The notes under the pieces were generated by a model. That model saw only the letters and a list, made by a program, of their open reading frames with translations, did no database searches and was not told where the DNA came from. A stretch of DNA of 36,265 nt from Candidatus Omnitrophota bacterium (GTDB lineage Bacteria > Omnitrophota > Gorgyraeia > Zapsychrales > JANLHA01). Below are positions 1 to 36,265 of the stretch, piece after piece. The stretch lies in assembly GCA_023143685.1 (NCBI GenBank), contig JAGLHE010000079.1, forward strand, positions 1-36,265. The letters run 5' to 3'. The translations under genes were made by a program, and so were the position numbers. The stretch's first letter is position 1, and each line of letters opens with the position of its first letter.

Positions 1-664
1 TAATTTCTTTCAATCTTATCAACTCTAAAAGCGCCATAAATGTCACAACAATCTCCATCTTGCTTTTTGCGTCGGAGAAAAATGACGTCAACAACAAAGG
101 AGATTCGCGCAACAACATATGTAAAATATCATGAATTTTCTGTTCAACCGTAAATTCTTCCCGAACAACCTCATAAACAGTTTCTTTTTTAAATTTCTTA
201 AGGGCAGATGTAAACGCGTTTATCAAATCAAAAAGGTTTGCTTCAAAATAGACCTCTTTTGCATCATCTTGCATTTCCTTACGTGCTTCTTCATCAACTT
301 GTCTTGCATAAAGTTTTTGGCGATCCCCCTCTTTATCCTTTAGCTGTTCCGCGATTTCCTTAAAGACCTTATATTCCTGCAACCGTCGGACCAGCTCATC
401 TCTGGGATCTTCCTCTTCCTGCTCTTCTTCAACTTCCACAGGAAGAAGCATCCTGGACTTAATTTGGATTAAAGTTGCGGCCATCACCAAAAATTCGCCG
501 ACCACATCCAAGTCCAGCATCTTCATCATCTCGATATAAGCGACATACTGATCCGTGATATTCGCAATGGGGATATCGCAGATATCAATGTCGTTCTTCT
601 TAATCAAATACAAAAGAAGATCCAGAGGGCCTTCAAAAATGTCTAATTTTAGTTTATAACTCAT
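1..664 (-). CDS. scpA: Segregation and condensation protein A (ScpA), C-terminus cut by window edge
   Basis: Reverse complement from ATG at 664-662 reads MSYKLKLDIFEGPLDLLLYLIKKNDIDICDIPIANITDQYVAYIEMMKMLDLDVVGEFLVMAATLIQIKSRMLLP..., open to position 1. FEGPLDLLLYLI and EFLVMAATLIQIKSRMLLP are ScpA hallmarks. Not in the ORF track because it lacks a stop in the window. Confidence 0.93.
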   Translation of the reverse strand, partial: MSYKLKLDIFEGPLDLLLYLIKKNDIDICDIPIANITDQYVAYIEMMKMLDLDVVGEFLVMAATLIQIKSRMLLPVEVEEEQEEEDPRDELVRRLQEYKVFKEIAEQLKDKEGDRQKLYARQVDEEARKEMQDDAKEVYFEANLFDLINAFTSALKKFKKETVYEVVREEFTVEQKIHDILHMLLRESPLLLTSFFSDAKSKMEIVVTFMALLELIRLKEI

Positions 665-670
665 AATAAG

Positions 671-747
671 AGATCCCTCGTTTCGCTCGGGATAAATTCG
701 CACACATGAGTTATGTCATTGCATTCCACAACTCATGTGCTCATTTA
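671..747. repeat. Dispersed repeat family E, copy 1 (two hairpins), between trpS and scpA
   Basis: On the minus strand TAAATGAGCACATGAGTTGTGGAATGCAATGACATAACTCATGTGTGCGAATTTATCCCGAGCGAAACGAGGGATCT, similar along its length to 20895-20986; stem cacatgagtt (703-712)/aactcatgtg (730-739). Confidence 0.8.
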
Positions 748-756
748 GCTTATAAC

Positions 757-1740
757 TCATACTTTAAAAACAACCTCTCGCACCTGTGCCATTGTTTCTT
801 GAGCCTGGGCCTGAGCTTTTTTGCGCCCTTCCGCAAGGATATCGCGGACGCGATCTTTATCATCAACTAATTCTGCCCGTTTTTCCTGAATCGGTTTCAA
901 CTCCTCAATCAAACTCTCCGCCAAAATTGCTTTACAATCTGTACATCCTTTTTGCGCCTGCGTGCACCACTCGCGAACATCATCAACCTTGTCCGGATCA
1001 AAAACATTATAATATCTAAACACATTACACTCATCCGGATGGCCAGGATCCTTCAACCTCAACCGTTTTGGATCTGTAAACATCTGTTTTGTCTTTTTGC
1101 GCACATCATCCGGCGAATCCGACAAAGCAATTGTGTTTTGATAACTTTTACTCATTTTGCGGCCGTCCAGCCCTAACAAACGCGGCGTTTCTGTAAGAAT
1201 AGCCTCGCAATCCGCAAATAATTCTGCCTGATAGGTGTGATTAAACCGTCGGGAAATCTCGCGCGTTAGTTCAATATGCGGCAGCTGATCTTCTCCGATC
1301 GGGACCGCATTGGCTTTATAAAGAAGAATATCCGCTGCCTGCAAAACCGGATACCCCAGGAATGCATATGTCTGCAAATCCCGTGTCGCAATCTCTCTAA
1401 GTTGTTCTTTATACGTCGGGTTACGCTCCAGCCAACCCAAGGGCGTTAAGCAAGAAAAGAACATCTGCAACTCCAGATGTTCTTTGACCTCAGACTGAAC
1501 AAAAAGAAGCGATTTTTCAGGATCAATTCCACAAGCAATCCAATCGATCGCCATATCAAAAATGCTTTCATGAATCTCTTGCCCTTGATCATACTGCCCC
1601 ATCAAAGCATGCCAGTCAGCAATACAAAATATACACGAATACTTTTCCTGAAGATCAACCCAATTATGAAGTGCACCGACAAGATGCCCTAAATGCAATT
1701 TCCCTGTCGGCCGCATAGCGCTGAAGACTTTTTTAGTCAT
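757..1740 (-). CDS. trpS: Tryptophanyl-tRNA synthetase
   Basis: 327 aa; class I aaRS HLGH and KMSKS motifs (RPTGKLHLGHLVGAL, DGRKMSKSYQN). Confidence 0.96.
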   Translation of the reverse strand: MTKKVFSAMRPTGKLHLGHLVGALHNWVDLQEKYSCIFCIADWHALMGQYDQGQEIHESIFDMAIDWIACGIDPEKSLLFVQSEVKEHLELQMFFSCLTPLGWLERNPTYKEQLREIATRDLQTYAFLGYPVLQAADILLYKANAVPIGEDQLPHIELTREISRRFNHTYQAELFADCEAILTETPRLLGLDGRKMSKSYQNTIALSDSPDDVRKKTKQMFTDPKRLRLKDPGHPDECNVFRYYNVFDPDKVDDVREWCTQAQKGCTDCKAILAESLIEELKPIQEKRAELVDDKDRVRDILAEGRKKAQAQAQETMAQVREVVFKV

Positions 1741-1806
1741 ATGATTTTAATGCAGTTCTCGATTTTATACTTTCCTAAAATACTGTAAAAAACAATTTCA
1801 AGCACG

Positions 1807-4290
1807 TTACAAAGTACGTGCAATCGTCTCGATTTCATAAACTTCTAAAACATCCCCTTCCTGAATTTTTTCATACCCGTCAATAGCAATCCCGCATTCA
1901 TATCCTTCCTTAACTTCCTTAACATCATCTTTAAATCGTTTTAACGTTGAAATTACCCCTGAATGAGCGACTTCCCCGTCACGAACAACGTCCACATTGG
2001 CTTTACGCGTAACCGTCCCTTTTGCAATAAAACATCCGGCAACCATCCCGGACTTGCTTAACTTAAATACCTGCCGCACATCAATACGAGCCAAGAATTT
2101 TCGCCGCTTCTTCGGCGCCAATAACCCTTCAAGAGCTTGACGCATATCATTAACCGCGTCATAAATAATACGATACTCGCGCACATCAACAGGCTGCTTT
2201 TCAAGCTCCTCTTTCGCGCGCGCGTCTTGCCCGACATGAAACGCAATAATAATCGCGTTAGAGGCCACAGCTAAAATAACGTCTGATGCGTTAATATCCC
2301 CAACACCTGTATGAATAAATTTCACTTTCACTTCATCACTTGGAATTTTTTCCAAAGAATCCTTCAATGCTTCTAATGATCCTTGTACATCAGCCTTCAG
2401 GATAACATTCAATTCTTTAATCGTCCCATCCTGAATCTGTGAATAAATATCCTCTAACGTAACACGCTGCTGAGCGTTTAAGCGTTGATCCTTAAGTTGT
2501 CGCTGACGGATAAGTGTTATTTCTCTGGCCTGTTTTTCATCTTCAACAACATAAAACATTTCCCCTGCTTCCGGCACCCCAGGAAGCCCTAAAATTTCTA
2601 CCGGCGTTGACGGTCCAGCCCCTTGAATAGGCCTTTCCAGACAATCAAATAAAGCTTTCATCTTTCCATAATATTGACCAGCAACAACAATGTCATTCAT
2701 GCGCAATGTCCCGCCCTGAACAATCAAGCTGGCCACAGACCCCCGGCCATGACTTAAATGCGCCTCCACAACAATCCCGGAAGCTTTCTTCTCACTATTA
2801 GCCTTAAGTTCTAACATCTCTGCTTCTAGAAGAATCATTTCAAGCAAAGTATCAATTCCTTCACCGGTAATCGCCGAAACATTAGCAACAATCGTCTTGC
2901 CACCCCAATCCTCAGGGCTAAGGCCTCTATCAGCCAATTGTTTTTTCACACGGTCCACATCCGCATTACGTCGGTCAATTTTGTTTAAAGCAATAATAAT
3001 AGGAACGCCTGCCGCGTGTGAATGATCAATTGCCTCTTCAGTCTGAGGCATAATCCCTTCATCCGCTGCGATAACCACAACAACCAAATCCGTGATATGC
3101 GCCCCTCTTGCGCGCATAGCCGTAAACGCTTCGTGACCCGGCGTATCCAGAAAAGTAATGCGTCCTTTAGGAAGCTTTACAGAATACGCACCGATATGCT
3201 GGGTAATTCCGCCATGCTCGGCATCCGCAAGCTTGCTTTTTCGAATCTTATCAATTAAAGATGTTTTGCCATGATCAACATGCCCCATAAACGTAACAAC
3301 AGGCGCGCGAGGCTTCAGCAAGTCAGGATTTTCATCTTCTTCTTTGTGCCACTCAACAAGCTGCTGCTCTTGCGTCTTCACCTTGGTTAATTTATATCCG
3401 AACTCTTCTGCTAATTTTCGGACAATATCTTCTCCTAACCCCTGATTAATATTCGAGAAGATACCCATCTGCATTAACTTCTTTAAAACCACGCTCGTCT
3501 TCTGCTCAACACGCACAGAGAAATCCTTAACGGAAATAGGGATTTTCAACTCAAGTTCCTTAAGATTTGCCAAACGAGCTTCTTGTGCAGCAACTGCTTC
3601 CGGACTTCCCGGCTCAACCCCCGGTGTCACCATGTCAGGCGGAACCGCTCCAACATCAAATTCACCCTTTTTAAAAACCTTAGCCTCTTCACCCCTACCG
3701 ATTGACTTGCGTTTCTTTTTAACAAGGGGCTTAAGTGGAATAAACGGCGCACTGCTAATTTTTGGTTTTGTTTTCTTTGGCTGAGCCTTTGCCGTTTCCT
3801 CAACTTTCTTTTCTTTTATAACTGTCTTCTCGGCTTTCTCTTTTTCCTGAACTTCTTTTTCTTCCTTACCTTTCGCCTTAATCGCTGTTTTCTTCTTAAC
3901 AACAGCCTTTTTCTTCGGCTTTTCCTCTTTTACCGTATCCTTTTCTTCTTCCGCTACTTGTTTCGCTTTCGAAACTTTTCTGGTAGTTGTTTTTTTAATC
4001 GTTGCTTTCTTAACCGTCTTCTTCTTAACTTCTTGTTCTTCAGATTCTTTCACCTCAAGTTCTTTTTCTTGTTCCACTTTTACCTCCTGCGCCGCTTTCT
4101 TATCCTCAGGAGAAATGGTTTTTATCTTTCCCGCCTTAACATCTTTAACTAACTCCCCACGGACAACAACTCCGACCGCCTTATTAAGTTCCTGTTCTTT
4201 CCCTTTAGCCTTAAGCTTTAAGGCTTTTAATTTCACAAGAACAGCTTCAATGGAGATATTCAATTCATTTGCTAACTCAAATACTTTCAT
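1807..4290 (-). CDS. infB: Translation initiation factor IF-2 with long Lys/Glu-rich N-terminal region
   Basis: 827 aa; GHVDHGKTSLID, DTPGHEAF and NKID GTPase motifs; C-terminal IF-2 domains. Confidence 0.97.
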   Translation of the reverse strand: MKVFELANELNISIEAVLVKLKALKLKAKGKEQELNKAVGVVVRGELVKDVKAGKIKTISPEDKKAAQEVKVEQEKELEVKESEEQEVKKKTVKKATIKKTTTRKVSKAKQVAEEEKDTVKEEKPKKKAVVKKKTAIKAKGKEEKEVQEKEKAEKTVIKEKKVEETAKAQPKKTKPKISSAPFIPLKPLVKKKRKSIGRGEEAKVFKKGEFDVGAVPPDMVTPGVEPGSPEAVAAQEARLANLKELELKIPISVKDFSVRVEQKTSVVLKKLMQMGIFSNINQGLGEDIVRKLAEEFGYKLTKVKTQEQQLVEWHKEEDENPDLLKPRAPVVTFMGHVDHGKTSLIDKIRKSKLADAEHGGITQHIGAYSVKLPKGRITFLDTPGHEAFTAMRARGAHITDLVVVVIAADEGIMPQTEEAIDHSHAAGVPIIIALNKIDRRNADVDRVKKQLADRGLSPEDWGGKTIVANVSAITGEGIDTLLEMILLEAEMLELKANSEKKASGIVVEAHLSHGRGSVASLIVQGGTLRMNDIVVAGQYYGKMKALFDCLERPIQGAGPSTPVEILGLPGVPEAGEMFYVVEDEKQAREITLIRQRQLKDQRLNAQQRVTLEDIYSQIQDGTIKELNVILKADVQGSLEALKDSLEKIPSDEVKVKFIHTGVGDINASDVILAVASNAIIIAFHVGQDARAKEELEKQPVDVREYRIIYDAVNDMRQALEGLLAPKKRRKFLARIDVRQVFKLSKSGMVAGCFIAKGTVTRKANVDVVRDGEVAHSGVISTLKRFKDDVKEVKEGYECGIAIDGYEKIQEGDVLEVYEIETIARTL

Positions 4291-4385
4291 ATTAAACTTT
4301 CTGTTTTCTGTTAATCATATATCTACAATAATTTACAAGCCACAAAAACCTTGTCAATCGACGGGATTACTCCAGGCCATAAGGT

Positions 4386-5609
4386 TTATCTATTAAGGAG
4401 GCCTTTGGCTTCCTTAATTAATTTTTCGGCTTTAATTGTACCCAAACCTTTAATTTGTGTCAAATCTTTCAGACCGGCATTCGAAATCTTTTCTAAAGAA
4501 TCAAACCCATATTCTTTTAAAATTTCCTTCATTTTATCGCTAGCACCTTCCAGCTCTGACAACGCATCTGAGGCCGATTCTTCTTCCTCTTTGGATTCCT
4601 TATCTATCTCTTCCTCGCTTGTCATCTCCGAGTCCTCTTCATCCATCGCATCTTCTTGCTGTTTCTGCCACTGATCCGCAGTGAAAATATTAAGTTCCCA
4701 GCCAACCAGCTGACTTGCCAATCGCACGTTCTGTCCACGTTTTCCGATCGCTAAAGGCAACTGATCTTCAGCTACGATCAAATTTGCCTTTTTATCTTCA
4801 TAATCAATCTGGATTTGCGAAAGTTCCGCGGGAGAAAGAGATGCCTGGATGTATTCTTTAATATCATCCGAATAACGAACAATATCAATTTTCTCACCAT
4901 GGAGCTCTGAAACAATATTTTTTACTCGTGCTCCACGCATCCCGACACACGCACCTACACAATCTACTTTTTCGTCTTTTGAATAGACCCCGATTTTTGT
5001 CCGTTCCCCGACAGTCCGGGCTATAGCTTTAATCTCAACTATCCCCTCATAGATCTCGGGCACTTCTAATTCAAATAAACGTCGAATAAAATTTGGATTA
5101 GCGCGAGAAAGAACAATTTGCGGGCCCCGGGCTTCCTTCAAAACATCTAAAACAAAAACGCGGATACGGTCTCCCTGCCTGAATTCCTCTTTACTGGATT
5201 GTTCCTTGCGGGGCATAATAGCTTCTGTTTTACCCAAATCAACAATAATATTGCCCTTTTCAAACCTGTAGACACTCCCACTGATAATTTGCCCAACACG
5301 GTTCTGGTATTCATCAAAGATAACATCCTTTTCAGCTTCCCGTATTTTTTGAATAACCACCTGTTTTGCTGTTTGCGCGGCAATACGCCCAAATTCACTT
5401 GAACGGATTTCATGTTCGCCGGCATAAGCGGTAAGCTTTCCTGTTTTTAAATCAAGAGAAACTTTAATGTCCTCCTCACGATCAACTGTCCATATTTTGC
5501 GGGCGGCCGACGCAACAGCAGCTTCTACTGCCTGCACAAGAATTTCTTTATCAATCCCTTTATCCCGCTCTAACTGTTCCAAGATTGCAACTAATTCACT
5601 ACTATCCAT
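4386..5609 (-). CDS. nusA: Transcription termination/antitermination factor NusA
   Basis: 407 aa; S1 and KH region (CVGMRGARVKNIVSELHGEKIDIV, GKRGQNVRLASQLVGWELNI), acidic linker, C-terminal helix-hairpin-helix repeat. Confidence 0.96.
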   Translation of the reverse strand: MDSSELVAILEQLERDKGIDKEILVQAVEAAVASAARKIWTVDREEDIKVSLDLKTGKLTAYAGEHEIRSSEFGRIAAQTAKQVVIQKIREAEKDVIFDEYQNRVGQIISGSVYRFEKGNIIVDLGKTEAIMPRKEQSSKEEFRQGDRIRVFVLDVLKEARGPQIVLSRANPNFIRRLFELEVPEIYEGIVEIKAIARTVGERTKIGVYSKDEKVDCVGACVGMRGARVKNIVSELHGEKIDIVRYSDDIKEYIQASLSPAELSQIQIDYEDKKANLIVAEDQLPLAIGKRGQNVRLASQLVGWELNIFTADQWQKQQEDAMDEEDSEMTSEEEIDKESKEEEESASDALSELEGASDKMKEILKEYGFDSLEKISNAGLKDLTQIKGLGTIKAEKLIKEAKGLLNR

Positions 5610-5679
5610 TTCCTTTTCTCCTCGATATTTAATAACATTTTTTTCTTAACAAATCATTCACCAACCAGCTATACAAAAC

Positions 5680-5761
5680 AAACTCGCTTGATATCTTTGT
5701 TTGCCCGCAACTTTTTTTGTAGTATAGGAATTTCGTATGCAGTCTTTGAAATTCCTCATAC
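5680..5761 (+). repeat. Dispersed repeat family A, copy 1, between nusA and rimP
   Basis: aaactcgcttgatatctttgtttgcccgcaac tail plus gtataggaatttcgtatg...gaaattcctcatac hairpin. Confidence 0.8.
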
Positions 5762-6211
5762 AAGCTGATCCGCCTTTTGAATTTTATCTAACGGGACAGT
5801 TAGCACCTTATCTTTTACTTGAAGAACAACTTCATCATCATGCACTTGATCCACAGTACCCGTATACTCTCCCTTACCTTCTAACTTCTCTATTAACAAA
5901 ACTCTAATCTTGCGGCCCTGTACTCGTAAAAAATCTTTTTTCGTCTTTAACGGCCAATCTAACCCCGGCGAACAAACAGAAACAACATGCTCTCCATCAA
6001 TCAACTCATCTTCCTCAATTTTTTCATTAAGCCGCCGATTAATTCCTGCACAAATATCAAGAGTAACTCCGCCTCGAGGCTCATCAACAAAAACCTCTAA
6101 AATCACCTTGGCATTATGCTGCTTAATCTTTAACGCGACCAACTCCAGATTGTCCTCCTTAAGTATCGACAAAACTATTTTTTCAATCTGTTCAGCTAAA
6201 AAATTTTCCAT
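5756..6211 (-). CDS. rimP: Ribosome maturation factor RimP
   Basis: 151 aa; VSSPGLDWPLK-like motif (VCSPGLDWPLKTKKDFLRVQGRKIRV); position upstream of nusA. Confidence 0.92.
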   Translation of the reverse strand: MENFLAEQIEKIVLSILKEDNLELVALKIKQHNAKVILEVFVDEPRGGVTLDICAGINRRLNEKIEEDELIDGEHVVSVCSPGLDWPLKTKKDFLRVQGRKIRVLLIEKLEGKGEYTGTVDQVHDDEVVLQVKDKVLTVPLDKIQKADQLV

Positions 6212-6233
6212 AACAATTCTTCCCTTTAAAAAA

Positions 6234-7490
6234 TTATTCTGCCAAGAGTCCTGTCATCTTCACAACAGCATCTTCTTTTTTAACCATGATAATCTCGGAT
6301 GTTTTTCGACTCTTAATTTCAACATTACCCTCTTTCAGGGCTCTCTTACCAATAACAATCCGGTATGGTATTCCGATCAAATCAGCATCATTAAATTTCC
6401 TGCCGGCTGTTTCATCCCGATCATCCACTAACACTTCATACCCTGCATCTGTCAACCCTTGATAATACTCCTTCGCCAACTGCATGCTTTCCTCATCGCC
6501 GATCTGGATGGGCAAAATTTCCACATCAAAAGGAGCCACTTGCCTAGGCCAAACAATCCCTGACGCGTCATTGTTGGTTTCAATAATCGCGGCAATCAGA
6601 CGACTCACGCCAATACCATAGCATCCCATAACAATTGGCTTCTGTTTTCCGTCATCATCAAGGAATAAAGCCTCTTGTGCCTGACTATATTTTGTCCCTA
6701 ACTGAAAAATATGTCCTAGCTCAATAGCCACATGCCCCTCTAATTGCTGCTGGCATTCCGGACAAGGATCATCTTTTTTTTGCGACTCTGTCACTCCTCC
6801 CTCAAATCCGCAAGATGGACACTTCACAATCTCATCTTCCCCGATTAAAGCAGGGACCAAAAATTCATGTGAAACATCGCCTCCCATTGCCCCGGAATCA
6901 GCCGCGACAATAACCACATCTACCCCACAACGCTTAAAAATATTTTTGTATGCTTCATACATCCGGTCATAATTCTTTTTTAACCCCTCCTCATCCCGGT
7001 CAAAACTATACGCGTCTTTCATAATAAATTCTAACGCGCGTACAATCCCGAATCGCGTACGGATCTCATCACGAAACTTTGTCTGAATCTGGTACAATGT
7101 TACCGGCAGCTGACGATAAGACTGCACATAATTCCGGACAAGCTCTGTAATAATTTCTTCGTGAGTCGGGCCAAGGCACATTTTGCGGCCACGGTTATCT
7201 TCAAAACGAATCATGATATCTTCCATAACCTTATCCCGCCCTGTTTTCTGCCAAACTTCAATCGGCTGAAGACAAGGCAGAAATAACTCCTGGGCTTGAG
7301 CATTATTCATCTCCTGACGAATAATATTTTCAATACGCCGCAACACTCTTAAACCCAAAGGCAGATAGGAGTAAACCCCGGACGTCAACATATTAACGAG
7401 CCCTGCCCGCAATGAAAGCTGATGACTAACCGCCTCTGTTCCCACAGGAACTTCCTTTGCTGTAGGAATAAAACATTTTGACCAATACAT
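6234..7490 (-). CDS. proS: Prolyl-tRNA synthetase, short form without INS editing domain
   Basis: 418 aa; class II aaRS motifs (GPTHEE, RTRFGIVRALEFIMKDAYSFD, LGHIFQLGTKYS, MGCYGIGVSRLIAA). Confidence 0.94.
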   Translation of the reverse strand: MYWSKCFIPTAKEVPVGTEAVSHQLSLRAGLVNMLTSGVYSYLPLGLRVLRRIENIIRQEMNNAQAQELFLPCLQPIEVWQKTGRDKVMEDIMIRFEDNRGRKMCLGPTHEEIITELVRNYVQSYRQLPVTLYQIQTKFRDEIRTRFGIVRALEFIMKDAYSFDRDEEGLKKNYDRMYEAYKNIFKRCGVDVVIVAADSGAMGGDVSHEFLVPALIGEDEIVKCPSCGFEGGVTESQKKDDPCPECQQQLEGHVAIELGHIFQLGTKYSQAQEALFLDDDGKQKPIVMGCYGIGVSRLIAAIIETNNDASGIVWPRQVAPFDVEILPIQIGDEESMQLAKEYYQGLTDAGYEVLVDDRDETAGRKFNDADLIGIPYRIVIGKRALKEGNVEIKSRKTSEIIMVKKEDAVVKMTGLLAE

Positions 7491-7508
7491 AGCTAACCTT
7501 TTTTAATG

Positions 7509-8771
7509 TTAATCAAAAAACCTATCCGGCAACTTTATGTGCCGCTTTTCAAACTTTTTAAAGAAAGAAGGTTTTTTATTGGTTTTGACCCATTCCCCTT
7601 CGATCTTATCATCAAAGCTGTCTTCTTTTTGTTCAAACCGAAAAACATCATGCATAATCACATCCTGCTTCGCGTCATCCCAGTCAACATCTGTCATGTA
7701 TGTCAAACGACGTTTCCCGTCAGGGAACAACTCAATATGAACAATCAGATCAATAGCCCTCGCGATCTGTTTATAAATCACCTCGGTACTCAGCCGGATT
7801 CCTGTCATCAACATCATCGTAACCATACGGCTAAAACAATCTTCCGGTGATTCCGCGTGAACAATCGCTAAAGACCCTGAGTGCCCACTGGAGATAGACT
7901 CAATCAAGTCCAACATCTCTTCCGACCGTACTTCCCCGACGATAATTCGATCAGGCCTCATACGCAACGAATTCACAAAAAGATCCCGGATAGAAATCGC
8001 ACCTTTCCCTTCCACATTCGCCCCCTTTGACTGCAACGTAACAACGTGATCCTGATGCAACCGGAGTTCAGGGGTATCTTCAATCGTAATAATCCGTTCG
8101 TGGTCCGGAATATATTTGGACAAAACATTTAACGTGGTTGTTTTTCCTGTCCCGGTTGCCCCGCAAAAGACAACATTTAACTTAGCCTTCATTGCTCCGA
8201 TAAGAAGGGTTGCCATCTCATCATTCAGGGTTCCCGCTTTTAAGAGTTGGTCAACCTCTGAAATGTTAGCAAATTTACGTATCGTCATAACAGGGCCAAT
8301 CAACGAGCATGGAGGCAGAAGGACATTAACACGCGAACCATCTGTCATCGAAAAGTCAACATAAGGAGAGGATTCATCCACACGCTTATTTGAACCGGAC
8401 GCCGCAAGTATCTTTTGGATCGAGTGCAATAAATGTTCATTGCTTTCGAACTTCACATCCGTCAATTCAATCTTCCCTGCTTTTTGAACATAAATCGCGC
8501 TCGCCCCATTAATCATAATCTCTGTAATTTCCGGATCTTCTACGAGAGGACGGATCGGGCCTAAACTGACAACCGAACTAACCAGGCTCCGGATCAGAGC
8601 AACTCGCATCTCCATTGTCACCTCAAGCTGGTCTTCCGCGCAAAGATCAGAAATAGCTTTATCCACAAAAACTCTTAACTGGTCTTCTGTCATAGAATCT
8701 TTAACAGATAAAAAATCTGTCTTCTGAATCAGATATTGATGAATCATTGTTTTGATTTCACCGATAGACAT
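7509..8771 (-). CDS. cpaF: CpaF/TadA-type secretion ATPase
   Basis: Walker A GATGTGKTTTLN, RMRPDRIIVGEVRSEEMLDLIESISSGHSGSLAIVHAES. The ORF track starts at a GTG (8783); ATG at 8771 preceded by AAAGGTGAGG is the more likely start. Confidence 0.93.
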   Translation of the reverse strand: MSIGEIKTMIHQYLIQKTDFLSVKDSMTEDQLRVFVDKAISDLCAEDQLEVTMEMRVALIRSLVSSVVSLGPIRPLVEDPEITEIMINGASAIYVQKAGKIELTDVKFESNEHLLHSIQKILAASGSNKRVDESSPYVDFSMTDGSRVNVLLPPCSLIGPVMTIRKFANISEVDQLLKAGTLNDEMATLLIGAMKAKLNVVFCGATGTGKTTTLNVLSKYIPDHERIITIEDTPELRLHQDHVVTLQSKGANVEGKGAISIRDLFVNSLRMRPDRIIVGEVRSEEMLDLIESISSGHSGSLAIVHAESPEDCFSRMVTMMLMTGIRLSTEVIYKQIARAIDLIVHIELFPDGKRRLTYMTDVDWDDAKQDVIMHDVFRFEQKEDSFDDKIEGEWVKTNKKPSFFKKFEKRHIKLPDRFFD

Positions 8772-8802
8772 AATGGACCTCACCTTTCTTCAAAAAAGAT
8801 AA

Positions 8803-10176
8803 TTATGGTGCTGAACTTCCCCTAAACTGCCCTACAAATTCACTAATTTTTTCTATCCATCCAACTTGAACAATATCGTTATATAAAACAAAAAGCATCA
8901 AACACATAAGCAAGCTAAACCCGATTTTTGTTAAACCCTCTTCGAGTTTCATCGGTAACGGCGCGTTTCTGATTTTCTCAATAATCAAGAAAAATAAATG
9001 CCCTCCGTCAAGAACCGGGATTGGGAAAAGGTTAAAAATTGCCAAACTCGCGCTAATTATTGCCATAATAAGAACAAGATACGAAGCCCCCATCGCAGCC
9101 GCGTCACTAACCACTCCAAAAATACGGATAGGCCCTCCCACCGTATCCTTAGCTGACCTGGCACCGACAACCACAGAATAGACTGCCCTTAATGTTAATT
9201 TCGTAACCCCCCACAATTCTTCCCAGGCATACCTCACAGAATCTACTAATCCAAATCGGTACATTTCCATGTCAGGCCCTGCACGAACAATCCCTATCAT
9301 CCTTATTTGCTTTTCCCCTTCTGAGGTTTTAATTTTTCTTTCAGTCGGGTAAAGCTCTTTTTCAATAACAACGCCATCTCTTTCAATTTTCAGAAGCAAT
9401 GATGTTTCCTGTGAATTCGCAATATTCGTATGGACATCTTCCCATGTTAATGTCTTAACTTCTCCGACCTGGATCACCTTATCGTCAGGCCTTAAACCTG
9501 CCTTTTCAGCCGGACTATCCTTTAAAACCTCACCGATAGCGACCTCGTTATAAAACCCGATTCCCATATCCATAAATGTTTTCTTTTCACCAAGGACATC
9601 ATCCCTTTCAATAATATCAGGAATTATTATTTTTGTAATTCTCTGACTCCCTCGCAAAATATCCACGTTCAACTCACCTTCACGTCCCCCGGCCAACATC
9701 CTGTCCATCTGCAGTTCGCTATAGACGTTCCTGGAATCTAACGCGACAATTTTGTCTCCAGCTTGGATCCCTGCTTCATATGCTGCCCCTCCCTCATCGA
9801 TCTCCTGAACGGTCATGGATTGCCCGGGGAAAGCCGCGAGAAAAAGGAGGACAAAACACAAATACGCAAAAACATAATTAACTACAGGCCCCATCAACAC
9901 AATCGCGGCACGGTGCCCAACTGAATGAGAATAAAATTCATCCTTGGTTCCAATACATTCTTCCCGTTCATCCCCTGCCATCTTCACATAGCCACCTAAA
10001 GGGATTGCACAAATCATAAATTCAGTTCCATCGTGCATATGAGAAAAAATCTTTTTCCCAAACCCGACAGAAAACTTCTCCACACGAACACCAAGCTTCC
10101 GGGCAGTAATAAAATGGCCCCATTCATGGACAATGATTAAAATGCTTAAGACGACAATAAAAACAATTAAACTCAT
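8803..10176 (-). CDS. rseP: Site-2 intramembrane metalloprotease RseP
   Basis: 457 aa; HEWGH zinc motif, PDZ-like regions, LFNLFPIPVLDGGHL. Confidence 0.95.
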   Translation of the reverse strand: MSLIVFIVVLSILIIVHEWGHFITARKLGVRVEKFSVGFGKKIFSHMHDGTEFMICAIPLGGYVKMAGDEREECIGTKDEFYSHSVGHRAAIVLMGPVVNYVFAYLCFVLLFLAAFPGQSMTVQEIDEGGAAYEAGIQAGDKIVALDSRNVYSELQMDRMLAGGREGELNVDILRGSQRITKIIIPDIIERDDVLGEKKTFMDMGIGFYNEVAIGEVLKDSPAEKAGLRPDDKVIQVGEVKTLTWEDVHTNIANSQETSLLLKIERDGVVIEKELYPTERKIKTSEGEKQIRMIGIVRAGPDMEMYRFGLVDSVRYAWEELWGVTKLTLRAVYSVVVGARSAKDTVGGPIRIFGVVSDAAAMGASYLVLIMAIISASLAIFNLFPIPVLDGGHLFFLIIEKIRNAPLPMKLEEGLTKIGFSLLMCLMLFVLYNDIVQVGWIEKISEFVGQFRGSSAP

Positions 10177-10202
10177 AAATTAATTCCTTTAAAAGTAAAA
10201 GC

Positions 10203-11357
10203 TTACAACTTCTTTAAAATAATCTCCTGTGCTTTCACGCGTGCGGCTGTATCCGCAGCCAAAATTTCTTTTAAACCAGGATTGCGTTTATTCTTATGCT
10301 GCAACACCGTCTTTTCAACGATCCGGTGTATATTAACAAACGACATCTTCCCTTTTAAAAACGCGCTTACCGCTTCTTCATCCGCAGCGTTTAAGACAGC
10401 TGGAAGCGTTCCTCCCTCTCCTGCCACATGAATCGCCAATCCTAAAGACGGAAACTTTTTAAAATCCGGTTTTTTAAAGGTTAATTGCTTTAATTTAAAA
10501 AAGTCAACGTCCTTTAAGCCCGTATCTAACCGCTCCGGATACGTTAAGGCATATTGGATTGGGATACGCATATCTGTTATCCCTAATTGCGCCATAATTG
10601 AACCATCCTGAAAACTAACCATAGAGTGGATAATAGCCTCTGGATGGATCACAACCTCAATGTCCGCAATCTTCAAATCAAACAATCTCTGCGCTTCAAT
10701 AATTTCAAAACCCTTATTCATCAAGGTTGCCGAATCAACCGTAATCTTCTTCCCCATTTTCCAGCGAGGGTGAGCCAGGATTTGTTCAACCGTTATTTTC
10801 CCAAACCGCGCCTTCGGAACTTTATCCAGGGCACCGCCGGATGCTGTCAGATAAATTTTTCTTAAATCAGAACGACGCTGTCCTTCCAGGCACTGAAAGA
10901 TCGCACTCTGCTCACTATCTACCGGGATAATCTTTGCCTTATACTTCCTGGCCTGAGACATAATAATCTCACCGGCAATCACCAAGGCTTCTTTATTAGC
11001 CGGGGCAATGGTTTTCCCACATTGAACCGCTTTTAAAAACGGCTCTAACGCTGCACTGCCTGTCATGCCAATAACTACAACATCAACTTCTTTCAAAGAA
11101 ACAATGGAAGAAAGATCTTCCTCGGCATTAAGAACCTTCACCTTCTTTAGCCCTAAGCGATTTTTTAATCCTTTGACCGCATTAGGCCGGACAGCAACAT
11201 AGCGCGGCAAAAACTGTTTGATTTGCTTTTCAAGGAGCACATCATTATTAAAAGCAGTCAATCCAACGACCTTAAATTTCTTTGGATATCGGGAAATAAC
11301 TTTTAATGTGTTTATACCAATTGACCCTGTTGACCCCAGGATAACAATTTTTTTCAT
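10203..11357 (-). CDS. dxr: 1-deoxy-D-xylulose 5-phosphate reductoisomerase
   Basis: 384 aa; ILGSTGSIGINTL, PANKEALV, PVDSEQSAIFQCL, TASGGALD. Confidence 0.96.
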   Translation of the reverse strand: MKKIVILGSTGSIGINTLKVISRYPKKFKVVGLTAFNNDVLLEKQIKQFLPRYVAVRPNAVKGLKNRLGLKKVKVLNAEEDLSSIVSLKEVDVVVIGMTGSAALEPFLKAVQCGKTIAPANKEALVIAGEIIMSQARKYKAKIIPVDSEQSAIFQCLEGQRRSDLRKIYLTASGGALDKVPKARFGKITVEQILAHPRWKMGKKITVDSATLMNKGFEIIEAQRLFDLKIADIEVVIHPEAIIHSMVSFQDGSIMAQLGITDMRIPIQYALTYPERLDTGLKDVDFFKLKQLTFKKPDFKKFPSLGLAIHVAGEGGTLPAVLNAADEEAVSAFLKGKMSFVNIHRIVEKTVLQHKNKRNPGLKEILAADTAARVKAQEIILKKL

Positions 11358-11360
11358 ATG

Positions 11361-12185
11361 TTAAAGAGACCCTTGCAAAATCGAACTGATATAAAGATAA
11401 AATATCGGAGCAGAAAACAACAAACTATCGATAACGTCCAGGATTCCGCCCATCCCAGGAAGCAGTTTCCCTGAATCTTTCACATTACAATCTCTCTTAA
11501 TTAAAGATTCAGACAAATCTCCAAGCTGGCCAATTCCGCCAAAAAAAGCGCCCATCAGCATGACCTGCCAAACAGGGAAATCAATCGACGCAGGCAAAAA
11601 GGACCGGCACAAAACCGCGATCCCTACACTGCAAACTATGCTTCCCGCACTACCCTCAATCGACTTGTTTGGGCTAACCCTCGGGAACAACGGATGTTTG
11701 CCAATCCAACTTCCAACAAGTAACGCACCGATATCACCAAGCTTCGTAACCAACAAAATAAAACCTAACAGTTTAACTCCTTCAATCTCCGGCAAAAGGA
11801 ACCTGATCTTAATCAAAAAACTAAAAAGCCAAGAAACATAAAAGACTCCGAACATCGTTGTAGAAATACCCACAATCGCATTCGTATTATCTTTTCGCGC
11901 AAACTGTAAAATCAAAATTGTCAAAAAAGCTGTGATAATAAACAACAACTCCCAATTCCGTGTCAACTCAAACCCTCTAAAAATAGAAATGGGTATCCAA
12001 ACACCAATCACAATCCCCATATAACTATAAATGGGAATACCTTTCTTCTTGATCATGTAGAAGAATTCATACAACCCGCCCACTGTCAAAGACAAAACAA
12101 AAAACAACAAACCCCAATCAAAAAAAACAGCTACTGTAGTTAAAGCAATCATCACAACTGAACTAAAAAACCGTTTTTTTGACAT
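11361..12185 (-). CDS. cdsA: Phosphatidate cytidylyltransferase
   Basis: 274 aa polytopic membrane protein; C-terminal signature GQLGDLSESLIKRDCNVKDSGKLLPGMGGILDVIDSLLFSAPIFY. Confidence 0.94.
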   Translation of the reverse strand: MSKKRFFSSVVMIALTTVAVFFDWGLLFFVLSLTVGGLYEFFYMIKKKGIPIYSYMGIVIGVWIPISIFRGFELTRNWELLFIITAFLTILILQFARKDNTNAIVGISTTMFGVFYVSWLFSFLIKIRFLLPEIEGVKLLGFILLVTKLGDIGALLVGSWIGKHPLFPRVSPNKSIEGSAGSIVCSVGIAVLCRSFLPASIDFPVWQVMLMGAFFGGIGQLGDLSESLIKRDCNVKDSGKLLPGMGGILDVIDSLLFSAPIFYLYISSILQGSL

Positions 12186-12211
12186 ATCGTTTTTCCTGTT
12201 TCAAGCTTATT

Positions 12212-12300
12212 TTATAGTATAGGAATTTCAAGAACCCCATACGAAATTCCTATACGGCCATAAAATAGTTGCGAGCGATCAAAGATATCTAGTGAGTTTA
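12212..12300 (-). repeat. Dispersed repeat family A, copy 2, between cdsA and uppS
   Basis: Reverse complement taaactcactagatatctttgatcgctcgcaactattttatggccgtataggaatttcgtatggggttcttgaaattcctatactataaa matches copy 1; perfect 13-bp inverted repeat 12217-12229/12243-12255. Confidence 0.82.
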
Positions 12301-12305
12301 TTTTA

Positions 12306-13025
12306 CTATTTAGGTGTCTTGACTTGCCCGTACCGACGGTCTCTTCTCTGATATTCAAAAATTGCCTTATTGAATTCTTCAGGCGTAAATTCAGGCCAAT
12401 ATTTTTCTGTAAAATAAAATTCCGCGTAAGACAACTGCCATAAAAGAAAATTGCTGATGCGCTGTTCGCCGGATGTCCGGATCAACAAGTCCGGATCAGG
12501 AAAATCTTTCGTATATAAAAATCGACTAAAAAGCTCTTCATCAATTTGATCAACTCTTAATTCGTTATTTTTCACCCGGGTAGCGATACTTTTAACGGCA
12601 TCTAAAATTTCTACACGCGACCCATAATTAAAGGCCATATTCACAATAAGGCCTGTATTATTTTTTGTTAACTCAATGGCTTTTTCCAGGCTTTCAAGTA
12701 CAGCTTTCGGCAATCCATCCCTACGGCCAATTGAGGCGATACGGATATTAGATTTACCCAATTTTTTCGCACGCTTATTCAAAACTGATCCGACAGTTTT
12801 CATCAACATGGAAACTTCCGCCTTGGGCCTTTTCCAATTTTCCGTTGAAAATGTGAAAAACGTCAAAACCTCTATTCCCATTTGATTGGCAGCCTCAGAC
12901 ACCTCCTCAACACGATCGACACCTTCCCGATGTCCTTGAAAACGTGGGAACCCTTTACTTTTCGCCCAGCGACCATTACCGTCCATAATAATTGCCACAT
13001 GCCTCGGGAATCTCTTTTTCTGCAT
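12306..13025 (-). CDS. uppS: Isoprenyl (undecaprenyl) diphosphate synthase
   Basis: HVAIIMDGNGRWAKSKG, GHREGVDRV, DPDLLIRTSGEQRISNFLLWQ. The upstream Met (13061) lies in the T-tract of the preceding terminator, so the Met at 13025 is preferred. Confidence 0.94.
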   Translation of the reverse strand: MQKKRFPRHVAIIMDGNGRWAKSKGFPRFQGHREGVDRVEEVSEAANQMGIEVLTFFTFSTENWKRPKAEVSMLMKTVGSVLNKRAKKLGKSNIRIASIGRRDGLPKAVLESLEKAIELTKNNTGLIVNMAFNYGSRVEILDAVKSIATRVKNNELRVDQIDEELFSRFLYTKDFPDPDLLIRTSGEQRISNFLLWQLSYAEFYFTEKYWPEFTPEEFNKAIFEYQRRDRRYGQVKTPK

Positions 13026-13060
13026 TAATATATACCTTCGTTCCGTAAATTTGAGGCTCA

Positions 13061-13090
13061 TTAAAAAAATGGGGGATTTACATCCCCCAT
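13061..13090 (-). terminator. Rho-independent terminator after the coiled-coil gene
   Basis: Gene-strand sequence ATGGGGGAT-GTAA-ATCCCCCAT then TTTTTTT: perfect 9-bp stem, 4-nt loop, T-tract. Confidence 0.9.
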
Positions 13091-13150
13091 CTATTTAAGA
13101 CTATTACATCAGTGGCACCCTAATAAGACATCTTGTAATAGTTCAAAACA

Positions 13151-13576
13151 TTACTGAGCAGCCACTGGTGCTGCTTGTTGCGCTGCTGCTTGTTCTGCTG
13201 CTACAGCTGCCTTTGCCGCAGACAACTCCGTTCTCAACTGACTAATCTCATTTTCCAACGATCCTTTTACCGCAGAAAGACTTTCAACTTCAGAAGACAC
13301 TCCTTGCAACACTGACTTTAATGTTGTAGTTTCCTCTTCCCCTTGCGTTACAATTTTCTGAATTGTACGGATCTTGTTTTGGGACTCCTTCAACTCCGCC
13401 TTGAGTTTAACAATTTTCTTTTGAGCAGAGTGCAATTGCTTCTCAGCCACCATTCTCTGATATTGTTCCTTTTGCAAATTTTCATCCATTTGGCTCGTTG
13501 TTACATTAGCACTCACAGCTAACACACATCCGATAATAGCAACTGCCACAGAAACCGCAATAATCATATTTTTCAT
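13151..13576 (-). CDS. Small exported/anchored coiled-coil protein with Ala/Gln-rich C-terminus
   Basis: 141 aa; N-terminal hydrophobic segment, heptad-like Lys/Glu/Leu region, tail AAKAAVAAEQAAAQQAAPVAAQ; TCCTT (RBS AGGAGT-like) near the start. Confidence 0.75.
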   Translation of the reverse strand: MKNMIIAVSVAVAIIGCVLAVSANVTTSQMDENLQKEQYQRMVAEKQLHSAQKKIVKLKAELKESQNKIRTIQKIVTQGEEETTTLKSVLQGVSSEVESLSAVKGSLENEISQLRTELSAAKAAVAAEQAAAQQAAPVAAQ

Positions 13577-13605
13577 TATAACTCCTTCAAATTTTTAGAG
13601 TTCAA

Positions 13606-14262
13606 TTACTTTAAATTCTCTGTTGAATGAGAAGCTTCTTGTTTTGTTGTCTTCGGTAAAATAACAATCTCAACTCTTCGGTTTTTCTGCCTGCCTACTT
13701 CCGTATCATTGCTCTCAACAGGATGATATTCACCAAAACCCGTCGCAGACAATCGCCCGGGAGCAACCTCATGCTCCTCAATCATGTAATGCAAAACACT
13801 CATCGCACGTGCAGATGACAGCTCCCAGTTTGATTTCCATCCTGAATGCTTAATCGGAATACTATCGGTATGTCCCTCAACGCCAACGTTCAAATCCTTG
13901 ACCGTAGTGTTTAAAACACGTGAAACCTTGTCGAGCTTGTATAGCGCTTCATCTCGAAGGACCGCTTTACCCGAATCAAAAAGGACCTCTGCGACAAAGG
14001 TAATAACCAAACCACGTTCCAACATTTCAACTTTAACTTCCTTATCGTCAATCTCACCTTTCAGCCTACTTTCCAGCTCAATTTTGGCACGTTCTAAAGC
14101 AGATAGTTCATCTTGCAATTTGCTGTATTCATTCTGCAATTTTGCAATTTTCCGGACATCTTTCCGACGGCCTTTTTGAAAAATAATCGTACATCCTGTT
14201 AAGCTGAAAGCACTTACACTCAGTACCACACATACCACTAACCGTAGAATTATTTTACGCAT
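13606..14262 (-). CDS. OmpA/Pal-family peptidoglycan-binding lipoprotein
   Basis: Lipobox LTGC; coiled-coil; OmpA-like FDSGKAVLRDEALYKLDKVSRVL...VEGHTDSIPI...LSSARAMSVLHYMIE...ATGFGEYHPVESNDTEVGRQKNRRVEIVI. Start MRKIILRL chosen because AGGAGG precedes it and the longer ORF start precedes the predicted TSS. Confidence 0.92.
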   Translation of the reverse strand: MRKIILRLVVCVVLSVSAFSLTGCTIIFQKGRRKDVRKIAKLQNEYSKLQDELSALERAKIELESRLKGEIDDKEVKVEMLERGLVITFVAEVLFDSGKAVLRDEALYKLDKVSRVLNTTVKDLNVGVEGHTDSIPIKHSGWKSNWELSSARAMSVLHYMIEEHEVAPGRLSATGFGEYHPVESNDTEVGRQKNRRVEIVILPKTTKQEASHSTENLK

Positions 14263-14285
14263 AGCGCCTCCTTTTTTGCTTTTCA

Positions 14286-14314
14286 ACATTACCATACGCC
14301 TTTTTTAAAGTCAA
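14286..14314 (-). promoter_or_regulatory. Candidate sigma70-type promoter for the OmpA-family gene
   Basis: Gene-strand TTGACT (14314-14309), 17-nt spacer, TAATGT (14291-14286) with an extended -10 TGG; AGGAGG RBS follows. Confidence 0.55.
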
Positions 14315-14340
14315 GGATATTCTACATACTATATATAATA

Positions 14341-15645
<1,305 letters not shown>

Positions 15646-15694
15646 TCATTCTTTTATGAAACTAAAATTCCGTTTCCCTCTTTTTACACATTCC

Positions 15695-16444
15695 TCAAAA
15701 ATAATACATCAGAAGAACAACTCCATAAGCAAAAAAAATGGCTGAAATAATGATCTGCACCTTTGACTGAGACGAGATCATCTTTGCCCTAAACTTCTGC
15801 GACCTTGACACCCATTGCCCCGCACTCAAGACAACAAAAAGGGGCAAGACAAAAACAACAACATAAAGAATTAAATTAAAAACAGCAGATGCCTGTTTCC
15901 CTAAAATCTCCTGATAAAGCATGATCGTAATATACTGGTCGGCCGGCCAAGCCGATTCTAAAAAAGCAACCAACCCTCCACAACAAAACGACACTGCTCC
16001 ACAGCCTATCTTGTATCGCAGTTTTCTTTTTTCCCCATCCTTTTTACCACCAAAACATCCGCAGCTGTTTGAGCTAAATAATACAGGGGTAATTACCAAA
16101 CGCGCATCGCCGCCATCTTTCTTAACAATTATCCAATCCCGAAAGAAAAGAGCGCCCGTTACCACGAAAACAACTGCGGCACAAAAGTAAAAAACATCCA
16201 GAAACAGGTCATATCTTTTCGACGACAAAAAAGGATCAAATGTCCCTAACGCAATATATCCCGTCACAATACCAACGCCAGCGATAAAGCACCATCCCTG
16301 AATTCGCAAAGAGTGCCGGAAACGATTTATCAAAAAAAGAAATACCGCAAAAAGTACCAAGGCGGTTAAAGCCCCGGGGTTGGCACTATCAACAAATCCT
16401 GCTCTAACCGCTGGTGGAAACCTGAATGCCATCATGTTTTGCAT
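15695..16444 (-). CDS. CcdA/DsbD transmembrane-domain-like membrane protein lacking the usual membrane cysteines
   Basis: 249 aa, about six TM segments; GFVDSANPGALTALVLFAVFL resembles the G(F/L)(I/V)DG(I/V)NPCAF... repeat of CcdA-like proteins; second half AFLESAWPADQYITIMLY...LYVVVFVLPLFVV resembles the second repeat. Confidence 0.6.
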   Translation of the reverse strand: MQNMMAFRFPPAVRAGFVDSANPGALTALVLFAVFLFLINRFRHSLRIQGWCFIAGVGIVTGYIALGTFDPFLSSKRYDLFLDVFYFCAAVVFVVTGALFFRDWIIVKKDGGDARLVITPVLFSSNSCGCFGGKKDGEKRKLRYKIGCGAVSFCCGGLVAFLESAWPADQYITIMLYQEILGKQASAVFNLILYVVVFVLPLFVVLSAGQWVSRSQKFRAKMISSQSKVQIIISAIFFAYGVVLLMYYF

Positions 16445-16457
16445 CCTATGAAAGAAC

Positions 16458-18041
16458 CTACACTTTAATCAATTTCACAAACAAGACATCTTTGGTTGCC
16501 TTGATTTTTTCAACGACCTCTTCGGGCACCTCATTGTCAACATTCACAACACTGATCGCCAACCCCCCCGGCGTTTCACGGCCAAAGGTGATCCCTGCGA
16601 TATTAATATCCGCATCTGCCAAAACCGTCCCGACAGCCCCAACGATACCCGGCTTGTCATTATTGTTAATAAAAATCATGTATCCGTCAGGAGTGGCTTC
16701 CACATAAACATTATTAACCTTAACTATTCTCGGCTGGTTGTTTCCTGACAACGTTCCCCATACTGTAAATGTTTCCTTATCGGTTACAATTTCAGCGCTG
16801 ACCAAATTAACAAATTCAGCCTCTTTATTCGACTGAATTTCCTCGACATTAATGCCGCGGCCTTTGGCTACTTCAAGCGCGTTGACCGCGTTAATCGTAT
16901 CCCCGAGAATCGGATGCAGCAGTCCATTGACCAACGACATCGTCACAGGCGCGACCTTATGTTTTGTAACAATACCGTTGTAAATGATCTTGATTTCCTT
17001 AACACCACCGTTAAGAAGCTGGCCGGAAAATCTCCCCATCCGCTCGGCTAAATCAATATATGGAGCTAAAACTTTATACGCTTGCGCGCTGACCGACGGA
17101 AAGTTTGCCGCATTAACAATCCCTTTACCTTGCAGAGCATTCGCAACCGCATGCGCTATTTCGATCGCCACATTAATCTGCGCTTCCGAAGTAGACGCTC
17201 CAAGATGCGGAGTTGTCACACAATTATCAAACTTTAAAAGCGGCGAGCCTGGATCAACCGGTTCTTTTTCATAAACATCCAAAGCACAACCCGCGATACG
17301 ATCATCTTCCAATGCTTTAACCAACGCGGCTTCATCAATTATTCCTCCACGGGCGCAATTGATAAGACGCACAGTTTTCTTCATCATGTTGATCTCTTTT
17401 TCCCCGATAAGGCCCTTCGTCTCCGCAGTCTTCGGGATATGAATCGTAATATAATCTGATCCCTTAAAAAGTGTTTCTAATTCAACGACCTCGACCCCTT
17501 TTTCTTTTGCGACTTCAACAGAAAGATATGGATCATACGCAATAATTTTCATGCCAAACGATTTGGCGAACCCCGCCACCGTGGATCCGATCCGGCCCAA
17601 ACCGATAACCCCCAAGGTTTTGCCATATAGCTCTACCCCGCCATATTTTGACCGGTCCCATCGCCCTTCTTTCATGGAAGAATATGCTTGTGCTGTGTTG
17701 CGTGACAAAGCTAAAATCAACGCCATGGTTTGCTCTGCGGTTGACGTGGTGTTGCCCGCCGGGGTATTCATCGCCACAACGCCTTTTTTCGTGGCTGCCT
17801 TAATATCCACATTATCTAACCCTACGCCAGCCCGTCCAATAACTTTCAAATTATCCGCGGCTTCCAAAATTTCTTCTGTTACTTTTGTGCCGCTACGGAT
17901 AATCAGGCCATCGTAATCCTTAATAATTTTTTTAAGCTCATCCGGGGCCATGCCAAATTTACAATCGACCTGAAACCCGTCGATCGCCTCTAATATTTCA
18001 ACCCCTTCTTTTGCTAATTTATCACTAATTAAAATTTTCAT
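16458..18041 (-). CDS. serA: D-3-phosphoglycerate dehydrogenase with C-terminal ACT domain
   Basis: GRAGVGLDNVDIKAATKKGVVAMNTP, LGVIGLGRIGSTVA, CARGGIIDEAAL, TPHLGASTSEAQ, C-terminal ACT region. Start moved to MKILISDKLAKEG. Confidence 0.95.
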   Translation of the reverse strand: MKILISDKLAKEGVEILEAIDGFQVDCKFGMAPDELKKIIKDYDGLIIRSGTKVTEEILEAADNLKVIGRAGVGLDNVDIKAATKKGVVAMNTPAGNTTSTAEQTMALILALSRNTAQAYSSMKEGRWDRSKYGGVELYGKTLGVIGLGRIGSTVAGFAKSFGMKIIAYDPYLSVEVAKEKGVEVVELETLFKGSDYITIHIPKTAETKGLIGEKEINMMKKTVRLINCARGGIIDEAALVKALEDDRIAGCALDVYEKEPVDPGSPLLKFDNCVTTPHLGASTSEAQINVAIEIAHAVANALQGKGIVNAANFPSVSAQAYKVLAPYIDLAERMGRFSGQLLNGGVKEIKIIYNGIVTKHKVAPVTMSLVNGLLHPILGDTINAVNALEVAKGRGINVEEIQSNKEAEFVNLVSAEIVTDKETFTVWGTLSGNNQPRIVKVNNVYVEATPDGYMIFINNNDKPGIVGAVGTVLADADINIAGITFGRETPGGLAISVVNVDNEVPEEVVEKIKATKDVLFVKLIKV

Positions 18042-18060
18042 AATTTCACTTCCCCATAGG

Positions 18061-19200
18061 TTAACTATTAAAAACCGCTTGAGCTGATGCCACGCCAGAG
18101 CCAAGGGTAAAATCATATCCTGATTCGTTTAATGCCTTCTCCAAACAGGCAATCCCGGTCAACATATCATACTCGTCTAAACATCCCATGTGCGCAATTC
18201 GGACAATTTTTCCTTTAAGCTGCGCTTGTCCGCCGGCCATTGTAATTCCATAAGTATCTCGCATCAACTTCACGAGTTTGCCGCCGTCGACTGAGTCAGG
18301 AACATTGATCGCTGTCAATGCATTTGAGATGCAGGAATCGTCCGCGAAAAGACTCAAACCTAACGCTTTCGCCGCTGCGCGTGTTGCTTTTGCTAAACGC
18401 TCGTAATGTTTAAAAAGGTTTTCGATTCCATCTTCCTTAATAAGCCGTAAGCTTTCTGTCAAGGCAATCACAATCCCGATCGCCGGCGTAAACGGTGTAT
18501 CTGTTTTTTCAGCGGCCTTCTTGTATTTTTTTAAATCAAAATAATAACTCGAACATTTCGAGCTTTCCATCAACGCCGCTGCTTTATCACTTACTGAAAC
18601 AAACGCCACCCCCGGAGGCAACATCAACCCTTTATGCGAACCCGACGCTACCGCATCCACAGACCAATTGTCTACCTGAAGGTCAGTCACACCCAGGCCG
18701 CTAACCGCATCAACAACAAGGATCGCGTCGGTTTCTTTAATGACTTTCCCAAGGGCTTCAATATCAGCAGTTACCCCTGTTGAAGTTTCCGTTAACGTAA
18801 CATAAACCGCTTTTATATCTTTATTTTCATCCAACAACTTTTTAATAACAACCGGATCAACTGAATGTCCCCACTCAACATCCACGACCGTTGTTTCAAT
18901 ACCATAAGCCTCGCACAACTCTGTCCAGCGTTCGCCAAATTTTCCACCTTCAACCGTAATGGCCTTGTCCCCGGGAGAAAGGAAACTACAGACACTCGCC
19001 TCCATCGCCCCTGTCCCCGAAGACGCTATAACATAAACGTCATTTTTTGTTTGAAAAACATACTTCAGACCCTCAACCGCTTCTTTCAAATAATCTTGAA
19101 ACTGTGGAGTACGATGATGAATAATCGGCTTGCCCAAGACTTCACAGATGCTTGGAGGAACCTGAGTCGGCCCTGGTGTTAACAACAGGTTTCTTTTCAT
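18061..19200 (-). CDS. Class V pyridoxal-phosphate aminotransferase (alanine/serine-glyoxylate or phosphoserine aminotransferase-like)
   Basis: 379 aa; LLLTPGPTQVPP, IIHHRTPQF, ASSGTGAMEAS, VDAVSGLG, GSHKGLMLPPG (PLP Lys). Confidence 0.9.
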   Translation of the reverse strand: MKRNLLLTPGPTQVPPSICEVLGKPIIHHRTPQFQDYLKEAVEGLKYVFQTKNDVYVIASSGTGAMEASVCSFLSPGDKAITVEGGKFGERWTELCEAYGIETTVVDVEWGHSVDPVVIKKLLDENKDIKAVYVTLTETSTGVTADIEALGKVIKETDAILVVDAVSGLGVTDLQVDNWSVDAVASGSHKGLMLPPGVAFVSVSDKAAALMESSKCSSYYFDLKKYKKAAEKTDTPFTPAIGIVIALTESLRLIKEDGIENLFKHYERLAKATRAAAKALGLSLFADDSCISNALTAINVPDSVDGGKLVKLMRDTYGITMAGGQAQLKGKIVRIAHMGCLDEYDMLTGIACLEKALNESGYDFTLGSGVASAQAVFNS

Positions 19201-19244
19201 ATCAGAAATCCTTTCTGTATATATCTCAAAAAAACACTCTAAAA

Positions 19245-19838
19245 CTATGAATTCAAAACTTCGTCTACCAACCCGTATTCTTTAGCTTCGGGTGAAGACA
19301 TAAAGAAATCACGGTCGGAGTCTTCAACAATTTTCTCAATGGGCTGTCCTGTATGATTCGCTAAAATCTTATTCAGCTCTTCTTTCATGCGAAGGATCTC
19401 CTGAGCTTGAATTGAAATATCACTCGCGGCACCCTGGGCTCCTCCCCATGGCTGATGAATCATAATCCGTGAATACGGCAAGGCATACCGCTTCCCTTTT
19501 GTTCCCGCGGCCAGAAGCACAGCGCCCATGCTTGCTGCCTGCCCGATACAGTACGTACAAACATCGGGCTTAATATACTGGATCGTATCGTATATTGCTA
19601 ATCCTGCTGTCACAGAACCGCCCGGAGAATTCACATAAATATGAATATCCTTCTTGGCGTCCTCGCTCTGCAAAAACAATAACTGAGCAATAATCAAATT
19701 CGCGACATTATCATCAATTGCCGTACCAATAAAAATAATCCGGTCTTTCAACAATCGGGAATAAATATCATAAGCACGCTCACCGTGTCCTGACTTTTCA
19801 ACAACCATCGGGACGAGAGTTTGGGATTTAGTATCCAT
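19245..19838 (-). CDS. clpP: ATP-dependent Clp protease proteolytic subunit
   Basis: 197 aa; [70 protein letters not shown]. Confidence 0.97.
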
Positions 19839-19876
19839 GAGATAACTCCTTTATAGTTAACAGATTGATCGATCGT

Positions 19877-20770
19877 TTATTTTCCTTCTTTCCATTCAGC
19901 TTCTTTCATCAAGAACTCCATAACCTTCGCCGGCAAATTTTCGCCCTGGCCGACGGTGATGTTTTCCAGCTCGGCAATCTTATCGAAAACCAAATAAACC
20001 TTAACATCTTTTTCAACCGTCTTCTGGAGATCTTTACGAATCTCCTCTTCACGCTTCTTAATATCCTCTTCCGGAACCCCTTGTGACTGCAAACGATTCT
20101 TAGTGTCAGCCACGCGATGCTCTAACTGCTTTTTCACAAGGCCTTGAGGCACAGACAACTTTGACTCTTTCAATAAAGCATTCACAATCTGATCTTCGAT
20201 ATCCGCGCGGTTCTGCCGATCTTTATCAATTTCCATCTGTCGCACTAAAGATTGCTTAAAAGCATCAAGGCTTGGGTATCCTAACCCGTGGGCAAAGGCG
20301 TCATCAATTTCCACGTCCTTATCAGCACCCTGACTTTTCTTAAAATAGTCTAAAGTTTTTTGTACTTCCTCATCTGTAACTTGAGAATCTTTTCGTTTAA
20401 CAGTAACACCTTTATACTTATTGATCTTCACATCCGGCTTGATATCAATATGAGCCGTAAAAGTAATTGCCCCATCCTTAAAATCAACATCCTGGATCTC
20501 CGGCAAATCTAACGGCAACAAAGATTCTTGCTCAATCCCTTCCTGATAAACTTCCGGAATAATTTTCTTAATCGTCTCTTCCTTGGCAAGAGCTCCATGT
20601 TCGGCTTCCAGGACACTACGAGGCACTTTTCCTTTACGGAACCCCCTGACCTTGGCAACTTTCCCAAGCTCTTTATATACCTCTTCCATTTTTTGAACTA
20701 CACGATCTTTAGGAACTTCAAATTTAAGCTCTCTTTTTAATGCATCAATTTTCTTTACCGCAACTTTCAT
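19877..20770 (-). CDS. tig: Trigger factor lacking the central FKBP-type PPIase domain
   Basis: 297 aa; ribosome-binding signature GFRKGKVPRSVLE, N- and C-terminal chaperone regions (GYPSLDAFKQSLVRQMEIDKDRQN, VEKDVKVYLVFDKIAELENI). Confidence 0.88.
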   Translation of the reverse strand: MKVAVKKIDALKRELKFEVPKDRVVQKMEEVYKELGKVAKVRGFRKGKVPRSVLEAEHGALAKEETIKKIIPEVYQEGIEQESLLPLDLPEIQDVDFKDGAITFTAHIDIKPDVKINKYKGVTVKRKDSQVTDEEVQKTLDYFKKSQGADKDVEIDDAFAHGLGYPSLDAFKQSLVRQMEIDKDRQNRADIEDQIVNALLKESKLSVPQGLVKKQLEHRVADTKNRLQSQGVPEEDIKKREEEIRKDLQKTVEKDVKVYLVFDKIAELENITVGQGENLPAKVMEFLMKEAEWKEGK

Positions 20771-20894
20771 TTTAACCCTTCTCCTTCTTAATCATAATCG
20801 CTATCAGCTTTAAAAATTCAATTTCCAGATGACTGATAGCTTATAGTAAAAATACTGGAAACTGTTTTTGTTTGATACTTCTTTGAATTTACTT

Positions 20895-20986
20895 AGATCC
20901 CTCCGGCTTCCCTCGCAAGCCGTTCGGGATAAATGAGCATTTATCAGTTATGTCGGTTACGCCTCCATAACTGATGTGCTCATTTA
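20895..20986. repeat. Dispersed repeat family E, copy 2 (two hairpins), between lptB and tig
   Basis: On the minus strand TAAATGAGCACATCAGTTATGGAGGCGTAACCGACATAACTGATAAATGCTCATTTATCCCGAACGGCTTGCGAGGGAAGCCGGAGGGATCT; long stem 20931-20952/20966-20985 and second stem cggctt/aagccg. Confidence 0.8.
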
Positions 20987-21712
20987 CATTCGAAACGACT
21001 CACCCAGATAAATTTCTTTCGCCTTAGGATCATTAATCAAATCATCAGCTGTCCCTGCAATTAAAACACTTCCATCCGCGACCAAATACGCCCTGTCAGT
21101 AATTGCCAATGTCTCGCGCACATTATGATCCGTCAATAAAATCCCTAAACCTCTTTGCTTAAGATCTTTAATAATCTCCTGCGCCTCCGCGACCACAATA
21201 GGATCGATCCCTGAAAAGGGTTCGTCCAAAAGCAAAAAGGAAGGATTCGTAACCAGGGCACGCGTAATTTCTAAACGCCGGCGTTCGCCCCCTGACAACG
21301 TATAAGCTTTACTTTTAGCTAAATGAGCAATATTAAGTTCTTCTAAAAGAGAATTTAAACGCTTACGTCTTTCTCGAGGACCAATATTCAAGGTCTCCAG
21401 GATAGCCATAATATTTTGCTCAACTGTCAGTTTGCGAAAAATCGATGACTCCTGCGCAAGATACCCCATTCCTAATCGGCATCGGCCATGAATCGGCTTC
21501 CGGGTAATATCCATCTGGTCAAAATAAATTTCACCCTCATCAGGTGCAATAATGCCGACAATCATATAAAATGACGTGGTCTTGCCTGCCCCGTTCGGCC
21601 CGAGAATTCCGACGACCTCGGATCGTCCGACATTAATACTCAAGTTATTAACGACCCTTCGGCCACCATAACTTTTACTTAAACCACGTGTTTCTAAAAG
21701 ATTTAATGCCAT
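20984..21712 (-). CDS. lptB: LPS export ABC transporter ATP-binding protein LptB
   Basis: 242 aa; GPNGAGKTTSFYMIVG, YLAQESSIFRKLTVEQNI, LSGGERRRLEITRAL, LLLDEPFSGIDPI. Confidence 0.97.
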   Translation of the reverse strand: MALNLLETRGLSKSYGGRRVVNNLSINVGRSEVVGILGPNGAGKTTSFYMIVGIIAPDEGEIYFDQMDITRKPIHGRCRLGMGYLAQESSIFRKLTVEQNIMAILETLNIGPRERRKRLNSLLEELNIAHLAKSKAYTLSGGERRRLEITRALVTNPSFLLLDEPFSGIDPIVVAEAQEIIKDLKQRGLGILLTDHNVRETLAITDRAYLVADGSVLIAGTADDLINDPKAKEIYLGESFRM

Positions 21713-21720
21713 AATTTTAA

Positions 21721-21756
21721 ATAAACTCGCTTGATATTTCTGATTGCTCGCAACTA
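21721..21756 (+). repeat. Dispersed repeat family A, truncated copy (tail only), between lptB and the lptC/A-like gene
   Basis: ataaactcgcttgatatttctgattgctcgcaacta matches the tail of copies 1 and 2; hairpin half absent. Confidence 0.75.
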
Positions 21757-22578
21757 TTCCTTAACCGAAGACGAAAGACTTCCTTCTCCTTCTGTAACAA
21801 AAATCATTTTAGGACGCCCTGATAATGTCACCTTTTGTGTGACAGCATCATAGACGGCCCGCGCTGAAAACGTCTGATTGTCCCCCCGGGTAACAACAAC
21901 ATTTCCAATACAAATTAATTCTTTAATCTTCTGTGACTCCCCGTCAAAATAAACTTCCATACGATCCGCTTTTAGCATAGTATCCGATTGAACAGCTACT
22001 ACATTTTCGCGCAAAACAGCAATATTATTCATTTGATCAATTTCCAAAGGGCCATCACACGTAATCGTAACAATCTTTCCATCTTTATTTTCCGATTCTG
22101 TGTTCACCTTTACGGTCACATCCCTTTTCATCTCAGCCGTTTGCAACCCCGGACTCGCCCTAAGCCCTGTCCCGGTTGCCGTAATACCATTATCAGTTAA
22201 TGTCACAATATCATCTGTTGTAACGAGATCGTCGCCTTTTTTCCAATCAAGAGAATCCGTTGTCAGCCGGCTTCCTGTTTCGGAAGTAATCACAACATCT
22301 TCTTTAAGATAAATATCTCCGCTCGCCTTGTTCAAAATGCCTGTCCGGGCCTTGAGGTTAACATCATCCTCTCTGTATTGGTTTGCATCAACATTAGAAA
22401 TAACAATCGTATCCCCTGCAATATCCGCAGTGTCCCCTTTAACATCCCAGGACTTCTCTCCGTTATCATCATATCCTTCCAAATCAAAACCTTCAAATTG
22501 CTGAGGGATATCCTGCGCATAAACAGGAACAACTCCTAATAATAAAAACCCTAAAATAATAGTAATTAAATATTTCAT
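21754..22578 (-). CDS. LptC/LptA-like periplasmic LPS-transport protein (probable LptC-LptA fusion)
   Basis: 274 aa with N-terminal signal; N-half LptC-like (WDVKGDTADI...DNGITATGTGLRASPGLQTAEMKRDVTV), C-half OstA/LptA-like (GPLEIDQMNNIAVLRENVVAVQSDTMLKADRMEVYFDGESQKIKELICIGNVVVTRGDNQTFSARAVYD). Next to lptB. Confidence 0.8.
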   Translation of the reverse strand: MKYLITIILGFLLLGVVPVYAQDIPQQFEGFDLEGYDDNGEKSWDVKGDTADIAGDTIVISNVDANQYREDDVNLKARTGILNKASGDIYLKEDVVITSETGSRLTTDSLDWKKGDDLVTTDDIVTLTDNGITATGTGLRASPGLQTAEMKRDVTVKVNTESENKDGKIVTITCDGPLEIDQMNNIAVLRENVVAVQSDTMLKADRMEVYFDGESQKIKELICIGNVVVTRGDNQTFSARAVYDAVTQKVTLSGRPKMIFVTEGEGSLSSSVKE

Positions 22579-22590
22579 AAAAATTTGTTT

Positions 22591-23103
22591 TTATATATAA
22601 GTAGCAATAATTTTACGCCACAGGCCTTTTTTCTTTAAAATCAATTCAACAACCTCTCGCACAGCCCCTTGTCCTCCCTTTTTTCGAGTGACATAATCTG
22701 CATGACGTTTTAATTCAGGAGCCGCATTTTTAACAGCGACCGCGAAACCAACTCGCTTTAACACCGGCAAATCCGGCAGATCATCGCCGACAAAACAAAC
22801 TTCATCCTCTTTCACCTTAAGTTCCTTTAAAATTTTTTTATATGTACCCATCTTCGGGTAGGCGTCTTGATATATTTTTGTAATTTTTAAATCTTTCATA
22901 CGCGTTGTTACAGCAGGAGCTGAGCGGGCAGACAAAATCGCAGTTTTCAACCCCATCTTTTGAAAGAGCACAAGCCCATATCCGTCCTGCACATTAAAAA
23001 CTTTAATCTCTTTTCCGTCGCCGTCATAGATAATCTTGCCGTCCGTTAAAACACCATCTACGTCCATGACAAGTAATTTAATTTTTTTTATCTTATTAAT
23101 CAT
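22591..23103 (-). CDS. kdsC: 3-deoxy-D-manno-octulosonate 8-phosphate phosphatase (KdsC/YrbI)
   Basis: 170 aa; LLVMDVDGVLTDGKI, SARSAPAV, VCFVGDDLPDLPVLKRVGFAVAV. Confidence 0.94.
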   Translation of the reverse strand: MINKIKKIKLLVMDVDGVLTDGKIIYDGDGKEIKVFNVQDGYGLVLFQKMGLKTAILSARSAPAVTTRMKDLKITKIYQDAYPKMGTYKKILKELKVKEDEVCFVGDDLPDLPVLKRVGFAVAVKNAAPELKRHADYVTRKKGGQGAVREVVELILKKKGLWRKIIATYI

Positions 23104-23112
23104 TCGTTTATT

Positions 23113-23152
23113 TTTCGCGTAGTTTAGCGTAAAGTTTCGCGTGGTTTAGCGC
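23113..23152. repeat. Dispersed repeat family F, copy 1: four degenerate TTTMGCG units between kdsC and kdsD
   Basis: tttcgcgtagtttagcgtaaagtttcgcgtggtttagcgc; 35/40 identical to 29899-29938. Confidence 0.8.
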
Positions 23153-23156
23153 TATA

Positions 23157-24116
23157 TTAAAATAGCCCCGCTTTTAATAAATCCTGTATATCGAGTAAAC
23201 CGCAGGATTTTCCCTTATCATCCACAACCGGCAATTCATCAATCTTCTTTTCTTTCAATAACGCAAATGCTTCAACCGCTAATTTATCTTTAACAATCGC
23301 GGCTGGATTTTTTGTCATCACCGAATCCACTTTTCGCATCAACAAACCCTTGTCCTCTTCAATATGCCGGCGCAAATCACCGTCTGTAAAAATCCCGATC
23401 AACTTTCCCTTTGGATCAACGACACAAGCAGAACCACAACGCACCTTTGTCGTGGCCAACAAGACATCTTTGACTAACATTGTTTTTTTCACTCGCGGAT
23501 AATTATTACCTTTTCGCATAATATCGTCAACCTTAAGCAATAGCCTCCGCCCCAAAGATCCTCCTGGATGATAAAAAGCAAAATCTTCTTTTTTAAATCC
23601 ACGACGAACAATCAAACAAGCAGCCAACGCATCTCCCATGACAAGGGTTGCGGTCGTAGATGCCATAGGAGCCAACCCCAAAGGACAGCCTTCCTTTTCT
23701 ACGCCAACATCCAGAACGACATCGCTATACTTCGCTAAATTTGACTTCTTATTGCCTGTTATCGCTATTGTCCTGGACCCTATCTTTTTCAATAAAGGGA
23801 TCAACCTCGTCGTTTCTTCTGTCTCACCACTGCTTGAAATTACAATAAGCACATCATTGCGCGTCACTTGCCCCAAATCACCATGCACCGCCTCAGCACT
23901 GTGCATAAAAATACTCGGAGTTCCTGTTGATGATAATGTTGCCGCGATCTTACGCCCGATGATCCCTGTTTTCCCCATGCCTGTCACGATCAGGCGGCCA
24001 GAACATTTGGCAATAACATCAACTGCTTTGACAAAATTTTTATCCAGCTTTTTTGTCAAACCCTCAATTGCCTTGGCTTCGATATTTATAACCTCTCGTG
24101 CTTTTTTTAGACTCAT
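23157..24116 (-). CDS. kdsD: Arabinose-5-phosphate isomerase (SIS domain plus CBS pair)
   Basis: SIS domain VTGMGKTGIIGRKIAATLSSTGTPSIFMHSAEAVHGDLG, SSSGETEE, C-terminal CBS domains. Canonical start MSLKKAREVI at 24116. Confidence 0.94.
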   Translation of the reverse strand: MSLKKAREVINIEAKAIEGLTKKLDKNFVKAVDVIAKCSGRLIVTGMGKTGIIGRKIAATLSSTGTPSIFMHSAEAVHGDLGQVTRNDVLIVISSSGETEETTRLIPLLKKIGSRTIAITGNKKSNLAKYSDVVLDVGVEKEGCPLGLAPMASTTATLVMGDALAACLIVRRGFKKEDFAFYHPGGSLGRRLLLKVDDIMRKGNNYPRVKKTMLVKDVLLATTKVRCGSACVVDPKGKLIGIFTDGDLRRHIEEDKGLLMRKVDSVMTKNPAAIVKDKLAVEAFALLKEKKIDELPVVDDKGKSCGLLDIQDLLKAGLF

Positions 24117-24163
24117 ATTGTTGGTTCCTGTTAAACGCTGATGAGCACTGATAGCGCCCACGA

Positions 24164-24994
24164 CTATTTACACTTTTTTCTTTTTACGACTGTATCGATC
24201 GCGATTAAATCAACAAGCAAGTCTTCCAGTCGGCTTACCGCCAGCATATTCGGCCCGTCGGATAAGGCCTTTTTGGGATTCGTATGCACTTCCATAAAAA
24301 TTCCGTCACATCCAGCTGCCACCGCGCTCCTCGCCAATAACGGCACAAACTCTCTCTGCCCGCCAGAGACATCTCCCAGCCCGCCGGGTTGCTGCACACT
24401 ATGCGTAGCATCAAAAATCACAGGACACATCTTGCGCATAATCGCAAGAGAACGAAAATCACTAACCAGATTATTATACCCAAACGTTGTGCCCCGATCC
24501 GTCAGCACGACTTTGCTGTTCCCGCTACCTGTTACCTTGTTGACCGCTGCTTTCATGTCCCACGGCGCCATAAACTGCCCTTTCTTGATATTCACCACTT
24601 TACCGGTCCTGGCAACTTTCACGAGCAAATCTGTTTGTCGACACAAAAAAGCGGGGATCTGAATAATATCCGCGACCTGGGCCACTTTGTCTACATCATG
24701 TACGCAATGCACATCTGTTAAAACAGGCACATTAAATTCTTTTTTGACTTCTTTTAAAATCGCAAGGCCTTTATCAATCCCCGGCCCACGGTAAGAAGAC
24801 AACGACGTTCGGTTCGCCTTGTCATAACTTGCCTTAAAAACAAAAGGGATATTAAGCCGCCGCGTCATATCATCCAATTTCTCTGCAATCTTAAACACAG
24901 TTGCTTTATTCTCAATAACACACGGACCGGCGATTAAAATAAAAGGACGGCCCCCGCCCATTTTTTCTTTTCCGACGTTAATTGTTTTCGGCAT
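24164..24994 (-). CDS. kdsA: 3-deoxy-8-phosphooctulonate synthase (Cys-type, probably metal-dependent)
   Basis: 276 aa; LIAGPCVIEN, FKASYDKANRTSLSSYRGPG, DATHSVQQPGG. Confidence 0.95.
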   Translation of the reverse strand: MPKTINVGKEKMGGGRPFILIAGPCVIENKATVFKIAEKLDDMTRRLNIPFVFKASYDKANRTSLSSYRGPGIDKGLAILKEVKKEFNVPVLTDVHCVHDVDKVAQVADIIQIPAFLCRQTDLLVKVARTGKVVNIKKGQFMAPWDMKAAVNKVTGSGNSKVVLTDRGTTFGYNNLVSDFRSLAIMRKMCPVIFDATHSVQQPGGLGDVSGGQREFVPLLARSAVAAGCDGIFMEVHTNPKKALSDGPNMLAVSRLEDLLVDLIAIDTVVKRKKCK

Positions 24995-25730
24995 CTTTTT
25001 CCCTTTTCACAAGCTGTGCAACACGCTCTAAATCTTCCGGCGAATCAACACCAATCGTCTCATGTTCCGTAAGAACTGTTTTAATTTTATAGCCTGCTTC
25101 TAAAACACGCAGCTGCTCTAATTTTTCCGTCTGCTCTAAGATGGACTCCGGCAGATCTTTCCACACATCCAGGAACTCTTTTCGATACGCATAAAGGCCA
25201 AGATGTTTGTAGCATATCACTTCGGAAAAATCTTTCTTATCCCTGTTAAATGGAATTGGTGAACGTGAAAAATATAACGCATTTTTATTCTGGTCCACAA
25301 CGACCTTTACCACGTTAGGATTATCCAAATCTTCCCGGGATTCAAGAAGTTTAACAACCGTTGCCATCGAAGCATCTTTGTCATCCACAAGCCCTTGCGC
25401 TAATGCGTCAATCACCTGCGGATCGATTAAGGGTTCGTCCCCCTGGATGTTCACAACAATCTTAGCTGAAGCATGCCGCAAGGCCTTGGCAATCCGGTCT
25501 GTTCCTGACGCATGGCCAGTTGATGTCATTAAAACGTTCGCGCCGAACCCCTGCGCCGCGTCAAATACACGTTCATCATCACAAAGGATAAAAACATCAT
25601 CCAACAAGTTCGCCTTCTTCGCCTGTTCCCAGACATGCTGGATCATAGGCTTGCCGTTTAGATCAGCTAAAACTTTTCCTTCAAATCGTGTCGATGCCCA
25701 GCGGGCGGGAATTGCGGCGATGATATTCAT
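24978..25730 (-). CDS. kdsB: CMP-Kdo synthetase (3-deoxy-manno-octulosonate cytidylyltransferase)
   Basis: 250 aa; AAIPARWASTRFEGKVLADLNGKPMIQHVWEQA, VNIQGDEPLI, YFSRSPIPF, KHLGLYAYR. Overlaps kdsA by 17 bp. Confidence 0.96.
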   Translation of the reverse strand: MNIIAAIPARWASTRFEGKVLADLNGKPMIQHVWEQAKKANLLDDVFILCDDERVFDAAQGFGANVLMTSTGHASGTDRIAKALRHASAKIVVNIQGDEPLIDPQVIDALAQGLVDDKDASMATVVKLLESREDLDNPNVVKVVVDQNKNALYFSRSPIPFNRDKKDFSEVICYKHLGLYAYRKEFLDVWKDLPESILEQTEKLEQLRVLEAGYKIKTVLTEHETIGVDSPEDLERVAQLVKREKDAENN

Positions 25731-25763
25731 GGTAAATTCTTGTTAGTACAGAGTATTTATCCT

Positions 25764-26786
25764 TTACTTTATTACGGTTAACAATTCTTTCTGTGTAACA
25801 GCCACAGGGCCCATACGACTCACAACAATGCCAGCGGCATGATTCGCAATATCTGCCGCCTGAAACTTTGTTGCCCCGGCTGTTAACGCAAGCGTAAACA
25901 CCGAAATCACCGTGTCTCCTGCCCCGGTGACATCAAAAATATCCCGTGCCTTTGTATGAATGTGTACTGCCTTCTTACCCTTTTCAAAAAGGCACATCCC
26001 CTCTTCACCCAAAGTAATCAACAAAGATTCCAGCCCCATAAATTTCAACAATTGCCGGCCAGCCTTTTCAACATCCTTATACGTCTTTAGCCGATCACTG
26101 GTGAGCCCTAATTTACGGCTATCTGTTTGTGTGATTTTAATATTACGGATTGCGTTTTCAGCTTCATTCTTATTCGGCGTAATCGCTGTTACCCCTCGAT
26201 AATAAGCAAAATGTTCTACTTTAGGGTCAACTGTTAAAACTTTATTATTATCTAATGCTGATGTACAAATAAATTCCACTAAATCCTTGGTGATCAACCC
26301 TTTTCCATAATCTGAAATAATAATCGCATCAAAAGAATTAATGTTTTTCGACAAAAATCCTTTTATCTTTTTAAAAAGCCGGGCATTCTCCTCCTGGCCA
26401 TTTTCTTCTCTATCAAGACGTAAAACTTGCTGATGTTGAGCAACAATACGGGTTTTAACGATAGTCGGCGACTTACTGTCAACAAAAATGCCATTCGTAG
26501 CAACGCCGCGCTTACGAACCTCTTCAAGAAGAATCTTTCCTTCTACATCTCTGCCGATCCGGCCAACCATCGAAACCCTGGCACCCAGACTACGTAAGTT
26601 GTTCGCGACATTCGCTGCCCCGCCAGGCGCAAAAGAAGGGTCTCCTTTTTGCAAGACAACCGGCACCGGGGCTTCCGGAGAAATACGCAAAACCGTGCCG
26701 CAGATATGCTGGTCCAGGATTACATCTCCAATAACCAGAATCTTCTTGTTCTTGAATTTCGAAATTAAGTTCTGATAGCGCACCAT
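25764..26786 (-). CDS. rfaE1: ADP-heptose pathway kinase domain protein (RfaE1/HldE N-terminal kinase)
   Basis: 340 aa; PfkB family: GDVILDQHICGTVLRISPEAPVPVV, PGGAANVANNL, DVTGAGDTVISVF; no C-terminal cytidylyltransferase domain. Confidence 0.9.
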   Translation of the reverse strand: MVRYQNLISKFKNKKILVIGDVILDQHICGTVLRISPEAPVPVVLQKGDPSFAPGGAANVANNLRSLGARVSMVGRIGRDVEGKILLEEVRKRGVATNGIFVDSKSPTIVKTRIVAQHQQVLRLDREENGQEENARLFKKIKGFLSKNINSFDAIIISDYGKGLITKDLVEFICTSALDNNKVLTVDPKVEHFAYYRGVTAITPNKNEAENAIRNIKITQTDSRKLGLTSDRLKTYKDVEKAGRQLLKFMGLESLLITLGEEGMCLFEKGKKAVHIHTKARDIFDVTGAGDTVISVFTLALTAGATKFQAADIANHAAGIVVSRMGPVAVTQKELLTVIK

Positions 26787-26833
26787 TTATAAAATAATAT
26801 AGTATAATAGAAAGGAACTTTAAAGAAGCGAGC

Positions 26834-26862
26834 ATTCTAACACAGTTTAAATATGGCGTCAA
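26834..26862 (-). promoter_or_regulatory. Candidate sigma70-type promoter inside the 3' end of the GT9 gene, driving rfaE1-kds-lpt genes
   Basis: Gene-strand TTGACG (26862-26857), 17-nt spacer, TAGAAT (26839-26834). Confidence 0.5.
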
Positions 26863-27877
26863 CTGCTTCTAAAACCTCATCAACTGTAACATTTTCAAGC
26901 ATTTTCGCGTCAAAAAAACGACTTTTAGCAAAGGCCCTATCCTTATACGGCGGTGGAGCGACATACCGGGATTTGGGGCCAACAGGACGCCACCGCTCCG
27001 GATTGATCCCGGGCTGATTGCGGGTAAAAATGGATACAACGGGTACATCCAGGGCATCTGCAATATGAACAGGCCCGGAATCATTCGAAACAAGCAAACG
27101 ACACCGGCTAAGGATGCCTGCAAGCTGACCAACTGTTGTCTTGTTCGTTAAATCAAAAACCGGAAAAGCTGTATTAACTAATATTTGCTTAGTCGCTTCA
27201 TGCGCGTCATTGGCTCCCACCATAATAAAAGTTGCCAAATATTTCTGGTGCAGATTTTCCATCAACGCCACAAACCGTTCGACAGGCCACCTTTTCGCAG
27301 GACAACTCGCGCCTGGATGAATCGCAAAGACCGGAACCTTCTTTCCTAAATCATGATTTTCAAAAAATTGCCGCGCCCACACCTGTGCCCTACCCTGCAA
27401 CGGGAGCAAATATTCAAGATTATCATCATGAATCCCAATTCTTTCTAAAACATCCAAACAGTATCGCGCCTCATGCTTGATACCTGCGGCCCTGTTATCT
27501 TCAATAGGGTCTGTCAATAAAAAACCATAATTTTTATCAAAATACCCCACACGCATAGGGACCCCAGCCAAAAAACATAAAAGATTTGTCCTTCGCTTTG
27601 TATAAAAATTTATAGCGAGATCAAACTTTTTTGACCGCAGCTCGAACACCAACCGCCAAAACCCCAGCACCCCATTATGAACTTTTTTACGGTCATCCAG
27701 AATAATGACATCAATATCCGGATTTCCCGAAACTAAATCAAAAGTTGTTGGCGCAATCAACATCGTGATGCGCGCGTTGGGATAAGCCTGACGCAAAGCA
27801 CGCACTGCCGGCGTTGTTAAGACGACATCGCCTATCCTGTCCGTTCTAACGACAAGTATATTTTTAAAATTATTCAT
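26837..27877 (-). CDS. Glycosyltransferase family 9 (ADP-heptose:LPS heptosyltransferase-like)
   Basis: 346 aa; NILVVRTDRIGDVVLTTPAVRALRQAYP, HPGASCPAKRWPVERF, LVSNDSGPVHIADAL. Confidence 0.92.
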   Translation of the reverse strand: MNNFKNILVVRTDRIGDVVLTTPAVRALRQAYPNARITMLIAPTTFDLVSGNPDIDVIILDDRKKVHNGVLGFWRLVFELRSKKFDLAINFYTKRRTNLLCFLAGVPMRVGYFDKNYGFLLTDPIEDNRAAGIKHEARYCLDVLERIGIHDDNLEYLLPLQGRAQVWARQFFENHDLGKKVPVFAIHPGASCPAKRWPVERFVALMENLHQKYLATFIMVGANDAHEATKQILVNTAFPVFDLTNKTTVGQLAGILSRCRLLVSNDSGPVHIADALDVPVVSIFTRNQPGINPERWRPVGPKSRYVAPPPYKDRAFAKSRFFDAKMLENVTVDEVLEAVDAIFKLC

Positions 27878-28862
27878 GTAGGTTCTTTAATGTCACTTCA
27901 TTCCCTGCGATGCTGATTACGCTTAAAAGATCGTCAACTGTAATACCTCCCATACACGTATGCGGGACACCCTCCTCTTTGCCCTGACAAACCGGGCAAT
28001 CCTGATTCTTCCGCAAATAACAACTGTTATCACTCCACGGACGGGCTCCTGATGGTTCTGAATAACCAAACAACCCAACGACCGCTACATTCGCATAACT
28101 CGCTAAATGCATCGGTGAGCTATCATTCGCGATCGCTAAAACAGAATTCTGAAAAACATAAACCAACTGCACTAAGGTAATCTTTCCACACAAGTCAATC
28201 GCCGGATGCTTCATTTGTTTCATAATATCCGCGACAATATCCTTGTCATTTTTGTCTCCGACAAAAATAATATTTACACCATATTTCTCAATAAGCGCGT
28301 CGCTGGCCTGTGCGAACCTTTCAGGCAACCACCGTTTTTCCGGATTCGCCGCACTCGGGCCCATAACAACATTTTTTGCACCCGTCATTCTGCCAAGAAG
28401 TTTATCCACAGCATCCTTGTCCTCTTGTGCCGGGGCAATTGCATATTTTTTTGACGACTCATGGCCATAGGGATAAACAGACCGCAAACGGTCCAAATGT
28501 TGCTGACGGGAATGTTGACCCTTAACTCTTTTTAAAAATGGAGATGTTTTATATCTCGCGCCGATCATAAACGGCATCGCAGAATTGCGCAAATCCACAA
28601 TCAAGTCAAACTTCTCTTTACGCAAACCCCAAATCCATTTTAAAGTTTTTAATGGATGCTGATATTTATCATAAATATGCACCTTATCCAGATTGGGATT
28701 ATTTCGCATCAGGGACTCAGCCTTAGGCCCTACAACAACCGACACCTTGGCATCCGGAAAATCATTCTTTAAAATATCAACAGCAGGAGACGACATAATC
28801 ACATCCCCGATATTTGTATGCGATATAACAAGAATTTTTTTAATTTTAGATTTATTGATCAT
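27870..28862 (-). CDS. Glycosyltransferase family 9
   Basis: 330 aa; ILVISHTNIGDVIMSSPAVDILK, PSAANPEKRWLPERFA, IANDSSPMHLASY, Cys-rich tail CPVCQGKEEGVPHTCMGGITVDDL. Confidence 0.92.
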   Translation of the reverse strand: MINKSKIKKILVISHTNIGDVIMSSPAVDILKNDFPDAKVSVVVGPKAESLMRNNPNLDKVHIYDKYQHPLKTLKWIWGLRKEKFDLIVDLRNSAMPFMIGARYKTSPFLKRVKGQHSRQQHLDRLRSVYPYGHESSKKYAIAPAQEDKDAVDKLLGRMTGAKNVVMGPSAANPEKRWLPERFAQASDALIEKYGVNIIFVGDKNDKDIVADIMKQMKHPAIDLCGKITLVQLVYVFQNSVLAIANDSSPMHLASYANVAVVGLFGYSEPSGARPWSDNSCYLRKNQDCPVCQGKEEGVPHTCMGGITVDDLLSVISIAGNEVTLKNLHE

Positions 28863-28869
28863 AACAATA

Positions 28870-29880
28870 TTATCCCAAAAAATTCAGTGCAGCATCCATC
28901 ACATCATCAACGGTCACAGCCTTCATGCATTTATTGTCCGGGCAGTCTAATTTGTAACACGCGTCCCGGTTACACTCGGTATCCTTTTGGGCAATAACAC
29001 TACGCCCTTTCCCCCGGGGGCCTGTTACCTCTGCCCGTGTCGGCCCAAAAATTCCAATCACATCTGTCCCCACACAACTTGCAATATGCATTGGCCCAGA
29101 GTCCGAAGAGATAACCAGGTCGGCACGCCCCATAAGTGCTATTAACTCTTTCAAATTAGTCTTCCCGGCCAGGATGACAGGATTTACACGCGAAAGCCTG
29201 GCAATCTCTTTAGCACGCTCAACATCCTTAGGCGCACCGGGGATAACCACCTTGACTTGCAACTCCTGGTCTAACCTCTTGACCAGTTCTACAAAATTTT
29301 CTATTGGCCAGCGTTTTAAATCCCAATTTCCTCCGGTATTCACCATCACAACCTTATCGTGCGGAAAAATATTCGCTTTCGCAAGCAACCGATCAGCTGC
29401 CATCTTTGCCTCCGGCAAAACAGCTAACTCACACGAACGGTCTTTAACCTTGACCCCATACGATTCAATGACGTTTAAATAATGATCTGAACGGTGCGGC
29501 ATGCCTTCCGGCAATTCAACTTTATGCGTTAACAACTTTCCGCGCTTTTTAAAATCATATCCCACCCTTACCGGGACTCCTGCCAAATATATCAGCAACG
29601 ACCGTGTCCACGACTGATGCAACAGAAACGCGATATCAAAATATTTCTTACGCAACCGCCAAACAAGTTTAATCTTACCGATAAGGCCGCGATGGCCGCC
29701 TTGCTCATCATAAATGATTAACTCATCAATGTATGGACAACATTCCGCGATATCCTTAACACGTGGCACGGCAAGACAACACACCTTTGCATCAGGATAG
29801 GCCTCCTTTAAGGCTCGAAAAACCGGGACAGAAAAAATCACATCCCCTAACCAATTGACGTTAAAAACTAAGATATTCAT
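28870..29880 (-). CDS. Glycosyltransferase family 9 (heptosyltransferase II-like)
   Basis: 336 aa; NILVFNVNWLGDVIFSVPVFRAL, NTGGNWDLKRWPIENF, VISSDSGPMHIASCVGTDVIGIFGPT, Cys-rich tail. Confidence 0.93.
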   Translation of the reverse strand: MNILVFNVNWLGDVIFSVPVFRALKEAYPDAKVCCLAVPRVKDIAECCPYIDELIIYDEQGGHRGLIGKIKLVWRLRKKYFDIAFLLHQSWTRSLLIYLAGVPVRVGYDFKKRGKLLTHKVELPEGMPHRSDHYLNVIESYGVKVKDRSCELAVLPEAKMAADRLLAKANIFPHDKVVMVNTGGNWDLKRWPIENFVELVKRLDQELQVKVVIPGAPKDVERAKEIARLSRVNPVILAGKTNLKELIALMGRADLVISSDSGPMHIASCVGTDVIGIFGPTRAEVTGPRGKGRSVIAQKDTECNRDACYKLDCPDNKCMKAVTVDDVMDAALNFLG

Positions 29881-29898
29881 AATTTGTGCAGAAAGTTG

Positions 29899-29938
29899 TT
29901 TCGCGTTGTTTCGCGTAATGTTTAGCGTTGTTTAGCGC
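29899..29938. repeat. Dispersed repeat family F, copy 2: four degenerate TTTMGCG units at the end of the GT4 gene
   Basis: tttcgcgttgtttcgcgtaatgtttagcgttgtttagcgc; overlaps the last GT4 codons. Confidence 0.8.
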
Positions 29939-31019
29939 GGTTATAGACTTCTATTGTTTTATCCACCATTTCATCGGCTGAAAAATTCTTAATGACAAAT
30001 TCCCGGGCTCTTAAGCCCATCTTTGTTGCTTCAAAGTTATCCTGCGATACAGATATAATCGCCTTGGCAAGTTCGTCCGCGTCTCCCGGCTTAACAAGCC
30101 GTCCTGTCCGGCCGTCCTCAACCAAACTAGGGATCCCACCCACACGGGAAGCCACAACAGGCAACCCTGCCGCTTGCGCTTCCATAACAGACAACCCTAA
30201 CCCTTCCTGGAGTGAGGGCATAACAAACAAATCAAACAACGGTAAAAACTTTTCCGGCTCATTAACCGATTCGCTAAAAAACACATGGTTCTGCAAGTTA
30301 AGTTCGTTTACCTGCTGACGCAACGCGTCTTCCATCTTCCCCTGCCCTACGATCAACAATCTTGCATTCAAAATCTTTTGAACAATTTTATACATCGCCT
30401 TGATTAAAACCTCATGTCCTTTGACATCAGAAAGACGCGCGATGATTCCGATTAACGGCCCTTCCGGCAAACCCAGGCTCTCCCGTCCGTCCTTCTTTTC
30501 CTGCTCAGTCTTACAAACAAAATCACTAACATCCAATCCATTCATAACTAAAGAAACCTTGTCCGGCGACACACGAAAATCTTTTTTCAGATGTTCTTCA
30601 ACAGCAGGGCTTATCGCAATAACCCCCTTGCCCCAGAAAGGGAACAATCGCCTGGACAAACGCGCCTTAAAAAACCCATGACAGGTTGACACACAAGGCA
30701 CGCCTGTATCACGAGCCACAAAAAAACCCATCACCTGTGTTACCCGTGTTTGCGCGTGGATAACATCAATTGCCTTTTCATGAACAAACGACTCTACACG
30801 TCCTAAATTCCAATAAATCTTCAAACTCAATTCCGACTTTGTGCGGATATTCAATTTCAAATGCCGGGCCCCATTACCCTCAAACATTTCAACCATATTC
30901 CCGCCACTTGATACAATGTAAACCTTGTGCCCTTTTTTGATAAGCCCTTTTGACAAGGTCAACAAATAGCTTGTGATCCCGCCGGTGTTTAGATGAGTTG
31001 TAAGAAATAAAATATTCAT
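29922..31019 (-). CDS. Glycosyltransferase family 4
   Basis: 365 aa; LTTHLNTGGITSYLLTLSKGL, GIIARLSDVKGHEVLIKAM, FVMPSLQEGLGLSVMEAQAAGLPVVASRVGGIPSLV. Confidence 0.93.
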   Translation of the reverse strand: MNILFLTTHLNTGGITSYLLTLSKGLIKKGHKVYIVSSGGNMVEMFEGNGARHLKLNIRTKSELSLKIYWNLGRVESFVHEKAIDVIHAQTRVTQVMGFFVARDTGVPCVSTCHGFFKARLSRRLFPFWGKGVIAISPAVEEHLKKDFRVSPDKVSLVMNGLDVSDFVCKTEQEKKDGRESLGLPEGPLIGIIARLSDVKGHEVLIKAMYKIVQKILNARLLIVGQGKMEDALRQQVNELNLQNHVFFSESVNEPEKFLPLFDLFVMPSLQEGLGLSVMEAQAAGLPVVASRVGGIPSLVEDGRTGRLVKPGDADELAKAIISVSQDNFEATKMGLRAREFVIKNFSADEMVDKTIEVYNRAKQR

Positions 31020-33145
31020 ATAGATACTGTTTTATCCGTCTCTTGTTTCTCCTCAATAAACCGCAGAACCTGTTCAGCCACTTCTTCCGGAGAGATATCT
31101 TTCATACATGCATGCGTAAAAACACGACATTGTGAACTATAACACGGCGCGCAACTCAAATTTCTTTCAAACACAACATATTTTGATGCCGGAGGTAAAT
31201 GCCGCTGAGAATCTGTTGGGCCGAACAACACAACAAACGGTGTCTTAACAGCTGCGGCAATATGCATCGGCGCTGAATCCGGAGTAATAAAAACTTCACA
31301 TCGTTTAATCAATGCGGCCAGCTGCATCACATCCGTCTTACCCGCAAAACTCGCCGGCTTTGACTTTGTCAGCTTCTTTAATTGCCGAACCGCCTCACGA
31401 TCTTTATCCATACCTGTTATAACCACACGGATATTGTGTGTCGCTAAAATATCGCACATCTTTGCGGCGTGCTCAATCGGCCAATTTTTGGTTGCCCACT
31501 TTTCAGACGCGGCCAGGTTAATTCCGACAATATTCTTTGTTGTTCCAAGCCATTCAGAATCCAGTAATTCCTGGACATACTTTTTATCCGTCTGCGAAAG
31601 CCAAAGCTCTAACGCAACATCTTTTTTCATCTCAATTCCCAAAAGACTCAACACCTGAAATTGATGCGACACCGGAGGGATATTATGAACAGGGTTTTCA
31701 ACTGTTTCCGTCAACAAGCACCCAAGTTTCTTGTTCTTGTAGCCATAACTTTTTTTGGGAAAACTTAAAAATGCCAGCAAATGACTTTTCGTATTATTCT
31801 GAAAATCAATCACTTTATCAAAATGATACTTTGCCAGATTATACGAAATCCTCATCAACCCGCGCAACCCCTTGTCGCGGCCTCTTAAATCCGCGACAAT
31901 CAATCCATCAAGGCAGGCGCATTTCTGCAAAATCTTACGCGATTCTTTTCCAACAAGACAATAAATTTTAGCCTTCGGATATTTTTTTCGCAACGCCTTT
32001 AAAGAGGCTGTCACCAAAACCACATCCCCGACGGAACTTAACTTAATCACTAAAATATTAAACGAGGACAAGGCTTCCTGATAAACCTCAATCGTCCGAC
32101 TCGCCATATGTTCAAGCAAAAACTTTGATTGCAGCTTTTCCTTAGCCGCGACAGTCAGTTGCTGTACCAATTTGCGGTCATTAAAAAGCCGCGAAACCGC
32201 CTGCGCCATTTGATCCGTGTCTTTGGGTAAAACTAAAAGCCCTGTTTCTTCATGATCGATAATTTCAACTACACCCCCCACTTGTGTGGCCACAACAGGC
32301 ACCCCGGCTGCCTGTGCTTCTAAAATCACACGGCCAAACGATTCGGGCGTTACTGACGACATAACCAGAACATCCGTTTTAGACAATAACTGCGGGATGT
32401 CCTGACGGTTACCCAAAAACTCCACATGATCAGAAAGGCCCAGGTGCCGCACCAAAACTTGTAATTCCTGTTTGTACGTTTCTTTTTTCCTGGGAGCGTC
32501 GCCGATAATCCATATCTTCGCATAAGGCATACTTCGCACAACCTTGGCCATGGCTTTTAGAAAATACGTGTGCCCTTTAAGCGGTGTAATGCGGCCCACC
32601 ATAGAAATAACATAATCCGAAGACTGGCCTTTTGAGGATTTATGCGGAATCTTAAACTTTGATAAATCAACACTGCGCGGGATAGGCCGGATATGTTCCG
32701 ACGAGACTTTATACTTCTCAACCATATGCCGGCCGATGACATCACTCGGAACAATAACAAACTTACCCCACCCCATCACCCGGCTGAACAAACGATTTTC
32801 ATAATAACCATGACAGGTTGTAATAAATTCAGCCTGTGTATGCCGGCACGCAAAATAAGCGATCCACCCCGGGACCCGGGACCGGGCATGAACAATATCA
32901 ACTTTTTCTTCAAGAATAATCTTGCGCAAGGCCTTAACCGACTTAACTATCGTCCAAAGAGATTTTTTGTGTACCGGCAAAGAGTAATGTGTTGCGCCGG
33001 TTTTTTCCAGCGAACCGGCCAGTGCCCCTCCATTTGAAACGACAATCGCGCAATGTCCATGCTCAATAAGATATTTGGCAAAATCGACTGTGCCGGTTTC
33101 AACACCTCCGACGTTTAATTCAGGAAGAACCTGTAATACACGCAT
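31016..33145 (-). CDS. Two-domain glycosyltransferase: GT4 (N-terminal) fused to GT9 (C-terminal)
   Basis: 709 aa; GT4 motifs LNVGGVETGTVDFAKYL, MSSVTPESFGRVILEAQAAGVPVVAT; then FNILVIKLSSVGDVVLVTASLKALRKKYP, PDSAPMHIAAAVKTPFVVLFGPT (GT9). Junction near 32065. Confidence 0.93.
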   Translation of the reverse strand: MRVLQVLPELNVGGVETGTVDFAKYLIEHGHCAIVVSNGGALAGSLEKTGATHYSLPVHKKSLWTIVKSVKALRKIILEEKVDIVHARSRVPGWIAYFACRHTQAEFITTCHGYYENRLFSRVMGWGKFVIVPSDVIGRHMVEKYKVSSEHIRPIPRSVDLSKFKIPHKSSKGQSSDYVISMVGRITPLKGHTYFLKAMAKVVRSMPYAKIWIIGDAPRKKETYKQELQVLVRHLGLSDHVEFLGNRQDIPQLLSKTDVLVMSSVTPESFGRVILEAQAAGVPVVATQVGGVVEIIDHEETGLLVLPKDTDQMAQAVSRLFNDRKLVQQLTVAAKEKLQSKFLLEHMASRTIEVYQEALSSFNILVIKLSSVGDVVLVTASLKALRKKYPKAKIYCLVGKESRKILQKCACLDGLIVADLRGRDKGLRGLMRISYNLAKYHFDKVIDFQNNTKSHLLAFLSFPKKSYGYKNKKLGCLLTETVENPVHNIPPVSHQFQVLSLLGIEMKKDVALELWLSQTDKKYVQELLDSEWLGTTKNIVGINLAASEKWATKNWPIEHAAKMCDILATHNIRVVITGMDKDREAVRQLKKLTKSKPASFAGKTDVMQLAALIKRCEVFITPDSAPMHIAAAVKTPFVVLFGPTDSQRHLPPASKYVVFERNLSCAPCYSSQCRVFTHACMKDISPEEVAEQVLRFIEEKQETDKTVSI

Positions 33146-33167
33146 TATTAAATCCTTCTATTTCGCA

Positions 33168-33207
33168 GCCATTCGTGCTTTTTGTTGCATGGCCATTTGT
33201 GCTTTTT
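33168..33207. repeat. Short tandem duplication (24-bp period) between the LpxL-ELM1 and GT4-GT9 genes
   Basis: gccattcgtgcttttt (33168-33183) and gccatttgtgcttttt (33192-33207), 15/16 identical. Confidence 0.7.
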
Positions 33208-35188
33208 AAATAATTTTATTGATTCCTTCTCGAATCGCGGCGTTGTCATCCAACTTGCGGGTCTGAATCTTGTTTTTTGCCAAGTCATACACAGATTGTT
33301 TGATCCGACGGGCATCGCAGGCAAGAATATAACCCTGCTGGTTTAACATATCGATGAAACGATGATGTTTGTGGTGTCCCGAGCTCACCACCATACGGTC
33401 CTGAACAGAAAAAACAACGACCTGCTTCCCTGAGCTGGCGGCCTCTGAAACCATTGAGATACTGTCCCCTGAAACCACAACCACATCCGCTAACCCCAGA
33501 ATACCACCCATCGCTTCGGGCACATTATTCCGATTAGCTAAAACAAAAAATTGGCACCGTGGATGTTTTTTTAATTCCCGTATCAGCATATTCTCAACTT
33601 TGACCGATGTCCGGCGTGACGTTGTTATCAAGATATCCGCCTTTAACTCTTGCGCGACTTCTTTAATTTGGGTCACCACCATTTTGGCCTTTTTCTCCGT
33701 TAACACATAATCCTTTGTGTCACCGCCAATCAACACCCCAATCTTAAACTGATCTCGCATTTTCAAATGAGAAAACCTCTTAAACAACTGCTGCGTCTGC
33801 TGCGCTAAATATTCCGGCGTCATTGTATTGACCGCACCACGCGTGATAACCAAAGGCACTTTAATCTTTTTGCCGATTGGATGATCATGTTGGGGCAAAA
33901 CAACAAGATCGAAACGGTTAAAATTCAATAATCCCGGCGTCAGGATTGAAACACTTCTAGCCTGCTGATCGCTTGATAAAAGATAATTCAAGCCCGCTGA
34001 TAAAGAACCGCAAGAGATAAAAAAATCTGCCTTAACCGTCATGATTTGCTCAAAAGATTCGTCCGTCAAAAACCATCGCATAAAACCCAGCCGTCCCCGG
34101 TAAAAATGTTCTTTTGCAATAACGCTAAAAAGCGACACAAACCGTTTCGCCCACACACTACGAAACTCCACGCTAACAACCTTTGTCTCGCAGCTTACGC
34201 CTTTTTTAGTCAACTCTTCCTCTAATACATTGGCAACAGATTTTGACTGGTGCAAATGGCCAGCCCTGCCATCATCAAGAATAACAGTTACGGATTCTTT
34301 TGAATATTTCCAGATTTTATAAAACCACATATATTCACTGGGATATTTCCGGATATAGTCTTCCATAATTTTCGAGACTTTTTGAAGATTGGTTTCGATA
34401 TCTTTCTCCATATCCCCGGTATTTTCTAAATCCATAGCTTCATGGAGTAACATACGATGCGATGCCCCTTTATTGCGAATAATAATCGCAAAACACAACG
34501 GCACGCCCATCTTAAGGCCCATCCGCATAGCCCCAACCGACATGCTTGCCTGCTTATTAAAAAACGGCACTAACACCCCCCCCTTGCCGCCCTGGTCAAC
34601 AACCATTCCAACAATCTCATTATTATTAAGACTCGTAATAAGTTGGCGGACACCGATCCCTCGCTCAATCACACCCGAACCGCCGCACTGACGGTACGAA
34701 TTCAACAGATCATCCAAACGTTTGTAGCGCGTTTGCGGTTTAACGATAACCTTATATGGCCGCTCCAACATCGAGCATGAAAGGCTGGCAAGTTCCCAAC
34801 TGCCAAAATGCATCGCAATCAGAAGGCATCCCTTTCCTTTTTCCAAGGCCTTTTGGACATGCTCTTTACCTTCGACCTGAACATACTCTTCAAATTTTTC
34901 CGGAGGGATCAACGGAAGGAGAAAGACTTCAATAAAATTCTGTCCATAATTTTGAAAAACCTGCTTAGCGATACTTTTAATCTCTAACGGCGTCTTTTCT
35001 TCACCAAAGGCAATCTTTAAATTCGAATAAACCAGCGACCGGTGTTTGACATTAAAATAAAAAGCCAACGTTCCGATCGCGCGCCCGATCTTAACAGACA
35101 CAGATACCGGAAGCAGACGAATTAAAATCCCAAACGTTTTAACGCTGTGATAGATGATTGATTCTGTTACAGAAGTTTTCTTTTTCAT
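33206..35188 (-). CDS. Fusion: LpxL/HtrB-type lipid A acyltransferase (N-terminal) with ELM1-like/DUF1022 domain (C-terminal)
   Basis: 660 aa; acyltransferase HFGSWE (HX4E), DQGGKGGVLVPFFN, YMWFYKIWKY; then VILDDGRAGHLHQSKSVANVL, GVLIGGDTKDY, VVVSGDSISMVSEAASSGKQVVVFS. Junction near 34295. Confidence 0.85.
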   Translation of the reverse strand: MKKKTSVTESIIYHSVKTFGILIRLLPVSVSVKIGRAIGTLAFYFNVKHRSLVYSNLKIAFGEEKTPLEIKSIAKQVFQNYGQNFIEVFLLPLIPPEKFEEYVQVEGKEHVQKALEKGKGCLLIAMHFGSWELASLSCSMLERPYKVIVKPQTRYKRLDDLLNSYRQCGGSGVIERGIGVRQLITSLNNNEIVGMVVDQGGKGGVLVPFFNKQASMSVGAMRMGLKMGVPLCFAIIIRNKGASHRMLLHEAMDLENTGDMEKDIETNLQKVSKIMEDYIRKYPSEYMWFYKIWKYSKESVTVILDDGRAGHLHQSKSVANVLEEELTKKGVSCETKVVSVEFRSVWAKRFVSLFSVIAKEHFYRGRLGFMRWFLTDESFEQIMTVKADFFISCGSLSAGLNYLLSSDQQARSVSILTPGLLNFNRFDLVVLPQHDHPIGKKIKVPLVITRGAVNTMTPEYLAQQTQQLFKRFSHLKMRDQFKIGVLIGGDTKDYVLTEKKAKMVVTQIKEVAQELKADILITTSRRTSVKVENMLIRELKKHPRCQFFVLANRNNVPEAMGGILGLADVVVVSGDSISMVSEAASSGKQVVVFSVQDRMVVSSGHHKHHRFIDMLNQQGYILACDARRIKQSVYDLAKNKIQTRKLDDNAAIREGINKII

Positions 35189-36206
35189 TGTCTTTAACCA
35201 TTCTTATTTGCATTTTAAGGACTAAAACCTTTGGGTAATCCTTCCAAAAATCTTTATAGTCTTTCAACTTAACCGCGTCCTTGGCCGTTGTGATAACAAA
35301 AGCCGATCCGCGGGAAGTAATTGATTCTGCGACCTGCCGCATATCCTCTTCGGTATACCAATGGTGGTTCCTGAAAATAAAATTCTTCTCGATGTGGGCA
35401 CCCAGCGATCTTACTGTCTCTTCAAAACTATCCGGATCACCTATCCCACAAAAAGAATGCACGGTCTGATTTTTAATAACAGACAGGTCTAATTTTTCTT
35501 TCGTATACAAATCCTGAAAACATACCGGCTGATGAATAGTTTCAATAACAGCGGCTGTCACTTTCTTTTTCTTAAGGATACGGTAAATCTCATCTAAATT
35601 CGCCTGCCCGATATCCGTCTTTGTAATCACAACCAGATTTGCTCTTTTTATCGAGTTGACCGGTTCTCTTAAAATTCCACGTGGGATCAGTCGATGATTT
35701 CCAAAAGGATTTGTCGCGTCAATCACGACAATATCCAAATCCCTTTTGACCCGCCACTGCTGAAATCCATCGTCGAGAAGAAAAATCCGGCCATCCTGAT
35801 GAGCCAGGGCTTCCTGCGCTTTCTGCACACGATCTTTTCCAACAACAACCGGGACATCGGGAAGGTTCTCCTGAAGCAGCATCACCTCATCATTTTTCGA
35901 ATCTTGCCTTTCTGAGGCTTTGTACCCGCGCGCTAAAATAATCGGCTGGACATCTGTCTCTTTAAGATATCGGGCGATCCATTCTACGAGCGGAGTTTTT
36001 CCAACCCCACCCCAAGTGATGTTCCCAACACTAATAACCGGCCTGCCAAGGGAATGGCAGGGAAAAATCCGCAAAGAATACAAGGCCTTGACCACAGCCA
36101 CACCCAAGCCATAAACAAACGAAAATCCAAGCAATAACACCTTAATAAAGGCTGCCCCTAAATCACGCCGCTGGTCAGTGATAACCGAATATAAATAGTC
36201 ATGCAT
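35139..36206 (-). CDS. lpxK: Tetraacyldisaccharide 4'-kinase
   Basis: 355 aa; GRPVISVGNITWGGVGKTPLVEWIARYL, LARGYK, LLDDGFQQWRVKRDLDIVVID. Overlaps the downstream gene by 50 bp. Confidence 0.94.
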   Translation of the reverse strand: MHDYLYSVITDQRRDLGAAFIKVLLLGFSFVYGLGVAVVKALYSLRIFPCHSLGRPVISVGNITWGGVGKTPLVEWIARYLKETDVQPIILARGYKASERQDSKNDEVMLLQENLPDVPVVVGKDRVQKAQEALAHQDGRIFLLDDGFQQWRVKRDLDIVVIDATNPFGNHRLIPRGILREPVNSIKRANLVVITKTDIGQANLDEIYRILKKKKVTAAVIETIHQPVCFQDLYTKEKLDLSVIKNQTVHSFCGIGDPDSFEETVRSLGAHIEKNFIFRNHHWYTEEDMRQVAESITSRGSAFVITTAKDAVKLKDYKDFWKDYPKVLVLKMQIRMVKDNEKENFCNRINHLSQR

Positions 36207-36240
36207 ACGAATTCCCTTTAATATGGCTCCAAACCGCCTC

Positions 36241-36265
36241 TATTTTATAGTATCGGAATTTCAAA
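36241..36265. repeat. Dispersed repeat family A, partial copy cut by the window edge, upstream of lpxK
   Basis: tattttatagtatcggaatttcaaa matches ttattttatagtataggaatttcaag of the cdsA/uppS copy. Confidence 0.6.

What the first reader, a model, noticed from the sequence alone, without database searches (positions are those of the whole stretch)
33206..35188. Lipid A acyltransferase fused to an ELM1-like (DUF1022) domain
Seen: the first ~300 aa carry LpxL/HtrB features (HFGSWE; DQGGKGGVLVPFFN), and the rest carries VILDDGRAGHLHQS and GDSISMVSEAASSGK, which match the ELM1/DUF1022 family. Established: the family is named for plant mitochondrial fission protein ELM1, and to my knowledge its bacterial role is undefined. 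Inference: fusion in an LPS operon next to lpxK ties the bacterial domain to lipid A or inner-core synthesis, possibly as a glycosyltransferase-like enzyme, since the fold is thought to be GT-B-like.
Basis: partly seen in the sequence, partly recalled or inferred. Interest (0 to 1): 0.75.

Follow-up and report, generated by a model that had tools for sequence, protein, structure and literature searches.

The report
Lipid A acyltransferase fused to Kdo-transferase-like domain
In the bacterial phylum Omnitrophota, one protein joins an enzyme that adds a fatty acid to lipopolysaccharide with a second domain, misnamed after a plant mitochondrial fission factor, whose closest tested relative adds a core sugar (Kdo) to the same molecule.

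Summary
Window 33206-35188 (-) is one uninterrupted 660-aa frame: Pfam Lip_A_acyltrans (3-294, E 5e-51) followed by PF06258 Mito_fiss_Elm1 (309-652, E 1e-52). It is not an assembly join: all 80 retained hits of an independent genome scan carry both halves in order, and PF06258 occurs in 357/384 Omnitrophota genomes, mostly in about 650-aa frames. It sits in a conserved waaA-lpxK-[fusion]-GT4/GT9-heptosyltransferase operon. All eight KdoT active-site positions checked (D8, H13, H109, D110, SRRT 178-181) map to identical residues here. D306, H311, H434 and SRRT are invariant in 76 fused sequences. Best explanation: a bifunctional inner-membrane enzyme whose two halves act on the product of the neighbouring waaA, Kdo-lipid IVA, one adding a secondary acyl chain, the other an inner-core sugar, most likely Kdo. 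Sugar, linkage and order are inferred, not shown. New architecture of known parts.

The parts
34301..35188 (-). N-terminal domain (aa 1-296): LpxL/HtrB-type late acyltransferase; H127-X4-E132 catalytic motif, R166, D198
   Evidence: Pfam PF03279 E 5e-51; E132 aligns with E127 of A. baumannii LpxM, the residue changed in 5KNK; H127, E132, R166, D198 invariant in 76 fused sequences; full-length AF2 model matches LpxM 5KNK, E 8e-15
33206..34300 (-). C-terminal domain (aa 297-660): KdoT/ELM1-family (PF06258) GT-B glycosyltransferase domain; D306, H311, H434-D435, S524-R525-R526-T527
   Evidence: Pfam PF06258 E 1.3e-52; AF2 pLDDT 93.4, pTM 0.90; Foldseek MurG 1.5e-7, MGD1, WecB; hhalign to A. baumannii KdoT prob 99.6, E 6.6e-25; KdoT residues map one to one
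35139..36206 (-). lpxK (lipid A 4'-kinase), immediately upstream, overlaps the fusion gene by 50 nt
   Evidence: TIGR00682 192 bits, cut-off 92; upstream of the fusion in 78 of 80 loci
31016..33145 (-). GT4-GT9 fused glycosyltransferase, downstream neighbour
   Evidence: Pfam, TIGR02195 heptosyltransferase II over cut-off for the C half; single ORF with both halves in 60 of 75 loci
22591..25730 (-). CMP-Kdo supply genes (kdsC-like, kdsD-like, kdsA, kdsB), same strand, same cluster
   Evidence: kdsA and kdsB: Pfam DAHP_synth_1 and CTP_transf_3, kdsB over the TIGR00466 cut-off; kdsC and kdsD named from their sequences, not searched
26837..29880 (-). three GT9 heptosyltransferase-family genes
   Evidence: Pfam PF01075; conserved order across loci

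Best explanation
The gene encodes a bifunctional enzyme of the cytoplasmic face of the inner membrane. The N-terminal half is an active LpxL-type late acyltransferase using the H127-X4-E132 motif. The C-terminal half is an active KdoT-family (ELM1/PF06258) inverting GT-B glycosyltransferase that most likely moves Kdo from CMP-Kdo onto the Kdo-lipid IVA made by the neighbouring WaaA, with R526 of the SRRT motif positioning the donor carboxylate as proposed for R180 of KdoT. Both halves would work on the same lipid, so the fusion ties secondary acylation to completion of the inner core. Shown here: single frame, conservation, operon, fold, residue correspondence, presence only where WaaA is present in the genomes tested. 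Shown elsewhere for the relative KdoT: the reaction. Inferred: that this copy uses CMP-Kdo, which hydroxyl it modifies, the order of the two steps, and any benefit of the fusion.
For: Both domains well above Pfam cut-offs in one frame. PF06258 in 357/384 phylum genomes and in 237/249 of good quality, mostly in about 650-aa frames; 80/80 independent loci have N half then C half. Operon waaA-lpxK-fusion-GT4GT9-heptosyltransferases-kdsB: lpxK in 78/80, waaA in 65/80, most of the rest starting at a contig end. KdoT, a PF06258 protein, transfers Kdo to Kdo2-lipid IVA in vitro and prefers it to hexa-acylated Kdo2-lipid A (PMC12856342). The KdoT gene was found in a public record at the ilvE-adjacent locus, and its residues match the paper's numbering. 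D8, H13, H109, D110, S178, R179, R180, T181 correspond to D306, H311, H434, D435, S524, R525, R526, T527. D306, H311, H434, S524-R525-R526-T527 and E582 are invariant in 76 fused sequences. hhalign prob 99.6, E 6.6e-25; BLASTP E 8e-15, 28%. GT-B fold with pLDDT 93.4. All 70 fusion-bearing genomes checked have WaaA. G129 (2 contigs, 96% complete) keeps LpxC and two stand-alone LpxL genes but lacks the fusion, WaaA and any KdsB over cut-off.
Against: The SRRT and HD positions are also kept in the ELM1-like proteins L002 and L003, so they mark the family and not Kdo as donor. The fused domains score closer to those proteins (114-131 bits) than to KdoT (91 bits). KdoT attaches Kdo at O-5 of KdoI, whereas this operon carries several heptosyltransferase-family genes and an rfaE1-like kinase, so O-5 may be taken by heptose and the acceptor position may differ. 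A. baumannii has several PF06258 paralogues for other outer-core steps (GtrOC14, 19, 22; PMC10327509), so family members may use other sugars. Some genomes without the fusion and without WaaA keep a KdsB over cut-off (G031, G158, G160).
Confidence: 0.6

Rival explanations
1. Same bifunctional architecture, but the GT-B domain transfers another inner-core sugar (a heptose, hexosamine or uronic acid) and not Kdo.
For: A. baumannii OC loci contain several PF06258 proteins predicted for different linkages (PMC4172580, PMC10327509). The operon is rich in heptosyltransferase-family genes. The conserved residues do not read out the donor.
Against: The only family members with tested activity (KdoT by assay; homologues including R. 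rickettsii by complementation) act at the Kdo step (PMC12856342). CMP-Kdo supply genes lie in the same cluster. The fusion was found only with WaaA.
Confidence: 0.25
2. The C-terminal domain is a non-catalytic GT-B module (scaffold or acceptor-binding domain) that helps the acyltransferase.
For: Plant ELM1 has a non-enzymatic role, recruiting a dynamin (cited in PMC10936431); GT-B folds without activity exist (general knowledge).
Against: Active-site positions are invariant across 76 sequences that are as low as 34% identical in this domain. KdoT with the same residues is catalytic, and its R180Q loses function (PMC12856342).
Confidence: 0.1
3. The fusion is an assembly or frameshift artefact.
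For: The gene lies near a contig end and the genome is fragmented (328 contigs).
Against: Single frame without stops; the same architecture in 80 loci from other assemblies and in genomes of one or two contigs (G124, G126).
Confidence: 0.01

Closest known systems
KdoT (A1S_2903 / GtrOC1) of Acinetobacter baumannii, PF06258, CMP-Kdo transferase (PMC12856342)
   Same: Same Pfam family; 28% identity, hhalign prob 99.6 over 241 columns; all eight compared active-site residues identical; WaaA made separately; acceptor class Kdo2-lipid IVA
   Different: KdoT is a stand-alone protein of 296 aa in an outer-core locus beside ilvE; here the domain is fused behind an LpxL acyltransferase in a waaA-lpxK operon and is larger (about 360 aa)
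LpxL/LpxM late acyltransferases (PF03279; LpxM structures 5KN7 and 5KNK)
   Same: HX4E motif including the catalytic Glu, same fold (Foldseek E 8e-15)
   Different: Known LpxL/LpxM proteins are single-domain; scores are far below the NCBIfam equivalog cut-offs for LpxL or LpxM (e.g. TIGR02207 109 of 298 bits), so acyl chain and position are unknown
WaaA/KdtA (GT30) Kdo transferase
   Same: GT-B transferase of the same pathway; KdoT is reported to superpose on WaaA in its active site (PMC12856342)
   Different: Not a homologue at sequence level here; a separate waaA gene is present
Plant ELM1 (mitochondrial fission factor)
   Same: Name-giving member of PF06258
   Different: No evidence for a fission role here; L002/L003, ELM1-like proteins of two relatives, lack the D8/H13 counterparts that the fused domain keeps

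Membership tests
Mito_fiss_Elm1 / KdoT family (PF06258) | Pfam profile match above gathering score | tested here: met
   179 bits against 27
Mito_fiss_Elm1 / KdoT family (PF06258) | SRRT motif with the donor-positioning Arg (R180 of KdoT) | tested here: met
   S524-R525-R526-T527, invariant in 76 fused sequences
Mito_fiss_Elm1 / KdoT family (PF06258) | GT-B fold of two Rossmann-like domains | tested here: met
   AF2 pLDDT 93.4; Foldseek to MurG, MGD1 and WecB with E 1e-7 to 1e-6, prob 1.00, TM about 0.5-0.58
[quoted passage not shown]
   Needs biochemistry; residue correspondence only
KdoT (functional: third-Kdo transferase) | Co-occurs with WaaA | tested here: met
   All 70 fusion-bearing genomes tested have PF04413
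LpxL/LpxM late acyltransferase (PF03279) | HX4(D/E) catalytic motif and LpxM-like fold | tested here: met
   H127-X4-E132 aligned with catalytic E127 of LpxM; Foldseek 5KNK E 8e-15
LpxL or LpxM sensu stricto (NCBIfam TIGR02207 / TIGR02208) | Score above equivalog/subfamily cut-off | tested here: not met
   109 of 298 bits and 71 of 336 bits; filed only as late acyltransferase superfamily
WaaA / GT30 | PF04413 N-domain match in the fusion protein | tested here: not met
   No PF04413 match in the protein; separate waaA on contig C112

The most novel reading that the evidence does not exclude
The fusion is a phylum-wide gatekeeping enzyme: WaaA of Omnitrophota adds one Kdo, the ELM1 domain adds the second (or third) and passes the product within the same polypeptide to the LpxL half, so acylation is obligatorily coupled to Kdo addition. 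That would be a split Kdo pathway hard-wired to lipid A maturation.
Probability: 0.2. Interest if true: 0.7.

Novelty: new variant of a known kind. Interest (0 to 1): 0.55.

Why it matters
Proteins of PF06258 are still widely labelled 'mitochondrial fission'. A conserved fusion to a lipid A acyltransferase, beside waaA and lpxK across a phylum, is independent genomic evidence that the bacterial family belongs to inner-core LPS synthesis, and it extends the newly described WaaA-plus-KdoT split pathway from Pseudomonadota to Omnitrophota, a phylum represented here almost only by metagenome assemblies. It makes a defined two-activity assay possible on one polypeptide and suggests renaming many genes. 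I found no paper that reports this fusion, but the library holds open-access papers only.

Tried and rejected
Replacement of WaaA by the ELM1 domain: rejected, waaA is present and adjacent. Frameshift or join: rejected. Short or unfused frames from the census that were checked: G121 is cut by a contig end (L121); G135 contains both halves with a shortened N-terminus (L124); G270 and G073 carry stand-alone copies of the C-domain type (L122, L125, L126). Sequence search of the C domain against PDB: no hit at E up to 1, so the fold assignment rests on the model. Contig join of waaA to the window by overlapping ends: no shared end sequence between C306 and C112, so adjacency of waaA in this genome is inferred from relatives. 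Kdo co-loss test: clean only in G129, where KdsB is also missing; G021 has a below-cut-off KdsB, while G031, G158 and G160 keep a KdsB over cut-off, so it is weak support. The first alignment with KdoT was polluted by spurious ORFs and was redone. Whether the fusion exists outside Omnitrophota could not be tested: the single genome scan kept only its 80 best hits, all Omnitrophota or apparently mislabelled as Planctomycetales or Elusimicrobia.

Full report
What is there. The reported ORF exists exactly as described: 33206..35188 on the minus strand, 660 aa, no internal stop. Pfam gives Lip_A_acyltrans for residues 3-294 and Mito_fiss_Elm1 for 309-652, each about 150 bits over its cut-off. The gene starts inside the end of lpxK (50-nt overlap). 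Downstream follow a GT4-GT9 fused protein, a GT4, three GT9 heptosyltransferase-family genes, an rfaE1-like kinase, kdsB, kdsA, a kdsD-like gene and a kdsC-like gene.

Whose genome. The window is one contig (C306) of a 2.55-Mb, 328-contig genome. All named relatives with the full-length protein are Omnitrophota MAGs; a few carry other labels (Planctomycetales, Elusimicrobia) that look like mislabels, since they share the architecture and the operon. The genome's waaA lies near the end of another contig (C112). In relatives waaA directly precedes lpxK, so the operon is probably broken here by the assembly; the two contig ends share no sequence, so this is inference.

How general. PF06258 was found in 49 of 54 same-order genomes and 357 of 384 phylum genomes (237 of 249 good-quality ones), nearly always in open frames of about 615-720 aa. 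All 80 loci retained from an independent genome scan carry N half then C half; 78 have lpxK upstream and 65 have waaA before it, most of the others starting at a contig end. Identity to the window protein is 35-58%. The fusion therefore looks ancestral to the phylum, or nearly so. A few stand-alone copies of the same domain type exist in addition.

What the halves are. The N half aligns with A. baumannii LpxM; E132 of HFGSWE falls on E127, the residue changed to Ala in 5KNK, and the full-length model matches LpxM and PatA by Foldseek. It scores far below the equivalog cut-offs for LpxL or LpxM, so chain length and position are open. The genome has two further Lip_A_acyltrans genes. The C half gives a confident AlphaFold2 model (pLDDT 93.4) that matches GT-B enzymes: MurG, MGD1, and the GT-B-type epimerase WecB/MnaA. 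No sequence relative has a solved structure.

The link to KdoT. The literature search found that the A. [quoted passage not shown] I located the gene in a public A. baumannii record at the ilvE-adjacent position, and its residues agree with the paper's numbering. In a clean alignment all eight residues examined in the paper correspond to identical residues of the window protein. D306, H311, H434 and SRRT are invariant over 76 fused sequences. H13 of KdoT, which the paper reports as not conserved outside Acinetobacter, is conserved here. Profile comparison gives prob 99.6, E 6.6e-25. Two caveats: SRRT and HD are also present in the more ELM1-like stand-alone proteins L002/L003, and the fused profile scores these slightly higher than KdoT, so the residues show a working family member and not the donor sugar.

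Link to Kdo. In 70 fusion-bearing genomes tested there is always a WaaA. Of 20 listed genomes without PF06258, 10 also lack WaaA; in several of the other 10 waaA lies near a contig end, so the fusion may simply be unassembled. G129, two contigs and 96% complete, is the cleanest case: LpxC and two stand-alone LpxL genes remain, while the fusion, WaaA and any KdsB over cut-off are absent. Because fusion and waaA share an operon, joint loss is expected from linkage alone; this is supportive, not decisive.

Mechanism. WaaA makes Kdo(1 or 2)-lipid IVA at the cytoplasmic face of the inner membrane. The next two kinds of enzyme that use this lipid are late acyltransferases and inner-core glycosyltransferases. 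One of each is joined here. I infer that the fusion keeps the two activities on the same substrate pool. The tetra-acyl preference of KdoT means its reaction precedes or competes with acylation in A. baumannii, so a fixed pairing could set the order. Fusion is a recurring theme in this operon: WaaA-LpxK fusions in two lineages and GT4-GT9 fusions in 60 of 75 loci.

Verdict. Observation confirmed, interpretation supported and sharpened. Parts are known, the architecture is a new variant, and the specific claim (Kdo as the sugar) has moderate confidence.

Noticed in passing
window 31016-33145 (-): A second fused glycosyltransferase (GT4 + GT9 heptosyltransferase) directly downstream; both halves lie in a single ORF in 60 of 75 loci tested.
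   Followed up: partly
L133:460-2895(-) and L134:121-2547(-): WaaA-LpxK fusion proteins (811 and 808 aa) in two Omnitrophota lineages, just upstream of the LpxL-ELM1 position.
   Followed up: partly
L135:1318-6552(+) (G000 contig C71): A 1744-aa ORF in the window's own genome with an LpxC domain (804-1080) flanked by two methyltransferase domains, in addition to a normal LpxC gene.
   Followed up: partly
G040:C21:6786-7334 (+): A weak WaaA N-domain match inside a 5755-aa open frame.
   Followed up: no
L122, L125, L126: Stand-alone copies of the fusion-type ELM1 domain in two Omnitrophota genomes, so the domain is also used unfused.
   Followed up: partly
PDB 8GYM chain T1 / 8B6F chain A0: A subunit of Tetrahymena respiratory complexes is the best Foldseek match to the ELM1 domain model (E 9e-8, TM 0.39); possibly a GT-B-like accessory subunit.
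   Followed up: no
genome G129: Near-complete Omnitrophota genome with LpxC and two LpxL-like genes but no WaaA, no fusion and no KdsB over cut-off: a candidate for Kdo-less lipid A.
   Followed up: partly
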